In this document: one piece after another, positions 1 to 64,000 of the stretch
Layout: each line of letters begins with the position of its first letter
How positions within the stretch are numbered: position 1 is the first letter of the stretch
From: Cerasicoccus maritimus
Lineage (GTDB): Bacteria > Verrucomicrobiota > Verrucomicrobiia > Opitutales > Cerasicoccaceae
Assembly (NCBI GenBank): GCA_031296935.1
Contig: JAVDPD010000001.1
Span: forward strand, 50,422 to 114,421
DNA: 64,000 nt
Direction of reading: 5' to 3'
Translations under genes and position numbers: made by a program
The notes under the pieces: model-generated
Told to the model about the DNA's origin: nothing
Database searches by the model: none
What the model saw: the letters and a program-made list of their open reading frames with translations, nothing else

Positions 1-72
1 TCGGCGGTCCCTGCCGGGGCTGGTGGTTATTGGGCTTGAAAGCCGGTGGGGCGGCGGCATAAACCCAAAGCG

Positions 73-1152
73 ATGACGAGTGAACCCGCGCCCAGCCCAA
101 CGCCTGCCTATCGTTTTACGCAGGAGTTGTTCATCGGTGGCTCACCCAAGTCGGGCACCACGCTCCTGCTCGCCTTGCTGGACAACCACCCGGAACTCGT
201 TGTTTTTCCGGTCGAGATCGCCTTGTTCAACGAGACGCTCAGCCGACTAAAGGACCCGACCTTGGCGGCGATTACGGACTACACCCTGGCGCATTCGGAG
301 GTGACTTACATGGCTCGTAGCGCCCGCCCCGGAGCGGACGCCACGCCTGAGCAGCGGGTGGACTTTTCGCAATTTGACTTCGCCGCCTTCGAACGCGCGC
401 TGAAGCAATACCGCTACCCGGGGGACAACGCCTGCCAGCAACTGCTGCGCAACCTGGGCCTGGCCTATGCGGAGACGCGGCAGCCGCCGGTGGCGCCAGG
501 CGACTACACGCTCGTCGAAAAAACACCGGCCAACGACTACAACTCTGACAAGCTTTTCGAGCACTTTCCCGAGGCCAAGCTCTTGCACATTGTGCGCGAC
601 CCGCGGGCGGTGTTCGCCTCGCGTCGCCGCCGGTTTATCAAGGGTGGTGGCAAGTATTCCAAGGCCTTCCGACTGCTCAATGAGTGGAATCGCAGCGCGT
701 GGCAAGTGACCCGCTATCAAGACCAGCCCGAGCGCTTTCTGTCGATCCGCTATGAGGACTTGGTCAGTGATGCGTCGGCGGTCATGCGGCGAGTGGCGGA
801 CTTTTTGGGTATTGCCTACACTGACACTTTGGAAAGGCCGTCTCGCAACGGTGATTCGTGGGAAGGCAACTCCAGCTACGATTCGCGCTTTGGCGGCATC
901 AGCAGTGATCAGCTAGATCGTTGGCGCGGTGAATTATCACTCGGAGAAATTTGGTGGGTGGAGCAGCATTGCGGCAAGCTCATGCGCGCCTGCGGTTACG
1001 ATTTGGACAACCCCGAAGCACCGGATGCACTGCATTTGGGGCGGTGGCTCAAGCCATTGCCCGGCGAGTCGTTCTCCGGCTATTTGCGTGCACGACGTGG
1101 GTCGCTGGGCGCGCGCTTTAATCCCGAAAAATATTGGCGGCCAGACCGCTGA
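73..1152 (+). CDS. PAPS-dependent sulfotransferase family protein
   Basis: Predicted cytosolic enzyme moving a sulfuryl group from PAPS to an unidentified acceptor. The 5'-phosphosulfate loop is visible near the N terminus (GGSPKSGTTLLLALLDNHPE) and the 3'-phosphate-binding motif follows mid-protein (VRDPRAVFASRRRRF). The C-terminal half has the usual RYEDLVSD and FLGI helices. At 359 aa it matches single-domain bacterial members. An in-frame GTG at 46 could add nine residues and an in-frame stop lies at 37; I chose the ATG at 73 because the intervening residues look non-native. It is convergent with the minus-strand FloA/NfeD operon and has no visible partner gene. The acceptor (carbohydrate, lipid or peptide) cannot be told from sequence. 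Confidence 0.85.
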   Translation: MTSEPAPSPTPAYRFTQELFIGGSPKSGTTLLLALLDNHPELVVFPVEIALFNETLSRLKDPTLAAITDYTLAHSEVTYMARSARPGADATPEQRVDFSQFDFAAFERALKQYRYPGDNACQQLLRNLGLAYAETRQPPVAPGDYTLVEKTPANDYNSDKLFEHFPEAKLLHIVRDPRAVFASRRRRFIKGGGKYSKAFRLLNEWNRSAWQVTRYQDQPERFLSIRYEDLVSDASAVMRRVADFLGIAYTDTLERPSRNGDSWEGNSSYDSRFGGISSDQLDRWRGELSLGEIWWVEQHCGKLMRACGYDLDNPEAPDALHLGRWLKPLPGESFSGYLRARRGSLGARFNPEKYWRPDR

Positions 1153-1164
1153 GGAGAGACGCGC

Positions 1165-1881
1165 TTAGCTTTCCCAACTGCGCTTGATCGCGCCGTCTTT
1201 GCGTTGGCCGACGGGCGTGCCCAGAATTTCCATGTAAAGGAAGGCGTCGCGGGCGGCATCAGCATTGCGCAGATTGCGCTTGATGCGGCGGGTTGATTTG
1301 CCGCGACTTGAAAGCGTTTTTTGACGTGAGCTGGAGCCAATTTCCTGGTTCGTCATGGCGTCACCCATTTGTGCCTGTGCCTTGCGCCGGGCCTCATCGG
1401 CGCGGCGCTTGGACTCCTCGATACGGCGACGTTGCTCGGCAAGCTCAGCCTCGTAATCGCGCATAGGCGGCGGCGCTTCATAAGCTGGCTGCTGCGGAAT
1501 GGGCGGTGGCGAGGACTCTCCCGGGCGACCGTAGTCGAGCTGCTTGCGTTGGTATTGCGGCTGCTCCTTAATCGGCGGCGGACCGGGCTGCTGTTGAGGT
1601 GGAGGAGGCGGTGCACTTTGAGGCGCGGGTTGCTCTCCACGTCGTTCGGCGATTTTTCGGCGAATTTCCTCCTGAATGCGGCGCGTGCGCTCCTCGTCAC
1701 TGACGGGCTGTGGCTGGCGCTGATATTCCTGACCGCGCTGTTGTTGCTGCGGTGGCGGAGCGGCGTGGCGTGGGCCCGGGGGGGGCACCTCGTCCTTTTC
1801 CTTTTTGGCCCCGACGATTTGCCCGATCAGCCATACCACAAAGACGATGACTGGGACGATGATTTCACCTAAGTTTTCCAT
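1165..1881 (-). CDS. Proline/glutamine-rich single-pass membrane protein of the FloA operon
   Basis: 238 aa. One hydrophobic helix at about residues 7-24 (IIVPVIVFVVWLIGQIVGAK) is followed by a low-complexity cytoplasmic-type tail rich in P, Q, E and R, with a charged stretch (EERTRRIQEEIRRKIAERR) that may form a coiled coil, and a second charged helix around residues 145-170. I know no characterised function. It is the last gene of a tightly spaced minus-strand operon, 24 bp after the DUF2059-like gene, downstream of floA and two nfeD genes, so a role in flotillin-associated membrane organisation is inferred from context only. The low-complexity region means homology searches will be noisy. 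Confidence 0.7.
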   Translation of the reverse strand: MENLGEIIVPVIVFVVWLIGQIVGAKKEKDEVPPPGPRHAAPPPQQQQRGQEYQRQPQPVSDEERTRRIQEEIRRKIAERRGEQPAPQSAPPPPPQQQPGPPPIKEQPQYQRKQLDYGRPGESSPPPIPQQPAYEAPPPMRDYEAELAEQRRRIEESKRRADEARRKAQAQMGDAMTNQEIGSSSRQKTLSSRGKSTRRIKRNLRNADAARDAFLYMEILGTPVGQRKDGAIKRSWES

Positions 1882-1905
1882 TATCTGTCTCGTGGTTCGT
1901 CGTGT

Positions 1906-2643
1906 TTATTCTTCCGTCTCTTGGCGTTCGGTGTGAAAGGTCTGCATCTTTTCTTGCATTGCAGCGGAAGCTTTCATGATTTCAGGCATCATGACTTCAA
2001 CGGTCTTGGCTTGAAGCTGAGGAGCTTTGTCGATGGTGGCTTGGCCTAGGGGCGTGCTATAGAACTCATTCATCCAGCGAAGCTCCTCGACGGTGAAAAT
2101 TTCGGCATAGGCTTTTTCGATGCCAGCTTGCATGGACTTCCAATCCACTTCTTTAAACATCTCGGCCATAGCCTTTTCCTGAAAGGCGAGTGTCTCTTCG
2201 TCGGCATTACCTGCAGCCATCATTTGTTGGCGCATGTTCTTGCTCATGACTTCCATTTGGGAGTCCATAAGCTTGCCGAGGGTTTCTTCGAAGCGGATGT
2301 TCTTAAAGAGCAATGCGGCTTCTTGCCTCGCCTCTTCTTCGGCGGTTGGGCCCGTGGTTGCGGTCATGGTGCCGAGGCCGACAATGTATTCCTGGCCGTC
2401 TTTACTCACAGTTAGCGTCCTGTTTTCACGCTGGTAGCTGACGATCTCAAAGCCCTGAAATTCCTCGCCCAGTTTGCTCCAGTGGGTGGTTTGCCCGCCG
2501 GGAGTGCTGAGGGAAAAGTTCACGGAGTCACCCAAGTCGAGGACGCCGCGCAGCACGATGTCGTTCGTGTATTGCGGGTCCTTGGCTTGGAGCGGCGCTA
2601 CGCTTATCGCGAGGACGGCGCTGATGATCGCGAGGGCTTTCAT
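1906..2643 (-). CDS. Secreted DUF2059-like protein
   Basis: 245 aa with a clear signal peptide (MKALAIISAVLAISVAPLQA, cleavage after about residue 20). The C-terminal part has the DUF2059 pattern: a helical region ending in ELRWMNEFYSTPLGQATIDK and then a run of helices. The central part is rich in M, E and Q. The family has no established biochemical role. It starts 9 bp after the floA stop, so it is almost certainly cotranscribed and would act on the outer side of the cytoplasmic membrane near the flotillin/NfeD proteins (inference). The domain name comes from pattern recognition, not a search. Confidence 0.7.
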   Translation of the reverse strand: MKALAIISAVLAISVAPLQAKDPQYTNDIVLRGVLDLGDSVNFSLSTPGGQTTHWSKLGEEFQGFEIVSYQRENRTLTVSKDGQEYIVGLGTMTATTGPTAEEEARQEAALLFKNIRFEETLGKLMDSQMEVMSKNMRQQMMAAGNADEETLAFQEKAMAEMFKEVDWKSMQAGIEKAYAEIFTVEELRWMNEFYSTPLGQATIDKAPQLQAKTVEVMMPEIMKASAAMQEKMQTFHTERQETEE

Positions 2644-2652
2644 GGCTCAAGC

Positions 2653-3675
2653 TTACTGGTTGCCCTGATTGCCGGAGCTTTGCTCGGGCTTGGCGATGGA
2701 GTCGCGCATGTCGGTGTCGGCCTGGATGTTTTCGAGGCGATAGTAGTCCATGACACCGAGCTTGCCGGTGCGGAGGGCTTCGGCGAGGGCCAGCGGCACC
2801 TGGGCCTCAGCTTCGACCACCTTAGCCTGCATCTCTTGCACCTTGGCCTTCATTTCCTGCTCCAGAGCAACGGCGGCCGCGCGGCGGATTTCCGCTTGGG
2901 CTTGGGCCATGTTCTTGTTGGCGATAGCCTGCTCTTCTTGCAGTTTCGCGCCGATGTTCGCGCCGACATCCACGTCGGCAATGTCGACGGATAAAATTTC
3001 AAACGCCGTGCCGGTGTCGAGGCCGCGCTCGAGCACGACCTTGGAAATACGGTCCGGGTTTTCTAAGACAAATTTGTAGCTCTCGGAGGAACCAATCGTG
3101 GTCACGATGCCTTCACCCACACGGGCGATGATGGTTTCTTCGAGCGCACTGCCGACGTATTGGTCGAGGTTGGAACGCACGGTCACGCGGGCGCGGGCCT
3201 TGACCTGAATACCGTCCTTGGCGACGCCGTCGATGGTAGTGCGGCCGGATTCGCGGGCCGGGCAGTCGATGACCTTCGGGTTGATCGAGGTGCGCACCGC
3301 TTCAAGCACGCTCTTGTTGGTGCCCTTGGTGGCGAGGTCGATCGCGCAGGCACGTTCCCAGTTCAGGGTGATGCCGGCCTTGTCCGCAGCGATGATTGCC
3401 TGAACGGTCTGGATGACGTTACCCTCGGCCAGGTAGTGGGCTTCGAGGAGGTCGGAATCTAGTGATATTCCGGCCTTAACAGCAGTGATACGCGCTTCAA
3501 CGATGAGCTTGTATGGAACGCCTCTAAGACGCATGGCTACAAGTGTGGGAATCCCCACTGTCGCGCCTGATAAATATGATCTCAGGAACGTCATGAAGAA
3601 AGAAGCAACCAGGAAAAGCAACCCGATTAAGATGATGCCCAAGACGATGAGGGGAATGGTCCAGTGATTATCCAT
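2653..3675 (-). CDS. floA: Flotillin-like protein FloA
   Basis: 340 aa, close to the usual ~330 aa of FloA (UPF0365). An N-terminal membrane helix (residues about 8-32) is followed by the FloA-specific segment ([20 protein letters not shown]), an SPFH core and a long alanine/glutamate coiled coil (about 235-300, with repeated [20 protein letters not shown]-type text). FloA scaffolds membrane microdomains; in Bacillus it is cotranscribed with an NfeD protein. Here both a short and a long NfeD lie directly upstream on the same strand (45-bp gap to the short one), which supports the call. The C terminus is short and glutamine-rich. Confidence 0.95.
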
Positions 3676-3720
3676 AATGATGTTACCTTAGTTAAGGATT
3701 ATTATATGCTTTGAATAGTT

Positions 3721-4203
3721 CTAAATTTTTTTGACGACAACTCGGAACGCATCACGGGCGACTACTTCCACCTGCGCTCCCTTATTGAGGTAGCCGCTTT
3801 GTGAAAACCCTTCATAGCTTTTTCCGCTAATAATGATGCGGCCGCTGGGAGCCATCGTGGTCAGGGCTTCACCTTGCTGCCCGATCAGCGATTCCTCTGC
3901 CGGTCCATCGTCTGTCCGTGCACCATAGCGGATACGACTGCCGCTGGTGTTAAATAAAAACAGCTTTCGGCCAAATTCAGTTTTGGGCAACATGCGGTAC
4001 TCCAAAATGACGATTGCCATAATGATGACCAGGGAGCATATGAACGTAAAAATTGCTCCGAACAGGCCATACTCGCTGAAAGCGACATAGACTGCGCCCA
4101 GCACTGCGCCCACGCCCAGCAGGCCGAGGATGCCGCCGGGCACCACAATCTCGAACGAGATCAGGATGAGGCCGGCGATGATGAGTCCGATGATGAGAAC
4201 CAT
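3721..4203 (-). CDS. NfeD family protein, short form
   Basis: 160 aa. It opens with hydrophobic segments rich in glycine (SFEIVVPGGILGLLGVGAVL), has a further membrane helix (FTFICSLVIIMAIVILEYRM), and ends with an OB-fold NfeD domain (SLIGQQGEALTTMAPSG and following, to the C terminus). This short form lacks the protease domain. NfeD proteins partner with SPFH proteins, and this gene lies between the long NfeD gene and floA in the same operon. Start ATG at 4203, 13 bp after the preceding gene. Confidence 0.88.
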   Translation of the reverse strand: MVLIIGLIIAGLILISFEIVVPGGILGLLGVGAVLGAVYVAFSEYGLFGAIFTFICSLVIIMAIVILEYRMLPKTEFGRKLFLFNTSGSRIRYGARTDDGPAEESLIGQQGEALTTMAPSGRIIISGKSYEGFSQSGYLNKGAQVEVVARDAFRVVVKKI

Positions 4204-4216
4204 GATTTCAGAAAGT

Positions 4217-4630
4217 TTACGCGTGCGTGCGCGACATGTCTTTTACGTCAGCGGGCGCGGTGATTAAATAAATGGGCATGAATTGCAGCACCATGATTAG
4301 ACTTACTACAAAAAACAAATCCAGCTGCGGGGTAAACAAAAACAGGCCATAAAAGCTGATCGACTCCGCCATCGCCAAACCGATGATCGACGTGACCAAC
4401 TGCTGCGGCAGCTGCTTTTGCTTCGGGATTACGACCCAGCGACACACGATTGCAATAGCAGCCGGCACAAGGAGGAACGGCCACATCATCACTGCCGGCA
4501 TTGAATTACTCTCGCCGACAACCCCCGGCAGGAACACCCGATAAACTACCACCGACCACGACAGCGCTGCCCAGATCGCCCAAAAGACGATCTTCTTCGG
4601 TGGGGCAGGTTGCATGGCGTGAGTGGTCAT
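4217..4630 (-). CDS. Unknown multi-pass membrane protein inside the NfeD/FloA operon
   Basis: 137 aa, start ATG at 4630, 10 bp downstream of the long NfeD stop and 13 bp upstream of the short nfeD. The frame is open further upstream but would then overlap nfeD with low-complexity text, so the internal start is preferred. Four hydrophobic stretches are visible (IVFWAIWAALSWSVVVYRVF; MMWPFLLVPAAIAIVCRWVV; SIIGLAMAESISFYGLFLF; LFFVVSLIMVLQFMPIYLI). I recognise no family. Its position between two nfeD genes suggests a membrane partner of the complex. No Shine-Dalgarno is evident, so translation may be coupled to nfeD. Confidence 0.7.
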   Translation of the reverse strand: MTTHAMQPAPPKKIVFWAIWAALSWSVVVYRVFLPGVVGESNSMPAVMMWPFLLVPAAIAIVCRWVVIPKQKQLPQQLVTSIIGLAMAESISFYGLFLFTPQLDLFFVVSLIMVLQFMPIYLITAPADVKDMSRTHA

Positions 4631-4640
4631 GGGAGAAAAT

Positions 4641-6191
4641 TTACACCGCGCGGACGACGAGTGAGAAGTCGCGGGCTTCGACGACTTCGACTTCGTCGCC
4701 GGTTTCGATGGAGCCGATGAGGACGCTGGCTTGGTAGCGCTTGCCGTTGATCTCGACTTGGCCGCCGGGGTGGAGGTCGGTCGTGGCGACGCCGCGGTCG
4801 CCCGGTTGCGGCACATTGCTGGCCACGCCGTCGATGGAGCGCCCGCCACCGTGGTCCACTGAGCGGCCAGAGACTTCCGTGCCCAGCACGATGGCGCGCT
4901 TGAGCGGTGACTCCGGCAAATACTTAATCATCGCCAGTGCGCCGAGGAATGCGATGCCCAGGCCGAGGATGACTTGGCCGATTGGCTCGTAGAAAACTGC
5001 GGCGTCGAGCTGGTAGTCCTTGGCGCCTTCGGGCCAGATGTCGGCCAGCGCCCAGATAAGCGAGCTGAGCACGCAGGCGCCGCCAATCATGCCCGCGACG
5101 AGGGTCCCGGGAACGAAGAAGATCTCCACGCCCAAGAGCACAATGCCAATCAGGAAGAGCAGCATGGGTTCGTTGCCCGCCATGCCGGCAAAGTATTGGC
5201 TCGCAAAGACCAGAAGCAGCAGGGTGATGCCGCCGACGCCAAACACGCCGAAGCCCGGCGTTTTGATTTCCATGATGAGCAGCAGCACGCCAGCGCTGAT
5301 CAGGAAAGGCGAAATCGTGGTGAACCACTTGGCGAATTCCTCGCTCCAGGTAACTTCAAAGGTGCGGACGTTGTAATTGCCGTCGCCGAACTTTTGCGTG
5401 AGCAGGTCGTCGATGTCGGTGGCGATGCCTTGGGCGAGCAGCGGCTGGGGCGGGGCACCAAAGAGCTCTACGGCTTCGTCGGCGGTCACGGTGAGCAACT
5501 CGCCTTCTTCTTTGATGACCTTGCCGTCAATTTCGAGGCGGTAATCGATGTCCATCATCGCGCGTTGGACATCGGCGCGGTAGCGGTATTCTTTGGAAAA
5601 GGCGCGAACGCGGGCGCGGAGGTAGCTGTCGATCTTGGACTTGAGCGTCTCATTGAGGTCCTGCCCTTGACCAGTTATGACTGCGGCTGCACCCATGACG
5701 CCACCCGGGGCAAACCAGATGTCTTCCGTGGCGATGGAGATGTAGGAGCCGGCGGAGATGGCCTCGTCGTCGACGAAGGTCATGGTCGTGCCTTCAAAGT
5801 ATTTCAGCGCCTCCATCATTTCGAGGGTCACATCGAGGCGGCCGCCGGGAGTGTCCATGTCGAGCAGGATGACTTCCACGTCGTTCGCAATGGCCTCTTT
5901 GAGCGCGCGGCGGAGGATGTAAAGCTGCGGCGGCGTGATGGCGTCTTTGATCGGGACCACGTAAACATCCCAGCCGCCTTCGGGCGTTTCGGGGATCTCG
6001 CGGGGGAGGTCGGCCACGGTTTTGGCTTCTGGTGCCGGGGCAGCTTCATCGGGCGCGGCGTCTTTGTTGGCCGCCGACTTTTCCACTGCGGGAGCATTGG
6101 GATCGACGCGGGAGCCCGAGGCTGGCATGGCCAGCGACAGCGCGATCAGTAAAACGCCCAGTAGGGCAAACCATGGATAATGGCGGTTCAT
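4641..6191 (-). CDS. NfeD family membrane-bound serine protease, long form (NfeD1b type)
   Basis: 516 aa. A signal peptide (residues 1-27) and an acidic/alanine linker precede a ClpP-like domain (about 75-270) with LDMDTPGGRLDVTLEMMEAL and the serine segment ISAGSYIS (Ser146/149), with Lys184/186 at the spacing expected for the Ser-Lys dyad of archaeal STOPP (inference). NfeD membrane helices cover about 290-385, another lies near 405-425, and an OB-fold NfeD domain ends the protein. It heads the minus-strand operon that includes floA. Known role of the family: cleavage of, or partnership with, SPFH proteins. A 5'-side dispersed inverted repeat lies 90 bp upstream. Confidence 0.92.
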   Translation of the reverse strand: MNRHYPWFALLGVLLIALSLAMPASGSRVDPNAPAVEKSAANKDAAPDEAAPAPEAKTVADLPREIPETPEGGWDVYVVPIKDAITPPQLYILRRALKEAIANDVEVILLDMDTPGGRLDVTLEMMEALKYFEGTTMTFVDDEAISAGSYISIATEDIWFAPGGVMGAAAVITGQGQDLNETLKSKIDSYLRARVRAFSKEYRYRADVQRAMMDIDYRLEIDGKVIKEEGELLTVTADEAVELFGAPPQPLLAQGIATDIDDLLTQKFGDGNYNVRTFEVTWSEEFAKWFTTISPFLISAGVLLLIMEIKTPGFGVFGVGGITLLLLVFASQYFAGMAGNEPMLLFLIGIVLLGVEIFFVPGTLVAGMIGGACVLSSLIWALADIWPEGAKDYQLDAAVFYEPIGQVILGLGIAFLGALAMIKYLPESPLKRAIVLGTEVSGRSVDHGGGRSIDGVASNVPQPGDRGVATTDLHPGGQVEINGKRYQASVLIGSIETGDEVEVVEARDFSLVVRAV

Positions 6192-6280
6192 TATTTATAT
6201 CTATTTTATCGCAAGCGGCCTAGACGAGACAATTACAATGCGCGCAACGTTTTGGAATGGACTGAGTGACGGAAAGGCTG

Positions 6281-6384
6281 GTTTTGAATACAGATAGCGC
6301 AGATGGACGCAGATGCTTTTATGCCTTCATTAAACAAGCGGTCAGTTGGATCTGTGTTCATCTGTGCCATCTGTAGTTCAAAAA
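6281..6384. repeat. Long dispersed inverted repeat (CAGATG type)
   Basis: Two imperfect ~35-bp arms (6281-6315 and 6349-6383) built on GCAGATGGACGCAGATG and its complement CATCTGTGCCATCTGTAG. A half copy of the same type is at 55352-55434. It fills the divergent intergenic region between the long nfeD gene and the epimerase gene, where both promoters must lie. An exported transcript would fold into a long hairpin. Confidence 0.8.
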
Positions 6385-6446
6385 AAAATCGTATTCGTTT
6401 AGGGATTAGCACTGGCAATCCACCCGGTAAGAAACACACTTTCGCA

Positions 6447-7373
6447 ATGAGCATGGAAACGATCGAACTGCAAGGCCACCTAATTCGTAAATGGACCATC
6501 GGCGCCTCCACCTTTCTCGCCTATCCCGAGGCGGGCGCGCGCCTGATGAACTGGCACCTCGCCATGGCCGACGGCTCGTTTCGCGACGTGATTCACTGGC
6601 CGGAAGACGCCGACCTGGACAACATTGCCAAGGTCCGTGGCGGCAACCCCGTGCTGTTCCCATTCTCCGCGCGCACCTTCTGCGAGGGCGAAATCGGCTT
6701 CTGGAAAACGCCCGAAGGCGAGCGGCTGCCCATGGCGATGCACGGCTATGCGCGCCAAGGCAAGTTCCGCATCGAGTCGATTCACGACAAGGGCTTTCTG
6801 GCCATCCTCGAGCCGTCCGACGAGTGCCGCGAGGCCTACCCGTATGACTTCGAGTTCGCCGTGCGTTACCGCTTCGAGCAGCTGTCTTTCTACGTCGATT
6901 ACGAGCTCAAGAACAACGGCGACAAACCGATTCCGTGGTCCGCCGGGCATCATTTTTACTTCTCCATGCCGTGGCATGAAGACCTTTCACGCAAGGACTA
7001 CATGATCACCACCGGTGCCAAGAAAGCGTTCCACCAGAAGGATGATGGCAAGCTGGAGCCTGTTAAAAATTTTCCTGATCCCGCCAGCTTCGGCGATGAC
7101 GCCATCTGCGACCTGATCCGCACCAAGCTCAAGACCAATGAAGTGCGCTTCGGCCCGAAGGGCGGCGAGGAAGACATCGTCATGCGGTTCAATGACAGCG
7201 CCAAGCCCGACCCGTGGAATGCGCTCGTTACCTGGACTATGGCTGACGATAGCCCGTTCTACTGCGTTGAGCCGTGGATGGGCCCGCCCAATGCGCCCGA
7301 GATCAAAAACGGCCTGCACTTCGTCAACCCCGGCAAAAGCGAAGTCTTCAGCGTCCAAGTCTCCCTCGGCTAA
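6447..7373 (+). CDS. Aldose 1-epimerase family protein
   Basis: 308 aa from ATG 6447; the frame is open upstream to 6303 but that part lies in a dispersed repeat. The fold signature of galactose-mutarotase-like proteins is visible: RKWTIGASTFLAYPEAGARL at the start, GNPVLFPFSARTF, a mid-protein MHGYARQGKF containing the conserved His, and GHHFYFSMP. Family members interconvert sugar anomers or act on hexose 6-phosphates. Substrate unknown. Likely cytosolic (no signal peptide). Its stop TAA is followed with no spacer by a chain of hairpins. Confidence 0.83.
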   Translation: MSMETIELQGHLIRKWTIGASTFLAYPEAGARLMNWHLAMADGSFRDVIHWPEDADLDNIAKVRGGNPVLFPFSARTFCEGEIGFWKTPEGERLPMAMHGYARQGKFRIESIHDKGFLAILEPSDECREAYPYDFEFAVRYRFEQLSFYVDYELKNNGDKPIPWSAGHHFYFSMPWHEDLSRKDYMITTGAKKAFHQKDDGKLEPVKNFPDPASFGDDAICDLIRTKLKTNEVRFGPKGGEEDIVMRFNDSAKPDPWNALVTWTMADDSPFYCVEPWMGPPNAPEIKNGLHFVNPGKSEVFSVQVSLG

Positions 7374-7455
7374 CCAGCCTCCGGCTGGACCGGCGGATGC
7401 TTCGCATCCGGATTTGGCAACGTGCCGTTGCATCCGGATTTGCCATTGGGCAAAT
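7371..7455 (+). repeat. Stop-anchored hairpin element, copy E6 (extended)
   Basis: Starting at the TAA of the epimerase gene: hairpin CCAGCC-tcc-GGCTGG (7374-7388), GGATGC-ttc-GCATCC (7395-7409), GCAACG-tgc-CGTTGC (7417-7431), then ATTTGCC-attg-GGCAAAT (7438-7455). The 6-bp stems with 3-nt loops followed by an ATTTGC..GCAAAT stem match the other copies at 9125-9170, 12365-12406, 21092-21139, 51601-51655 and 59983-60027, in the same orientation relative to the gene. Three first-type hairpins here instead of one. Confidence 0.85.
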
Positions 7456-7472
7456 GGCTTATTGAACTGAAT

Positions 7473-7535
7473 GAGGTAGGGCGACGCTTACCATTCGACT
7501 TGGCACATGTCAGGCAAGCGAGCCGCACGCTGCCT
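7473..7535. repeat. GTAGGG-type palindromic repeat
   Basis: Begins GGTAGGGCGACGCTTAC and contains AGCGAGCCGC downstream. The same arms, closer together, form the palindrome at 54521-54556. A GTAG foot followed by an imperfect palindrome is the layout of REP sequences moved by RAYT transposases (established for the class; assignment here is inference). Confidence 0.55.
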
Positions 7536-7557
7536 CACGTCTATCCGTTAGTGTTTC

Positions 7558-7809
7558 TCAGAGAATGCCGAACCATTTGTAGATGACAAAGGCGTAGTCG
7601 CGAAGTGGTTCGAACAACGGTGTGTCTTCAATGCATTTCATTGGCTTGTAAAAGGATACCAGAACACCCACACTCCAGCCCATTTTCGTGAAGAGCACGA
7701 ATAAAAACGGCATAATCAGCACATAAACCACCGGCACGGCTATGATCAGCGCAATCGTCGTCGGCCCTTCTTTGGACCAGTTGGCGTCGTCGGATGCTTG
7801 GTCGGACAT
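7558..7809 (-). CDS. Small membrane protein, FYKP/IEDT paralogue 1
   Basis: 83 aa from ATG 7809. One strongly hydrophobic segment (TTIALIIAVPVVYVLIMPFL) followed by FLFVLFTKMGW, then a C-terminal motif FYKP..CIEDTPLFEPLRDY..VIYKW. The protein encoded just upstream (7863-8126) has the same arrangement: hydrophobic helix, FYKPLEW..., IEDT..VKPL..YYEKMFHW. No known family. Tandem genes on one strand, 53 bp apart. Confidence 0.7.
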   Translation of the reverse strand: MSDQASDDANWSKEGPTTIALIIAVPVVYVLIMPFLFVLFTKMGWSVGVLVSFYKPMKCIEDTPLFEPLRDYAFVIYKWFGIL

Positions 7810-7862
7810 GGCGGAGTTGTCTGCGATTTTTGGCAAATGCTGCGGGCAGCCTTGGGCTCTGG

Positions 7863-8126
7863 TTACAAAGGGACTTTGAGCCAGTGGAACATTTTTTCAT
7901 AATACCATATCAGCGGTTTTACGATTGCGGTATCTTCGATAGGAGAAAACACCCACTCCAATGGTTTGTAGAATATCTCTAGGGATGCTTCAGTGCCCCC
8001 CGCGGCGAGCCATACTTTGGCCACGAAGGGAACCGATAACACGTAGAGCACAAATCCCAATGATACCGCAGTGATGGATACGACGGCGAAGTTACTGTTA
8101 TTGCTCTCTGTGGATGAATCGGGCAC
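7863..8126 (-). CDS. Small membrane protein, FYKP/IEDT paralogue 2
   Basis: 87 aa. The only plausible start is GTG at 8126. A short polar N terminus (PDSSTESNNSN) is followed by a hydrophobic helix (FAVVSITAVSLGFVLYVLSV) and the C-terminal motif FYKPLEWVFSPIEDTAIVKP with an aromatic tail. Paralogue of the downstream gene: both share FYKP, IEDT and a PL..Y pattern at nearly the same spacing. Function unknown; possibly a two-subunit membrane assembly (inference). Confidence 0.65.
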   Translation of the reverse strand: MPDSSTESNNSNFAVVSITAVSLGFVLYVLSVPFVAKVWLAAGGTEASLEIFYKPLEWVFSPIEDTAIVKPLIWYYEKMFHWLKVPL

Positions 8127-8249
8127 GGCTGTTTATTATCGTTAATATCACATCCTATGGAGGTCAATGGTTCTTCGATGAAGTAAAGATGAGGTGAAAA
8201 TTCGATTTCCTTACTGACAACATTAGCGATTCGTGGATGATCCGGGCCA

Positions 8250-8993
8250 ATGCGCATCATTGCCCACCGTGGAGCCTCGGGCTCGGCTCCGGAAAACACC
8301 TTGGCCGCGATCAACCGTGCTTGGGAGATTGGCGCTGACGGCGTTGAGGTGGATGTCCACCTGACCAAGGACCACGTGCCTGTCGTGATTCACGACTCGG
8401 ACACCAAGCGCGTGGCGGGCCGGAAACTAATCATCAAGCAGACGACCTATGCTGAGCTTTGCGAACTGGATGTCGGCTCGTGGAAAGGCCCGGAGTTTGC
8501 GGGCGAGCGCATTCCGCGGCTTGACGAGGTGCTGGCCTCGATGCCGGCGCGTAAGAACTTCTTTGTCGAAATTAAGGATGTGTCGGGCAATGACCTCGCC
8601 CGCGCGCTGGAGCCGATTTTCCGCGACAACCCGCAGTTTGTCACTGAGCGCCAGGTTTTCCTGATGAGCTTTTATCCGGACGCACTTTGGCCGATGGCGG
8701 CGCGGTTTCCCGATCTGACTTTGCTGCTGCTCGTTGACAAGCTGAACCGTATTCCGCGTCAATTGCCAGACAAGCTGCCGCATGACTCGCTGCCCGTGCA
8801 TGGGCTTGGCTTTTCGCACAAGCTGAAGCTCGATGACGAGCGCCGGGAGAAGTTGCTGTCCGCCGGAGCGATCATGAATGTATGGACTGTCAATGAACCG
8901 TCGGAGCGGGAAAAGTGGGAGGCCGCGGGTTTTGATTTCTTAACGACCGACGTGCCGGAATTGTTTATTCGCCAGCATTCGGCCAAAGGCTGA
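8250..8993 (+). CDS. Glycerophosphodiester phosphodiesterase family protein
   Basis: 247 aa. GDPD signature is complete: IIAHRGASGSAPENTLAAI at the N terminus (catalytic His and Arg), EVDVHLTKDHVPVVIHD with metal-binding Glu/Asp and the second catalytic His, then VEIKD, and the C-terminal VWTVNEPSEREKWEAAGFD..TTDVP. It would hydrolyse glycerophosphodiesters to glycerol 3-phosphate and an alcohol. No signal peptide, so cytosolic like UgpQ. It stands alone on the plus strand. Confidence 0.92.
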   Translation: MRIIAHRGASGSAPENTLAAINRAWEIGADGVEVDVHLTKDHVPVVIHDSDTKRVAGRKLIIKQTTYAELCELDVGSWKGPEFAGERIPRLDEVLASMPARKNFFVEIKDVSGNDLARALEPIFRDNPQFVTERQVFLMSFYPDALWPMAARFPDLTLLLLVDKLNRIPRQLPDKLPHDSLPVHGLGFSHKLKLDDERREKLLSAGAIMNVWTVNEPSEREKWEAAGFDFLTTDVPELFIRQHSAKG

Positions 8994-9078
8994 GGGGCAG
9001 GGGGTAGGCAGATGGGGTGCGGCGCGGGGATGCGCCTGCGCTCCTAAGAGTGATGGGTTAAAATTGAGAGGCAGCTTG

Positions 9079-9106
9079 CGGCTTGTCTGGAGACTGCGCC
9101 CTACCT
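9079..9106 (-). repeat. GTAGGGCGCAGTCTCC dispersed repeat, copy 1
   Basis: Minus-strand copy of AGGTAGGGCGCAGTCTCCAG followed by ACAAGCC. Other copies at 12322-12349 and 54323-54349 are identical over at least 24 bases, so recent spread or conversion is likely. Also begins with a GTAG tetranucleotide. Confidence 0.8.
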
Positions 9107-9124
9107 CATTTAGTTGGATAGGCC

Positions 9125-9170
9125 ATTTTTGCAGTGCAAAAATCTCTCCGGTGCAGCGGGACGCTGCCTA
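9125..9170 (-). repeat. Stop-anchored double hairpin, copy E1
   Basis: In gene sense: stop TAG (9168-9170), then GCAGCG-tcc-CGCTGC (9153-9167) with no spacer, a short spacer, and ATTTTTGCA-c-TGCAAAAAT (9125-9143). It follows the RmlD-like gene. Both stems differ from other copies by paired changes. Confidence 0.88.
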
Positions 9171-10124
9171 GAAGTCGCGGCCTTTGACGAAGCGTTCGCG
9201 GGGGGCTTCGGTGGGTTGGCCGGTCATGGTGGCATACCAGGCGCGGCAGAGGGGGGGGACCTCCATGTCGTCGACTTGTTGGTCGTAGCAACGGGAGGGC
9301 GTGCGCAGCTTGGAGGCCAGCGGATGCAGGTTCAGGCGCAGGTCGAGGGGGCGGTCGGCCGGGGCCTCGACGGCCTCGATTAAATCTTCCGGCAGGCCAA
9401 AGCGCTCGATGATGCGCTTGCCCATTTCGTAACGGGAAATTTCGTCCGGGCCAGCCCAGTGGAAAATGCCATGAAGGTTGGGGCGCTCGCAGAGCTCGGC
9501 CAGGACGTCGGCCAGGTTATCCACGCTGAGCGGCTGGCGGATTTCGTTGGTAAAGAGGGGGGTGCGCTTGCCCTCGGCCCACTGCTTGAAGAGCTTTTCG
9601 TGGACGGAGCGTTCGCCGCCGGGGCTGTTGCCGGTGAGGATCGCGATGCGGAGAACGGTCGCGAACTCCTTGCCAAACTTGAGGACCTCGCGCTCGGCGA
9701 GCATCTTCGTTTGGCCGTAAAGGTTGCGCGGGTTGGGGGCGTCGGTCGTTTGAAACGGGCCTTCCTCGCCGTCGAATACCATATCCGTCGACAAGTGATA
9801 AAACCGCGCCGACAGGTGGTTGGACAGCATGGCGAGGTGGCGGGGGAGGGCGACGTTGATCTTCTCCGCTAGCTCGGGATTGGCGTCAACGCTGGCGGGG
9901 TTGGAAATGGCCGCGCAGTTGACGATGATGTCTGGAAACTCCTCCAGGATCAGCGCCTCGATCTCCTCCAGCGACGAGAGGTCCATCTGCCGCCCCACGG
10001 TCTGGGGGGGGAGGGGGGCTTCGCGCGTATTGGACACCGCAATGATGTCATGCTTGCGCCGCGCGGCTTCCCGAAGGAACGCTGCGCCGGTGAGTCCACT
10101 GGCTCCGGTGACGATGATTTTCAT
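9168..10124 (-). CDS. RmlD-like NAD(P)-dependent sugar nucleotide reductase/epimerase (SDR)
   Basis: 318 aa. N-terminal Rossmann motif VTGASGLTGAAFLREA, then NCAAISNPASVDANPELAEK (RmlD-type), YHLSTDMVFDGEEGPFQTTD and a catalytic Y-x3-K (YGQTK). The family includes dTDP-4-dehydrorhamnose reductase and MAT2B-like proteins. No other rhamnose genes are nearby, so the exact substrate is open. The coding strand contains runs of C (8 and 6) around 10004-10018. A stop-anchored double hairpin abuts the stop codon. Confidence 0.8.
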   Translation of the reverse strand: MKIIVTGASGLTGAAFLREAARRKHDIIAVSNTREAPLPPQTVGRQMDLSSLEEIEALILEEFPDIIVNCAAISNPASVDANPELAEKINVALPRHLAMLSNHLSARFYHLSTDMVFDGEEGPFQTTDAPNPRNLYGQTKMLAEREVLKFGKEFATVLRIAILTGNSPGGERSVHEKLFKQWAEGKRTPLFTNEIRQPLSVDNLADVLAELCERPNLHGIFHWAGPDEISRYEMGKRIIERFGLPEDLIEAVEAPADRPLDLRLNLHPLASKLRTPSRCYDQQVDDMEVPPLCRAWYATMTGQPTEAPRERFVKGRDF

Positions 10125-10180
10125 GCTGATTTGAATGGGATTGCGGAATGCGGAAGGGGGGGAGGGTTACGGATTTTTTT

Positions 10181-10290
10181 AACTACGAATGTCGCGAATG
10201 GACGCGAATCCAGCAGCGTGTGTTCCCTAAAAGTATAACTTAAGGATCGCGTATTTCTGGATTCGCGAAAATTCGCGCGATTCGTAGTTA
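10181..10290. repeat. Long dispersed inverted repeat (GAATCGCG type)
   Basis: Arms of 32 bp (10181-10212, 10258-10289), starting AACTACGAATGTCGCG and ending CGCGCGATTCGTAGTT, almost perfectly complementary, with a ~45-bp centre. It sits between fabV (upstream, minus) and the RmlD-like gene and could terminate or insulate transcription. The outer ACTACGAAT resembles the CATTCGTAGTT end of the element at 55352-55434. Confidence 0.85.
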
Positions 10291-10300
10291 ACCTCGCGTC

Positions 10301-11491
10301 CTACCCGATGCTGGGGATGGGGACTTCGATTTCGACTTCGGCGTCGTAGTCCACGCCGTCGAGGCCGAAGCCGAATAGCTTCAGGAACTCGCTTTGGTAG
10401 AATTCGAAGTCGGTGTCGCTCTTGAGGTTGTCCGTGGAGATCGTTGGCCAGATGGCGGTGGCGGCTTCCTGGACGTCTTCGCGCATTTCCCAGTCGTCGA
10501 CGCGGATCAGGTCCTTTTCGTCGGTCACGACGCCGCTTGCGCCGTAAATCTTTTCGCGGAACATGCGGTCCATCTGCTCGATGCAGCCTTCGTGGATGCC
10601 CTTTTCGCGCATGACCTTGTAAAGGATCGAAATGTAAAGCGGGACCACCGGGATCGCCGAGCTGGCCTGGGTGACGAGCGCCTTGTTGACGGATACATAC
10701 GCGTCGTAGCCAGCGATGCGGAGTTCGCCCGCGGTGGACTCAAGGTGTTCCTTGGCCTTGCCGATGGTGCCTTCGCGGTAGATCGGGTAAGTGAGGACGG
10801 GCCCGATGTAGCTGTAGGCCACGGCCTTGGCGCCAGGGGCCAGGGCGTCGGCTTCGCGCAGGGCGTTCATCCACAGAGTCCAGTCTTCGCCGCCCATGAC
10901 CTTCTGGGTGTTGGCGATGTCTTCCTCGGTCGCGGGGGGGAGGGAGGCTTCGGTGATCAGCTCCTTGTCGGTGTCGACGCTCTTGGCGGTGAACTCTTCG
11001 CCGATCGGCTTGAGCACGCTCTTGTATTTCTCGCCCGTGGCCGGATCGACGCGGACGGGGGAGGCCAGCGAGTAAACGACGAGGTCTACCTGGCCGAGGT
11101 CGGCCTTGAGGGTGTCGATGGTTTGCTGGCGGATTTCGTTGGAAAAGGCGTCGCCGTTGATGCTCTTGGCGTAGAGGCCGGCCTCGGTGGCGTATTGCTC
11201 GAAGGCGGCGGAGTTATACCAGCCAGCGGAGGCGGGGCGGCCCTTGTCGCTGGGGCGCTCGAAGAAAACGCCGAGCGTGTCGGCGCCGCAGCCAAAGGCG
11301 GCGGTGATGCGGGTGGAGAGGCCATAGCCGGTCGAGGCACCGATGATGAGCACCTTCTTGGGGCCGCCTTCGATCGGGCCATTGCCCTTCACGTAGTCGA
11401 TTTGTTCCTGCACGTGCTTGGCGCAGCCGGTGGGGTGGGAGGTCACGCAGATGAAGCCGCGGACGCGAGGTTTAACAGTCGTCATAGTCAT
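10301..11491 (-). CDS. fabV: Trans-2-enoyl-ACP/CoA reductase FabV
   Basis: 396 aa, the size of FabV proteins. Characteristic N terminus VKPRVRGFICVTSHPTGCAK, cofactor segment VLIIGASTGYGLSTRI, and the FabV active-site spacing Tyr-x8-Lys in YREGTIGKAK. It catalyses the NADH-dependent last step of each fatty acid elongation cycle. FabV differs from FabI and is typically triclosan-insensitive (known for the family). A second Met two residues in is an equally good start. No other fatty acid genes adjoin. Confidence 0.95.
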   Translation of the reverse strand: MTMTTVKPRVRGFICVTSHPTGCAKHVQEQIDYVKGNGPIEGGPKKVLIIGASTGYGLSTRITAAFGCGADTLGVFFERPSDKGRPASAGWYNSAAFEQYATEAGLYAKSINGDAFSNEIRQQTIDTLKADLGQVDLVVYSLASPVRVDPATGEKYKSVLKPIGEEFTAKSVDTDKELITEASLPPATEEDIANTQKVMGGEDWTLWMNALREADALAPGAKAVAYSYIGPVLTYPIYREGTIGKAKEHLESTAGELRIAGYDAYVSVNKALVTQASSAIPVVPLYISILYKVMREKGIHEGCIEQMDRMFREKIYGASGVVTDEKDLIRVDDWEMREDVQEAATAIWPTISTDNLKSDTDFEFYQSEFLKLFGFGLDGVDYDAEVEIEVPIPSIG

Positions 11492-11520
11492 GATGTTTGC
11501 TGGGAGATTAGGTTGGGAGG

Positions 11521-11550
11521 AAAAAGATTAAAGGAAAAAGGAAAAAGTCT
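11521..11550 (+). repeat. Purine-rich GATTAAAGG repeat, copy 1
   Basis: AAAAAGATTAAAGGAAAAAG followed by GAAAAAGTCT. The same text is at 28543-28570, with an inverted partial copy at 28644-28661. Confidence 0.7.
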
Positions 11551-11760
11551 GGCTAATGTGTTGCTGGGCTTGGTTTGCTGATTTCGGAGGTAATTATAGC
11601 AGGTTTTTGGAATTCGCCAATGACTCGGCTGGCTACACAGGCTGCGTGGGCTATATTGGCTGCGTGGGGCACTTTTTTTATATTATGTCTAGTTTTCGGC
11701 GCCACTGAGTGGCTTTCAGTAGCTCTGACTAATAGTGAGTAGCTCTCACTCGTGCTCACT

Positions 11761-11790
11761 GGAGATAACATGAAGTTGCCGTATGAGCAA
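11761..11790 (+). repeat. GATAACATGAAGTTGCC element, copy A (one arm)
   Basis: GGAGATAACATGAAGTTGCC then GTATGAGCAA. Only the left arm and part of the loop of the full palindrome at 59895-59959 are present. Confidence 0.75.
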
Positions 11791-11939
11791 ACCGGGTTTC
11801 GCTTAATCTGGGGCGCATGCTCCGTCTATCATTTTGTCTGGGTTGGCTCACCATGTGGCAGATTACGAACGTAGTTTTGCCAAAAATGGCTAGAAAAAAT
11901 GGCGTTGCTATTTCCGGGCGGCGTGCCGAGATAGGGCGC

Positions 11940-12260
11940 ATGTTCGAAACCTTTGACAACGTTCAGATCCTCAAGAAAGCCAATGTTTACTTCGACGGCA
12001 AGGTGACCAGCCGCACCGTCGTGTTTGCCGATGGCACGAAGAAGACGCTCGGCTTCATGCAAGCCGGTGATTACGAGTTTGGCACTGAAGCGCCCGAGCT
12101 CATGGAAATGCTGGGCGGCGAGATGGAAGTCCGCCTCGACGGCTCCGAAGAGTGGAAGACCTACACCGCTGGTGATTCCTTCGATGTGCCCGGCAGCTCG
12201 AAGTTCTTCCTCAAGGTGAAGGACGGCGGCGCCGACTACTGCTGCTCTTACCTGAGCTAA
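11940..12260 (+). CDS. ppnP: Pyrimidine/purine nucleoside phosphorylase PpnP
   Basis: 106 aa from ATG 11940; a longer frame runs upstream but homologues are ~95-105 aa. DUF1255/PpnP features: [13 protein letters not shown], a T(K)[15 protein letters not shown] block, EMLGGEMEV, and [19 protein letters not shown], a small cupin. It phosphorolyses several nucleosides to base plus ribose 1-phosphate. A strong intrinsic terminator follows. Confidence 0.9.
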
Positions 12261-12281
12261 GTCGCACCCAAAGAATTTTGC

Positions 12282-12314
12282 AAAAGCCCTGCTGGCAACG
12301 GCAGGGCTTTTTTG
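12282..12314 (+). terminator. Intrinsic terminator after ppnP
   Basis: Stem AAAAGCCCTGC / GCAGGGCTTTT with an 8-nt loop and a T tract, 21 bp past the ppnP stop. Confidence 0.92.
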
Positions 12315-12321
12315 TGGAGTC

Positions 12322-12349
12322 AGGTAGGGCGCAGTCTCCAGACAAGCCG
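12322..12349 (+). repeat. GTAGGGCGCAGTCTCC dispersed repeat, copy 2
   Basis: Same text as 9079-9106 (opposite strand) and 54323-54349. It lies directly between a terminator and a stop-anchored double hairpin. Confidence 0.8.
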
Positions 12350-12364
12350 CGGCATCGGAGTGGC

Positions 12365-12406
12365 ATTTGCCCAATGGGCAAATCAATCGGTCGAGCAGGA
12401 TGCTCG
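12365..12406 (-). repeat. Stop-anchored double hairpin, copy E2 (overlaps coding end)
   Basis: In gene sense: CGAGCA-tcc-TGCTCG (12392-12406), spacer, ATTTGCCCA-t-TGGGCAAAT (12365-12383). Unlike the other copies the ferredoxin frame reads through the first hairpin and stops at the edge of the second, so the last residues (about RASCSTD) are probably encoded by the repeat. Confidence 0.85.
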
Positions 12407-12628
12407 CTGGCGGATGATGTTGACGGGGCAGCCGGCTTCGGCTTCTTCGAGCGCGGCCTGGTCTTCGGGGAAGCCCTCGCTGTATTCGAAAACTTTGTCG
12501 CGGCGGATGACGTTGATCAGCTGCGCCTCGCCGTTTTCGTCCATCTGAAAATAGCCGGGCGCGACCTCTGCGCACAGCATGCAGCCGATGCACTCGGGCT
12601 TTTTGTGCGCGATGGAAATCATCTTCAT
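12383..12628 (-). CDS. Small [4Fe-4S] ferredoxin
   Basis: 81 aa. One cluster motif CIGCMLC (C-x2-C-x2-C) near the N terminus and the remote Cys-Pro in AGCPVNII, the pattern of monocluster ferredoxins. The usual fourth Cys of the first motif is Ala (CAEVAP), so only one 4Fe cluster is expected. The ATG overlaps the stop of the U32 gene by ATGA (12625-12628), so the two are translationally coupled, which suggests that it donates electrons to, or serves, that enzyme (inference). Its last residues come from a repeat element. Confidence 0.9.
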
Positions 12629-13896
12629 TGAGCGGTGGCGGGCTGAGGTTGGGCGACGGGAACCATCAGGTAGCACTTGTCATTGGGGCGCACGCGCTCG
12701 GGAACTTTGATGCTGAAGACATCGCCGGACTTCACTTTTTCCACGGGACCGGCATCGAGGTGAATGGCCTCCACCTTGCCTTCGACGACGCCGCTCGTTT
12801 CGCCGATAATGACAAATTCGTCGCCGACTTTGACTTCGCGGATGGCCTTGATTTCCGCCACGCCGATCTTCGCGTAGTAATGCGTCACGTGGCCAGCCAT
12901 GAGCTTCTGGTGAGTCGCCTTGGAGCCATAGGCGTTCGACCAGCCTTGCTGGCGGCCGAGGTAATAACCGCTCGAATGATCGCGGTTGTAAACCTTTTTG
13001 AGGTCGCCCTGAAGCTGCTCGACAAACTGCGGGTTATACGCGCCAGCGTGAATCGCATCGACTGCTCGGCGGTAGGCGCGGATGACGAGCTTTACGTATT
13101 CGGGTGAGCGCGCGCGGCCTTCGATCTTTAGCGTGTGGACGCCGGCGTCGATGACTTGGTCGAGAAATTCAATCGTGGAAATATCGCTCGGCGACATGAC
13201 GAAGTTGTTGTCCACTTCGAGCTGCTGGCCGGTTTCCTTGTCGGTAACGATGTATTCCTTGCGGCAGTTTTGGATGCACGCGCCGCGGTTGGCCGAGGCG
13301 TTGTCCGTGTAAAGCGACATGCCGCAGCGGCCCGACACCGCGATGCACAACGCGCCGTGAGCAAAGGCTTCGATCTCCACAATGCGGCCGCTCGGTCCAC
13401 GCAAATCCGCGGCGACGACCTGCTGCCGAATCTTGCGAATCAGCGACAGGTTGAGCTCGCGCGCCAGCACGATGCGGTCGGCAAACTGCGCGTAAAATTT
13501 AAACGACTCGAAATTGGAAACGGACAGCTGCGTGGACAAGTGAACTTCCAAACCGAGCTCGCGGGCCTTCAGGATGCATGCCATGTCGGCCGCGATGACC
13601 GCGTGGACGCCTTCTTTTTGCGCGACTTCGAGCAGCTCGAAACAGAGCTTCAAGTCGTGGTCGTAGAGCAGCGTGTTGAGCGTCAGGTAGCCGCGGATGT
13701 TGGCCTCGCGGCAGCGGCGCATGATCTCCGGCAAGTCCTCAAGGTGAAACGAACGACGCGCGCGGGCGCGCATGTTGAGCTGCGCCAGGCCGAAGTAAAC
13801 GGCGTCGGCGCCAGCGTCGATGGCGGCTTGCAGCGAAGCATAATCCCCGGCGGGCGCGAGGATCTCAACGTGGTTCTCTCGAAGATTGTTTTTCAT
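12625..13896 (-). CDS. Peptidase U32 family protein, probable tRNA/rRNA hydroxylation enzyme (TrhP/RlhA type)
   Basis: 423 aa. TIM-barrel start [20 protein letters not shown], the U32 signature [19 protein letters not shown] and a following GACIQNC giving four cysteines that in this family ligate an Fe-S cluster, then a C-terminal beta-barrel. Length fits TrhP (YegQ/YrrO). Established knowledge: TrhP and RlhA install 5-hydroxyuridine in tRNA and 5-hydroxycytidine in 23S rRNA, need Fe-S biogenesis and prephenate, and RlhA also ferredoxin. Here the next gene is a ferredoxin (ATGA overlap) and a DAHP synthase gene lies 1 kb upstream. True protease function is doubtful. Confidence 0.88.
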
Positions 13897-14205
13897 GAGG
13901 AGAACCTAACATCGGGTAAGCTTTCGCGGGCGGGGTCAAGGCTGGAACGCTGGCCTGCGTTCCTCCGTAGCCGCTTGAGCTTGGATTACGCGTTGACGGT
14001 GAGTAGCTTGGCGCTGCCGGCTTCGATGGTTAATTTTCCGCCGTCCGGCGCGCACGTCGTCAATGCCGGTGTCGATTGCGGCGTTCGTCGTTTGCTCGCA
14101 GACTTGCTTGGTCGTATTGGCGTTGACGGATGAGAGAGTCAGCCAACCGGTATCAAGAATGATCTCGCCCGCTTCAAATTTGCAGGGCCAGTAATGTAGA
14201 AACGC
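13897..14205 (-). pseudogene. Gene-free gap with a possible C-terminal coding remnant
   Basis: 309 bp. On the minus strand 14200 to about 14050 reads open as LHYWPCKFEAGEIILDTGWL..., and after a frame change the sequence to the stop near 13988 reads PDGGKLTIEAGSAKLLTVNA, typical of the last beta strands of a beta-sandwich enzyme. No start codon or upstream part is present. I read it as a decayed 3' end, with low certainty; no family assigned. Confidence 0.3.
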
Positions 14206-14760
14206 TTATTGCGCGGGGGCTTGCGGGATTTCCACGGGGTCGGTCACGCCGGCAAACAGTTGCTGGTAAATCAGGTTGTGCGGCTTGTCGAGGCGGCTCG
14301 GGCGGAAGTCGGCATCCTTCAGCGCATAGGGGCCGTAGCGGTAGCTCGCGGCGAGGTTAGAGTAGCTGAAGGCGTTGTTTTCGTTGAGGAAATCCTTGAG
14401 GTGGTTGAGATACGCCACACCGACTTCGAGGTTCGCCTTTGGGTTGTAAGCCTGTGAGTAGGGGCGTTTGCTGACCTCTTTCCAGGCGACTTTGCTGAGC
14501 TGCATAAGGCCCTTGGCATAGCCACTGTTGGCGCGCGGATCGAGGGTGCTTTCGGCCACGCAGATCGCGTAAACGAAGTTTGGGTCGAGGTCGCCGGCTT
14601 TGGCCGCTTGTTCGATGTCGACCCAGATTTGGTATTTCCCCTCGGGGCTTTTGATCTGCGAAAACCCCGGCCGCGCCAACGAAAAGAACACCGCAAAGAT
14701 CACCACCGCAGCGATGGACAGCATGTACTCAGGTTGTTGCAGCTGGCGTAAATTCGGCAT
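14206..14760 (-). CDS. Membrane-anchored lytic transglycosylase (SLT domain)
   Basis: 184 aa. An N-terminal membrane helix (YMLSIAAVVIFAVFFSLA) anchors an SLT domain: the catalytic Glu is in CVAESTLDP, followed by ANSGYAKGLMQLSKVAWKEV and a YNPKANLEVGVAYLNHLKDF block. It would cleave peptidoglycan with 1,6-anhydro product formation in the periplasm. Shorter than most MltC/Slt proteins, so only the catalytic core is present. Confidence 0.87.
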   Translation of the reverse strand: MPNLRQLQQPEYMLSIAAVVIFAVFFSLARPGFSQIKSPEGKYQIWVDIEQAAKAGDLDPNFVYAICVAESTLDPRANSGYAKGLMQLSKVAWKEVSKRPYSQAYNPKANLEVGVAYLNHLKDFLNENNAFSYSNLAASYRYGPYALKDADFRPSRLDKPHNLIYQQLFAGVTDPVEIPQAPAQ

Positions 14761-14857
14761 GAGGGGAGGCTAGCTACTTCGCTAAAGGCGAACCAGCAAA
14801 AACTGGCAATGCGTGTTTTAAAACAGGAAGACCGGAAAGCCAGCGAGACGTTATCCT

Positions 14858-15907
14858 TTAACCCGCTGGCGCGTTGTATTTGCGGCGTAGTTCCCAGACC
14901 TTGGCGGCGTCTTCAAAGAGCGTTTTGCAGACGTCGGGTGTGATGGACTGCTTGGGGTCGTCGCCGATGCCGTGACTCGGGTCAATGTGTGCTTCCACGA
15001 CTACGCCGTCCGCGCCGTAAGCCATCGCAGCGAGCGCGGCACCGGGCACGTAACGCGCGCGACCCACCGAGTGCGACGGGTCGACCACGACCGCTGCCCA
15101 GGTCTTTTCCTTGAGGAGTTGCGTGATGCATTCGTCGGGGTGGTTGCGGTAGCCGTTCATCGCCGGCAGGGTGCCGCGTGGGCAAAGGAGGATGTTGGGG
15201 TTGCCGGCGGCGGCAATGTATTCGGCGGCGGCCAGGAATTCGTCGACCGGCGCCATGGGGCGTCCGCGCTTGAGCAGCACGGCGGTCTGCGTACCGGCGG
15301 TGGCGGCACCGATCTTGCGCAGGAGCGGGTAGTTGAGCGCGTTGCGGGCGCCGATTTGAATCATGTCTACCTTGGCCTTGGTGACGAGCTGGAGCTGCTC
15401 GTTGTCCATGACTTCGGTGTTGATTGGCAGGCCGGTGCGTTCACGCGCTTCGAGCAGAATTTCGAGCGCCTTCTGGTCGCCCTGGTAAGAGTAGGGCATG
15501 GTGCGGGGCTTCCATACGCCGCCGCGCAACATGTGGGCACCGGCTTCCTTGAGGGCCTCGGCGGTTTCGTAAAAGAGGTTAGGCTGCTTGGGATCGATCG
15601 TGCAATGACCGGCAATGAACAAAGGCTGGCGGCCGACGCTGACGCCGGTGATAAAGAACTCGCCATTGGCCAGCTCGGAATGGATATCCATGAGCCGGTA
15701 GGGCGAGTCGATCTGGTCCACGCGGTCGACGTATTCCAAGCCGAGGATGCGGTTGATCATCGTCTCGTGACGCTCGTCGCCAAGGATGGCGTAGATGCTG
15801 CGCTTGGCGCCGACGATGGGCTGAATCGTGCAGCCGAATTCTGCAACGATGGCATGGACTTCGGCCAACTGGGCCTCGGTCAGCTTCGGTTCATTGGGGA
15901 TGATCAT
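14858..15907 (-). CDS. aroF: 3-deoxy-7-phosphoheptulonate synthase (type I-beta DAHP synthase)
   Basis: 349 aa. The N-terminal ~75 residues form a ferredoxin-like/ACT regulatory domain as in Thermotoga DAHPS; the barrel follows with RGGVWKPRTMPYSYQG (PEP/metal site), INTEVMDNEQLQL, DMIQIGARN, LLKRGRP and VDPSHSVGR. Catalyses PEP plus erythrose 4-phosphate to DAHP, first step to chorismate and prephenate. Two usual motifs differ: AGPCS is AGHCT and CERG is CPRG. These substitutions deserve checking but the rest is canonical. Confidence 0.92.
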   Translation of the reverse strand: MIIPNEPKLTEAQLAEVHAIVAEFGCTIQPIVGAKRSIYAILGDERHETMINRILGLEYVDRVDQIDSPYRLMDIHSELANGEFFITGVSVGRQPLFIAGHCTIDPKQPNLFYETAEALKEAGAHMLRGGVWKPRTMPYSYQGDQKALEILLEARERTGLPINTEVMDNEQLQLVTKAKVDMIQIGARNALNYPLLRKIGAATAGTQTAVLLKRGRPMAPVDEFLAAAEYIAAAGNPNILLCPRGTLPAMNGYRNHPDECITQLLKEKTWAAVVVDPSHSVGRARYVPGAALAAMAYGADGVVVEAHIDPSHGIGDDPKQSITPDVCKTLFEDAAKVWELRRKYNAPAG

Positions 15908-15915
15908 GGATGGAA

Positions 15916-16014
15916 ATGATGAATTATGAATTCAGAATTATGAAACATGCGTGTCCCTGGCAAGCTGTGTCAGTTTACGCGATGGCTTTCATCATTCATA
16001 ATTCTGAATTCAAC
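15916..16014. repeat. AT-rich dispersed inverted repeat (GAATTCAGAATTATGAA)
   Basis: GAATTCAGAATTATGAA at 15928-15944 and its complement around 15990-16011 (TTCATAATTCTGAATTC), with GATGA extensions. It fills the gap between the PDZ-protein stop and the DAHP synthase start, with base composition quite unlike the surrounding GC-rich DNA. Confidence 0.8.
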
Positions 16015-16022
16015 ATTTTTTA

Positions 16023-17420
16023 TTACTTCAGTTTAGCGCGGAGAACTTTGGTCTCGTTGTTGCGCTCGATGAGGAGGAGCAGCTCTTCGCGGGCGGTGTC
16101 GTTGTTGGCTGCTTCGAGCGCGGCGATGGCAGCCGCATAGCTGTCCACGGCTTGGCCATCGACTTCCTTTATCCAGTCGCCGGGCTGGAGCTCAGCGGAT
16201 TGGACGGGGCTGTTCGGCTTGATGAAGTCCACGATGGCGGCGTCGATATCGGCGCGGAGTTCGCGCTTGGAGAGGGCGTCGACGAGGGTAAACTCACGGG
16301 CGGACATGCCGAGGTTGTCGAAGTATTCGCGCTTGGCTTCCTTGAGGTTGATCGGCTGTTCGCCAATGACGATTTCGATCTCCTTGCCGTTGTTGCCACT
16401 GATGACGTCGAGCGTGACCTTCTCACCGACCTCGGTTTCCAGGATGGCTTTTTCAAACCACTGGGTCGTCACGAAGTCGGGGGAGAACTTGGGCAGCTTT
16501 TCGCCGTTGATGCCGATCACGATGTCGCGCGACTTGAGGCCAGCATTCGCAGCAGGGCTGTTTTCCACAACATCGCTCACGCTGAGCGCGCCTTGGTCGG
16601 TGAGGCCCATTATTTCGGCGACTTCGCGGTCGAGCGCCTGCATGCCGGAAACGCCGAGCCACGGGCGCTTTTCGCCGCTGACCACGGTGGGGATCATAGC
16701 GGCGTATTTCATGAAGACTTCAGCCGTGATGAAGGCGTTGGATTCGCGGACCATTTGCACGGCGGCGTTGAACTTACGGCCGTTCATGTAGAGGATTTTT
16801 TCGTCGGTGGTGGGCGGGCCTCCCCAGCCAGCAAACTGCCCTTGCGCGTCGAAGACGATGGAGCCGGGCGAGGTGACGGGCCGGTCGCCGAAGCCCACCA
16901 GCCAGGGCAGCGGCTTTTGTGCGCTCACACGGGCGCTGAGGAAGTAGGGCGTGAAGTTCCAGCTGTCTCCCATCACCGCGATCCCCCACACAAAGGAGCC
17001 AGTCTTGAGCTTGGCTTGGCCGAAGTCCTGGATTGGCTTCAGCTCCTGCATCGCGGCTTCATCCACCTTCAGGTAGTGCCAGGTGCTGATGTAGTTTTGG
17101 CCGACGTAAGTCGCGTCCCAGCCGTCTCCGTCTTCGCCGAGGACCTTGACCTTGAAGTCTTTAAAACGTTCGGGCGGCACCCAGCCTGGGACTGAGCCAT
17201 CAAGCAGGATGATGTGCCCCTGGTCATCGAAAACGATGCCGATGGCAGTCATCGGCGTGCGGTCGATGTCGTTCTGGATGAAATATTCCACCGCGACGAC
17301 GCTTTTGCTGCGCTCGTCGAACTGCTGTTCGAAGTCCCCCGGAATGGACTCAGCGCGCGCGCCGGTAGCGGCCAGCGCAGTTAAGACGACTAGTAAGAGT
17401 GAGCGAAGTGGGTAACTCAT
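16023..17420 (-). CDS. Secreted PDZ protein with decayed HtrA-like protease domain
   Basis: 465 aa from ATG 17420 (signal peptide MSYPLRSLLLVVLTALAATG, ending ARA). Residues ~25-240 resemble a trypsin-like HtrA domain, but the His loop (TNHH type) is replaced by GHIILLDGS, and the GNSGG serine loop reads TSPGSIVFD. Two PDZ domains follow: PWLGVSGMQALD..NSPAANAGLKSRDIVIGING and ..DFIKPNSPVQSAELQPGDWI. Likely a non-catalytic periplasmic binding protein (inference). An alternative start at 17471 precedes a stem-loop. Confidence 0.78.
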   Translation of the reverse strand: MSYPLRSLLLVVLTALAATGARAESIPGDFEQQFDERSKSVVAVEYFIQNDIDRTPMTAIGIVFDDQGHIILLDGSVPGWVPPERFKDFKVKVLGEDGDGWDATYVGQNYISTWHYLKVDEAAMQELKPIQDFGQAKLKTGSFVWGIAVMGDSWNFTPYFLSARVSAQKPLPWLVGFGDRPVTSPGSIVFDAQGQFAGWGGPPTTDEKILYMNGRKFNAAVQMVRESNAFITAEVFMKYAAMIPTVVSGEKRPWLGVSGMQALDREVAEIMGLTDQGALSVSDVVENSPAANAGLKSRDIVIGINGEKLPKFSPDFVTTQWFEKAILETEVGEKVTLDVISGNNGKEIEIVIGEQPINLKEAKREYFDNLGMSAREFTLVDALSKRELRADIDAAIVDFIKPNSPVQSAELQPGDWIKEVDGQAVDSYAAAIAALEAANNDTAREELLLLIERNNETKVLRAKLK

Positions 17421-17465
17421 GACGGCGCAGTCAAGCGGGTCATTGTCCCCTAGGCAACCCTGTAA

Positions 17466-17505
17466 AAACAAAGCCGGCCGGTTCGTGGGGCGAACCGACC
17501 GGTCA
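17466..17505 (-). terminator. Probable intrinsic terminator, minus strand
   Basis: Minus-strand stem CGGTCGGTTCG / CGAACCGGCCGG with a CCCCA loop, followed by CTTTGTTTTT. It lies between the small membrane protein gene (17631-17906) and the PDZ gene, so it would end the former's transcript. Confidence 0.7.
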
Positions 17506-17630
17506 TCAGGGGTGATGAGGAGAACAAGCTATCGGGTATTTACGTAATCCGTTATTTGCTCGCTTGGCAAGCGAAACTTACACTAATTTAGCAAATTATT
17601 TATGCTAATGCTGGGGCGGCGTTGCGACAG

Positions 17631-17906
17631 TTAGAACGTTGCCCATAATGCGCCGGTCGAAACCAGTAAAAGCGCCGCGCCGATCAGGAAGCTTTGGCGC
17701 GCCTCGGGGTCGAGTTTCCAGCGATGAAAAGCGGCGATGGCGGCTGCTAGACCAGTCCAAGCCAAGACGACATCGAATAGGGAACCGCTCTTGTTAGCGG
17801 CCAAGTCACGCTCGGTTTGCTGGGCATGAAAGGTGAGTAGTCCAGCCATCAGCATCGCCCCGCCGATTGCTGCCGCCAAAGCGAGAAGGATGCGGAGGAT
17901 GACCAA
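17631..17906 (-). CDS. Small hydrophobic protein of unknown function
   Basis: 91 aa. Three hydrophobic stretches (ILLALAAAIGGAMLMAGLL; LFDVVLAWTGLAAAIAAF; SFLIGAALLLVSTGALWATF) with a charged middle (HRWKLDPEARQ). The start is TTG at 17906; there is no ATG early in the frame, so the N terminus is uncertain. I recognise no family. It lies 6 bp after a truncated PEP-CTERM gene on the same strand. Confidence 0.55.
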   Translation of the reverse strand: MVILRILLALAAAIGGAMLMAGLLTFHAQQTERDLAANKSGSLFDVVLAWTGLAAAIAAFHRWKLDPEARQSFLIGAALLLVSTGALWATF

Positions 17907-17912
17907 TTTAGC

Positions 17913-18311
17913 TCAGGGATTAGTCTTGCGAAGGCGTGAGCGGCGCAATCGATACGCACAAACTCCGAGCAGCGCGACTAGCGGTAGCCAGAAAGCCAAA
18001 GGCTCGGGCACACTTGCCCATGGTATTTGATCGTTGATGGAGATGAAGTCGTTATTGTAGGTCGTTCCACCGTAGAAAGGCACATCCACGTGCGTCCACG
18101 TGCTAGAGCCCAAAACGAGCAGCGTGCCCAAGTCGTCTCCGAACAAGGTGCCCGAGTCGTCTTCGACCAAGGTGCTAAAGTCCAGTGGGAGGCTAGTGAC
18201 GTTGCTCAAGTCGTAAATCTCTAGATTCAGCTGTGCATCGTATACCACTCCCCCGCCAGCGTTTTCAATTGTAACGCTAGAGGCTGAAAAACTACTGTAG
18301 CCGAGGGACAT
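17913..18311 (-). pseudogene. PEP-CTERM protein remnant lacking a signal peptide
   Basis: 132 aa. The C terminus is a full PEP-CTERM sorting signal: VPEP, a hydrophobic helix (LAFWLPLVALLGVCAY) and a basic tail RLRRSRLRK. Exosortase substrates need an N-terminal signal peptide, but none is present from ATG 18311 and the frame is closed by TAA about 40 bp upstream. Probably a 5'-truncated gene. The body is beta-rich with no recognised domain. Confidence 0.6.
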
Positions 18312-18393
18312 GGTTTCTATGGCAACAGCGTCGCATAGCGTTGTCCAGTGTTAAATGGATACAAAAAATGCTTAGCAGTTCTTTTGTGCCTGA

Positions 18394-19266
18394 TTAGCCA
18401 AGCTCAAACGTCGTGATGCCGTAGATGTTCGCCCAGGGGAGCGTGGGCGCGGGGCCGTAATACATGCGGGCGCAGCCGAAGACTTCCTGCATGCCGTTGG
18501 CCTCGGCGAGGGCGAGGGCGGCAGGGTTGTTCTCGGGGGTGTCGAGGAAGAGTGGCTCGCCGCAGGCGCGGTCGCTGAGGGCGGCAAAGAGGTCGGCGGC
18601 GGTCTGGGCGTCGTCAGCGAACAGGGGGCCAATTTTGTAGCCTTCCTGGCAGGCGCGGACCACGCCCATGCCGGCGAGCTGGCCGTCCTTTACGGCGCCG
18701 AGCGCGAGGCCTTCCGCGGGGTTGATCCAGCGGCGGAGAAACTCCTCGCGGGCAAAGCCAAAGTGCTTCGTGTCGTAGGCCAGGACGTCGCTAAACGGCG
18801 CATCGGAGAGCTCCAGCATCTTGCCCTTGGGCTGCCCGGCCTTGCCGACGCCGGCCATGCGCAGGTTGCGATGGGTAAATTGGAAACCGCCCTTGGCATA
18901 CCAGTCCTGCATGTCGAACACGCCATCCATGGCGATCGCGGCGCCGGGCTGGAGCTTGCCCTTGAGCGTGTCGCGGCGCCAGAACCAGAACTTCGTGCCG
19001 AGGCCCTTGTTGCGTAGGTCGGGCCGCATGATGAAGAAGCCCATGAAGCCGAACGCGCCGCCGTAGTTGACGATGGAGCCTGTGCCGACGACTTCGCCAT
19101 CGAGGCAAGCCGCGACGAAGCCCTCGGGGTCCGTGGCCCAGAAAATATCGGCGTCGTGCTTGCCGGGGTTCCAGCCTTCGCGGGCGGCCCATTGGACGGC
19201 GATATCGAGCTCTTCGCGGCTCATCGTGCGGAAGGTCAGTTGGTCAGCGAGGGCGTCGTGGTGCAT
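18394..19266 (-). CDS. GNAT family N-acetyltransferase, YitH-like
   Basis: 290 aa from ATG 19266 (an upstream ATG at 19311 adds 15 unlikely residues). First GNAT domain: [40 protein letters not shown], then the acetyl-CoA loop RNKGLGTKF. The second half repeats a weaker acetyltransferase fold ([20 protein letters not shown]), as in YitH/HI0933-type two-domain GNATs. Substrate unknown. Divergent from the Na/Pi cotransporter gene. Confidence 0.85.
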
Positions 19267-19411
19267 GGCGCGATGCTGGGATTTTCGTGCGGAGCAGGCA
19301 ACAAATTTCACCTCGCCGTCACAGGTAGGGGCGACATTCCGTTGACGTGTGGCCCTAAGTGGTTGGACTTGAACGTATGCGAGATCTCGCTAAGGCTCCG
19401 CTGCGAACCAA

Positions 19412-21028
19412 ATGACCAAGCAACTGCTCTACATCCTGGCCGGTCTGGGCCTTTTTTTTGTTGGCATTAAAATGCTCAACAAAAATTTGCGCGTCATGGC
19501 CAGTGGACCGTTTAGGCGGTTGGCGCGCAAGATGAGCGCCAATGTCGTCGTGGCGGCGTTTTGGGGTGCGGTGTCGGGCTTTGCCACGCAGAGTGGGCGC
19601 ACGACTTCGCTGATTCTCGCCAGCCTGGTGCAGGGGCGGATCGTGGAGGTGCGTTCGGCGACGCCGCTCGTACTTTGGGCGAACCTCGGTTGCACGCTGA
19701 TTGTCTTCGCGGCGGTATTTCCCTTTGATTATTTTGTGCTGTTCGTGCTCGGTGTGAGTGGCATTTGCACGGCCTTTGAAATACCGAAGAAATGGAAGAC
19801 AGGCGTCACCGCGGTCTTTGGCTTGTCATTGATGTTATTTGGCCTCGCGGAAATCTCGGCGGCCGCGCGTGAGTTTACGCACTACGGCTGGTTTGAGGAT
19901 TCGATGGAGCTGATTAACCAGTCGTTCATCTTCGCATTTGTCATCGGGCTGGCGCTGACGGTGATCTGCCAGTCGCACATGGCGATCATTCTGATTACAT
20001 TGGCTATGGCCAGCAGCGGTTTCTTTGACTTCGAGCACGCAGTGATGGTGATCTACGGCACGCATGTTGGCTCAAGCGTGATCACTTACCTAACGGGCGC
20101 GCATTTCAAGGGGCGCGCTCAGCAACTGGTTTGGGCGCAGATTCTTTATAACCTCGTGGCAGTGGCGCTGTTTCTGGCCCTGTTTTTCGTGGAGCAAATT
20201 TCCGACAAGCACTTGCTGCATGACTTGGCCAAGTCTCTGGCTGACGAAGTAGAAGTGCAGGCGGCGATTGTCGCGCTGTTGATGAACTTGGTGACGCCGC
20301 TGTTGCTAACGCTGAGCATTGGGCGCTTCATTTCGGCCTGCGAACGCATGTCGCCGCCCTCGGAAACGGAGGAGCTCTCGCAGCCGGAATACCTACAGGA
20401 CGGCATGGCGAGCAGTCCGGTGGCGGGCCTGATGCTTTGCGAGAAAGAGCAATTTCGCCTGCTCCAGCGTCTGCCCCAATACCTGGCCAGCCTGCGCAAA
20501 GGCGAAGCGGCGCCGACGGTTGCGCCCGCTGCGTATCACCAGGCCTATGCGGAGATTTCCCGCCACATTTTGCATTTCCAAAGTTCGCTCATTTCGCATT
20601 CGCTCTCGGCGGAAGACACGGAGTGGCTGATCAATTTGCAGAACCGGCAGGAGCTGTTGACCACGATTGAAAATGCGTGCTTTAGCCTTTGCGAAGAACT
20701 GAGCAGCGCACAAACCAATGCGGACGTGCAGATGCTCGGGCAGCAAATCATCGAAGCGCTCGACACGATGATCCTCACCGCGATTGCCGCGCTGGAAGAC
20801 AACGATCCCGCTGAGTGCGCATTGCTCGAAACCATGACCGCTGAGCGAGGCGAATCGATGGAGCAAATCCGCAAGCGCTATCTGGCGTCAGCGGATCTCC
20901 TGTCCGCGAACGGCCGAAATCAAGTCATGCTCATCACGAACATCTTCGAGCGCGCAAGTTGGTCCTTGGGCCGCCTTGGCAAACTCATCGCCAACAGCGA
21001 CCGCAACAACATCGTGGAGGAAGATTAA
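19412..21028 (+). CDS. Na/Pi cotransporter family protein with PhoU-like C-terminal domain
   Basis: 538 aa. About eight membrane helices in residues 1-310, containing the two inverted-repeat motifs of the family in degenerate form (FATQSGRTTSLILASL near 52-67 and VICQSHMAIILITLAMASSG near 186-205), then a cytoplasmic PhoU-like helical domain (about 350-538). Family members (NptA/YjbB) move phosphate with sodium. The canonical QSSS is replaced by QSG and QSH, so transport specificity may differ. Confidence 0.85.
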   Translation: MTKQLLYILAGLGLFFVGIKMLNKNLRVMASGPFRRLARKMSANVVVAAFWGAVSGFATQSGRTTSLILASLVQGRIVEVRSATPLVLWANLGCTLIVFAAVFPFDYFVLFVLGVSGICTAFEIPKKWKTGVTAVFGLSLMLFGLAEISAAAREFTHYGWFEDSMELINQSFIFAFVIGLALTVICQSHMAIILITLAMASSGFFDFEHAVMVIYGTHVGSSVITYLTGAHFKGRAQQLVWAQILYNLVAVALFLALFFVEQISDKHLLHDLAKSLADEVEVQAAIVALLMNLVTPLLLTLSIGRFISACERMSPPSETEELSQPEYLQDGMASSPVAGLMLCEKEQFRLLQRLPQYLASLRKGEAAPTVAPAAYHQAYAEISRHILHFQSSLISHSLSAEDTEWLINLQNRQELLTTIENACFSLCEELSSAQTNADVQMLGQQIIEALDTMILTAIAALEDNDPAECALLETMTAERGESMEQIRKRYLASADLLSANGRNQVMLITNIFERASWSLGRLGKLIANSDRNNIVEED

Positions 21029-21091
21029 CTCGCGTATTCATGGCTTCGCTTTGGCTGGTCACGCCTCGCTGGCAACAATTCGTTGCCTCAC

Positions 21092-21139
21092 ATTTTGCGC
21101 AGCAAAATCTATGGGTGCAGCGGCACGCTGCCTGCGTTA
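21092..21139 (-). repeat. Stop-anchored double hairpin, copy E3
   Basis: In gene sense: stop TAA of ilvA (21137-21139), 5 nt, GCAGCG-tgc-CGCTGC (21117-21131), spacer, ATTTTGC-tgc-GCAAAAT (21092-21108). A third stem GGCAAC-gaatt-GTTGCC lies at 21071-21087. Confidence 0.85.
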
Positions 21140-22675
21140 GATGAGGCGGGCGGTGACGGAGTCCGGGAGCGGCTGGCAACTACGGTAGCCCTTGCCGCTG
21201 GTAGGGAGCCATTCCAGAAATGCACTGCGCTGCGCTGCTGCGGCAAACTCGAGGCCAATGAGGGCGCGGCCGATGCGTTCGCCGGTGTAGCGATAGTTGA
21301 AATAACAGAAGTTTGCGCGTCCGCGAATCGTCTCGGACAGGAAGTCGTGGAGGGCTCCCGGGCGCTCATAAAACTCGAGCTTGAGAAACACCGGGTGCTC
21401 CAAGAGCGGGCCGTTGCAAGCGATGGCGCGGAACTCGATGTCTTCGCTGCCGGAGACGTCTTCCCAGCGGTAGCCGCCGTCGTTGAGGCGCTGTTGAATT
21501 TCGGCAAGCTGCGTGGCGTCGCAATCGAGGCCAAAGATCGGCCAGGCTTGCTGGGCGTCGGTCTTGCCGTAGAGGAAGTCGTTGATGCTGACTCCGGCCA
21601 GGACACCGTCGAGCAGCTTGAGCATCGCGCCCGGTATTTCGGGGATGTTGATGCGCAGAAATTGACGTGGCTGCTGCGCTGAGCCGGTGCTTTCGGCGAT
21701 GAGCGCAAGCTTGTTAAAATCCAGATTCGCCCCGCACAAAACCGTCAACACGCGTTTGCCCGCAAGCGAAGCTTTGCATTGCAAAGCTCCCGCCAGGCCC
21801 ATCGCTCCAGCTGGCTCAGGGATGGCGCGCAGGCCGTCCCACATGATGCGGATGGCTTCGGAAACTTCGCGGTTGGTGACCGTGATGATGTCATCGAGCA
21901 CCTCACGGCAAATTTCAAATGGCAGGTCGCCGGCTTGGCGGACAGCCGAGCCGTCGCAGAAGATATCGATGTGGTCGAGGCGCGTGGGTTTACCCGCGGC
22001 AAGCGCAGCCTTCATCGAGGCCTGATCGACGCCTTCAACGCCAATCAGCTTGATGTCGGGCCAAAACATTTTCAGCCAAGTGGCGACGCCGGACGCCATG
22101 CCGCCACCGCCGATTTGGAGAAAGGCGACGTCGAACGGACCCTTTCCAGACATGATGACCTCGTCCGCCAGGGAGCCCTGGCCCGCCATTACGTGGAGGT
22201 CGTCATAGGCATGGACGATGGTTCCCTTACTTTGCGATGCAAAGTCTTTGGCTGCCTGGACTGATTCATCATAGGCGTCGCCAACAAGGTGGATCGTTAC
22301 TTGGTCTCCGCCGAGGCGCTTCACGGCGTTTTGCTTCACCGAGGGTGTGGTGCCGGGCATGAAGATATCCGCCTTCACCCCGAGCAGACCCGCGGCAAGG
22401 GCAACGCCTTGCGCGTGGTTACCGGCCGAGGCAGTGACTACGCCTGCCGCCGACTCTTCAGGCGTGAGCACGGCCATGCGGTTAAACGCACCACGCCACT
22501 TGTAGGCCTTAATGGCCGAGACGTCCTCGCGCTTGACCCAGATTTCGCCGTTGAAGTCGGGCAGCGGCAGCTGCTCCAGGGGCGTGGGTAAACCGGCCCG
22601 GTAAACACGTTGTCGGGCAAAGAGGATTTCCTGCCGCAGACGTCGCAGCAAGGGCATGGCTTCATCGGATTCCAT
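21137..22675 (-). CDS. ilvA: Biosynthetic threonine ammonia-lyase
   Basis: 512 aa, matching long biosynthetic IlvA. PLP lysine is Lys59 in KAYKWRGAFNR; the phosphate-binding glycine loop appears as GGGGMASG; two C-terminal ACT-like regulatory domains follow (LRINIPEIPGAMLKLLDGVL and FLKLEFYERPGALHDFLSET). Converts threonine to 2-oxobutanoate and ammonia for isoleucine synthesis; normally inhibited by isoleucine. Two 17-bp palindromes of the CTTTGC..GCAAAG family lie inside the gene (21771-21787, 22229-22245). Confidence 0.95.
   Translation of the reverse strand: MESDEAMPLLRRLRQEILFARQRVYRAGLPTPLEQLPLPDFNGEIWVKREDVSAIKAYKWRGAFNRMAVLTPEESAAGVVTASAGNHAQGVALAAGLLGVKADIFMPGTTPSVKQNAVKRLGGDQVTIHLVGDAYDESVQAAKDFASQSKGTIVHAYDDLHVMAGQGSLADEVIMSGKGPFDVAFLQIGGGGMASGVATWLKMFWPDIKLIGVEGVDQASMKAALAAGKPTRLDHIDIFCDGSAVRQAGDLPFEICREVLDDIITVTNREVSEAIRIMWDGLRAIPEPAGAMGLAGALQCKASLAGKRVLTVLCGANLDFNKLALIAESTGSAQQPRQFLRINIPEIPGAMLKLLDGVLAGVSINDFLYGKTDAQQAWPIFGLDCDATQLAEIQQRLNDGGYRWEDVSGSEDIEFRAIACNGPLLEHPVFLKLEFYERPGALHDFLSETIRGRANFCYFNYRYTGERIGRALIGLEFAAAAQRSAFLEWLPTSGKGYRSCQPLPDSVTARLI
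21771..21787. repeat. CTTTGC palindrome inside ilvA, copy 1
   Basis: GCTTTGCA-t-TGCAAAGC, perfect 8-bp arms, in frame in ilvA. Confidence 0.8.
22229..22245. repeat. CTTTGC palindrome inside ilvA, copy 2
   Basis: ACTTTGC-gat-GCAAAGT, 7-bp arms, in frame in ilvA. Confidence 0.8.
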
Positions 22676-23013
22676 GAGGCTACAATGCGGAGGGCATACG
22701 CCGGGCGCAAGTATGGGATTGCGACTGGTTTATCCGTTTAAAACACCCTGTCTGTCTTCCAATGGTTGCGCAATCTCGTATCATGTGAGGTTAATCGAAG
22801 GGCCCTCTAGTTGCGGTTTCCACAGATTCATGCAATGGGGAGAAAGGTGCTGCTATGAAGTTTTTTGAGTCAAGCACGGTGTTTGCTATGAAGTCCTCTC
22901 TGGGTTATTCGGGCTGGTAGCGCACCAAGTGTCAGGCGTATTCGACCAGCTTGGCGCGCGTGCTCGGATTGCCGGGCTGAGCATTTGCTGGACCCGGCAA
23001 CTTCATGTTATCT
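22676..23013. other. Gene-free region upstream of ilvA
   Basis: 338 bp. Its right end is a stop-anchored palindrome (22969-23018). A short minus-strand frame (23006 to 22932) starts on the ATG inside that repeat and ends NPSTRAKLVEYA; it could be the fossil end of a gene but is too short to call. Nothing else seen; the ilvA promoter should be here. Confidence 0.5.
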
Positions 23014-23018
23014 CTAGC
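22969..23018 (-). repeat. GATAACATGAAGTTGCC element, copy B
   Basis: In gene sense it begins with the TAG stop of the tautomerase gene (23014-23016), GGCTAGAGATAACATGAAGT and so on, then GTTGCCGGG-loop-CCCGGCAA. The right arm is truncated relative to copy D (59895-59959). Confidence 0.82.
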
Positions 23019-23361
23019 CAAACATGTTGCCCTTCCAGCCCCACATTGAGCGTTGGACGTCGTTGAATTTCACGTAAACGCGCTCGGGTGGGATGTCGGC
23101 GACGGAGTTCAACAGCGCGCAAAGCTGTTTGCAGATTTCCTTGGTTTTGCCGGCGGGGATGCCGAGGGAATTTACTTCCAGGAAAGCGGTTGGGGCGGGC
23201 TTGCCGCCGAACAGCATCGGCGTGTCGTCCTGAATGGAGACCATCATGTAGTCTTCGCTTTTGCCGAGCGCGCTAGCGACTAGCTGGGAGCTTTCGCTGA
23301 GTAACTTCTCCTGCGCTTCGGGGCTGAGCGCTTGATTCGTTTGGATGTTTAAGTAGGGCAT
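23014..23361 (-). CDS. MIF/phenylpyruvate tautomerase-like protein
   Basis: 115 aa, the exact size of macrophage migration inhibitory factor homologues. The catalytic Pro1 follows the initiator Met (MPYLNIQTN); conserved features include LLSESSQLVASALGKSEDYM, MVSIQDDTPMLFGG and PPERVYVKFNDV. Bacterial members tautomerise phenylpyruvate and similar keto-enols; physiological role unclear. The stop codon lies inside a palindromic repeat. Confidence 0.92.
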   Translation of the reverse strand: MPYLNIQTNQALSPEAQEKLLSESSQLVASALGKSEDYMMVSIQDDTPMLFGGKPAPTAFLEVNSLGIPAGKTKEICKQLCALLNSVADIPPERVYVKFNDVQRSMWGWKGNMFG

Positions 23362-23404
23362 GCTTCTTACTTAAACCGCACTGGCGGAAAAGTCCAGCGA
23401 GGGG

Positions 23405-24532
23405 TCAAAAGCCGGGTACGGCGATGATGACCGCATTGCCCTCGGTGCTGTTTTGAGCGGTGTCGCTAAAGTCGTCGAACGGATGGAAATTCCAAATCCA
23501 TTCGACCGGCCAATCCGCTGGATTGCTCATGATTTCAAAGGGCGAGTCCGGGCCAGCCGCGCTGAGGGTGCGTTGATGGCTGCTCAGCGATCGCAAGAGA
23601 AAGGCCGGGTCTATACCGTCCTTGAGGCGAAAAGTATAGCCGAAATTCGCCTCTGACCATTGATAGGAGCCGCTTGTCGAGCGCCTATATTGCTCGCCGG
23701 TAAGCTCGATGGTGAAGCCTTCGAATGAAAGGTCATCGATGACCATAATGGGGTCGTTGAAATCCGGGGCCAAGCTGGCATTGGCGTCACTGTACTCAAA
23801 GATTTTTACGCTTAAAACTGCGGGTTCGACCACTATCTGAATTTGGTCCGATCTGTTTACCTCGACGGTTGAGGGGCTGGTCCTCCCGCTGAGATCGCGG
23901 CTCAATCCTCGCGGGATCACTTCGGGGTCCGGCTCATGGGCAAAGAAGACATTGCCCGCAGGTAATGTGGTCGATCGCATGTCCACCCATGCCCATATCT
24001 TCGCTCGATCGGCAGAGTTGAGCTCGGTGGAGAAGTTGTCCATGTCCACTGCGAGCGCTTCTCCGCTGGTTAGGTTGGTAATGGTCGCTGGCGGCAGCCC
24101 GTCGACGCGAATGGCGTAGATGCGGCTGTCTTCGGATTGGCTCACGATGTCCACCGGGGTCGGGTTCCAGATCTCTGTGCGGATCGCAAAGCGTAGTTGG
24201 TGCCGGGCAAACGACTCGACGAAGAAGATGCCAATGGGTAGCGAAAACTCAGTCAGCACGACCGGCAGCCGGACTGAGGGCAGCTCATTGACTTGGAAAA
24301 ACGCGGGGGGAGTCAGGTCCGGCAACGGGTGGATCTGCGTCTCACCGTCGGAAAGTGAAACTGCGGCCAATGACCAGTCTTCCAGATCGCTGCATTGCTC
24401 CAGTATCATTGCATTGCCGGCCTCGGCTTGGTGGCTCAGCTGCCAGGTGCTGCCCGCCGTTTCCTCGATCGATAATCCAGACACAGGCTTGATCGAGGCC
24501 ATCAGGCAAAGTGCGGCGAGGAGGAACTTCAT
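23405..24532 (-). CDS. Secreted protein of unknown function
   Basis: 375 aa with a signal peptide (MKFLLAALCLMASIKPVSGL). Residues ~30-75 resemble the small beta module often found in Opitutae secreted proteins (VEQCSDLEDWSLAAVSLSDG-like text with a following FFQV). The rest is beta-rich with no catalytic motif that I recognise. Monocistronic, 44 bp after the tautomerase start region; divergent from the kinase-like gene. Confidence 0.75.
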   Translation of the reverse strand: MKFLLAALCLMASIKPVSGLSIEETAGSTWQLSHQAEAGNAMILEQCSDLEDWSLAAVSLSDGETQIHPLPDLTPPAFFQVNELPSVRLPVVLTEFSLPIGIFFVESFARHQLRFAIRTEIWNPTPVDIVSQSEDSRIYAIRVDGLPPATITNLTSGEALAVDMDNFSTELNSADRAKIWAWVDMRSTTLPAGNVFFAHEPDPEVIPRGLSRDLSGRTSPSTVEVNRSDQIQIVVEPAVLSVKIFEYSDANASLAPDFNDPIMVIDDLSFEGFTIELTGEQYRRSTSGSYQWSEANFGYTFRLKDGIDPAFLLRSLSSHQRTLSAAGPDSPFEIMSNPADWPVEWIWNFHPFDDFSDTAQNSTEGNAVIIAVPGF

Positions 24533-24718
24533 GTGTTGGATTTTCAGATAATCGATTACAGGTAGGCAAGGTGTATTTTAGTGACGACTTGGTGAAGCAA
24601 GCGCAGGGCTTCGGAATCGGTAAATTGCTTGGCTCCGCCCATATTGGCTCTGAAATACCATTTTGCTCTTGAACGAATGGGCATGCTGGCTTATCTTACA
24701 GCTAACCAAGGAAACCCC

Positions 24719-25441
24719 ATGTCCGATACCCGCTTGTTTGAAAAATGCCGGGCTTATGTTACGAGCTCGGCGGACTCCCGTGGCCAAGTGCATGCCTCCT
24801 CCATGCCGTTGCCAGCGATCACGCTTTCGCGGCAAGTTGGAGCCCGCGGAACGACCATTGCGAAGCTTCTGGTCCAACATCTGGAGCAGGAAGATCCCAA
24901 TAACGACCCACCCTGGACGCTGTTTGACAAAAACCTCATCCAGCGCGTCCTCGACGATCACCACATGCCTCGCTATCTGGAGAAATTCATGACCGAGGCG
25001 CGTGTCAGTGAGCTACAGTCGACCATTAATGAAATCGTGGGCCTGCATCCCTCCATGTGGGAGCTTCACGAGAAGGTGGGCGACACAATCGTCCGCCTGC
25101 TCGGCCGAGGCCACGTGATCATTGTCGGGCGTGGCGCTTGTGTGGTTGGTGCCGGGATGCGCAACGTGCTCAATGTGAGGCTGGTTGGCACCGTGAAGCA
25201 GCGTCTCCTGCACCTGGAGAACTCGTTTGATCTTTGCGAAAAAGAGGCGGCTGACCGCTTGCTAAAGGACGACCGCAACCGCCGGGAATTCTTCCGGACG
25301 CGTTTTGGCCGAGACATTGAAGACCCCGAGCTCTATCACCTGGTGATCAACACCGACATGCTGAACGAGGATGAAATCGTACGCATCATTGCGGCGACTG
25401 CCCTTCAGCGTTCTTATCAGTCGGCTGCGCTGGCGCTGTAA
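24719..25441 (+). CDS. Cytidylate kinase-like family protein
   Basis: 240 aa from ATG 24719, which has an AAGGAA Shine-Dalgarno; upstream in-frame codons are ignored. PITLSRQVGARGTTIAKLL is a P-loop-like segment typical of the Cytidylate_kin2 family, followed by FDKNLIQRVLDDH, a lid-like HVIIVGRGACVV, and KEAADRLLKDDRNRREFFRT. Function in vivo unknown; likely a nucleotide or small-molecule kinase. Ends 1 bp from the convergent DUF5069-like gene. Confidence 0.82.
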   Translation: MSDTRLFEKCRAYVTSSADSRGQVHASSMPLPAITLSRQVGARGTTIAKLLVQHLEQEDPNNDPPWTLFDKNLIQRVLDDHHMPRYLEKFMTEARVSELQSTINEIVGLHPSMWELHEKVGDTIVRLLGRGHVIIVGRGACVVGAGMRNVLNVRLVGTVKQRLLHLENSFDLCEKEAADRLLKDDRNRREFFRTRFGRDIEDPELYHLVINTDMLNEDEIVRIIAATALQRSYQSAALAL

Positions 25442-25442
25442 A

Positions 25443-25880
25443 TTACTCCAACACGTTTTTGTGAAACGCCGTCCAGTCGTCGAGGTTGTTGAGCATCTCG
25501 GCGGTCAGGAGGGTGGGGTCATCGGCGATGCCCGCAGCGTCCAGGATTTGGGCGCGGGTTTCGGCTTCGTGCTGGTAGTTGCTGACGAGGCGGTTGTGCG
25601 CGGCAATCTTGCGCGGGCTTAGCTTCGGGCCTTGGGTTTTAATGATCCAGGCTTCGAGCTCGATGTAGCTGGGGCGCTCTTGGGCAATGAAGCTTTCAAA
25701 CGCTTCCTGTTGAATGCCAAGGGCTTCAAGCGTCAGCCGGTCAAAGCCGGGGCCGATTGCGTGGTAGTCGTCTTGTAGTTTATCCTGCGTGCGGAGCGAG
25801 ACTTTCAGCCAAAGCCGGGGGAGGTGCTTGACGCCCAGTGGTCCGCAAGCCGACGACGGGATCAGGGGTACTTGCTTCAT
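25443..25880 (-). CDS. DUF5069-like protein
   Basis: 145 aa from ATG 25880 (the longer frame adds non-native sequence). LPRLWLKVSLRTQDKL, GPGFDRLTLEALGI and PSYIELEAWI follow the DUF5069 pattern common in Verrucomicrobiota; cytosolic, no known activity. Convergent with the kinase-like gene; the two stop codons are almost touching. Confidence 0.65.
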   Translation of the reverse strand: MKQVPLIPSSACGPLGVKHLPRLWLKVSLRTQDKLQDDYHAIGPGFDRLTLEALGIQQEAFESFIAQERPSYIELEAWIIKTQGPKLSPRKIAAHNRLVSNYQHEAETRAQILDAAGIADDPTLLTAEMLNNLDDWTAFHKNVLE

Positions 25881-25997
25881 AGTAGTCCTATTTATAAAGA
25901 GCGCGAAGCATAGCGTCAATTCGATATAATTTGCGATGAGATGATGGATTGCGTTTGCCATCTTTCTGCTGCTGTGGCTTGTTTCGCCTGACCTCAG

Positions 25998-26627
25998 ATG
26001 GATGATGCCTTTCCCAGCCTTTCTTTTCAATGTCCGCTAAAATGGAGCGCGATGGAGGGGCGTGAAGGTCGGCGCTATTGCGAGCAGTGCCAGCACCACA
26101 TCACCAATATTTCGCTGCTGACGACCGAGGAGCGCCAGCAACTGATTAATGAGGCGAAAGGCGAGCGCTTGTGCGTGGCCTACTATGTCGGGCTCGATGG
26201 AAAGCCGATCACCGCCGAGCAATTGGGGCCACTGGCGAAGGTGCTGAAAACGGCATCGAAGGTCGGCCTGGCGACTTTGCCCGCGCTGCTTGCCGCATGT
26301 AGCTCCACTCAGCCCGTTGAGCAACAGCCGGAAGCCGTCAATTGCGGCATCCCGCTGGATGAAAAGTACACGCTCTACATCATTGATAAACCTACAGCGC
26401 CAGCTGATGCTGAGTCCGAAGAAGTCGTTCAGGGAGATGGTTCTGAACAGGATGATAACCGCCAGTATCTGATTGGCTACAGCGAGCCAGCTGACAAAGA
26501 AACGCTAGCCCGATGCTCTCCCATTGTGGGAAAGATAGCCATTCCTCAGAATGAAGCGAATCCGAACACCCAGATTAAGCCGTCGGGCTTTAATGACGAT
26601 AAGCCAAGTTACTCCGATCAGCAGTAA
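25998..26627 (+). CDS. Zinc-ribbon membrane protein with internal lipobox-like site
   Basis: 209 aa. N terminus CPLKWSAMEGREGRRYCEQC is a treble-clef/zinc-ribbon pattern (C-P..W..M...R.C..C, plus H) known from uncharacterised Bacteroidetes and Verrucomicrobia proteins, followed by TTEERQQLINEAKGERLCVAYY. A hydrophobic helix at about residues 85-100 ends LLAACSS, resembling a lipobox far from the N terminus. The C-terminal ~110 residues are acidic and low in complexity. Function unknown. It lies 71 bp upstream of rseP. Confidence 0.75.
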   Translation: MDDAFPSLSFQCPLKWSAMEGREGRRYCEQCQHHITNISLLTTEERQQLINEAKGERLCVAYYVGLDGKPITAEQLGPLAKVLKTASKVGLATLPALLAACSSTQPVEQQPEAVNCGIPLDEKYTLYIIDKPTAPADAESEEVVQGDGSEQDDNRQYLIGYSEPADKETLARCSPIVGKIAIPQNEANPNTQIKPSGFNDDKPSYSDQQ

Positions 26628-26698
26628 TCTGACTATATGTCGCATTGAACATTTCTTCGGCATTGCGGTCTGACACCGAAACATCTACTTTTGCGAGA

Positions 26699-28516
26699 AT
26701 GGGCGAACCCACCATATTTGACATGCTGTTTAGCAGCGCGTGGGGCATCTTTTGGGTGCTCCTGATTTTTAATGGCTCCATCGTGGTCCACGAGCTGGGC
26801 CACTACCTTGCCGCGCGCTGGCGCGGGCTCAAAGTGGAGCGCTTCTCCCTGTTTGGCCTTGGGCCCAAGCTGATCAGCTGGCATGGCAAGGACGGCGTGG
26901 AATATTGCATCTGCGCGATCCCCTTTGGTGCCTACGTGGCGCTGCCGCAGCTCGCCGAAATGAAGGCGCTGGAAGGCGGCGCTGAGCCCAAGGAAAAGCT
27001 CCCGCCCATCGGCTACGCTGACAAAATGTATGTCGCCTTCGCCGGTCCGTTTTTCAACCTTTGCCTGGCAGTTGTCATCGCCTGTATTGGCTGGTATACC
27101 GGATATCCGTCTAATTCCAGCGGCGAGACAAACGTCGTTGGCTACGTGGGCGAGACGGTGAATGTGGACGAGGATACCGTGGTCGACGGCCCGGCCTGGA
27201 AGGCTGGTTTGCGCCCGGGAGACGAAATTATCGCCATCGACGGCGAGCCGATTGCCAGTTTCAAAGAGGTTAAGGAGCACATTACCCTCGGGACTGGACG
27301 CAATGACGCCGGTGAGCCCAGCGCCGTCTTGAGCGTGAAGCGCGGTGACGAAGTGCTCGACCTGACCGTTAATCCGGTCCTGAAGTTAGACAATTCCAAG
27401 TCTGGCGACCGTATGCGCTTTGTGGGCATTGGCCCGGCTGAGACACTGACGGTGGACCGTGTGCTGGAGAATTCTCCCGAGGCCCAAGCCGGCATTGAGG
27501 TGGGCGATGTGATTGTAAATGTCGATGGCACGCCGGTTTTTGGCGGTGGCCAATACCTGGACCAGCTTTCCGCTAATGTCGGCCAACCGACGCCTTTGGT
27601 CGTCCAGCGCGGTGATGAGCAAGTGACGCTCACCATGACGCCGCAGGAAATTCCCTACAACCGGCCCGATGCGCACATCGCTCTGAATGCCGACGGCCCC
27701 ACGGCATTCTGGATCATCCCTAAATACACGCAGGGCGAAACCGGCGATCTCGCCGCCACCACCACGGCCTCGAAGCTGGCGGTGTATAGTCTCGATCCCG
27801 GCGAAGGCTTTTTGAAGAGCGATGGCAACTGGTTTGTCGCGTCCGTGAACGGTGAATCGATGGGTTCGCTCCAGCAATTTTTGGACTACACCCAAGCGCA
27901 CCAGGGCGAGGAGTTAACCTTCGCACTGACCAATGCCGACGGGGCCACGATCACCCGCATGCTGCCAGCAGCGGCCACGGTTTCGCTGAACCAACCCGTC
28001 AGCACGGCTCACGCTGGCTTTCAGACGAAGTCTGACGTGATCTTTATCAAGCAAAATCCGCTGGTGCAGTTTAAGGAGCACATCCAGCGCACTTTCCGCA
28101 CGCTGGGCAGCTTGATCAGCCCGAAGTCCGACATTGGCCTGCGTCACCTTTCCGGCCCGGTGGGCATCACGACCAACCTCTACCGCATCGCCCAGTTTGA
28201 CTGGCGCCTGGCCTTCTGGTTCGGCGTGCTGCTGAACATCAACCTGGCCGTGCTGAACCTCCTGCCGATCCCCGTCCTCGACGGTGGGCACATGGTTTTT
28301 GCCACGATCAGCAAGCTCACTGGTAAGCCGCTGCCGATCAACTTCATCGCCAGCGTGCAAGGTGCCTTTATGTTCCTGCTGCTCGGCGTGATGTTCTACG
28401 TGCTGTATTTCGACTCGATGCGCGAAGTCGGTTATCACGAGGAAAGGCGGGCTTGGGAGCTGGAGCTTCAGCGCCGCATTCCGCTCGAATTCCGCCCCGA
28501 CCGGTCGACGAATTAG
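26699..28516 (+). CDS. rseP: RseP family site-2 metalloprotease
   Basis: 605 aa from ATG 26699. Zinc motif VVHELGHYLAARWRG in the first helix, internal PDZ domains (NVDEDTVVDGPAWKAGLRPG; VLENSPEAQAGIEVGDVIVN; a third weaker one), then the second active-site motif LPIPVLDGGHMVF. Longer than E. coli RseP (~450 aa) because of the extra PDZ region. It cleaves membrane-spanning anti-sigma factors or signal peptides. The usual neighbours dxr and cdsA are absent. A 9-bp stem starts directly after its TAG. Confidence 0.93.
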   Translation: MGEPTIFDMLFSSAWGIFWVLLIFNGSIVVHELGHYLAARWRGLKVERFSLFGLGPKLISWHGKDGVEYCICAIPFGAYVALPQLAEMKALEGGAEPKEKLPPIGYADKMYVAFAGPFFNLCLAVVIACIGWYTGYPSNSSGETNVVGYVGETVNVDEDTVVDGPAWKAGLRPGDEIIAIDGEPIASFKEVKEHITLGTGRNDAGEPSAVLSVKRGDEVLDLTVNPVLKLDNSKSGDRMRFVGIGPAETLTVDRVLENSPEAQAGIEVGDVIVNVDGTPVFGGGQYLDQLSANVGQPTPLVVQRGDEQVTLTMTPQEIPYNRPDAHIALNADGPTAFWIIPKYTQGETGDLAATTTASKLAVYSLDPGEGFLKSDGNWFVASVNGESMGSLQQFLDYTQAHQGEELTFALTNADGATITRMLPAAATVSLNQPVSTAHAGFQTKSDVIFIKQNPLVQFKEHIQRTFRTLGSLISPKSDIGLRHLSGPVGITTNLYRIAQFDWRLAFWFGVLLNINLAVLNLLPIPVLDGGHMVFATISKLTGKPLPINFIASVQGAFMFLLLGVMFYVLYFDSMREVGYHEERRAWELELQRRIPLEFRPDRSTN

Positions 28517-28538
28517 CCGACGCGCGGCTGCGCGTCGG
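28514..28538 (+). repeat. Stop-anchored hairpin after rseP
   Basis: TAG followed with no spacer by CCGACGCGC-ggct-GCGCGTCGG. No T tract, so not a classical terminator. Confidence 0.8.
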
Positions 28539-28542
28539 AGTT

Positions 28543-28661
28543 GAAAGATTAAAGGAAAAAGGAAAAGTCTCAGTGAGGCTGATTGGTGGATGAATTTCAG
28601 GCAACAAATGCCCGGCGTCCTCACTCCTCAATCAACCCGTCCGAAACTTTTTCCTTTAATC
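28543..28661. repeat. GATTAAAGG inverted pair between rseP and purB
   Basis: GAAAGATTAAAGGAAAAAGG at 28543-28562 and its partial complement ACTTTTTCCTTTAATC at 28646-28661 bracket ~80 bp. It lies between two convergent genes, each of which ends in a stop-anchored hairpin, so the whole gap is built of symmetric repeats. Confidence 0.75.
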
Positions 28662-28662
28662 G

Positions 28663-28684
28663 CCCGCGCCAGCGGCGCGGGCTA
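28663..28684 (-). repeat. Stop-anchored hairpin after purB
   Basis: Gene sense: TAG (28682-28684) then CCCGCGCC-gct-GGCGCGGG with no spacer. Confidence 0.8.
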
Positions 28685-30109
28685 CAGAATCTTGCCCGGC
28701 TGTAGGGCCTTGGCCTTCGGGTAAGCGTCGCCCCACTTGCTGGCTAGCTTGATGAAGGTTTCAACCTGTGGGTGAGCGGCACCCGTGGCGTTGCCTGCCG
28801 ATTCGTAAATGTGCTGGAGATACTCGGGGGTGAGGCCGAGGCGCTCGTCTTTGCCGAGGCGGTCAAAGAGGTTGTTCTCCGAAATCTTGCAGCTGCGCAG
28901 ATCCATAGCGGTCGCCACGGCGTGCTCCTTGATGACCTCGTGTGCTGTCTCGCGGCCCACGCCTTTTTTCACGGCGGCCATGAGCACGGTGGTGGTCAGC
29001 AGGAAGGGCAGGTAGCGGCGGTTTTCCTGTTCGATCATGCTGGGATTCGCGCCCATGTTGTTCAGGACGGTGAGCAGGGTTTCGAACATGCCGTCGATCG
29101 CAAAGAAGGCGTCGGGCAGCATCACGCGACGGACGACGGAGCAGGACACATCGCCTTCGTTCCACTGGTCGCCGGCGAGGCCGGTTGCCATTTCCAGGTA
29201 GCCGCGAAGGATGACGTGGAAGCCGTTGACGCGTTCGCAGGAGCGGCTGTTCATCTTGTGCGGCATCGCAGAGGAGCCGACTTGGCCGGGCAGGAAGCCT
29301 TCGCCTGCGAGCTCGTGGCCTGCCATCAGGCGGAGCGTCTTGGCGAACGAAGAGGGGCCGGAGCCAAGCTGGTAAAGCGCGCTGATGACCTCGAAGTCCA
29401 TGCTGCGCGGGTAAACCTGGCCAACGTTGTCCAGGCTGCTGGGAATGCCGAGGTGCTTGACGACTTCGTCTTCCAGGCGGGAAACCTGGCTTGCGTTCTG
29501 TTCAAAGAGGTTGAGCTGGTCGAGCTGCGTGCCAACGGCGCCCTTGAGCCCGCGTGCCGCATACTGGCGCATGGTTTGCTCGTGGTTTTCCATCGCGCGG
29601 AGCATGTCTTCGCCGAACATGGCGAGGCGCTTGCCAAAGGTGGTCGTCTGCGCGGCCACGTTGTGCGTGCGGCCGGTGATCACGAGGCTCTTGTATTCCT
29701 CAGCGCGCTTGGCAAAGGCCAGCAGGACGGCGGTCGCCTTGGTCGCGACGAGCTCCATGGAGCGCCAGACTTGCAACTGCTCGACGTTCTCGGTGAGGTC
29801 GCGGCTGGTCATGCCCTTGTGGATGTGCTCCACGCCGGCGAGGTCGTTAAACTCCTCAATGCGCGCCTTCACGTCGTGCTTGGTCACGGCTTCACGCTCG
29901 CGAATGGAGTCGGCGTTGACGTCGTTCTTGACCTTTTCGTAGGCCGCGATGGCTTCCGCGGGGATGTTTAGCCCGAGGCCGCGTTGGGCCTTCATCACGG
30001 CAATCCAGAACTCGCGTTCCAGCACGATGCGGCCCTCGGCGGACCAGATGTCCTGCATCGAGGGAGATGCGTAACGATCAGCTAAAATATTGGGAATGGC
30101 TGCGCTCAT
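28682..30109 (-). CDS. purB: Adenylosuccinate lyase
   Basis: 475 aa from ATG 30109. Superfamily signature with the catalytic loop SSAMPHKMNSRSCE, plus GVEHIHKGMTSRDLTENVEQ and TGRTHNVAAQTTTFGKRLAM. Catalyses two beta-eliminations in purine synthesis: SAICAR to AICAR and adenylosuccinate to AMP, each releasing fumarate. Other pur genes are not linked here. Its stop abuts a hairpin. Confidence 0.95.
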   Translation of the reverse strand: MSAAIPNILADRYASPSMQDIWSAEGRIVLEREFWIAVMKAQRGLGLNIPAEAIAAYEKVKNDVNADSIREREAVTKHDVKARIEEFNDLAGVEHIHKGMTSRDLTENVEQLQVWRSMELVATKATAVLLAFAKRAEEYKSLVITGRTHNVAAQTTTFGKRLAMFGEDMLRAMENHEQTMRQYAARGLKGAVGTQLDQLNLFEQNASQVSRLEDEVVKHLGIPSSLDNVGQVYPRSMDFEVISALYQLGSGPSSFAKTLRLMAGHELAGEGFLPGQVGSSAMPHKMNSRSCERVNGFHVILRGYLEMATGLAGDQWNEGDVSCSVVRRVMLPDAFFAIDGMFETLLTVLNNMGANPSMIEQENRRYLPFLLTTTVLMAAVKKGVGRETAHEVIKEHAVATAMDLRSCKISENNLFDRLGKDERLGLTPEYLQHIYESAGNATGAAHPQVETFIKLASKWGDAYPKAKALQPGKIL

Positions 30110-30223
30110 TAGCCCCACGATTCACGGATATCTTTCCTGAATCAAATTCTTTTACCTGTTCTGGCGTTTTTTACCGGTTTTTCGGTCATAAAGACCCTAT
30201 CAGGGGCGGTCGGGTGTCGGTGC

Positions 30224-30340
30224 TCTGAGATCGGAGGTCGGAGGTCAGTGGTCGGAGGACGGTAAACCGGATGACTGATCTCCGATTACTGACATCCGTC
30301 TTCCGACTTCCGATATCTGACTTCCGATATCCGATCTCCG
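30224..30340. repeat. CGGAGGTCGG / CCGATCTCCG dispersed repeat block
   Basis: A run of short purine-rich units (GATCGGAGGTCGGAGGTCAG) on the left and pyrimidine-rich complements (TCTGACTTCCGATATCCG) on the right, separated by ~30 bp: a long degenerate palindrome made of CGGAAGT-like units. It separates purB and the GGCT-like gene. Confidence 0.75.
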
Positions 30341-30345
30341 TGCCA

Positions 30346-30798
30346 TCAGCATAGCGACGGCAGCGTGTCCGGGTCGTCGACGTCCCAGTCGCCATTGGCG
30401 ATGATGACGCCTTGGTGGCTGTTGATGCGGTCGATGTCCATGACGTAGGTCCAGGCGGCACCGATGTCCTCACCGTCTTCCAGGTAAACATTGACCTCCA
30501 CGCGCTGGTATTCGTTTTCCGACGGGCAGCGGCCAGGTTCGTAATCTTCGAGGGTGTCGAAGCCCTTTAAAACGGCTTCATCGTGGAGTGTGAGCAGGTA
30601 GCCATGCGCCCAGCCGTCGCCAGGAGCCATGGCGGGGTAGCCCATTGGGAGGGCATACAGGTTCCCCTTCACCTTTGCTTTGACGAACTGGGAAACCCGG
30701 CCCTCGCAAAAGCGATGCCAATAGTAACCCCCAGGCTTCAGAGTGCCGTAAACAAAGACTCGGGGTTGTGTTTTTTTTCCCATATGCTGCGGTAGCAT
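30346..30798 (-). CDS. Gamma-glutamylcyclotransferase-like (AIG2/GGCT) protein
   Basis: 150 aa (an alternative ATG at 30783 gives 145). FVYGTLKPGGYYWHRF is the GGCT substrate loop, followed by KVKGNLYALPMGYPAM and FDTLEDYEP with the catalytic-type Glu. Typical of small cytosolic cyclotransferase-fold proteins whose substrates are often gamma-glutamylamines or unknown. No neighbour helps. Confidence 0.85.
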   Translation of the reverse strand: MLPQHMGKKTQPRVFVYGTLKPGGYYWHRFCEGRVSQFVKAKVKGNLYALPMGYPAMAPGDGWAHGYLLTLHDEAVLKGFDTLEDYEPGRCPSENEYQRVEVNVYLEDGEDIGAAWTYVMDIDRINSHQGVIIANGDWDVDDPDTLPSLC

Positions 30799-30902
30799 TT
30801 CTACATTAGTAGGTTATATCGTTCACTTGGTCAATCCATATTCCATTCATGTGGCGTCGCGTGAATTGCTCATAAGAATAGCAGAAGTTACTGAAAAAGC
30901 CA

Positions 30903-31694
30903 TTACTTAAAGTCGTCTTGTTTGTAATCATCTGTTTGTGCGTGCAGGAGCACGATGCGCTGCATGGCGCGTTGGCCCGAGCGTTCCAGACCGAGCGGGA
31001 TGATGGGGATGGCGGCCTGGCGGCGGGCGTCTTCCGATTCGTTAAAGGTAAACATTAGTGCGCCACCATCGGGGATGGTGCTCGTGGCGAAGATGCTGCC
31101 CTGGCCTTGCCCCTTGCCTCCAACCAGCGACGCGGATGCATGGGCGAGCTTGAGCTCGATGTTGTCGCCCTGCGAGCGTGGGGTCACGTTGACGTAGTTC
31201 GTCGCGCTGCGGCGGGGCTTGTCGGGTGCAGTGTAGGAGGGGCCTGATTGAAGAGAAATCTGCGCGGGCAAATTGTTCTTTGTGACAACGCGTTGCTGGC
31301 TACCCAACACCGCCTGCTTGCTCTCGATGAGTAACGGCAGCACGAGCTGGTAATCCTTGGGGCTCAGTCCATTACGCCCGCTGATGCCGAGCTGGACGAG
31401 ATACGCGGTTTCGACGTCTAGCGTGGTCACCTCGACGACGATGTTGGGCTCCGCGCGGTCGAGCTGCTGCATGATCGTGTGCAGGTTCTCCTTCATCTCG
31501 GCGGGGTAGGAGACGATCAGGCTGTTGGTGCGGGGGTCGGCGGTAACGCGTGACTCCGGCCCGAGCGCGCTGGCAATGACGGGCACGAGGGACTCCGCAT
31601 CGCGGTTTTGCAGCTCGAATACTTCCATCTTCGTCGCCGCAAACGCCATGCCAGGCCCGAGTAGGACCAGCAATATGAGGGGGATGCGCATCAC
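30903..31694 (-). CDS. Secretin N-domain-like exported protein
   Basis: 263 aa. Signal peptide MRIPLILLVLLGPGMAFAAT; then a secretin N/NolW repeat: EVFELQNRDAESLVPVIASA, TADPRTNSLIVSYPAEMKEN, MQQLDRAEPNIVVEVTTLDV. The pore-forming secretin C-domain is missing, the protein ending ~130 residues later with beta-rich text. It may be an accessory periplasmic component of a secretion or pilus system (inference); no pilus genes adjoin. Confidence 0.8.
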   Translation of the reverse strand: MMRIPLILLVLLGPGMAFAATKMEVFELQNRDAESLVPVIASALGPESRVTADPRTNSLIVSYPAEMKENLHTIMQQLDRAEPNIVVEVTTLDVETAYLVQLGISGRNGLSPKDYQLVLPLLIESKQAVLGSQQRVVTKNNLPAQISLQSGPSYTAPDKPRRSATNYVNVTPRSQGDNIELKLAHASASLVGGKGQGQGSIFATSTIPDGGALMFTFNESEDARRQAAIPIIPLGLERSGQRAMQRIVLLHAQTDDYKQDDFK

Positions 31695-32151
31695 TAGTTT
31701 TTAATTAGCATAATTTGGACCGATAGCGAGGAACAATTATTCACAGTCTCTAGGACTTACTGGCTGAGGGCCTCCCGGTACAGCATGCCCGTAAACCCCT
31801 TGGTGCTCGGAAGGGACGGTTTACCAGCCGATTGCCCATGAATGTATGCCGCGATGCTGAGCCCAATCTTGACCCCGGCCTGCGGAGCGTTCACAGTGCA
31901 CGATTCTTTTCGCTTTCTTGGATTATTCACGAAGGTTATAAGTGATGAGCTGCAAGGCGGATGCTGAGTCGCTGAGCGAGTGGGCTGCGGCCCATGACCG
32001 AAGTGATTTTAAGCGCTAACGCCGCAGATCGTGCTTATGGCCGAGAAAAATCGGCGAAAAGAAAAACCGACCAGCTTTGCCAGCCGTCGAGCCAACCAAA
32101 ATACCAACAGACTCAACCTTTGCCTTCGCCGATTTTGGTGAATGATTCAAG
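31695..32151. other. Gene-poor region between the secretin-like gene and miaB
   Basis: 457 bp. Apart from the MocA-like remnant, it holds an inverted pair GTAAACC..GGTTTAC (about 31791-31824) and the divergent promoters of both flanking genes. No tRNA or known RNA recognised. Confidence 0.5.
31757..31930 (-). pseudogene. C-terminal gene remnant, resembles the end of a Gfo/Idh/MocA oxidoreductase
   Basis: Minus-strand frame of 57 codons ending at TAA 31757-31759. It reads ...VNAPQAGVKIGLSIAAYIHG..., then KPSLPSTKGFTGMLYREALSQ. The 'AGVKIGLSIAAYIHGQSAGK' helix resembles the last helix of MocA-type oxidoreductases. No start region or N-terminal domain upstream. Low-confidence remnant. Confidence 0.35.
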
Positions 32152-33519
32152 ATGAACCGCGTGCACATCAAAACCTACGGGTGCCAAATGAACGAGCGTG
32201 ACTCCGATGCCGTCGCGGCGATGCTGCGTGGGCGCGGTTATAGCATCGTGGCGGACGAGGCCGACGCCGACATCGTCCTGCTCAACACCTGCTCCGTGCG
32301 CGAGCTTGCCGAGCAAAAGGCTCTCGGCAAAGCTGGGCACCTGCGTAAGCGCCGCAAGAAGAACCCGAATTTCATGATCGGCATCATGGGCTGCATGGCC
32401 CAAAACCGCGGCGAAAACGTTCTCGATCGCCTGCCGGATCTCGACCTGCTCGTGGGCACGCAAAAGTTCCACGCCGTCCCCGACCACCTCGATGCGCTCA
32501 TTGCGACGCGCCAGGGGCAGGGGCCGCGCCCGAATACCATTATCGACCTCGAGGCCGAGGAGGGCAGCCAAAACACCATTCGCTCCCATAGCAGCGAACG
32601 CCAGGTCAGCGCCTTCGTGAGCATCATGCAGGGCTGCAACATGAAGTGCAGCTACTGCATCGTCCCGAAGACCCGCGGCGAAGAGCGCGCCCGCCCAATG
32701 GACCACATCGTCGCCGAGATCGAAGAGCTCGCCGCCAACGGCACGAAGGAGGTCACCTTACTCGGCCAGATCGTCAACCAATACGGCGTGCGCGAGTTCC
32801 CCTTCGTCGACGGCAAGAGCCCCTTCGTCCAACTGCTGGAGCGCGTCAACGCGATCGACGGCATTGAGCGCATTCGCTTCACCAGCCCGCATCCGGTCGG
32901 CTTCCGCGAAGACCTGATCAACTGCTACGGCCGCCTGGAAAAGCTCTGCGAATACATCCACTTCCCGCTACAAAGCGGCAGCGACGGCATCCTCAAAGCG
33001 ATGCGCCGCCCCTACACCGTGGAGCGCTTCAAGCGGATCATCACCGCGCTGCGCGAACGCTGCCCGGACATGTGCATTTCCACGGACGTCATTGTCGGCT
33101 TCCCCGGCGAGACGGAGGAAGACTTCGAGCTCACCCGCCAGGCCTTTGCGGACATCCGCTTCGACATGGCCTTTATCTTCAAATACAGCGTCCGCCCCGG
33201 CACGACCGCCGAGCCGCTGGGCGACCCGATCAGCGACGAGGTCAAAGCCGAGCGCAACCAGCTCCTACTCGACCAACTCGGCGAATACTCCCTGGCGCGC
33301 AACGAATCCATGATCGGAACGGTGCAGGAAATCCTGATCGAAGGCCCGGCCAAGCGCGGCGAAAACATGTTCGTCGGCCGCAACCGTGGCTACCGCAAAA
33401 TCATCGTTCCTGCGAGCGAGCGCCTGGTCGGCGAGCTGGTCAAAGTCAAGGTCACCGAAGCCAGCGCCACCACCGTCCTCGGCGAGCTGCTGCTCGAAGG
33501 CGTGGAAGCGGGTGTGTAG
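32152..33519 (+). CDS. miaB: tRNA-2-methylthio-N6-dimethylallyladenosine synthase MiaB
   Basis: 455 aa. N-terminal cluster cysteines C11 (YGCQMN), C47 (NTCSVRE) and C81 (GCMAQ); radical-SAM cysteines C162, C166, C169 in GCNMKCSYCIVPKTRGEE; a C-terminal TRAM domain. Methylthiolates i6A37 in tRNAs reading U-initial codons. All six cysteines are present. Standalone gene with no recognisable operon partner. Confidence 0.96.
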   Translation: MNRVHIKTYGCQMNERDSDAVAAMLRGRGYSIVADEADADIVLLNTCSVRELAEQKALGKAGHLRKRRKKNPNFMIGIMGCMAQNRGENVLDRLPDLDLLVGTQKFHAVPDHLDALIATRQGQGPRPNTIIDLEAEEGSQNTIRSHSSERQVSAFVSIMQGCNMKCSYCIVPKTRGEERARPMDHIVAEIEELAANGTKEVTLLGQIVNQYGVREFPFVDGKSPFVQLLERVNAIDGIERIRFTSPHPVGFREDLINCYGRLEKLCEYIHFPLQSGSDGILKAMRRPYTVERFKRIITALRERCPDMCISTDVIVGFPGETEEDFELTRQAFADIRFDMAFIFKYSVRPGTTAEPLGDPISDEVKAERNQLLLDQLGEYSLARNESMIGTVQEILIEGPAKRGENMFVGRNRGYRKIIVPASERLVGELVKVKVTEASATTVLGELLLEGVEAGV

Positions 33520-33623
33520 TTTGACGCCAAGGCTCTGAGCAAGAAGGCAATTACCTAAAATTAGCGTTCAACGTCAAAGCACAGGGGATGGCTGCGCTAG
33601 CAGCCATTCTCTGCTGCTACTTG

Positions 33624-34085
33624 TTAGGGCTTTTGGGCAACGCTCTCTTTGAGTCTTACAGTGATCCCATCTAGGTAACTAAAATCATACCAACCAGTCG
33701 ATGGATTAGTTGCTTCAGCTTCTTTGTGCCGAGGAGAGGATGGGAAACCTAAATCAAATTCCTGAAATTGGTCGAAACCCTCAGCGGTGACTGTGAGAAC
33801 GGCTCTTGGATAGTAGGCTTCCTGAGGCACGATATATATCCATGTCACCTTCTGAGGGGGAATCTCAAATCTTCCATCGCTGTTGGTGGTGGTTTGAAAC
33901 TGCTTATGAAAAATGCCAGATTCCGCTTGGCTTCGGACGATGACTTTTGCACCCGCGATGGGTTCACCTGTGGCTTCTTCTATGACAATACCGCTGACCG
34001 GCGGTGCAACAGTGTATCGATGCGGAATGATGCATCCGGAAAGGAACAGTGCCGTGAGGGTCAAAGCGAAGAGAAATGGTCTCAT
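33624..34085 (-). CDS. Lipoprotein with carboxypeptidase-regulatory-like domain
   Basis: 153 aa from ATG 34085. Lipoprotein signal MRPFLFALTLTALFLSGC. A single Ig-like carboxypeptidase regulatory domain follows: SGIVIEEATGEPIAGAKVIV, then TTTNSDGRFEIPPQKVTW. Such domains bind or scaffold at the cell envelope. No partner gene; base composition is more AT-rich than the flanking housekeeping genes. Confidence 0.78.
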   Translation of the reverse strand: MRPFLFALTLTALFLSGCIIPHRYTVAPPVSGIVIEEATGEPIAGAKVIVRSQAESGIFHKQFQTTTNSDGRFEIPPQKVTWIYIVPQEAYYPRAVLTVTAEGFDQFQEFDLGFPSSPRHKEAEATNPSTGWYDFSYLDGITVRLKESVAQKP

Positions 34086-34168
34086 TATTGTGTGCCCTAA
34101 CGTGGAGGACACTCATGATCACCGGCACGGTGAATCATTGAGTGCTCCGACTTGTTAGCATTTCTAAT

Positions 34169-34627
34169 TTAATACGCGAGAACGAATCCATCAGGGCATC
34201 CAAACAAGATTTCTATCTCTCGATTCCTTCCGTATTTATCTTCACACTCAATTGTGTTCTCTAAACCCGTCCGATTGGTTTCTTTTACCCGATTGAAGAA
34301 TTCGACAATACTGGAGCCATTACCAGAGATACTCACTTGTCTGTCGTGTTTCGAACATCTGATAATATTCAACGTATCGTCTTTTTTAATTCTGAGAGAT
34401 TCGTATTCTAGTAAGTCATCGCGTGGCTGTGGGGCAGGATCATCTTTATTGCAGGGGCTTCCTTGTGGCTGACGCGATGCAGAAATCGCCAAATCGCTTC
34501 CACTCAACACATACTGCGCAATCTCATCGACTTTCTCGGGATTGAAGCTCACGTAGAAGATTGGATTTTCTGAATCACTTTCAGATTTATAATTCCACAC
34601 GGCGACTTTCCAGTTGGTTTTTTTCAT
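34169..34627 (-). CDS. Hypothetical protein (AT-richer accessory gene)
   Basis: 152 aa, cytosolic. Readable strands include VAVWNYKSESDSENPIFYVS and ILFGCPDGFVLAY; the middle holds an NGSSIVEFFNRVKE helix. I recognise no family; the length and layout recall immunity or small accessory proteins, but nothing specific. Codon usage and AT content differ from neighbours. The start ATG at 34627 is flanked upstream by a perfect A/T stem-loop. Confidence 0.5.
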   Translation of the reverse strand: MKKTNWKVAVWNYKSESDSENPIFYVSFNPEKVDEIAQYVLSGSDLAISASRQPQGSPCNKDDPAPQPRDDLLEYESLRIKKDDTLNIIRCSKHDRQVSISGNGSSIVEFFNRVKETNRTGLENTIECEDKYGRNREIEILFGCPDGFVLAY

Positions 34628-34648
34628 CTCGGGCTAACTAACGTTGAA

Positions 34649-34689
34649 GGTATATGCGAAAAAACGCCACGTTTTTTCGTCATATATCC
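34649..34689 (-). terminator. A/T-rich stem-loop overlapping a stop codon
   Basis: CGAAAAAACG-cca-CGTTTTTTCG with flanking ATATG/CATAT pairing. It contains the stop (34680-34682) of the upstream minus gene and would serve as its terminator; the next gene starts 22 bp later. Confidence 0.6.
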
Positions 34690-35060
34690 TGACTTGTTGT
34701 GTCTTTAGTTGTGGAGATTCTATGAGCTAAAGATGTTCCGTCGGGAAGGCCACCCCATGATGCGCCGGACCAAATCCACAAATCCTTTAGGGAATATTCT
34801 CCTTCTGGGCCAAACGAGGGTAATTCCTGAAGCCCTCCGTATTCATATAGCACATTTCTAGTCCTGACCTTCGCAGTTATAAAGCCCTGTTCAATCCGCT
34901 CAACAGACAATACAATAACCTCGCGCTTCACGTTTTTTGCGACGAATCGAGTTAGTTTGGCTCCCACGCGGTATTTTCTCTTTAGGAACCAGACTCTGAC
35001 TTTATGCACCATTCCTGACACAACAGTAGTTTTTAAGCGACGCGAACGTTCATTGAACAA
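34680..35060 (-). CDS. Hypothetical protein (AT-richer accessory gene)
   Basis: 126 aa, possibly from an internal Met at residue 17. The first half is basic (KVRVWFLKRKYRVGAKLTRF) and beta-rich, the second contains WIWSGASWGGLPDG. No family recognised. With the two neighbouring genes it makes a short run with codon usage unlike the housekeeping genes. Confidence 0.45.
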   Translation of the reverse strand: MFNERSRRLKTTVVSGMVHKVRVWFLKRKYRVGAKLTRFVAKNVKREVIVLSVERIEQGFITAKVRTRNVLYEYGGLQELPSFGPEGEYSLKDLWIWSGASWGGLPDGTSLAHRISTTKDTTSQDI

Positions 35061-35237
35061 GGGCGTCTTGTTTCGAGTGAGACAGTTACAATAAAAGCGG
35101 CGTCATGGATCGCGAGGTTCGTGGTATGCAGGTTGCCGGACGGGAGGGTGAGAGACCGCTCCATCTAACGTGGTAAAGTACTTTACTGTCGCTTCCGGCA
35201 AAGATGACAAGAGCTAAGTATGATTATCCACATTAAA

Positions 35238-35531
35238 TTAAGCTAGGGGAACACTGCTTGGGGTGCTTGGTGTGTTATGAACGCCTCGCCCATAGTCCTG
35301 ACCAAACACGCCCTTAACCCACACTAACATACGCCCGTCTCTCACACCAACATAGGCCCCTATGTCATAGTAACCCGAGTGCTTGTATCGGTCGAAGCGT
35401 CGGCGACGCTCCGGGGAAGTGTCGGCGATACTTCGGCCACTCTGGGGGCTGCTGATCGCGCGACTTTTCATGCTGAAATCATGTCCGAAAATCCGAGCGA
35501 AGGCAATGCGTGATCTATTAAATCTCGTCAA
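35238..35531 (-). CDS. Doubtful short reading frame
   Basis: 97 aa; a central stretch YYDIGAYVGVRDGRMLVWVK looks protein-like, but the N-terminal third is arginine/serine-rich and lacks a convincing start. Either a small accessory protein or a gene fragment. Kept only because it occupies an otherwise empty 500-bp gap (35061-35579). Confidence 0.25.
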   Translation of the reverse strand: MTRFNRSRIAFARIFGHDFSMKSRAISSPQSGRSIADTSPERRRRFDRYKHSGYYDIGAYVGVRDGRMLVWVKGVFGQDYGRGVHNTPSTPSSVPLA

Positions 35532-35579
35532 TTACCATGCCGCAGAATGAACATACATGGCGTCTGAGAGACGACATGC

Positions 35580-36215
35580 TTACTCGAGAATCTTCTCGAT
35601 CTTCGCGACGTATTCTTCGGGGGACCAGTTGCTGTAGCCGCCGATTTTGCCTAGCTTTTCGCCGTCAGCGCCGACGATCCAGACGGTGGGATAGCCGCGC
35701 ACGCCAAACTCCGATTTGAGCTTTTTGTTCTGCTCCGCGATACTGCGCTTTTGCTTATTCTGGGGAAAATCCAACAGGAGAAGCACCAGGTTTTTATCAG
35801 CGTATTTTTCGAACTCCCGCTCAGTCAGCACCTGGTCGTGCAGGCGGATGCAGTAGCCGCACCAATCGGAGCCGGTGAAGAGATACAGGATGGGCAAGTC
35901 GTATTCTTTGGACTCGGCCAGGGCATCATCCAAGTCCTCGGTCCAGCGGGCTTTGCGCTTGGCGAGCTTGGCGGCCCTTTGTTCGGCCTGCACTTTGGTT
36001 TTTATCTCGGCCAGATACGTTTGGTCGGCCTCGGACAAGTCGCTGATGTTGTAGTCGTAGTAGCGGCCGTTGCTGGCGAGCTTGATCTTGATCTGGCTGT
36101 CGCTGATAAACTCGACCAACTCGGCGTCAATGGATTGGCCTTTGTTGTTTTCCCAAATGCGCCCAAATGCGCTGGATGAGACGATTAGGGCGAGTAGTAA
36201 AAATAGGCGGTACAT
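35580..36215 (-). CDS. Exported thioredoxin-like protein with SHD1-type N-terminal domain
   Basis: 211 aa from ATG 36215. Signal peptide MYRLFLLLALIVSSSAFG; a short SHD1-like beta domain (IWENNKGQSIDAELVEFISD, then NISDLSEADQTYL), common in Planctomycetes/Verrucomicrobia; then a thioredoxin fold with active site WCGYC and cis-Pro GYPTVWIV. Probable periplasmic disulfide reductase or heme/cysteine handling protein. An earlier in-frame start (36284) adds 23 non-signal residues. Confidence 0.87.
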   Translation of the reverse strand: MYRLFLLLALIVSSSAFGRIWENNKGQSIDAELVEFISDSQIKIKLASNGRYYDYNISDLSEADQTYLAEIKTKVQAEQRAAKLAKRKARWTEDLDDALAESKEYDLPILYLFTGSDWCGYCIRLHDQVLTEREFEKYADKNLVLLLLDFPQNKQKRSIAEQNKKLKSEFGVRGYPTVWIVGADGEKLGKIGGYSNWSPEEYVAKIEKILE

Positions 36216-36401
36216 GGTGTCGGTGATGACGGTTGTTGGAAAAGTATAAGTCTTTAGGAAATGGGACAACTTGCGTTCGGTCAACTTTATGCTGCAAGAT
36301 ATTTCATCGCAAAGGTCCTATGCTTTGAAGCGGCTCTCGGATGGTTGTTGATTTCGAGAAAATCCATGCCGCCATCAACAGCTTTAAATGGATAATACTA
36401 C

Positions 36402-36878
36402 CTAGTGATGATGCGCGTGGACGTGGATGCCCCATGCCCAGCGTTTGCCTGACCAGAGGGTCTCGTCTCCGGATTGGATCTTTAGCTTGATCTTATAATG
36501 CTTGTATGGATCAAGTGGTGCGAGCGAGGGCCCGTAAATGGGAAAACCTTCATGCAAGGTGAGGTCCTCTTCGCCAAAGCTGCCTGCGATGTGAATCGTT
36601 GAGTCAGGCGGCAGCGCGGGCGTCACGGCGACGGCCAGATGGTTGTCGGCCCAGCCAAGCTCAAGGCGATGCGTTTGGTCGCCAATGCGTATTTCGTAAG
36701 TCGCTCCCTGAAAATCGCCGCGGACGGCGTCATGGGCCTGGTCTTCCTGCCAGTTTTCGTAAAGTGGAAACGAAGCTGCGGCGCCAATCATCAACAGGCC
36801 CGCGAGAATGGCCAACAACAATCGGTAGTTGATGCCCGTGGGCTGGATGAGGTTGGGTTCGTCGGAGAAATGGGGCAT
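36402..36878 (-). CDS. Single-pass membrane protein with His-rich C terminus
   Basis: 158 aa from ATG 36878. N-terminal helix YRLLLAILAGLLMIGAAASF, then a soluble beta domain (ATYEIRIGDQTHRLELGWAD) that ends in GIHVHAHHH. The histidine tail could bind a metal (inference). No known family; divergent from the sulfatase gene. Confidence 0.6.
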   Translation of the reverse strand: MPHFSDEPNLIQPTGINYRLLLAILAGLLMIGAAASFPLYENWQEDQAHDAVRGDFQGATYEIRIGDQTHRLELGWADNHLAVAVTPALPPDSTIHIAGSFGEEDLTLHEGFPIYGPSLAPLDPYKHYKIKLKIQSGDETLWSGKRWAWGIHVHAHHH

Positions 36879-37096
36879 GGTTATTAATTGCAGCGCTTTT
36901 GCAATAGTTGTCGCGAGGTTGGTGCAGTCAAGGGTATTCAATTTGCTGTGGAGAGCGGCCGTGGATATTGTTTAACTTGTTTGCGTTCGGTGAGCGACAA
37001 ATTCCCCTTGCGTCACATGGATGGCCTTTGGAGAATTGGCGGTGTCCACCGTGTTGGGGTGATCGCCTTCGCCCGAAGTCAACGTTTTCCCGCTTT

Positions 37097-38611
37097 ATGA
37101 ACCCCCTTTTCAAAACGCTTCTTTGCCTTTCGCTTTGCTGGATGGGCAGCTTGTCTGCCGCCGAGCGCCCCAACGTGATCTTTATCGCGGTTGATGATTT
37201 AAAGCCCGACATCGGTGCCTATGGTTTCAATGCGCCAACGCCAAACATCGATCGGCTGGCGGGCGAGGGCACCACGTTCCTCAACGCGCATTGCCAGCAG
37301 GCGGTGTGTGCGCCTTCGCGCGCGAGCTTACTCACCGGGCGTTCGCCGGACTACACGCAGGTGTGGGATTTGAAAACGAAGATCCGCGACAAGCGACCGG
37401 ACGTAGTGACGCTGCCGCAGTACTTCAAGCAGAACGGCTATGAGACGATTGGCGTGGGTAAAATCTATGACTATCGCAGTGTGGATAAGGGGCAGGATAC
37501 GGTGTCCTGGAGCCAGCCGTTTGTACCAACGTGGTCACTGAAGTTTTCCCCCGAACGCCCGAGTTTACATTATCAGGACCCGAAAATTAAAGCGCTGGCT
37601 GCGGAGGCCGAAGCTAAAGGCCTCAAAGGCTGGGGGCCGCAAAGCAAGTTCTTGAATAAAAATGGAGGCTGGCCGTCCGTCGAGTGTCAGGATGTGCCGG
37701 ACAATGCCTACGACGACGGTGCGATGGGTGACTTTGCCGCAGAAACTATCCGCAAGCACGCGGGTGATGCTAAGCCGTTTTTCTTTGCCGTTGGTTTTAA
37801 AAAGCCGCACCTGCCGTTTGTCGCGCCGAAGAAATATTGGGACATGATCAAGCCGGATATGATTCAGCTTGCGCCTTTTCAAGAACGCGCGGAGGGCAGC
37901 CCGGACATGGCTTACCACAACTTCGGCGAGCTGCGCTCGTATTCCGACATCGCGCAACGTGGGCCGGTGTCCGCCGCCAAGCAACGCGAATTGATTCATG
38001 GTTACCTGGCTTGCGTGGCTTACGTGGATGCGCAGGTGGGCAAGATTCTGGATGCATTGAAGGAGGCCGGTATCGCCGACAACACGGTTATCGTCTTCTG
38101 GGGGGACCACGGTTGGCATCTCGGGGACCACGGCTTGTGGTGCAAGCATTCGAACTTCGAGCAAGCCACACGGGTGCCTCTAATTTTTGCCGCGCCCGGT
38201 GGTGTGCCCGGCCAGAAGGACTCTGCGCCCGTGGAATTCCTCGATGTCTTTCCGACGCTTTGCGCGCTGACCGGTTTGCCGATTCCCTCGGACTTGGAGG
38301 GGGATAACCTCGCGCCGGTCATCGAAGACGGTGCGCCCAACCCAAGCGACTACGCGATGAGCCAGTTTCCGCGAGGCAAGGTGATGGGCTATGCCCTGCG
38401 CGACGACCGCTACCGCTACGTTGCCTGGTTTGAGCCGACCAACGGCACGGCCGCTGCGGCGGATGACCCGATCCTCGCCGTCGAACTTTACGACTACGAG
38501 ACCGACCCGCTGGAAACCCGCAACCTCGCTGTAGACTCAGCTAATGGCCACCTCATCGCTGAGCGCGAACAGGCATTGCGCGCTCGCTTGGCCGGGCAAT
38601 CAGCACAGTAG
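37097..38611 (+). CDS. Secreted sulfatase, iduronate-2-sulfatase-like
   Basis: 504 aa from ATG 37097 with signal peptide MNPLFKTLLCLSLCWMGSLS. NVIFIAVDDLKPDIGAYG is the metal site; the sulfatase signature CAPSRASLLTGR carries Cys71, to be converted to formylglycine. Layout fits the S1 family related to iduronate-2-sulfatase. Removes sulfate from an algal or animal polysaccharide (substrate not determinable). Opens the polysaccharide cluster; a formylglycine-generating enzyme is not in the window. Confidence 0.92.
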   Translation: MNPLFKTLLCLSLCWMGSLSAAERPNVIFIAVDDLKPDIGAYGFNAPTPNIDRLAGEGTTFLNAHCQQAVCAPSRASLLTGRSPDYTQVWDLKTKIRDKRPDVVTLPQYFKQNGYETIGVGKIYDYRSVDKGQDTVSWSQPFVPTWSLKFSPERPSLHYQDPKIKALAAEAEAKGLKGWGPQSKFLNKNGGWPSVECQDVPDNAYDDGAMGDFAAETIRKHAGDAKPFFFAVGFKKPHLPFVAPKKYWDMIKPDMIQLAPFQERAEGSPDMAYHNFGELRSYSDIAQRGPVSAAKQRELIHGYLACVAYVDAQVGKILDALKEAGIADNTVIVFWGDHGWHLGDHGLWCKHSNFEQATRVPLIFAAPGGVPGQKDSAPVEFLDVFPTLCALTGLPIPSDLEGDNLAPVIEDGAPNPSDYAMSQFPRGKVMGYALRDDRYRYVAWFEPTNGTAAAADDPILAVELYDYETDPLETRNLAVDSANGHLIAEREQALRARLAGQSAQ

Positions 38612-38899
38612 GGCCAGGATCTGTATCCACACGGGCGATTGAAAGGAGTCGCATTGATACTACAATAACTTCGGTGTTGCAGATCAGTCTACGGCGACGC
38701 CTTTTGGTTCACCCAATCAATGTGGCTATCTGGATGGTGGCTCTTCTTTTATTCGCATCGATTCCAGCTTCAGCTTGATGACTTGGAGCTTCGATATGCT
38801 CTAGCCAGACTGATGTCATTTGGTTCCGCGCTGTTGCTCGGCTTGCTGCGGCGCAAGTCAGCCAAGCACTCATTCGTTAATCGGCGCGGAGTCTTTTTC

Positions 38900-38935
38900 A
38901 TGCGGGCATTGAATGATTTCGTGCCCGCATTTTTT
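38900..38935 (+). terminator. Intrinsic terminator upstream of the SGNH gene
   Basis: ATGCGGGCA / TGCCCGCAT stem, 13-nt loop, then TTTTTT. It lies 290 bp past the sulfatase stop. Confidence 0.85.
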
Positions 38936-38944
38936 CGCCGTCCA

Positions 38945-38958
38945 CGCAATAAGTTGCG
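38945..38958. promoter_or_regulatory. Candidate LacI-family operator, site 1
   Basis: CGCAATAAGTTGCG, 64 bp before the SGNH start. Fits YGCAAYWAGTTGCR shared with sites at 47488 and 50171; 41951 is related. Confidence 0.55.
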
Positions 38959-39022
38959 TGCGGTATATATCGGCGCATGGGAAGCGATCCCTAAACTGAA
39001 AATCTAGCAGTTTCATAACCCC

Positions 39023-40783
39023 ATGATTAAGCATATTTTCTTTTCGTTGCGTGCGCTGGTCTTGCTCGGCGCGTTAGTTTTACAAGCCCTGGCCACGACG
39101 GCTTCAGCGGTGGAGCCCGTACGCGTGGTAGGCACCAACAGCTGGATCAGCACCAATCGCTGGTCGCCGGGCACCAAGTATCCTGGCAAGACGGCTTTCT
39201 GGCACCGCACGAAGCATCAGTTGGGCGGTCCAGTGGCGGAGATCGACCTCGCCTTCATGAACTGGACTTCCTACAGCAGTGGTGAGTTGGTCAACGCCAG
39301 CACCGTTTCTTTTAATTATGTTTGGTTGGAGCGCGAAAGTGATGGGCAAGTTGTTCCGGTGACATTTAGTGGCGCGCGTAGCTTAGTCATGACGGGTGGC
39401 GTTTCGCAGGCCTACTACATGGCTGACCCCATCGACTCCAGTGTCTGGACTGGCGGTACGCCACAGCGTGACGAAATTTTCTGGCTTCAGATTAAGGGCA
39501 ACATTGATGCCGATGAAGACCATATTCCTGTCGGTGCACACACGACGATGAGCGGCTCGCTGATGGCGATTTACCCGCCTGCAGATGATCCGGGCACTTA
39601 TGATTTCGTTGGAAAGCCGACCCTTACGAATTCGACTGCAAACTATTGGGGCTTGCCCGTCATGTTTGGCGGCCGCTTCACCGAGGCGGGCCACTTGTCG
39701 GTTATTGGACTCGGCGACAGTATTCTTTATGGCTCGGGTGACACGCGCCAGCCGGTGGTGGCGGGGAGCAGTTTTCTTTCGCGCGCCACTGTCGATGACG
39801 ATGGCTTGAACACGGTGGCGATGTTTAACATGGCGCGTCACGCGGAGTCAGCCGGTGGCTTCATCAGTCACCACGACTTGCGGGGTGAGTTTCTACAGTT
39901 TGCCAATGTGGTCGTAGAAGAATATGGAACGAATGATCTTGGCACCAATGGCACGGGTGATCCCGACACGATGTATTCGAGAGTTCAAACGATCTGGCAA
40001 CTCGCTAGAGATGCAGGCGTGGAGACTATTATTCGGACTAAGCTCCTGCCACGTACGAGCTCGTCTGATTCGTGGCAAACGATGGAAAACCAGACGGTCA
40101 ATAATGGCTGGGGAGACGGCGAAAAACGCGACACGTTCAACGCCTATTTAGAGACCGCATTGAGCGAAGGGAAAATTGATATGCTGGTGGATACATTGAG
40201 TGCGGTTTCCGATCCCTCGGATTCTCATTACTGGGTCACCAATGGCGCTTCCAAATACGCAACTGGTGATGGCACCCACCTAAGTGGAGGCGGCAATGCC
40301 CTGGCTGCCGTGCCGCTACGCGCCGCGTTTGAGCAGCTGCTGGCCGCGAATGAAACCTTTAGCTACAACGACTGGGTGGACAGCTATGACTGGGGTGGCA
40401 AAGACTCCAGCCCCACGGCGGACGCCAGCGCGGATGGCGTGCTGAACTTGCTCGCCTACGGCTTGAAACTCGATCCGTTGGACAATAACGCTGGCAAGAC
40501 ATCTACGGTAGCCTACGATGTGTCCACACCGGGTGGCCCGTGGATCACCTTGGATTTTCGTAAGAACCAGGTAGCGACCGATCTTCAGTTTGCGGTGCTT
40601 TACAGCATTGATCTCGCCGTGGATGGTTGGACTACACTATCGCCCGATGATTCCACGATCTTTGAAGAAACTGTCGACGCAGATCCCGATGGCGACGGCG
40701 AGGCGGAAGTCGTTCGCTGGCGCGTTAAGATGCCCGACGACAGCCCTTGTTTCCTGAAACTTGATATTTCCCAATCGTCATGA
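39023..40783 (+). CDS. Secreted SGNH/GDSL-type esterase
   Basis: 586 aa. Signal peptide ([20 protein letters not shown]); long beta-rich N-terminal part; SGNH blocks: [14 protein letters not shown] (nucleophile Ser), YGTNDLG (block III) and DGTHLSGGG (catalytic Asp-His). A C-terminal beta domain (~450-586) resembles those of Opitutae secreted enzymes. Likely carbohydrate deacetylase/esterase. The stop overlaps the GH5 start (ATGA at 40780-40783), so they are coupled. Confidence 0.85.
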
Positions 40784-41910
40784 TGCGACCACTCAGCTTA
40801 GCCCTTATTCTGTTAACCATTGCTTCCAGCCTGGTCGCCCGTGACCCGAAAAAGGTTGACCGAAATTATCCGACAAATCCGCCTGCCGAGGCGCCGCAGC
40901 CGGGCAACTGGCCCGCGGAGCTCAAGGTAACGGGCAACCGCCTGACCGACCCGGAGGGCAACGAAGTCTGGTTGCAAGGCGTGGCGATTCCCGGTTTGGA
41001 GATCACGCCCAACGGCCACGGCGTGACCAACTCCGCCATCGTAGCGATTGAAGATTGGAACGCCAATGTCATTCGCGTGCCGATCAAGGACGAGTTCTGG
41101 TATGGTCGCGGGAAGGGCCAAACCGATGGCGGCCTTGCTTACCGCGCCAAGGTGGATTCCGTAGTGCAGGCAGTCGCCAATCGCGGCGCTTACATCGTGC
41201 TCGATCACCACCGATTTCGCGCGTTGAAGCAGCAGGAGCTGCCCTTCTGGCAGGAGCTGGCCACGCTTTACAAAAACCACCCGGCGGTGATCTTCGACAT
41301 CATCAACGAGCCGCATGGCATCAGCTGGGAAGTTTGGCGCAATGGCGGTTGGGTTGACGACCCAAATGCGAAGATCAACGAAGCGGGTTTTCTCGACGAA
41401 GCGACGTTGAAGGCCAATCGCGGTTTTGAATCGCCTGGCATGCAAAAGCTGGTCGACGCCGTTCGCGCGACGGGCGCGAAAAACATCATCATTGCTGGTG
41501 GTTTGCAGTGGTCTTACGATCTCTCGGGCATCCTCGATGGCTATGCGCTCGATGATCCCGAGGGCCACGGCATCATGTATGCCACGCACATTTATAATTG
41601 GAAAACCGGCTGGCAAAAAGCCTTCCTCGACACCGCTGAGAAGCACCCGATTTTTGTGGGTGAAGTTGGCGCTGATGTGCTCAAGATGGACTTCATCCCG
41701 TACGAAGATCAGGAAGATCCATACACTTGGGTGCCCGATATGTTGGGCGTCATTCAAAAGTATCGCCTCAACTGGACGGGCTGGTCGTTCCATACTTGGG
41801 CCACGCCCGTCATGCTCAGCAATTGGCAATACGAGCCCAGCCCTTTCTGGGGCGCCTACGCCAAGCGCGCGCTGGCTGGTGAGCGGTTTGAAGTGAAGCG
41901 CCTGCGTTGA
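40780..41910 (+). CDS. Secreted GH5-type glycoside hydrolase
   Basis: 376 aa, signal peptide [21 protein letters not shown]5 features: HHRFRA, catalytic acid/base Glu177 in INEPHG and nucleophile Glu295 in VGEVGAD, which are the standard beta-4 and beta-7 positions. Beta-1,4-glucanase/mannanase type; substrate open. Start overlaps the SGNH gene. The same core appears with binding domains added in the next gene (42060-44264). Confidence 0.92.
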
Positions 41911-41950
41911 TGGAACCTCAGCAAAGCGAATATTTACCAACATAGTTTGT

Positions 41951-41964
41951 CGCAATCTTTTGCG
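41951..41964. promoter_or_regulatory. Candidate LacI-family operator, site 2
   Basis: CGCAATCTTTTGCG, arms CGCAA/TTGCG conserved but centre different from the other three sites; 95 bp before 42060. Confidence 0.4.
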
Positions 41965-42059
41965 TCCGGCGAACCTTGCGAACGGAACAATCGGCGCGTT
42001 GATTTATCTAAAATATAGCCTATCGTTAATGGGCCTCGCGCCCCATCCCCCCGAATCCC

Positions 42060-44264
42060 ATGAAGAAAAATTTATCTCATTCCCTGCGCTTCATATTGGC
42101 GCTGTGCGCCCTGTGCGCAGCCCAAGTATTTGCTCAAGCGCCCGTAGCCGCACCACAACCTTTGGTGGGCAACAGTAGTTTTGAAATCGATGCCGACGGA
42201 GACAACTGGCCTGATGGTTGGGCGCAGCCAAAAATCGGTGGAAGCTGGCAGGAAGAGGCAGGCAGCCGCTTCATTCGCATGGAGAGCCCGGCGCCCGGTG
42301 AGATGGTGATGCTCTATCAGGAAATTGAAATTCCTGAAGGCGTTGAAGCTATCGAAATGACTTGGAAGCAGCGCATCAGCAATCTTAAGCGCGGCGAGAA
42401 ATCCTGGTTCGATGCGCGTATCATGATGGAATTCATGGATGCCAACCGCAGTAAGGTTCCTGGCAAGCCACGTGCGCCGGCCACGAACAAGAACACCGAC
42501 GGCTGGGTCGAAAAAAAGACTACTTTTCTGGTCCCCGAGGGGGCGAAGATTTTGAAGTTCATGCCGTGTTTGTTCAACGTGGCATCGGGTACGTATGATA
42601 TCGATGACCTGGTGCTGATGCCAACGGATCCTACTCCTTTGCGCGCCGCAGCGGAACAAGCCCGCATCGAGCGTGATGAAAAGAAGGCCAAGGAAATGGC
42701 CAAGACCAGTGCCAAGGCCGAAAAGCTGTTGGCTGATACGGGTTCGTATATAGTCGGCGGTGATTTCGAAGGCCGCTTTGCCAAGAAGAAAAACGTCGTT
42801 GAAGAAGGTGGTAACCACTACCTGCGTCTCGTGAGCACCGAGCCGGGGGAGATGGTTATGGATTACCGCGAGGTCAACATCCCCTCTGGCATCGAAGCCC
42901 TGGAGCTCAGCTGGACGCAGCGCGTGACCGGCCTTAAGAAAGGCGAGAAGCCGTGGTTTGACGCCCGCATCATGATGGAGTGGAAGGATGCTACTGGCAA
43001 GAAGCTCAAGAGTAAGCCATCGCCATCTTATACTCAGCGCGACACCAAGGGATGGGTCGATAAGACCAAGGCTTTCCTCGTGCCGGAAGACGCCGCTACA
43101 CTCATCATAATGACGACGTTGTTCAACGTGAAGGCCGGTACATACGAAGTCGATAACTTTGTGTTGAAGCCTACCGACCCGGGGCCGATCAAGGAAAGGG
43201 CTGCCGCGCGTGCGCGTCAGAAGGCCGCGAAATTTGTTCCGGCTGAAGAACCGAAGCCGGAGAACTGGCCGAAGATGCTCAAGGTCGTTGGCAACCGACT
43301 GCACGATACGGATGGCAATGAAGTATGGCTACAAGGTGTGAACGCAGGTGGCTTGGAAACTTTGCCTATGGACGAGCAACCAGTGAAGTCGCTTGTTGTT
43401 GGCATCGATGAATGGAACTCTAACTGCATCCGCGTGCCGATCAAGGAATCGTTCTGGTGGGGCGAGAGCCCTTATCAAAAGGACGGCGGTAAGGGCTACC
43501 GCGAAATCATCGATAAGATGATCACCCTCGCGGCCAACCGTGGCGCCTACATTGTGATCGACCTCCACCGCTACCGAGCACCCAAGGAAGTGCACGCAAA
43601 ATTCTGGCGCGAATTTGCCGCGCTTTACAAAGACCACCCTGCTGTTTTGTTCGACATCATGAATGAGCCGCATGGCATCAGCTGGGAAATCTGGCGCAAT
43701 GGCGGCTGGGTAGGCAACAAGTCTGGTACGGACGAGTCTGCGTTCCTCACTGCCGAAGAGAAAAAGAAGAACCAGGGCTTTGAATCCATCGGCATGCAAG
43801 GGCTCGTGGACGCCGTTCGCTCGACTGGCGCGAAGAACATCATCATCGCCGGTGGCGTGGAGTGGTGCAACGACCTCTCAGGCGTAGTCAACGGCTATGC
43901 GTTGGATGACCCAAGCGGCAATGGCATCATGTATTCCTGGCACACGTACCATTGGCACAAAGGTTGGGCGACCAAGCTTATGCCCGCTGCCGAAAAGTAT
44001 CCAATCTTCCTCGGTGAAGTTGGCGCGGACGTTAAAAAGATGGGCTTCATTCCGGATGAAATTCAGGAAGACCCCGCGACCTTCGTGCCAGACATGCTTG
44101 GCTTTATTCAGAAGTATAAAATCAATTGGACGGGCTGGTGCTTCCATCCTTACGCCACACCGCGCATGCTGGTGGATTGGGATTACACGCCGACTCCTTT
44201 CTGGGGCGTCCCGGCCAAGGAAGCTCTGGCCGGTAAACAATTTGAGCTAAAAAAGCTTCGCTAG
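42060..44264 (+). CDS. Two tandem CBM-like domains fused to a GH5 catalytic domain
   Basis: 734 aa. Signal peptide ending near FAQAP. Residues ~35-205 and ~225-385 are two copies of a beta-jellyroll carbohydrate-binding-type module ([30 protein letters not shown]; both contain PGEMVM.Y.E..IP.G.EA.E..W.QR). The GH5 domain (~400-734) is a close paralogue of the preceding gene: [15 protein letters not shown] with acid/base Glu, and GEVGADVKK nucleophile region. A lysine/alanine linker joins modules. Terminator follows. Confidence 0.92.
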
Positions 44265-44301
44265 ATACTTGGTATAGTCTTCTAGTAAAATCACAAGGGG
44301 T

Positions 44302-44333
44302 AAGCGCCCCGTCGGTTTTCCGACGGGGCGCTT
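44302..44333 (+). terminator. Intrinsic stem-loop after the CBM-GH5 gene
   Basis: AAGCGCCCCGTCGG-tttt-CCGACGGGGCGCTT, T tract short, 38 bp past the stop. Confidence 0.85.
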
Positions 44334-44372
44334 TGTGCTGTGGTTGGGTAGGACTAGGGCATCTTTCATTTA

Positions 44373-44438
44373 ACTTTGCGATGCAGAGTTATGGCATGCT
44401 TTGCGATGCAGAGTTGAAGTAGCTTTGCATTGAAGAGT
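44373..44438. repeat. Three CTTTGC..GCAGAG palindromes in tandem
   Basis: Units at 44373-44389 (ACTTTGCGATGCAGAGT), 44399-44415 (GCTTTGCGATGCAGAGT) and 44422-44438 (GCTTTGCATTGAAGAGT), decreasing in symmetry. In-frame relatives occur inside other genes. Confidence 0.8.
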
Positions 44439-44510
44439 CGGCTTGGTGTGAGCTCTTTAAAAGGCGGAACGGAGCGTCCCCGCGACACCTCTTTGCTCTT
44501 GGGTTCATGT

Positions 44511-44545
44511 AAAAAGCCGCCGTCATGATGACGGCGGCTTTGGGG
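44511..44545 (-). terminator. Bidirectional intrinsic terminator
   Basis: AAAGCCGCCGTCAT / ATGACGGCGGCTTT with T/A tracts both sides. It ends the minus-strand GH5 gene (44569-47223) and may also stop plus-strand transcripts. Confidence 0.9.
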
Positions 44546-44568
44546 GATGTTGCGAAGGGAGTTCGTAG

Positions 44569-47223
44569 TTAGAATGTATAGTTCTCCAAGACTTCCATTG
44601 GGATAGCGTCTGTTGCGTAATTGTTGGTTGGCGAGATGTCTAGCGCGTAGCTGTTCCAGTTCTCACCGCCTGCCCAGTAGGTGCTGCTGACACCGTAGGC
44701 CGTGATGTGGCCGAGGAATTCATTGAGCAACACGTTCCAGCGAGCATCATTATTGGGCACGCCATACTCGCCGATGAAGCCTCGGTAGCCCTTCTCCTGC
44801 AGCCAGAGGAGGAAGGGATGGACCAGGCGTAGGCCGCGGTCGTCGGCAGGGCTCTCAGTGTCGAATGACGCATAGCTACCATCACCAGCGGGCCAGCTTT
44901 GGTCGAAGTAGATGTGTGCTTCGTACATCGTTTTGCCGTAGGCGTCGACTACGTCGAGGTTGGGGTTGGTCATGCGCCAAGTGGAAGCGCTGCTGTAATT
45001 TTCCCCGCTTACGATGATCCAGGTATTCGTGTCCACACTGCGAATGCCGTCGGCGGCAGCTTGAGCGGCGGCGGGCCAGAGACCACCAGTGCTGTAGGGC
45101 TCGTTCATGATACCGTAGCCATAGATGGCTGTTTCATTTTTATAGTGATCAGCGATCTTTTGCCAGACATCGGCAAACGCCGCGTTCGGCATTTCAGTTG
45201 TGCCGATCACGTAGCCGCTGCGTCGGGCGTAGTTGTGCATATCGAGAACGACTTTCATGCCGCGTGCGTTGGCGAGAGCTACGATGTTGTCCAGGTTGGT
45301 GAAGTCTACCGAGCCGTACAGTGTGGGTTGAATGCGCTCCCACTTGAATGGAATGCGGATTAGGTCGAGACTTTTGCTGTGGTAGTAATCCCACTCCAGC
45401 GGATTGTCCTGCCAGAATTCGTAGCCACTGAATTCTGCGCCCGCGAGATTCACGCCCGCCATCTGCACGAAGCCGTCGGGACCACTGTGGTCGTAGGTCG
45501 GCTCGGAGGCGTAAACGGCATGAGCCTTGATGTCCTGCACACGCAGTCGGCCAGAAAGTGTGGAGGAACTTGGGCTAACGTTGGTTATGACAATGGCGGT
45601 GTTCGCGTCGGCTATGACATCTGTCAGATCCGTGGTGCTTGTAGTGATGTCAACCACCGTGCTTTGGGTAGCGCCATCGGCGATCCACGAGAGGTGAATT
45701 TGCTCGTCGCCATCAACTTCACGCCAGCGAATCGTGTCAATTTGCCAGGCATGGTTGGCGGTGACGCTGATCGCTTCACCAATGTTGAAGCGCCCGACAG
45801 TGGTTTCACTGACGCCGAATCCAGTTGGCTCGAAGCCAAATACACTCGGTGATGCAGCAGCGAAGTCTGGGGCGCTTGGTGTGGTGACGTCAACGCCGGT
45901 ATAGGCGAGGAAGTCGTAATCAATGGTCACGCCGCCATTTTCAGGGCTCCACAGTGCGCCTTCAATGGTAGCGTCTCCGCCCACTCCGTTCCACGGCCAC
46001 TGGTCCCACTGCATGAGTAGGATAGTGGCGCCGTTGTTGTCGCCCGTAACTGGCGTTGGTGTGGAAAGGAAGGCGAGATCAATGTAATTAACACGCAGTC
46101 GGCCGGCGGAGTTTGCCGTGCTGTCGCTAACATTAGTGATTTCGACTGAGGTGTTAGCGTCAGCTATGATGCCATCGAGCTCGGTCTCGGTGTAAAATGC
46201 GCCTGCGGGAAAGTCGAGCACCATACTCATTGGGACGCCATTACTTTGCCATGCAAAGTGCAGTCGCTCGTCGCCTGTGTATTCCGCCCAGCGAATACTT
46301 TGTAATGCAAAGCTTTCAACGGCCTGAATGACGAAGCTTTCGCCGGTATTGAAGCGTCCGGTTGTGGAGTCGCCCACACCGAACCCGGTGCCTTCCACGC
46401 CGAAGTAGGAGCTGCTCGCTCCGGAGAAATCCGGTGTGTAAGGGTCGGTGACATCCGTACCGGTGATTGGATCGAGGAAAGACACCAGCACATCGCCGAG
46501 AGTGGTGTCACTGATCAAGCCCGAGAAGGAGGTGGCGCCCGAGGTCAAGCTCCAGGGGGCGCTGGTCCAGCTTTGTAGTCGGTGGGTTTCGCCAATTTCC
46601 GGTGCTACGTAGGCATCGATCAGCTCTACGTAGATTTGGTTGATGCGTAGTCGGCCATTGGCTCCTGCTGAGGAGTCACTGACGTTGGTTATGGTGACGG
46701 CAGTGTTGGCGTCGATCGTGATGCCACTGAGGTTCGTTGTTGTGTAGAAGGAGCCTGCGGTTAAATTGATGACTTGGCTCATGCTAACGCCAGCGTAAGT
46801 CCAACTGATGTGGAGCGATTCGTCGCCTTGATATTCGGCCCAGCGAATGCCATTGAGTTGGAAGGCATGATCAGCGCTGAGGGTGAAGCTTTCGCCGCGA
46901 TCAAAGCGGCCTACGGTGCTTTCGTTGACGCCGAAGCCGGTTCCTTCGACACCAAATATGCTGGTCGATGCTGAGGCGTTGTCGGGGGCAGCGGGATCAG
47001 TGATGTCTACGCCACTCAGCGGGGTGGCGAAGGTGAAGTCGGCGCTTGTGCCGCCGTCGTAAACCGGATCGGTCAGATTTGCAACGAATGACGTATCACC
47101 GCCAGTGAGGGACCAGGGGGTACTGGACCAGCTTTCCAGGGTAATGGAGGCGTGGCAACTAATTGTGCTAATCAGGAGTCCACACGCCGCCATGCATTGC
47201 GAGGCAGGGTGTAATTTTCGCAT
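44569..47223 (-). CDS. Three-repeat secreted GH5 cellulase-type enzyme
   Basis: 884 aa. Signal peptide about residues 1-25; three ~180-residue tandem repeats (from ~28, ~213, ~400), each with W..SPWSLT or equivalent, T.D...P..., GVEGTGFGV..ST.GRF..GE, IRW.E..GDE..H.SW, and a T.V.ITNVS.S..GRLR end; a GH5 domain from ~590 with IPFKWERIQP, acid/base Glu in GIMNEPYS and nucleophile in FIGEYG. Repeats are probably carbohydrate binding (inference). Two CTTTGC palindromes lie inside (46243, 46297). Confidence 0.9.
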   Translation of the reverse strand: MRKLHPASQCMAACGLLISTISCHASITLESWSSTPWSLTGGDTSFVANLTDPVYDGGTSADFTFATPLSGVDITDPAAPDNASASTSIFGVEGTGFGVNESTVGRFDRGESFTLSADHAFQLNGIRWAEYQGDESLHISWTYAGVSMSQVINLTAGSFYTTTNLSGITIDANTAVTITNVSDSSAGANGRLRINQIYVELIDAYVAPEIGETHRLQSWTSAPWSLTSGATSFSGLISDTTLGDVLVSFLDPITGTDVTDPYTPDFSGASSSYFGVEGTGFGVGDSTTGRFNTGESFVIQAVESFALQSIRWAEYTGDERLHFAWQSNGVPMSMVLDFPAGAFYTETELDGIIADANTSVEITNVSDSTANSAGRLRVNYIDLAFLSTPTPVTGDNNGATILLMQWDQWPWNGVGGDATIEGALWSPENGGVTIDYDFLAYTGVDVTTPSAPDFAAASPSVFGFEPTGFGVSETTVGRFNIGEAISVTANHAWQIDTIRWREVDGDEQIHLSWIADGATQSTVVDITTSTTDLTDVIADANTAIVITNVSPSSSTLSGRLRVQDIKAHAVYASEPTYDHSGPDGFVQMAGVNLAGAEFSGYEFWQDNPLEWDYYHSKSLDLIRIPFKWERIQPTLYGSVDFTNLDNIVALANARGMKVVLDMHNYARRSGYVIGTTEMPNAAFADVWQKIADHYKNETAIYGYGIMNEPYSTGGLWPAAAQAAADGIRSVDTNTWIIVSGENYSSASTWRMTNPNLDVVDAYGKTMYEAHIYFDQSWPAGDGSYASFDTESPADDRGLRLVHPFLLWLQEKGYRGFIGEYGVPNNDARWNVLLNEFLGHITAYGVSSTYWAGGENWNSYALDISPTNNYATDAIPMEVLENYTF
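46243..46259. repeat. CTTTGC palindrome inside the GH5 gene, copy 1
   Basis: ACTTTGCCATGCAAAGT, arms ACTTTGC/GCAAAGT, in frame within repeat 2. Confidence 0.78.
46297..46313. repeat. CTTTGC palindrome inside the GH5 gene, copy 2
   Basis: ACTTTGTAATGCAAAGC, imperfect, 37 bp from copy 1, same gene. Confidence 0.7.
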
Positions 47224-47591
47224 GGTAGGGTGTTATTGGGTTTGGGAGACCCAGCGCATTGTGCTGGGTGAGCAGGCGCAGAGAGCACTATGCCATCAGC
47301 GCATGCAGAGATTTTAAGAAAACAGAGAGCAGACTCAGGGGGATTGGTAGGGATGCGTATAAGATTCGCCAAGTGTCCGTCTGGAAGCTCTGACCATCCC
47401 CGGGAAGCGACCTCGGGATCAAAATTTCATTTCTTGGCGCTGCGAGATTAGAAAAACATGGCCGATGGATTCTCAATGTCTTCAGCGTGCAACTAGTTGC
47501 AAACAGGTTGCGTTGCTGCAGACCGGGGGCACGGTGCAATTTAGATCAAACATCGAAAGGCACATGAACCAATTTCTTACCCCTTCTAATT
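47224..47591. other. Divergent promoter region of the GH5 and GH genes
   Basis: 368 bp with no gene. Contains a candidate operator (47488-47501) and, around 47405-47445, text similar to the centre of the inverted-repeat element at 54557-54720 (TCAAAATWTCATTTCTT). Confidence 0.5.
47488..47501. promoter_or_regulatory. Candidate LacI-family operator, site 3
   Basis: TGCAACTAGTTGCA, a perfect 14-bp palindrome, 90 bp before the plus-strand GH gene and 265 bp before the minus-strand GH5 gene. Confidence 0.6.
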
Positions 47592-48623
47592 ATGCAAAAC
47601 CCTAATGGATTTATGTTGGGCGTGGCGGCTCGCTACACCGAGCTGACCGACCGGGACTTTAACCTGATGCAAGACGTCGGGATCAACTTGTTGCGCTTTG
47701 GTGACTTCCAATTTGACGCTGCGGCGTTCGTGGAAGGCCGTGAGCAGCCGGAGGCATTTTTTGCCGCTAGCAAGCGCCTTCGTGAACTCCGCGCTGCCGG
47801 TTTCCAGCTGATCGGCATCACGCCCGGTCCACGCGAAATCAGTAAGACCGGGATTGAGCCTGGCAGCCCGGCTTACTTCGAAGCTTATGACAAGGTGAGT
47901 CGCTTTTTCGCCAAAGAGTTCGGAGACCTCATCACCTATTGGCAAGTCGCCAACGAGCTAGATATCTGGATCTTCCGCGACACGCTCGACATGGATCAGT
48001 CCGTCGAGTTTCTTAAGGTCGGCATCCGCGCGATGAAGGAAGAGGCGCCGCATCTCAAGGTGGGAATTAACATCACTTTGATTCCAGATATGCCGGGCAT
48101 CATCGATGGCAACACCGAAGCCTCGGAGGGGCTCGCCTTGGCCAAGGGCATCTACCACGATGAAACCCTGCCAGTGGACTTTGCCGGCTACGATAGCTAC
48201 CCGGGCAGTTGGCGTGAGGGTGGTCCTGAGATTTGGGCGGAATACCTCGAAGAATTTTACGCACTCACGAAAAAGCCAGTCATCATCATGGAGTTTGGCT
48301 ATGCTTCGGCGGGTGGCGTGATGACATCGGAAGAAGCGGCGGCCGGTCATTATCCCTGCGATATCAAGAAGTGGAAATTTGCCTGGCGCGGCGAGCACAG
48401 CCAGCAGGCTCAGGCAGACTACCTGCGCATCGCAATGCGCATCTTTCGCGAGCGGCCTTATGTGCATGGTGCCATTTATTACAACTGGCGTGATGCGATT
48501 CACTGTTGGCAATGTAAGCAGGAAGACTGCCCGGCGGAAACTGCCTGGGGTTTGTTGGACAAGCATGGCGAGCCCAAGCTGTCCTACGAAGCCATGCGTG
48601 AGTGCGCATTGACGACGGCCTAA
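47592..48623 (+). CDS. Cytoplasmic TIM-barrel glycoside hydrolase (clan GH-A)
   Basis: 343 aa without a signal peptide, so probably intracellular and acting on imported oligosaccharides. Beta-4 acid/base WQVANELDIW and beta-7 nucleophile IIMEFGYASAG are at GH-A positions; strands such as NLLRFGDFQF and FAGYDSYPG support a (beta/alpha)8 barrel. I cannot fix the family (GH39/GH53/GH5-like). Near the C terminus, four cysteines (CWQCKQEDC plus others) could be a metal site. Confidence 0.78.
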   Translation: MQNPNGFMLGVAARYTELTDRDFNLMQDVGINLLRFGDFQFDAAAFVEGREQPEAFFAASKRLRELRAAGFQLIGITPGPREISKTGIEPGSPAYFEAYDKVSRFFAKEFGDLITYWQVANELDIWIFRDTLDMDQSVEFLKVGIRAMKEEAPHLKVGINITLIPDMPGIIDGNTEASEGLALAKGIYHDETLPVDFAGYDSYPGSWREGGPEIWAEYLEEFYALTKKPVIIMEFGYASAGGVMTSEEAAAGHYPCDIKKWKFAWRGEHSQQAQADYLRIAMRIFRERPYVHGAIYYNWRDAIHCWQCKQEDCPAETAWGLLDKHGEPKLSYEAMRECALTTA

Positions 48624-48644
48624 CCTTCTCCACTTCTCCTTCTC

Positions 48645-48931
48645 ATGAGTCTTGCTCTACGTGTCTTTTTCGGGGCGATAGCTACCTTGCTGTGCTTATT
48701 GGTCAATGCGAATGCTTTATCCATGCTGTCGATTTTTTCTGATCACATGGTGTTGCAGCAGCAAGTGTCAATGGAGAGTTCCATGTGGACGCCGCAGAAA
48801 TTGTCGGCAATACAGTCATTGTAACTTGTGGCGATGTGCTGGCCCCGCAGTCTGTCCGTTATGCCTGGAGCACTGCTCCGCAGGCGAATCTCTATGATGG
48901 GGAGGGGTTGCCTGCGGCACCATTTGAGTAG
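48645..48931 (+). pseudogene. Sialate O-acetylesterase gene with internal deletion
   Basis: The 5' part encodes a signal peptide and SMLSIFSDHMVLQQQ, the N-terminal hallmark of sialate O-acetylesterase (FSDHMVLQ), then the frame runs to a stop. In another frame the 3' part reads AAEIVGNTVIVTCGDVLAPQ, then VRYAWSTAPQANLYDGEGLP, ending at 48931: the family's C terminus. About 500 residues including the SGNH core are missing. This is a clear decay product in the middle of a polysaccharide cluster. Confidence 0.85.
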
Positions 48932-48999
48932 GTTGTCGAGTAGGTGTGTGGTGGGGAGAGTTGCTTTCCACTTGCTGAGTGTGACGTTGTTGGTTTAAT

Positions 49000-49013
49000 T
49001 CACGTGATCGTGA
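49000..49013. promoter_or_regulatory. Small inverted repeat upstream of lacI-type gene
   Basis: TCACG-tgat-CGTGA, 21 bp before the regulator start. Possible autoregulatory site; it does not match the other four sites. Confidence 0.3.
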
Positions 49014-49033
49014 GCGTAAGTGACCCCAATGAA

Positions 49034-50080
49034 ATGCGTAATCAGCGCGTAACGATGAAGGACATCGCTGACAAATGTGGCGTTTCTTCATCAACTGTTT
49101 GTCGTGCGTTGAATTCCAACCCGCAAATTCCCGAGTCCACGCGTAAGCGCATCAAGCAGATTGCTGAGTCGATGGGCTACCGGCCTGATCCGTTGCTGTC
49201 TGCATTTGCATCACGTCGTCGTGGACGAGGCCGTGATTCGGACATCACCACCATTGCTTATCTGTCTAATTTTTCAACGCGTGACGAGTGGCGAAGTAAC
49301 CCTTTTTACAAGCGTTGCCATGAAGGCGCGCAAGCTCGCCTTGAAGGGATGGGTTACAAGCTGGAGCATTTTTGGCTTGGGGAAAAAGACATGACTGCGG
49401 CGCGGCTGAGTACCATTCTCTACAGTCGTGGCATACTGGGCCTGTTCGTGGCGCCCATTCAAGAGGTGCATCAACACATCGATATGGACTGGAGTCTCTT
49501 TAGTTCGATCACTGTTGGTTATTCCTTCCTTCAGCCTAATCTACACCGTACTGCACCGCATCACTTTCATGGTATTAAGGAAGCCCTGCGCCAGCTCTAT
49601 CTTTTGGGCTACCGGCGCGTTGGGCTTTGCCTGTTTTCAGAGACGAGTCGTCGTGTGGAAGAGCTCTGGTTTTCCGGTGCATTGGTGGCTGCAAACAATC
49701 GCATGGAAATCGCCGATGGCTTGATCTCTAATTTGGTCGTGAAGCATTTTTTCTTTAACGATGATACGCTTGGGAGCGTGTCCCAATGGTGTCAGAAGAA
49801 CCAGTTGGAAGTCGTGATCAGCGACAATCTGGATGTGAAGCATGCGTTGGAAAAGGCAGGTGTTTCCGTGCCGGGGGACGTTGATTTCGCTACGCTCAAT
49901 TGGCTGTCGGATGCTCCCGAGATCGCTGGCATCGACCAACGCCCGGCGCAGATTGGTTCGGCGGCGATGGATATGATGATTGGTGCGATTCAGCGCGGTG
50001 AGCGCGGCGTGCCGGATGTCCCTCAAACGGTCATGGTCGAAGGGCAGTGGAAGCCAGGCGCGAGCCTGAGCCGTTGCTGA
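49034..50080 (+). CDS. LacI family transcriptional regulator
   Basis: 348 aa from ATG 49034. N-terminal HTH TMKDIADKCGVSSSTVCRAL with the hinge-type segment RIKQIAESMGYRPDP, then a periplasmic-binding-protein-like sensor domain (ISDNLDVKHALEKAGVSVPG, then NWLSDAPEIAGIDQRPAQIG). It adjoins GH genes and is followed by a PEP-CTERM gene, all consistent with local control of polysaccharide use. Candidate operators lie at 38945, 41951, 47488 and 50171. Confidence 0.92.
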   Translation: MRNQRVTMKDIADKCGVSSSTVCRALNSNPQIPESTRKRIKQIAESMGYRPDPLLSAFASRRRGRGRDSDITTIAYLSNFSTRDEWRSNPFYKRCHEGAQARLEGMGYKLEHFWLGEKDMTAARLSTILYSRGILGLFVAPIQEVHQHIDMDWSLFSSITVGYSFLQPNLHRTAPHHFHGIKEALRQLYLLGYRRVGLCLFSETSRRVEELWFSGALVAANNRMEIADGLISNLVVKHFFFNDDTLGSVSQWCQKNQLEVVISDNLDVKHALEKAGVSVPGDVDFATLNWLSDAPEIAGIDQRPAQIGSAAMDMMIGAIQRGERGVPDVPQTVMVEGQWKPGASLSRC

Positions 50081-50120
50081 GTGTGGCTGTTTAACGATTT
50101 CGAATCCTGGTTCCTTGCCT

Positions 50121-50161
50121 AAGAGGGCGTCTAAAAACTCAAGTGGTCTAGACGTCCTCTT
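50121..50161. repeat. AGAGGGCGTCTAAAAA palindrome, short copy
   Basis: AAGAGGGCGTCTA at 50121-50133 and TAGACGTCCTCTT at 50149-50161, one mismatch. It shares AGAGGGCGTCTAAAAACTCA with the long element at 54557-54720, so it looks like a deleted copy of it. Confidence 0.75.
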
Positions 50162-50170
50162 AATTGTGCA

Positions 50171-50184
50171 CGCAACAAGTTGCG
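50171..50184. promoter_or_regulatory. Candidate LacI-family operator, site 4
   Basis: CGCAACAAGTTGCG, 112 bp before the PEP-CTERM gene start and 91 bp after the regulator stop. Confidence 0.55.
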
Positions 50185-50296
50185 CTGTGAGCTGCTTGTT
50201 AGATTGGGGCATTTGGGCGACTATAAGGGCGCTTTCGATTCCGCCCCGGAATTTTTATACCCACCCATACAACCCTTATTTCAGCAAAAACCTAAC

Positions 50297-51502
50297 ATGA
50301 AGTTATCGAAATCTATCCTCTACTTTGGAATCTTCCTATCACTCGGTGGCTCACTGTCCGCACAAACGCTTTATTGGGATACCAATGGCGCGACTGCGGG
50401 CGCAGGCAATCCTGCCGACGGCACTTGGGACCTGGATGCCACGGCAAACTGGACCACTGACTCAACCGGCTCAATCGCAACTTCGATTTACAGTGCTGGC
50501 GCAGACGTGATTTTTTCCGCCGGCTCTGATGCGGCCACTGCCAACATCACCGTATCCGGCACGCAGGATGTCTCCAGCATGACCTTTAAAAACGGCAACG
50601 TTACTCTCAGCGGTAGTAGCATTGATGAGCTTAGTGGCTCTGTGACCGTTACAGTAGATAGCGGCGCCACGGCTACCTTTAATAATACGAATACCTTTAA
50701 CGGTAACTTTGTCGTTAACGGTACGTTGAACGCTCATATTTTCAACGCCGGCGGCCCCATGACCAAGAGCGGCACAGGTACGATGACGATCAATCGCATG
50801 GATGCGACATTGACCGTCAACGAAGGCACCGTGATTTATACGGGCACTTCTGGCGCGAAGCTGAAAAACACTACCATCAACGACACTGGCACGCTCCGTA
50901 TTACGGGCACAGCGCTAGAAAGCGGACGTAGCTTGGTCGTGAATTCTGGTGGCGTCTTTGAGATTGCAACCGGCGTAAGCCAAACCATCAACGGCTACAC
51001 GATGTCGGGCACGACGGTTAGTGAATCTGGCGCCACGTTGACCGTGAATGGAACGGGTGCCATCAGCGGTTCGATTGAAGGTGAGTTGAACTTCATATCC
51101 GGTGGCACCTCGACAAAAAGCTTCACGGATACTTCCAGCATGGAGTTCACCATCGGCGCCAACGGCGTCAATAACTCCATACTTGGTGACGGCACGAATA
51201 ACACTACCACAAACCTCGATGGCACGTTTACCTTCGACCTCTCGGGCGCTGACCTGAGTGATGGCAACAGCTGGTTGATCGTCGATGTTGACGCCCTTGA
51301 TGAAACCTTCGGCGCAACCTTTAACATCGCCAGCTTCACCGATGGAGGCAGCGATGTTTGGACCTACGACAGCGATACAAATCTTTCGTTCAGCGAAGCC
51401 ACCGGCTACCTGAGCTACACGGTTATCCCCGAGCCCGGCACCTACGCTGCGTTGTTTGGCGCGGTTGCCGGCCTCCTGATTATCCGCCGTCACCGCCGTT
51501 AG
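50297..51502 (+). CDS. PEP-CTERM autotransporter-repeat-like surface protein
   Basis: 401 aa from ATG 50297. Signal peptide ILYFGIFLSLGGSLSAQ; then YWDTNG...GNPADGTWDLD..ANWTTDS, the start of many Verrucomicrobia autotransporter-repeat proteins; beta-solenoid-type repeats such as KSGTGTMTINRMDATLTVNE; C-terminal PEP-CTERM signal IPEPGTYAALFG with a hydrophobic helix and RRHRR. Expected at the outer surface via exosortase (not in window). Terminator follows. Confidence 0.85.
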   Translation: MKLSKSILYFGIFLSLGGSLSAQTLYWDTNGATAGAGNPADGTWDLDATANWTTDSTGSIATSIYSAGADVIFSAGSDAATANITVSGTQDVSSMTFKNGNVTLSGSSIDELSGSVTVTVDSGATATFNNTNTFNGNFVVNGTLNAHIFNAGGPMTKSGTGTMTINRMDATLTVNEGTVIYTGTSGAKLKNTTINDTGTLRITGTALESGRSLVVNSGGVFEIATGVSQTINGYTMSGTTVSESGATLTVNGTGAISGSIEGELNFISGGTSTKSFTDTSSMEFTIGANGVNNSILGDGTNNTTTNLDGTFTFDLSGADLSDGNSWLIVDVDALDETFGATFNIASFTDGGSDVWTYDSDTNLSFSEATGYLSYTVIPEPGTYAALFGAVAGLLIIRRHRR

Positions 51503-51533
51503 GGCGCAGAGCTGTTACTCGCCTAAGCAATCC

Positions 51534-51566
51534 AAGCCATGTGGGTACGCCTGCATGGCTTTTTTG
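51534..51566 (+). terminator. Intrinsic terminator after the PEP-CTERM gene
   Basis: AAGCCATG / CATGGCTT stem with a 12-nt loop and TTTTTT, 31 bp past the stop. Confidence 0.85.
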
Positions 51567-51570
51567 TGCT

Positions 51571-51594
51571 CTAGTGATAACATTAAGTTGCCCC
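51571..51594 (+). repeat. GATAACATGAAGTTGCC element, copy C (one arm, diverged)
   Basis: CTAGTGATAACATTAAGTTG then CCCC; right arm absent. It directly adjoins a double hairpin (51601). Confidence 0.65.
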
Positions 51595-51600
51595 TTCGCC

Positions 51601-51655
51601 ATTTGCGCCACGCGCAAATCTAAATCTATGGATGCAACGGCACGTTGCGCTGCTA
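51601..51655 (-). repeat. Stop-anchored double hairpin, copy E4
   Basis: Gene sense: stop TAG of the SDR gene (51653-51655), 4 nt, GCAACG-tgc-CGTTGC (51634-51648), spacer, ATTTGCGC-gtg-GCGCAAAT (51601-51619). Both stems differ from E1 and E3 by paired changes. Confidence 0.88.
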
Positions 51656-52414
51656 AGGGTAGTCTTGGCGGGTGGGGCGGACGGTGATGTTGCTGATGTG
51701 CACGTGGGGCGGCAGGGAGACGACGTGGAGGATCGCTTCGGCAATATCCTTGCCCACGAGCATAGGCGCAAATTTCTCTTCGAACGTGTTGAGAATATCC
51801 TCGCCGTAGCCAGCGACTTCCTGGAAGCCACTGATGACGATGCCGGGGGCTAAGGTCGTTACGCGGACGCCGAGCGGGCCGACCTCACGGCGCAAGCCTT
51901 CGGCCATGGAGTGGACGGCAAACTTCGATCCGCCGTAAACTGCGCTGAATGGCGAGACCTGCCGGCCAACCACCGAGCCAATCACCACGATGTCCGCCGC
52001 CTTCTTGGGGAAATTCGTTTTTTGCGACTCAGCCATCTTCTGCGCGGCTTTTTGCATGAGGCGGATGGCGCCCGTCACGTTGATGCGCATCATGTCTTCA
52101 AACTCGGTTAGGTCGGCGTCTTTCACCGAGCCGCCCAACCCGCGTCCGGCATTGACGACGACGATGTCGGGATCGCCGCCAAATTTTTCATTGGTCAACG
52201 TGAAGAGCGCGTCGATGGTTTCTTGGGCGGCGCCGTCGCCAGCGTACCCGGCGAATGCGGCACCGAGCTCGGTTTCAAGGGCCTCCAGCTTGCTGGCAGT
52301 ACGCCCGGTGCCCACGACGGCGTAGCCGGCGGCGACAAATTCTTTTGCGGTGGCTTCGCCAATGCCGGACGTAGCGCCGGTGACGATTGCGATGCGGGGA
52401 TAATCAGTTGCCAT
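51653..52414 (-). CDS. Short-chain dehydrogenase/reductase
   Basis: 253 aa from ATG 52414. Cofactor motif VTGATSGIGEATAKE, NAGRG, catalytic Ser in IGSVVGRQ and Tyr-x3-Lys in YGGSK. Classical NAD(P)-dependent SDR like the YdfG group (3-hydroxy acid or serine dehydrogenase); substrate not determinable. The frame is open to 52483 but that adds unrelated residues. Confidence 0.9.
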   Translation of the reverse strand: MATDYPRIAIVTGATSGIGEATAKEFVAAGYAVVGTGRTASKLEALETELGAAFAGYAGDGAAQETIDALFTLTNEKFGGDPDIVVVNAGRGLGGSVKDADLTEFEDMMRINVTGAIRLMQKAAQKMAESQKTNFPKKAADIVVIGSVVGRQVSPFSAVYGGSKFAVHSMAEGLRREVGPLGVRVTTLAPGIVISGFQEVAGYGEDILNTFEEKFAPMLVGKDIAEAILHVVSLPPHVHISNITVRPTRQDYP

Positions 52415-52521
52415 AAACGATAGGGTAGCGCCGCACGCCATAAACGCAACCCGTGTCGATCGCTTGTCGCAGGAAAATGACACTTCCTAATGCCAATGGA
52501 CAGCTTGGCTGACGTGCTCGC

Positions 52522-53076
52522 TTAACGCAGATCCAGCACGCGCTCGTTGGTGATCAAAATGTCGACGGGAATATCGTGTTCTTCGTTGGGTACGGTGTCG
52601 ACGATTTGGCGGTCGTAAGCCAGGCCGATTTTCAGGGCATTCACACTGGAAAGCAGGCGGTCGTAATAGCCTTTGCCGTAGCCGATGCGGTGGCCGCGCA
52701 GGTCGAAGGCCGCACCGGGGACGAGGATGACTTCGACGCTGTCGGTGGCGACTTCGGGGAGCGTCGCGACAGGCTCCAGAATGCCGAAGGCACCAGGCTT
52801 GAGCTCGTCGAGCGAATTCAGCTCATGCACATGTAAGGAGTCGCCATTGACGCGGGGGGCGAGCACATCTTTGCCACCGAAGCTGCGGTTCATCAAATCG
52901 TGGGTGTCCACCTCACTGCCAAAGGATACATAAAACAGCACGCGGCTTGCCTGGGTAAAGTCCGGCAGCGCAAAGAGCTTTTGCATGATGTGCTGGTTGC
53001 GTGTTTGCCGTTCTTCGGGGGGGAGGGAGCTGCGGCGGGCAAGCGCCAGATGACGAAGAGCGGCTTTGTTGGACAT
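52522..53076 (-). CDS. 5-formyltetrahydrofolate cyclo-ligase
   Basis: 184 aa from ATG 53076; upstream in-frame codons overlap apt and are ignored. MSNKAALRHLALARRSSLPP is the basic substrate-binding start, then DVLAPRVNGDS, and the ATP loop GYGKGYYDR near the end. Converts 5-formyl-THF to 5,10-methenyl-THF with ATP. Divergent from apt with only 52 bp between the start codons. Confidence 0.93.
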   Translation of the reverse strand: MSNKAALRHLALARRSSLPPEERQTRNQHIMQKLFALPDFTQASRVLFYVSFGSEVDTHDLMNRSFGGKDVLAPRVNGDSLHVHELNSLDELKPGAFGILEPVATLPEVATDSVEVILVPGAAFDLRGHRIGYGKGYYDRLLSSVNALKIGLAYDRQIVDTVPNEEHDIPVDILITNERVLDLR

Positions 53077-53128
53077 TATGCGGAAAGGTCTTGAGCGGGG
53101 AGTGGATTTAAGCGTTGATGCTGCCAGT

Positions 53129-53668
53129 ATGAAAGCTGAACGCATCAAAGCAAGCATTCGCACCATCAAGGATTGGCCCAAGGAAGGCATCAACTTCCGT
53201 GATGTGACCACGCTCTTCGAAGACCCCGACGCTTACCGCGCCGTGCTCAACCGCCTCGCTGGATGGGCCACCGAAGAAGAGTTCGACCTTGTCGTCGGCA
53301 TTGACGCCCGCGGCTTCATTTTGGCCGGCGCCCTGGCCTATCAACAGCACAAGCCGCTCGTGCTCGTGCGCAAAAAAGGCAAGCTGCCCTTCGACACGAT
53401 CAGCGAGGACTACCAGCTCGAGTACGGCGAAGCCACCATCGAGACGCACAACTCGCCGCTCGTCGACGGCAAGCGCGTGCTCATCGTGGACGACCTGCTG
53501 GCCACTGGAGGCACCGCTCTGGCCGCCGCCCGCCTGATGAAGCGCCTCGGCGCCGCCCACATCGGCTTCGCGGCGATCATCGACCTCGTCGAGCTGCCCG
53601 GCCGCCAGGCCCTCGCCAAGGAAGGCATCGACGCCTTCACCGTCATCGACTTTACCGAGGACGAGTAG
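53129..53668 (+). CDS. apt: Adenine phosphoribosyltransferase
   Basis: 179 aa from ATG 53129, aligning with known Apt starts (KASIRTIKDWPKEGINFRDV); earlier in-frame Mets at 53066 and 53078 are less likely. Motifs: VVGIDARGF, LVRKKGKLPFDTISEDY, PRPP loop VLIVDDLLATGGT. Salvages adenine to AMP with PRPP. Shares a divergent promoter region with the folate gene. Confidence 0.94.
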   Translation: MKAERIKASIRTIKDWPKEGINFRDVTTLFEDPDAYRAVLNRLAGWATEEEFDLVVGIDARGFILAGALAYQQHKPLVLVRKKGKLPFDTISEDYQLEYGEATIETHNSPLVDGKRVLIVDDLLATGGTALAAARLMKRLGAAHIGFAAIIDLVELPGRQALAKEGIDAFTVIDFTEDE

Positions 53669-53689
53669 GCTTAAATTGATCTTAGTTTA

Positions 53690-53759
53690 TCCCGTAGAGG
53701 CGCGGAGACGCTGAGAAGAAGCGAAGATGAATCCTCAGCGCCTCCGCGCCTCTGCGGGA
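53690..53759. repeat. Long dispersed inverted repeat (AGGCGCGGAG type)
   Basis: Arms 53690-53715 and 53734-53759: TCCCGTAGAGGCGCGGAGAC against CTCAGCGCCTCCGCGCCTCT, 24 of 26 bases complementary. It lies between apt and orn. Confidence 0.85.
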
Positions 53760-53772
53760 AATCACGTTACCC

Positions 53773-54306
53773 ATGTCTGAATCAAAACAACCTGCCTGGT
53801 GCTGGCTCGACCTCGAAATGACCGGCCTCGATCCGGTCAATGACCGCATACTGGAGGCCGCGCTGATCGTCACCTCCGCCGATTTTAACGAAGTCCTTGC
53901 GGAGTGGGAGACGGCCGTCTTTCAGACGCCTGAGGTCCTCGCCAGTATGAATGACTGGTGCCAGAAAACGCACAAGGAAAGCGGTCTCGTGGACCGCGTG
54001 CCCGGCGGCGTGACCGAGCAGGCGCTCGACGAAATGCTCGTCAAAACCGTGGAGCCGTATTGGGGCGAACAGCCGATTATCTTGAGCGGCAACTCTATCG
54101 GACAGGACCGCAAGTTTGTGGACCGCTACTTGCCGAAGTTTGCGAGCAAGCTTCACTACCGCATGCTCGACGTGAGCAGCTTCAAGGTGGTTTTTCAGGA
54201 GCGCTATGATTTACGGTTCCCAAAGCAGGGGACGCACCGCGCGCTGGATGACATCTGCGAATCTATCGGCGAGCTGAAGTTCTATCTTGAGCGCGTGCAG
54301 GCGTAG
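53773..54306 (+). CDS. orn: Oligoribonuclease
   Basis: 177 aa. DEDDh exonuclease: Asp13 and Glu15 in WLDLEMTGLD, then GNSIGQDRKFVDRYLPK (Asp), and HRALDD (His and Asp). Degrades 2-5 nt RNA ends in the cytosol, essential in many bacteria. No operon. Confidence 0.95.
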   Translation: MSESKQPAWCWLDLEMTGLDPVNDRILEAALIVTSADFNEVLAEWETAVFQTPEVLASMNDWCQKTHKESGLVDRVPGGVTEQALDEMLVKTVEPYWGEQPIILSGNSIGQDRKFVDRYLPKFASKLHYRMLDVSSFKVVFQERYDLRFPKQGTHRALDDICESIGELKFYLERVQA

Positions 54307-54322
54307 CGCGGTGGCGTGGAAA

Positions 54323-54349
54323 GGGTAGGGCGCAGTCTCCAGACAAGCC
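54323..54349 (+). repeat. GTAGGGCGCAGTCTCC dispersed repeat, copy 3
   Basis: Identical core to 9079-9106 and 12322-12349. Confidence 0.8.
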
Positions 54350-54383
54350 TTTGAGCAGCCTCTCAGCTCGACCGATCACATCG

Positions 54384-54493
54384 GGTAGTGCCCGTTATCA
54401 TTAACGGGCGCTGATTTTGCCCCTGAGTCAGAATTTGCTAAGGCTCAGTCTATGTCTGGATGAAACTGCCCGTTAAGGATAACGGGCTCTACC
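54384..54493. repeat. GTAG..CTAC element with paired CCCGTTA palindromes
   Basis: Palindromes GCCCGTTATCATTAACGGGC (54390-54409) and GCCCGTTAAGGATAACGGGC (54468-54487), starting GTAG and ending CTAC. Confidence 0.8.
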
Positions 54494-54520
54494 TTAGCTT
54501 GGTAAATTAAGCGCGGTGAC

Positions 54521-54556
54521 GTAGGGGGCGGCTCGCTTGTAAGCGTCGCCCTACCT
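54521..54556. repeat. GTAGGG/CCCTAC palindrome
   Basis: GTAGGGGGCGGCTCGCTTGT then AAGCGTCGCCCTAC: an imperfect REP-type palindrome with GTAG foot; the arms recur at 7473-7535. Confidence 0.7.
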
Positions 54557-54720
54557 TAGAGGGCGTCTAAAAACTCAAGCGGTCTTCGCCGGAGAGCGTC
54601 TTCGAGGTCAAAATATCATTTCTTCATCTCGACGAAACTGGTTTCGCCTCGATTCAGAAGCCGGAATTTTGCCTCTCGAATACATCTCGCCGACTCGATC
54701 AGACTTTTTAGACGCCCTAC
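54557..54720. mobile_element. MITE-like element with terminal inverted repeats
   Basis: AGGGCGTCTAAAAA at 54560-54573 is perfectly complementary to TTTTTAGACGCCCT at 54705-54718; ~130 bp of non-coding interior with a TCATTTCTTC segment related to 47405-47445. Sites flanked by CTACCTTAG on both sides resemble a target duplication. A deleted derivative is at 50121-50161. Confidence 0.7.
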
Positions 54721-54823
54721 CTTAGAGAGTTGGATTAAACGCGGTGAGCCAGCGTTGCTGACTCTCGCGAAGGCTGCTGATTTAGTGATGACTACTCAGC
54801 GTTTCAATCAGGTAGCTCATCGG

Positions 54824-55324
54824 TTAGCTATCTCTTTCAAATGCCAATCCATGAATTTCAATGATATCACCAATGAGATCAAATCGTTCGATGCTATAGA
54901 TCTTATATCTTCCACGATTGCCTGCATCGATTATCTCGAAAAACAATTCCTCTGCGAATGTTTCGATTCCAAGATATTCGATGCATTCAAGTAGAGTATC
55001 TTGTTTAGATTTAACGAAATCGATCACGCTGGGTTTTCCAGACTCAACGTATTTGCAAACGAGTGGAAAGATTTCAAATGAGTCTATGTTGGCCTCAACT
55101 TCCTCTTTCTGAATGCCGCCCCGAAAAAGGCCGTCCAGCTTTTCAGTCCACTCTGCACATGGAGCTGATGCCACGTAGTCGACAGAGCGTGCATTAGCGT
55201 GTGGGATTTCACCAAGGAACTGAGGAGAGACTTCAAATAAATTAGGCGACACTACATCGCCCTGGATATGAAAATTCATTTTTGGGCGAACCGCTTTAAT
55301 CGCTGACGTATCATTGATTTTCAC
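54824..55324 (-). CDS. Hypothetical protein (AT-richer accessory gene)
   Basis: 166 aa. MKINDTSAIKAVRPKMNFHI; helical and beta mixed; an acidic region (EEVEANIDSFEIFPLV) and a C-terminal TFAEELFFEIIDAGN. No family recognised. Base composition lower in GC than its neighbours; bordered by repeats on both sides, suggesting recent arrival. Confidence 0.5.
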   Translation of the reverse strand: MKINDTSAIKAVRPKMNFHIQGDVVSPNLFEVSPQFLGEIPHANARSVDYVASAPCAEWTEKLDGLFRGGIQKEEVEANIDSFEIFPLVCKYVESGKPSVIDFVKSKQDTLLECIEYLGIETFAEELFFEIIDAGNRGRYKIYSIERFDLIGDIIEIHGLAFERDS

Positions 55325-55351
55325 TCTGATAAATTGAAAAATCCCCGCTCA

Positions 55352-55434
55352 AGCTTTGTGCCTTCGTGCCTTGGTGAGAGATAAAGTTCTTTGCCTCTCC
55401 GCATCTGCGGTCATCTGCGCCATTCGTAGTTCAG
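55352..55434 (-). repeat. Half copy of CATCTGCG-type dispersed repeat
   Basis: Contains CTTCGTGCCTTGGTGAGAG and CATCTGCGGTCATCTGCGCC followed by ATTCGTAGTTC. Related to 6281-6384 and sharing the ATTCGTAGTT end with 10181-10290. Confidence 0.7.
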
Positions 55435-55440
55435 AAAAAG

Positions 55441-56079
55441 CTACGCTCCGGCTTTCTCCGCGATTTCGCGGATGACTGCGCCAACGTTGTCCGGTATTGC
55501 GATCGGGATGTCTTGCTGGGCAAAGGTTTCGCGGACGTGTTTGTCGAAGTTCTTTAAATACGGCACGCAGAGCACAACCGCGTCGATTTGCGGCATGCTG
55601 TTGAGGATGATTGCCTGGCCAAGCGTGACCGTGTAGCGCCCGCGGAGGTTGTGCTTACACTCCAGGGCGATGCGAATGGTGCGGTCGGTCTTTTCGCAGA
55701 CGTGCTGGACCAGGAAGTCCGTGCGGAGATTGCCTACGGCGGAGTAGCGCGTGTAGCAGATGTCATCGGCGCGGAGAATTTCCTCGATGTCGTCCTCGAA
55801 GTCAATGGAGGCCGCCTTGGCGGCGGAGTAGTCGCTACCTTGGTCGATAGCGTGTTGGAGGTTGAAGTCCTGCTGCGGGGCTGGCGTGGGCGCGGACGCA
55901 GGGGGGGCGGGCTGAGAGAGGAGTTGCGAGGGGTGGCCATTGAGCTCGGCTTCGACGCAGAGTGTTACGTAGCGGCTGAAGGAGAGGCCAAGCTCTCGGG
56001 AGCGCTCACTGGCGCGTTCACGGAGTTCCGGGTGGAAGGAAACGCCGACGGTTTTGTGCTTTTTATCGTCTTCGGGCAT
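55441..56079 (-). CDS. Ribbon-helix-helix protein fused to PD-(D/E)XK nuclease-like domain
   Basis: 212 aa from ATG 56079 (a TTG at 56139 is less likely). Residues ~10-45 (TVGVSFHPELRERASERSRE..FSRYVTLCVEAEL) form a ribbon-helix-helix DNA-binding domain. A proline-rich linker (~55-70) leads to a C-terminal domain with the ordered signature of PD-(D/E)XK enzymes: Glu97 helix, Asp121 (RTDFLVQ), E140-x-K142 (IALECK), Gln155 (TLGQAI). No such fusion is familiar to me. Divergent from a second RHH protein 146 bp away. Possible DNA-targeting or defence factor (inference). Confidence 0.72.
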   Translation of the reverse strand: MPEDDKKHKTVGVSFHPELRERASERSRELGLSFSRYVTLCVEAELNGHPSQLLSQPAPPASAPTPAPQQDFNLQHAIDQGSDYSAAKAASIDFEDDIEEILRADDICYTRYSAVGNLRTDFLVQHVCEKTDRTIRIALECKHNLRGRYTVTLGQAIILNSMPQIDAVVLCVPYLKNFDKHVRETFAQQDIPIAIPDNVGAVIREIAEKAGA

Positions 56080-56225
56080 GGTCTTTTCGTTTTTTGAAAG
56101 AGTTATCTCATTAAGGGTTTCTAACTCATTGATACTCAACGCGGGTTATTAGCCAATAATAAAATGAACAAAAATAGTAAAAAGTTGTTGCGGTATGGAG
56201 AATAATTTCTGAGAATTCGTTCACT

Positions 56226-56435
56226 ATGAAAACACTGAACAACACCACTGTCAATCTATCGATTTCCATTACGCCCATTCTCCGGGATGCTGCTCGCCAG
56301 GCGGCTTCCGAGGACCAGCGTTCGCTTTCCAGCCTGATTGCGTCGTTGCTCAAGGAGCACCTGTGCGCTGAGGGGTACCTGACCGCCACGCTGGAGCGCA
56401 AAGATCGCTCTTTCCGCCGTACCAGCCGCCTCTAG
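56226..56435 (+). CDS. Small ribbon-helix-helix protein
   Basis: 69 aa, start ATG 56226. TVNLSISITPILRDAARQAA is the beta-strand-helix part and SLSSLIASLLKEHL the second helix of an RHH (CopG/Arc-type) DNA-binding protein, with a basic tail (ERKDRSFRRTSRL). Divergent from the RHH-nuclease gene; likely a local regulator. Confidence 0.68.
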   Translation: MKTLNNTTVNLSISITPILRDAARQAASEDQRSLSSLIASLLKEHLCAEGYLTATLERKDRSFRRTSRL

Positions 56436-56524
56436 CCGCGTACAGCGCTTCGCCTGATCCATTCTGATTCACTGCATTCGAATCTTCCACACTCCGAATT
56501 TTTCACACTTAAATCCTTCGACCT

Positions 56525-56534
56525 CCCCCCCCCC
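56525..56534. other. C10 homopolymer before a winged-helix gene
   Basis: Ten consecutive C in the stretch just upstream of ATG 56541, where a ribosome-binding site would normally lie. Potential slippage tract; other C/G runs of 7-8 occur across the window. Confidence 0.5.
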
Positions 56535-56540
56535 TCCACC

Positions 56541-56966
56541 ATGAAAAACCAAGCTACAACACCACACTTTGATTCATTGCTCGCTCCGGGCAAGATCTGG
56601 TACAACACCAAGGAAGCCGCAGAGCTGCTGGGCCGCTCGACCCAGTTTATTCGGGACTGCTGCGATACCGGGCGCCTGCACGGCCATCGGTTGACGAGTT
56701 ACAACGCCAGCGGCAAAGAGCGGCACGCTTACCAGTTTCACCGCGATGCGCTGCAACTGTTTTTGCTGGAGACGGCGACTTATCAGACAGATGACTTCGT
56801 AGACCGACTGGCTGCTTTACTAAAAGAGCGCAGTGTTGAGGAGACGAAGGCGATTTTCCGTCGGGCAGGCGTGTTGTTGGCCGTGAGCGCTCCCGATTTG
56901 AGGGCCAGCGGGCGTGCTAGCCCTCCCCCCCCTCCGGAGCGGTTGCGGGCGACAGGAACTTGTTAA
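56541..56966 (+). CDS. Winged-helix (excisionase/MerR-type) DNA-binding protein
   Basis: 141 aa. IWYNTKEAAELLGRSTQFIR is the helix-turn-helix, followed by DCCDTGRLHGHRLTSYNASG and RHAYQFHRDALQLFLLE, the wing/third-helix region of excisionase-like proteins. The C-terminal 30 residues are proline-rich (SPPPPPERL) and overlap the convergent response regulator by 50 bp. A C10 tract precedes the start. Confidence 0.72.
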   Translation: MKNQATTPHFDSLLAPGKIWYNTKEAAELLGRSTQFIRDCCDTGRLHGHRLTSYNASGKERHAYQFHRDALQLFLLETATYQTDDFVDRLAALLKERSVEETKAIFRRAGVLLAVSAPDLRASGRASPPPPPERLRATGTC

Positions 56967-57330
56967 TGGCCGCGCGCACCTGGGCAACAGTGGCCGGTTT
57001 GGGCAGAAAGAAGTTTGCCCCTGCGGTTAGGCAGCGATCGGCATCGGTCTGGTCTGCATAGCCGGAGATGACAATGATCGGGATATCCCGCGTGCGCCAG
57101 TTGAGCCGCAGCAGGCGCAGGTCGGTATAGCCGTCGATGTCGGGCATCAGGATATCAAGCAGAATCAAGTCAGGCCGATGTTTTTTGGCCTGATCAAAGG
57201 CGTCTTTACCGTTGTCTACCAATATGGCGTGATGGCCTAGCTTCTGTGTGGCGGCTTTGAGAAATGTCCGTGTAGCCAGATCGTCATCGGCGATTAGCAC
57301 GACTTTATTGTTAGCTTGGACTTCACTCAT
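56917..57330 (-). CDS. Stand-alone response regulator receiver (CheY-like)
   Basis: 137 aa. Acidic pocket DDD at 15-17, phosphoacceptor Asp59 in LILLDILMPDIDGY, conserved Lys in LPKPATVAQV; no output domain. The last codons (APEGGEG) come from a G/C run. Its 3' end overlaps the winged-helix gene convergently. Kinase unknown. Confidence 0.92.
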   Translation of the reverse strand: MSEVQANNKVVLIADDDLATRTFLKAATQKLGHHAILVDNGKDAFDQAKKHRPDLILLDILMPDIDGYTDLRLLRLNWRTRDIPIIVISGYADQTDADRCLTAGANFFLPKPATVAQVRAAINKFLSPATAPEGGEG

Positions 57331-57493
57331 TCGTTGGCAGTAGTGGATCGCGTCAGCACCATGCTGAGAATTTCCACTAGATAGTGCATAATGCCCGAAT
57401 TGTAAAATGAAAATAATAGATCACAGAATTTGCAACTTCGTCGCCACGTTTTAGCGTGTGTTTCTGACGCCGTCCTTTAAATTACCACATAGC

Positions 57494-58336
57494 ATGCAGA
57501 TAATTAGTTCAGTTGAAGAAATGCAGTCCTACGTTACGCGCCTGCGCGGCAAGGGCCAGTTGATCGGCTTGGCGCCGACGATGGGTGCCCTGCACGAGGG
57601 CCATCTGTCACTGATTGATATGATCCGTGAGAAGTCAGACGTGGTCATCGTGTCAATCTTTGTCAATCCCACGCAGTTTGGGCCCAATGAGGATTACGAC
57701 CGTTATCCGCGTCAGATGGAAGCAGACCTCGCAGCCTGCGAAGCCCGAGGCGCGGACATTGTTTTCATGCCTGATCGCGAAGACATCCTCCCCCCCGACT
57801 TTTCGACGTATATTGAGGAGAACGAGTATTCGCAGGGGCTGTGCGGCATTTCGAGACCAGGGCATTTTCGCGGTGTAGCGACCATTGTGGCGATATTATT
57901 TAATGTATGCCGCCCGGACTTTGCGGTATTTGGGCAGAAGGATGCGCAGCAGGCCGCCGTGTTGCAGAAGATGGTCAAAGACCTTTATTTCCCGGTGGAG
58001 ATACTGGTCGCGCCGATCGTTCGAGAGGGCGATGGCTTAGCCAAGAGTTCGCGCAACCGCTACCTGGAAGTCGGCGAGCGCACCGACGCTGTACGCCTTT
58101 CGCAGGCTTTGAATATCGGCAAGGATATTGTTGCTCATGGTAACTTGAGCGTCGACCGCATTAAGGCGGAAGTCACCCACCATTTGAGCCAAAGCCGCCG
58201 CATCCGCATCATCTACGTCGAAATTGTCGACAAGGACACGATGAAGCCTGAGCGCGAAGTGCGCCCTGGGCAAAGCCTCTTGACCCTGGCCGTCTGGTTG
58301 GATCAGACTCGTCTGATTGATAACATGATACTCTAA
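57494..58336 (+). CDS. panC: Pantothenate synthetase
   Basis: 280 aa from ATG 57494 (upstream frame is junk). HIGH-type motif TMGALHEGHLSL, NPTQFGPNEDY, FGQKDAQQ and SSRNRYL (KMSKS-like). Joins pantoate and beta-alanine using ATP. Followed 12 bp later by a lipoprotein gene, so cotranscribed. Confidence 0.95.
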   Translation: MQIISSVEEMQSYVTRLRGKGQLIGLAPTMGALHEGHLSLIDMIREKSDVVIVSIFVNPTQFGPNEDYDRYPRQMEADLAACEARGADIVFMPDREDILPPDFSTYIEENEYSQGLCGISRPGHFRGVATIVAILFNVCRPDFAVFGQKDAQQAAVLQKMVKDLYFPVEILVAPIVREGDGLAKSSRNRYLEVGERTDAVRLSQALNIGKDIVAHGNLSVDRIKAEVTHHLSQSRRIRIIYVEIVDKDTMKPEREVRPGQSLLTLAVWLDQTRLIDNMIL

Positions 58337-58348
58337 TCATCTCTTTCT

Positions 58349-58852
58349 ATGCCTAAATACATTTCTCTTTTCCTGACTATTCTGGCGGCCTTGCTGCTGA
58401 CCGCATGTGGTGATGACGATGATACGGTCAAGCCCATGCGCTTCTACCTCGAATCCAGTGCGGGAGGCTCCGCCGGTGATATTGGCAAGACTTTGTCACT
58501 CCCGCAAAGCGGTTTATCCTACAACGTTTATGGCACGCCGGTCTTCACAGAAGTCGACATCACCAATGTGCAGATGGTACAAGTTGCGTCCGGAGATTAC
58601 GCCTTGCTCTTTCACCTGAATGAGCCCGCTGCCCGCAAGCTTTACCGCACTTCGGTATCGAACAATGGACGGGTAATTATCTTCGAATATGGTGGTAGGC
58701 CAGTGGGCGCTCGACAGCTCGATGGCGCAATCAAGGATGGTCGTTACTACACCTTTGTCGAAATGCCTAAGGAGGATATCGAAAAAATGGTCCTCGAAAT
58801 GCAGGGCGACACCAAGAAGATGAATGAAGCCACGCGCGAAGCTCGCTTCTAG
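58349..58852 (+). CDS. Lipoprotein resembling the SecDF P1 head domain
   Basis: 167 aa. Lipoprotein signal MPKYISLFLTILAALLLTAC. VFTEVDITNVQMVQ, YALLFHLNEPAARKLYRTSV, IIFEYGGRPVGARQLDGAIK and the helix EDIEKMVLEM follow the SecD/SecF P1 head subdomain pattern (known from SecDF). No SecDF membrane part. Lies between panC and an M23 peptidase with short gaps. Function unknown; perhaps periplasmic chaperone-like (inference). Confidence 0.72.
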   Translation: MPKYISLFLTILAALLLTACGDDDDTVKPMRFYLESSAGGSAGDIGKTLSLPQSGLSYNVYGTPVFTEVDITNVQMVQVASGDYALLFHLNEPAARKLYRTSVSNNGRVIIFEYGGRPVGARQLDGAIKDGRYYTFVEMPKEDIEKMVLEMQGDTKKMNEATREARF

Positions 58853-58862
58853 AATACAGTTT

Positions 58863-59897
58863 ATGCCTACCCGCCAGCGATCCGTCGCCGCTTTTCTGAT
58901 CTGCCTGCTGGGGGCGGCGTTGCTGGCCGTTGGCACCCCCCCCCTGTATTGGCCCACGCCGAATCCGGCTTTTTTCGAGGGTGCTGATTGGGAGGAGATT
59001 ACGCAGCCAACGGCATCTGGCAAGCCGGAGTCCGCTTTGTTTGGTTGCGTGCGTAACGGCGGGAGCCGCTTTCATGAAGGGCTGGACCTGAAGCCAATCG
59101 GCCGTGACCGCAATCACGAGGCCACGGATGCGATTTACGCCGTGATGCCTGGTCGCGTGGCCTACATCAACAAGATTGCGGGCAACAGCTCCTACGGTCG
59201 TTACATCGTGCTGGAGCACCCCGAGGCCGAGGTGCCGGTGTACACCCTTTACGCGCACTTGGCGTCCATCGAGAAAGGTTTGCACGTGGGCGCTTTAATT
59301 GAAGGTGGCCAACGCATCGGTACGATGGGCCGCTCTGCGGGCGGTTACAGCATCCCCCGACAGCGCGCACACCTACATTTCGAAATTGGCCTGCGTAAGA
59401 GCAGCGACTTCGACCAGTATTACAAAGCGGCGGGATTCTCTGGTAAAAATCATCATGGCGACTACAGCGGCCTGAACTTGATTGGCGCAGATCCGGTTCA
59501 TTTCTGGGACGCGGTTCGTACTCAGAAATTTAAGAACTTCCGCGAGTATTTTCATGGTCTGCCCACGGCTTTTACACTGCGCATTGGCACGGCCAGCGTC
59601 CCGGAGTTTATTAACCGTTACCCAAGCCTGCTGACCAAACCCATTCCTGTGAATGGTGTGAGCGGTTGGGACATTGAATACACTTGGTACGGCTTGCCTA
59701 AAAAGTGGACGCCGCTCGGGCCTGAAGCTTTCCCTTATGGCGCGAAAGAGGGCGACCTTGCCTTGTTGAGTTTTGATCCCGAAGCGTTTAAGGGCCAGTG
59801 CCGCGACACACTCTCGTTTAAATCCAGCGACCCGCAAGGCACCGTCAAGCCGGGTAAGAACTTGAAGAGCGACTTGAAGATGCTCTTCGGATTTTAG
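58863..59897 (+). CDS. M23 family metallopeptidase
   Basis: 344 aa from ATG 58863, 10 bp after the lipoprotein. Signal helix SVAAFLICLLGAALLAVG; LytM domain with HEGLDL (H-x3-D) and HLHFEI zinc motif; a C-terminal beta domain. Cleaves peptide cross-bridges of peptidoglycan or acts as an activator. Its TAG stop is within the left arm of a perfect 24-bp inverted repeat. Confidence 0.9.
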   Translation: MPTRQRSVAAFLICLLGAALLAVGTPPLYWPTPNPAFFEGADWEEITQPTASGKPESALFGCVRNGGSRFHEGLDLKPIGRDRNHEATDAIYAVMPGRVAYINKIAGNSSYGRYIVLEHPEAEVPVYTLYAHLASIEKGLHVGALIEGGQRIGTMGRSAGGYSIPRQRAHLHFEIGLRKSSDFDQYYKAAGFSGKNHHGDYSGLNLIGADPVHFWDAVRTQKFKNFREYFHGLPTAFTLRIGTASVPEFINRYPSLLTKPIPVNGVSGWDIEYTWYGLPKKWTPLGPEAFPYGAKEGDLALLSFDPEAFKGQCRDTLSFKSSDPQGTVKPGKNLKSDLKMLFGF

Positions 59898-59959
59898 AGA
59901 TAACATGAAGTTGCCGGGTTGAGCAAGTGCTGGACCCCGGCAACTTCATGTTATCTCTA
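59895..59959. repeat. GATAACATGAAGTTGCC element, copy D (perfect palindrome)
   Basis: Arms 59895-59918 and 59936-59959, 24 bp each without mismatch, starting TAGAGATAACATGAAGTTGC and ending CAACTTCATGTTATCTCTA; 17-nt loop. The left arm's TAG is the M23 stop. Sits between convergent genes and could act as a bidirectional terminator or transcript stabiliser. Confidence 0.92.
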
Positions 59960-59982
59960 GCGGTTCCTATGTAGGAGTCAGC

Positions 59983-60027
59983 ATTTGCACAATGTGCAAA
60001 TCTTCCGGTCCAGCAGGATGCTGGCTA
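59983..60027 (-). repeat. Stop-anchored double hairpin, copy E5
   Basis: Gene sense: stop TAG of the sigma factor (60025-60027), CCAGCA-tcc-TGCTGG (60010-60024) with no spacer, ACCGGAAG, ATTTGCACA-t-TGTGCAAAT (59983-60001). Confidence 0.9.
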
Positions 60028-60612
60028 GAAGAAGTTTTTTTCCAGGCACTGGCGCAGGGCCATGCGCGCGCGGTGGAGAATGGTCCACAAATTCTGCGGG
60101 GTGATGTCCAGCTCTTCGCAAATTTGATCGCTCTTGATGCCGTCGATTTCGCGCATGATGAACACAGTGCGAATTTTGTCGGGCAGCTTGTCAGCGCAGG
60201 CGTAAAATTGCTGCATGAACTCCTTGCGGTCCATTTTCTCGACCTGCGCTGGGTTCCAGTCCTTGGGGATGTTGGGGTTGTCGTAGTTCCAGCTGCCGTC
60301 TTCGGAAAAGAGATCGGCTTCCTCACGCTCAAAGAAATTCGCGGTCTCTTGCATGGACTGCGTGCGGTTCTTTTTACGGTAGTAGTCGATGACCTTGTTT
60401 TTCAGGATACCGGTGAGCCAGGTCTTCACACTTGCTTTGCCGGAAAAACGCTCCATGCCTTTGATGGCGGCCAGGAACGTCTCTTGCACAAGGTCTTCGG
60501 CCAGCGCGGCGTTGTTCACGCGGAAGTAGGCAAACTTGTAAAGCGCATCGCCGTATTCGTCGACCCAGGTGGATGGATCGAGTTCCGGTTTGGCTGACGG
60601 GTCTTCGGGCAT
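60025..60612 (-). CDS. ECF-type RNA polymerase sigma factor
   Basis: 195 aa from ATG 60612. Region 2 with WVDEYGDALYKFAYFRVNNA, EDLVQETFLAAIKGMERFSG, TWLTGILKNKVIDYYRKK; region 4 with LPDKIRTVFIMREIDGIKSD and an HTH near TPQNLWTILHRARMALRQCL. Directs RNA polymerase to an unknown regulon. Many Verrucomicrobia homologues are followed by a zinc-finger anti-sigma gene; here the stop runs straight into a repeat and none is present, so its control is unclear. Confidence 0.88.
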   Translation of the reverse strand: MPEDPSAKPELDPSTWVDEYGDALYKFAYFRVNNAALAEDLVQETFLAAIKGMERFSGKASVKTWLTGILKNKVIDYYRKKNRTQSMQETANFFEREEADLFSEDGSWNYDNPNIPKDWNPAQVEKMDRKEFMQQFYACADKLPDKIRTVFIMREIDGIKSDQICEELDITPQNLWTILHRARMALRQCLEKNFF

Positions 60613-60719
60613 GGCGGTAGCTTCACAAAATGACGTCTGCGCACTCTCTGCCACAAATGCGCAATCGTCAAGCGCGATAAGGTGTTGTGTATTCGCGCTT
60701 AACGCATAAGCTGCTTTTT

Positions 60720-63401
60720 ATGCCACGGAAAAAAGCCCCCGCCCAGTCCACGGCGAATCCCGAAAGGGAGCGCCTCCGCCTTTCTGAGGATCGCAAGGAA
60801 AATTGGAAACGTTGGGGGCCATACCTCTCCGAACGACAATGGGGCACCGTGCGCGAAGACTACTCGGAAGACGGCGATGCGTGGCGCTATTTCCCCCATG
60901 ACCACGCGCGCAGCCGCGCCTATCGCTGGGGCGAAGATGGCCTGCTCGGCTTTACCGACCGCGAGTGCCGCCTCTGCTTTGGCCTGGCGCTGTGGAACGA
61001 AGCGGACCCGTTTTTGAAAGAGCGTTTGTTTGGTCTTTCCGGGCATGAGGGCACGCATGGTGAGGACGTGAAAGAGCTCTACTACTACCTCGATGCGACG
61101 CCGACCTACAGCTATGTGAAGGCGCTTTATAAATACCCGCAGCGTGAGTTCCCTTACCAATGGATGGTTGACGAAGCTGCCAGCCGTGGCCTCGAAGCCG
61201 ACGAGTTCGAGTTGCTGGATTCCGGAGCCTTCGATGACAACCGCTACTACGATGTGTATGCGGAATACGCCAAGGCTGGCCCGAACGATATTTTGGTCAA
61301 GATCACCATCGCCAATCGTGCGCAGGAGGGCGCGACCGTACATTTGCTGCCGCAACTTTGGTTCCGCAATACATGGATTTGGGGTTGCGATTACGAAGAC
61401 TGTAGCATGAAGCCCAGTATTCGCAAAGACGGCAAAAGGCTCATTGCCGAGCACGAGACGTTGGGCGAGTTTCATTTCCATGCCGAAGATGCGCCGGACT
61501 TTATTTTCACGGAAAACGAAACCAATGTGCAACGTCTCTACGGCGCGGATCATGACTTTGCTCACACGAAGGACGCCTTCCATCGCTTCATCGTGGATGG
61601 TGAACTGGGCGCTGTTGCCAACGGGCAGGGCACCAAGGCCGCCGCGCATTACAGCCTCTACATTCCGGGCGGTGAAGAACGGGTCGTGCGCCTGCGTTTG
61701 AGCCACGTCGATGAGGCACCCAAGGTGCCGTTTGGCAAAGGCTTTGATGATGTCTTTAAGAAGCGCATGGCTGAGGCTGACATTTTCTACGATGACATTA
61801 CCGGCAAGAAACTTTGCGATGCAGAGTATCAAGTGCTGCGCCAGTGTTATGCGGGCCTGTTGCAGTCCAAGCAGTTCTACCACTATTCGGTGAAAGACTG
61901 GCTCGAGGGCGATCCCAACTTCCCGCCGCCGCCGGAGGGCAGGGGAGAAATTCGCAATGGCGACTGGGGGCACCTGTTTAATCGAGACGTCATTTCCATG
62001 CCCGACAAATGGGAATACCCGTGGTTTGCCGCGTGGGATCTGGCCTTCCACATGATCCCGTTTGACAAGATAGATCCTGACTTCGCCAAGCAGCAACTGA
62101 TGCTCTTTTTGCGCGAGTGGTATCTGCATCCCAATGGACAAATTCCCGCCTACGAATGGAACTTCTCCGATGTCAATCCGCCGGTCCACGCCTGGGCCGT
62201 GTGGCGTGTTTACAAAATGACGGCCAAGCGCGGCGAGCGCGATTTAAACTTCCTCGCACAGTGCTTCCACAAGCTGCTCATCAACTTCACCTGGTGGGTG
62301 AATCGTAAGGACCCCGAGGGGCGTAACCTCTTCGCGGGCGGCTTCCTTGGCCTTGATAACATTGGCGCTTTCGATCGATCCAAGCCGCTCCCTGGTGGCG
62401 CCCAACTGGTGCAGGCGGATGGCACCGCGTGGATGGCGTTTTACTGCGCTACGATGCTGTCGATCTCGTTGGAACTCGCCGCGCACGACGCTTCCTACGA
62501 GGGCGTGGCGTCGAAATTCTTCGAGCACTTTGTGGCCATCGGTGAGGCGATCAACACCCTAGGCGGCACGGGTCTGTGGAACGAAGAAGACGGCTTCTAC
62601 TACGATATGCTGCACACTGGAGATGGGCGCGGCATCCCGATGGCGATCCGCTCGATGGTCGGCCTGTTACCGATCTGCGCAGTGGAGCTCTTGCACAACG
62701 AAACCATTGAATCGCTGCCCGGCTTTAAGAAGCGCATGCAGTGGTTCCTCAAGCACAACGAGATTTTTACCGAGCAAGTTTCATGTCTGGACTTCGCCGC
62801 CGGCGTGGGCGTGCGCCCGAAGTTCCTACTTGGCCTCGCCGCGCGTGAACGCATGGAAAAAGTGCTGCGCTACCTCTTCGACGAAAACGAATTTCTCTCG
62901 CCCTATGGCATTCGTTCGTTGTCCAAGGCGCACGAGGACAACCCCTTCATTTTGAACCTCAACGGCGAGCAGCATTGCGTAGCCTACGAGCCTGGCGAGT
63001 CGCGGAGTTACCTCTTTGGCGGTAACTCGAATTGGCGTGGGCCGATCTGGCTGCCGGTCAACTTCCTGATCATCGAAGCGCTTGAAAAGTATTACCACTT
63101 TTACGGCGATCGCCTGAAGGTGGAGCTGCCTACCGGCTCCGGCAATTGGGTGACGCTCGAAGAGGCCGCGAAGGACCTCAGCCGCCGCTTGCTCAAGCTT
63201 TTCCTTCCCGACGAGAATGGCGACCGCCCCATCAACGGCGACCACCCCGAGTGGTACCGCGACGAGCACTTTAAGGACCACGTTCTGTTCTACGAATACT
63301 TCCACGGCGACACCGGCCGCGGCTGCGGCGCCTCCCACCAGACCGGCTGGACGGGCCTCATCGCCAAGCTCCTCGAAGACGTCTGCAAAGAGGAAAAGTA
63401 A
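60720..63401 (+). CDS. GH63-like glucosidase
   Basis: 893 aa from ATG 60720, divergent from the sigma factor. ERERLRLSEDRKENWKRWGP and YLSERQWGTVREDYSEDGDA are the recurrent start of bacterial GH63/MGH1 proteins; an (alpha/alpha)6 barrel occupies the C-terminal half (GDWGHLFNRDVISMPDKWEY, WFAAWDLAFHMIP, GSGNWVTLEEAAKD). Inverting exo-acting glycosidase; no signal peptide, so cytosolic. Includes one CTTTGC palindrome (61811-61827). Confidence 0.86.
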   Translation: MPRKKAPAQSTANPERERLRLSEDRKENWKRWGPYLSERQWGTVREDYSEDGDAWRYFPHDHARSRAYRWGEDGLLGFTDRECRLCFGLALWNEADPFLKERLFGLSGHEGTHGEDVKELYYYLDATPTYSYVKALYKYPQREFPYQWMVDEAASRGLEADEFELLDSGAFDDNRYYDVYAEYAKAGPNDILVKITIANRAQEGATVHLLPQLWFRNTWIWGCDYEDCSMKPSIRKDGKRLIAEHETLGEFHFHAEDAPDFIFTENETNVQRLYGADHDFAHTKDAFHRFIVDGELGAVANGQGTKAAAHYSLYIPGGEERVVRLRLSHVDEAPKVPFGKGFDDVFKKRMAEADIFYDDITGKKLCDAEYQVLRQCYAGLLQSKQFYHYSVKDWLEGDPNFPPPPEGRGEIRNGDWGHLFNRDVISMPDKWEYPWFAAWDLAFHMIPFDKIDPDFAKQQLMLFLREWYLHPNGQIPAYEWNFSDVNPPVHAWAVWRVYKMTAKRGERDLNFLAQCFHKLLINFTWWVNRKDPEGRNLFAGGFLGLDNIGAFDRSKPLPGGAQLVQADGTAWMAFYCATMLSISLELAAHDASYEGVASKFFEHFVAIGEAINTLGGTGLWNEEDGFYYDMLHTGDGRGIPMAIRSMVGLLPICAVELLHNETIESLPGFKKRMQWFLKHNEIFTEQVSCLDFAAGVGVRPKFLLGLAARERMEKVLRYLFDENEFLSPYGIRSLSKAHEDNPFILNLNGEQHCVAYEPGESRSYLFGGNSNWRGPIWLPVNFLIIEALEKYYHFYGDRLKVELPTGSGNWVTLEEAAKDLSRRLLKLFLPDENGDRPINGDHPEWYRDEHFKDHVLFYEYFHGDTGRGCGASHQTGWTGLIAKLLEDVCKEEK
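61811..61827. repeat. CTTTGC palindrome inside the glucosidase gene
   Basis: ACTTTGCGATGCAGAGT, in frame, identical to the unit at 44373. Confidence 0.75.
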
Positions 63402-63449
63402 CGTGCCGTGAAACTCGACATTTAGCTAACTCGGCGTCAGCTTGCTCTC

Positions 63450-63869
63450 ATGAAGGAAAAGATCAGCCACTTCGTTAACAGCCCGAACCTGGGGCTGTTC
63501 ATCATCCGCCTGTTTGCCGGGATTATCTTCGTGGCGGCGGGCATTCCGAAGTTTGCCGGTGGCGCTGATTCCTTAAAAGGTGTGGGCTCGGCCGTGGAAA
63601 CCTTTGGCATCGACTTTGCGCCGCTGCTCTGGGGCGTGCTGGCCGCAACGGCAGAGCTCGTCGGAGGGCTGCTGATCATCCTTGGCGTGTGCACGCGTAT
63701 CTCGGCTTTCTTTCTGTTTTGCACGATGGTTGTAGCCAGCGCAGTGAAGATCGACGGTGGCGGCGACATCCTCAAAGACGCTGGCTACCCAATCATGTTG
63801 GCGGCGGTTTCGCTCGGTTTACTCTTCACCGGCTCGGGCAACTTCGCCGTGAAGAAGGACTCGATGTAA
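63450..63869 (+). CDS. DoxX family membrane protein
   Basis: 139 aa, four helices. IIRLFAGIIFVAAGIPKFAG is the DoxX first-helix motif, followed by GVLAATAELVGGLLIILGVC. Often linked to thiosulfate/quinone redox or oxidative stress proteins in other bacteria; no such partner here. Follows the glucosidase by 48 bp. Confidence 0.9.
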   Translation: MKEKISHFVNSPNLGLFIIRLFAGIIFVAAGIPKFAGGADSLKGVGSAVETFGIDFAPLLWGVLAATAELVGGLLIILGVCTRISAFFLFCTMVVASAVKIDGGGDILKDAGYPIMLAAVSLGLLFTGSGNFAVKKDSM

Positions 63870-63882
63870 AATTGCTTCATCG

Positions 63883-63964
63883 GGTAGGGGCGGTTACCCT
63901 CAACCGTCCGGTTTCATCTATAGTCCAACTGACGTGGCGGACGGTTGGGGCAACCGTCCCTACC
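63883..63964. repeat. GGTAGGGGCGG inverted repeat at the window end
   Basis: Arms 63883-63910 (GGTAGGGGCGGTTACCCTCA then ACCGTCCG) and 63938-63964 (CGGACGGTTGGGGCAACCGT then CCCTACC), imperfect, following doxX. GTAGG foot as in REP-type repeats. Confidence 0.8.
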
Positions 63965-64000
63965 ATTGCGCTTCGCTAACCCTTCGCTGGCACGGGCTCG

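Follow-up and report, generated by a model that had tools for sequence, protein, structure and literature searches.

Transposons of the IS200/IS605 group and REPIN/RAYT systems move as single strands, with hairpins that are read in single-stranded form through base contacts involving bases near the hairpin, and group IIC introns insert after terminator hairpins. For E. coli, Liang, Rudd and Deutscher reportedly dealt in 2015 with REPs lying within 15 nt of a stop codon. Passages of one study (PMC12306157) report that E. coli REPs no more than 15 nt from a stop stall ribosomes and reduce translation; 446 of 4,072 REPs fall within 15 nt of a stop there, and an earlier study is cited with 260 of 496. 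REPs tagged with GTAG or CGTC are described in sections of another source (PMC3733652) as short, high-copy, intergenic palindromes that lie mostly downstream of genes. According to the same sections, GTAG ends often supply TAG stop codons, and such repeats occur in Verrucomicrobia, O. terrae being rich in them.

REPs near stop codons are thus already known; what is distinct about the element described here is that it has no GTAG tag and no linked RAYT, and that its placement is closer and one-sided. It resembles the GTAG/CGTC-tagged REPs, as portrayed in those sections, in being a short intergenic palindrome of high copy number, mostly downstream of genes, whose ends can provide TAG stops, but it is made of two different hairpins with a covarying spacer, keeps a one-sided orientation and is tightly anchored at any stop codon. 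With the E. coli REPs of the passages cited above, it shares a hairpin close behind the stop and possible ribosome stalling; in contrast to them, its most frequent distance is 0 nt, it is strand-specific, the stop sometimes lies within it and its insertion is visible against orthologues. Unlike IS200/IS605 and REPIN/RAYT, it comes with no linked enzyme, has covarying bases 3′ of hairpin 1 and lands at gene ends with no fixed tetranucleotide. Landing at transcript ends is a likeness to group IIC introns, but the element is far too short, encodes no protein and mostly uses stop-codon sites. Within the terms and collection searched, the literature held no element placed at stop codons by insertion. 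The impression of the earlier note on this DNA that no named element has this layout holds as far as our search reached, with the correction that REPs near stops are described in two sources (PMC3733652 and PMC12306157).

The 64-kb window (the whole stretch of DNA analysed) contains the six copies that the earlier note had listed, all of them at the places given and with the stems given. The focal 42-nt element lies on the minus strand at 59983–60024, directly behind the TAG stop (60025–60027) of a sigma-70-type gene (60025–60654), and scores 66.5 bits against covariance model R1. In gene orientation, it consists of hairpin 1 (60010–60024; CCAGCA, loop TCC, TGCTGG), the spacer ACCGGAAG (60002–60009), whose bases at core positions 17 and 19 change in step with hairpin 1 throughout the family, and hairpin 2 (59983–60001; ATTTGCAC, loop ATT, GTGCAAAT). 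Four more copies are on the minus strand. One, with the TAG stop (9168–9170) of an RmlD-type reductase gene, spans 9125–9170 at distance 0, and the element is present in relative G001 and absent from G002 and G003. The copy at 12365–12406 encloses the TGA stop (12383–12385) of a ferredoxin gene, which runs from the last part of the spacer into hairpin 2, taking up its first base. A copy at 21092–21139 includes the TAA stop (21137–21139) of a threonine dehydratase gene, from which it is separated by 5 nt (element nearby in G001, none in G002 or G003), and a copy at 51601–51655 stands 4 nt behind the TAG stop (51653–51655) of an SDR gene whose G001 and G002 orthologues lack the element. On the plus strand, a composite copy (7371–7455) begins at distance 0 with the TAA stop (7371–7373) of an aldose epimerase gene and continues with the hairpins CCAGCC/GGCTGG, GGATGC/GCATCC, GCAACG/CGTTGC and ATTTGCC/GGCAAAT, the model match proper being 7417–7455. 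The claim that five of the six copies start within 0–5 nt of a stop is therefore correct (0, 0, 5, 4 and 0 nt at 7371, 9125, 21092, 51601 and 59983). The six genes are unrelated, as had been stated, which rules out common ancestry of the host genes as the cause.

The family core is 42 nt long in gene orientation, with a 6-bp hairpin 1 whose loop is TCC or TGC in most copies, a spacer of 8 nt with ACCGATAG as its commonest sequence, and an 8-bp hairpin 2 with a 3-nt loop and typical arms ATTTGCNC/GNGCAAAT; what follows hairpin 2 is mostly GGC/GCG-type sequence. DNA folding of three sequences gives the double hairpin at −12 to −14 kcal/mol (z −4.6 to −5.2), and the same double-hairpin core forms in RNA folding. 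Pairing was counted in 153 distinct 42-mers, after matches of other lengths (24 of 190) and duplicates had been left out: of the 2,142 pair cells, 2,102 hold Watson-Crick pairs, 13 hold G-U, 11 hold A-C and 16 hold other combinations, such that G-U is not preferred over A-C. The paired base changes seen earlier in the stems recur in 123 distinct rows, with two-sided changes at 10 of 14 pairs and a stem covariation of 0.419, compared with 0.111 for shuffled rows and at most 0.044 with slid partners, although this figure is biased toward the structure because the alignment was fitted to the model. Template switching in DNA could produce flawless stem pairs without selection, and the two sources are inseparable here.

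Covariation extends beyond the stems. Base 8 of the hairpin 1 loop and spacer base 19 are complementary in 146 of 153 sequences, and stem pair 4–12 tracks spacer base 17 (C where the pair is G-C, T where it is A-T) in 148 of 153; the mutual information of both dependencies reaches that of several stem pairs. Four main combinations of hairpin 1 and spacer account for 78, 24, 22 and 17 of the 153. The observation that spacers start with ACC or ATCC is borne out, with the addition that the start varies with the sequence of stem and loop. The spacer may fold back on hairpin 1, or a single protein may read both. The missing wobble preference points to DNA rather than RNA, and a recognized DNA hairpin fits better than an RNA signal, given that lack of preference and the two spacer bases that covary with hairpin 1. 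Curated Rfam families gave no match at the gathering score in the 64-kb window, and five loci with element copies gave one tRNA and nothing else.

A covariance model built from 21 copies was searched across the host and its relatives; at E ≤ 0.1, it matched the host genome 152 times, and among the matches listed, 118 reached E ≤ 1e-5. Under stricter filters, the matches at E ≤ 1e-5 number 113 in the host and 45, 50 and 9 in three other members of the genus. The element is present in all four Cerasicoccus genomes searched (the host and three others) out of 54 genomes in all, and the 50 genomes of other genera yielded no match at E ≤ 1e-5 with the stricter filters, 120 candidates being scored in each genome. 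When named genomes were scanned for the exact pattern, only Cerasicoccus frondis NBRC 105381 came up, with four stretches; the host's own record was possibly excluded from that scan. This genus-specific double hairpin stands, in one orientation, at the stops of many genes that have no relation to each other; such a pattern suggests a small mobile sequence whose landing sites are gene ends.

Placement was examined for 126 host copies at E ≤ 1e-5, using 74 stretches around the best 109 model matches (107 of these 109 outside the window) together with the window, with genes called by coding score using a purpose-made caller. The upstream neighbour is co-directional for 101 copies, antisense for 21 and absent for 3, and 1 copy is intragenic. 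A co-directional stop lies at −24 to +6 nt of the core in 76 of the 126, a rate that holds for clear copies because the stretches were chosen for holding the best matches; the mirror arrangement, with the stop on the other side, occurs in none of the 126. The stop-to-core distance is 0 nt in 28 copies, −1 in 11, −2 or −3 in 2, +1 in 9, +3 to +5 in 14 and +6 in 1, and the stop is inside the element (−16 to −24) in 11. Copies 0–5 nt behind a stop number 51 of 126, compared with 1.06% for random points in the same intergenic DNA. By eye, 11 more copies stand behind another unit in arrays that start at a stop; with these added, 87 of 126 copies are anchored and 39 remain away from any stop. In the relatives, a stop is found at −24 to +5 nt in 42 of 64 copies (22 of 35 in G001, 14 of 22 in G002 and 6 of 7 in G003). 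The preference for stops is thus seen beyond the window as well as in it.

Several other accounts of this preference were considered. When copies are divided into thirds by score, as a measure of divergence from the consensus, 24, 26 and 26 of 42 are anchored, with no rise with divergence; this equality favours placement at insertion over slow filtering, and survival filtering with age was rejected on these numbers. Five control repeat families in the same stretches have 0 of 9, 0 of 36, 0 of 9, 0 of 10 and 2 of 16 copies at 0–5 nt behind a co-directional stop, and the family with 0 of 36 has 1 of 36 when read in the opposite direction. TAA or TAG stands at the core start in 49 copies and is a gene stop in 46 of them, against a baseline of 444 gene stops among 6,959 TAA/TAG (6.4%) in non-coding DNA plus stops, which led us to reject plain targeting of a TAA/TAG motif. 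The stops at the element are TAG in 39 cases, TAA in 20 and TGA in 4 (n = 63); among all called genes, the numbers are 204, 240 and 86 (n = 530).

Orthologous sites with and without the element were compared in two sets with opposite bias. The first favours shared copies, the stretches from relatives having mostly been fetched for the elements in them, and the second, covering 36 of 50 eligible genes, favours empty sites because already matched genes were left out. A site was called empty when its score fell below a threshold set from random windows. Of 53 anchored loci with at least one passing orthologue, 26 were empty in all relatives seen and 27 had a copy or remnant in a relative; one of the 26, L035:3640, has by eye a diverged copy just below the threshold. 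In the second set, 30 loci passed the filters and 19 were empty in every relative seen, in the set whose bias is toward empty sites. By relative, G001 shows an element or remnant in 22 of 51 orthologues, G002 in 8 of 38 and G003 in 1 of 6, and single-hairpin remnants make up 11 of the 31 detected traces.

Where nothing was detected and the host copy stands at −1 to +1, host and relative share the codon at which the frame ends in 28 of 40 comparisons of stop codon and length, some of which use more than one relative per gene. TAG is the stop in 28 of these 40 comparisons for the host and in 14 of 40 for the relatives, which indicates that insertion often changes the stop codon. A clean example, judged by eye, is the junction of L095 against L197, which reads TAGCC, the insert, then AAAAAAGCGCC. 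At L047, compared by eye with L211, the insert lies immediately before the relative's stop, and the host gene now terminates in the TAG of the spacer. At the focal site, the element is missing in all three relatives, whose genes run on for one or two codons and stop at TGA. The element at L080:7592 is found in all four species, with stems that differ yet pair. Loci shared in this way suggest that the element is to some extent maintained, or old.

Gene ends other than stop codons are also used. Among the 50 host copies without a stop at −24 to +6 nt, inspection by eye placed 11 in the arrays mentioned above, 4 after terminators, 1 after a tRNA and 4 behind a CAGTCTCCAGACAAGCCG-type repeat, with 30 at no evident site. 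A terminator-like hairpin with a T-run directly precedes 4 of the 126 copies, compared with 7 of 3,000 random intergenic points, and a G002 copy (L147) likewise follows a terminator by eye. At a tRNA-Leu gene (L064, 11637–11721), the CCA 3′ end forms the first three bases of an element copy; the same tRNA-Leu ends in CCAG with no element in G001 and G003, and an apparent eroded copy follows it in G002.

No mobilizing gene was found for the element in the genus genomes searched. Y1 transposase genes (PF01797) occur at 2, 3, 8 and 0 loci in G000 to G003, and none of these 13 loci, fetched as 3.1–3.3 kb, carries the element at E ≤ 0.1, including as a flank of a cognate transposase gene. A 308-residue Y1-type protein of G001 has a shorter relative in the host that is unlinked to the element, and it is possible that a transposase was missed by PF01797. 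A weak lead is a reverse transcriptase whose best match is PADLOC RT_XIII (type XIII retron-like), found at L253 (868–2544), L254 and L255 and thus in the three element-rich genomes. In the host, it adjoins a gene whose product reads by eye as SWIM-like; the G001 and G002 orthologues are 86% identical to the host protein and 96% to each other, and G003, the element-poor genome, gave no match among the four genomes compared. Reverse transcriptase matches of their own also occur in four of six searched relatives from other genera that lack the element.

The hairpin could be a selected RNA element that holds up ribosomes as they terminate or shields the 3′ end of the mRNA, copies at stops being kept and others lost. 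The lower translation reported for E. coli REPs near a stop in the passages of PMC12306157 would agree with this, as would the copy or remnant seen in a relative at 27 of 53 loci, the paired stems of L080:7592 and the location between stop and terminator at several loci (by eye), from which the element is probably transcribed. Against it stand the stems that do not tolerate G-U above A-C, the one-hairpin remnants, the equal anchoring of the most and least consensus-like copies, and the copies that follow terminators or a tRNA-Leu end in place of a stop; we regard selection for an RNA function as somewhat unlikely to be the main cause. The suggestion of a post-transcriptional 3′-end signal is not borne out, given the same lack of G-U preference and also because separate hairpins with T-runs lie downstream of the element in L060, L035, L080 and L082 (by eye). 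These hairpins likewise oppose reading the element as an intrinsic terminator of local type, which its stable hairpins at gene ends might invite. The usual arrangement has no T-run behind hairpin 2 and four copies themselves follow a terminator, and we rejected this reading as extremely improbable.

An ordinary GTAG-type REP moved by a RAYT, with the TAG of its end tag serving incidentally as a stop, would account for the many spacers that end in TAG and for units repeated in tandem behind that TAG, and the element is indeed a short, dispersed, extragenic palindrome. The sections of PMC3733652 on TAG stops from GTAG ends and on O. terrae would also be in keeping with it. However, the tetranucleotide before the core is GTAG in 1 of 126 copies (CTAG in 11, CTAA in 7, ATAG in 6), TAA and TGA stops are used as well, the Y1 loci lack the element and a GTAG repeat of the same genome is unanchored (0 of 9); this explanation was rejected as improbable. 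We consider it probable instead that the sequence is a genus-specific, REP-like DNA element that inserts in one direction where genes end on their 3′ side, in most cases at the stop codon. Its structure, copy number, orientation and anchoring, the orthologous sites without it and its eroded remnants are direct observations, and the idea of a repeat that targets gene ends is supported by the host counts, their replication in three relatives and those orthologous sites.

In the mechanism that we favour, the short double hairpin would be the spreading unit, inserted in one orientation at gene 3′ boundaries. An enzyme would recognize hairpin 1 and the spacer as folded, probably single-stranded, DNA and would place the element where expression marks gene ends. 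Because the bare letters TAA or TAG are insufficient, the restriction to stops must derive from something linked to expression, the candidates being the terminating ribosome, the 3′ end of the RNA and single-stranded DNA that is exposed; effects on the host's translation or mRNA, if any, would be secondary. Counting against insertion at gene ends are the variable insertion point (−1, 0, +1, 4–5 and just before the stop), the 39 of 126 copies away from stops even with arrays included, the missing mobilizing gene and the element or remnant in a relative at 27 of 53 loci, which could reflect upkeep. A bolder version, which we think unlikely, is that gene expression and not DNA sequence sets the landing site, the element being joined at RNA 3′ ends or ribosome termination points (stops, ends of intrinsic terminators, the CCA end of a tRNA), perhaps via an RNA intermediate; the type XIII retron-like reverse transcriptase described above is a weak lead in this direction. 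Stops share no DNA motif beyond three letters, and a repeat that finds them must either read an expression-linked cue or be filtered with a precision close to one nucleotide. Both possibilities have a bearing on the long-standing puzzle of why REPs cluster behind genes, and the genus, with its species-specific copies, its element-free orthologous sites and its paired subtypes, offers a clean test system.

Other repeats lie near element copies or behind genes in the window. A long inverted repeat, ATAACATGAAGTTGCCGGG ... CCCCGGCAACTTCATGTTAT, is found beside the focal copy at 59900–59955; 16 places in the host stretches are related to it, and 2 of these lie 0–5 nt behind a stop. The dispersed repeat AGGTAGGGCGCAGTCTCCAGACAAGCCGC (7471–7483, 9097–9109 and 12321–12360) stands behind or around several element copies, with 36 copies at three or fewer changes in the host stretches. 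A third repeat, which contains ATTAAAGGAAAAAG, is located behind genes at 11516–11545, 28537–28566 and about 28516 and 35300; at two genes, an unrelated perfect hairpin lies directly at the TAG and is followed by this motif. Elsewhere in the window, 41047–44245 holds two paralogous stretches 2.35 kb apart that are 71–83% identical where aligned.
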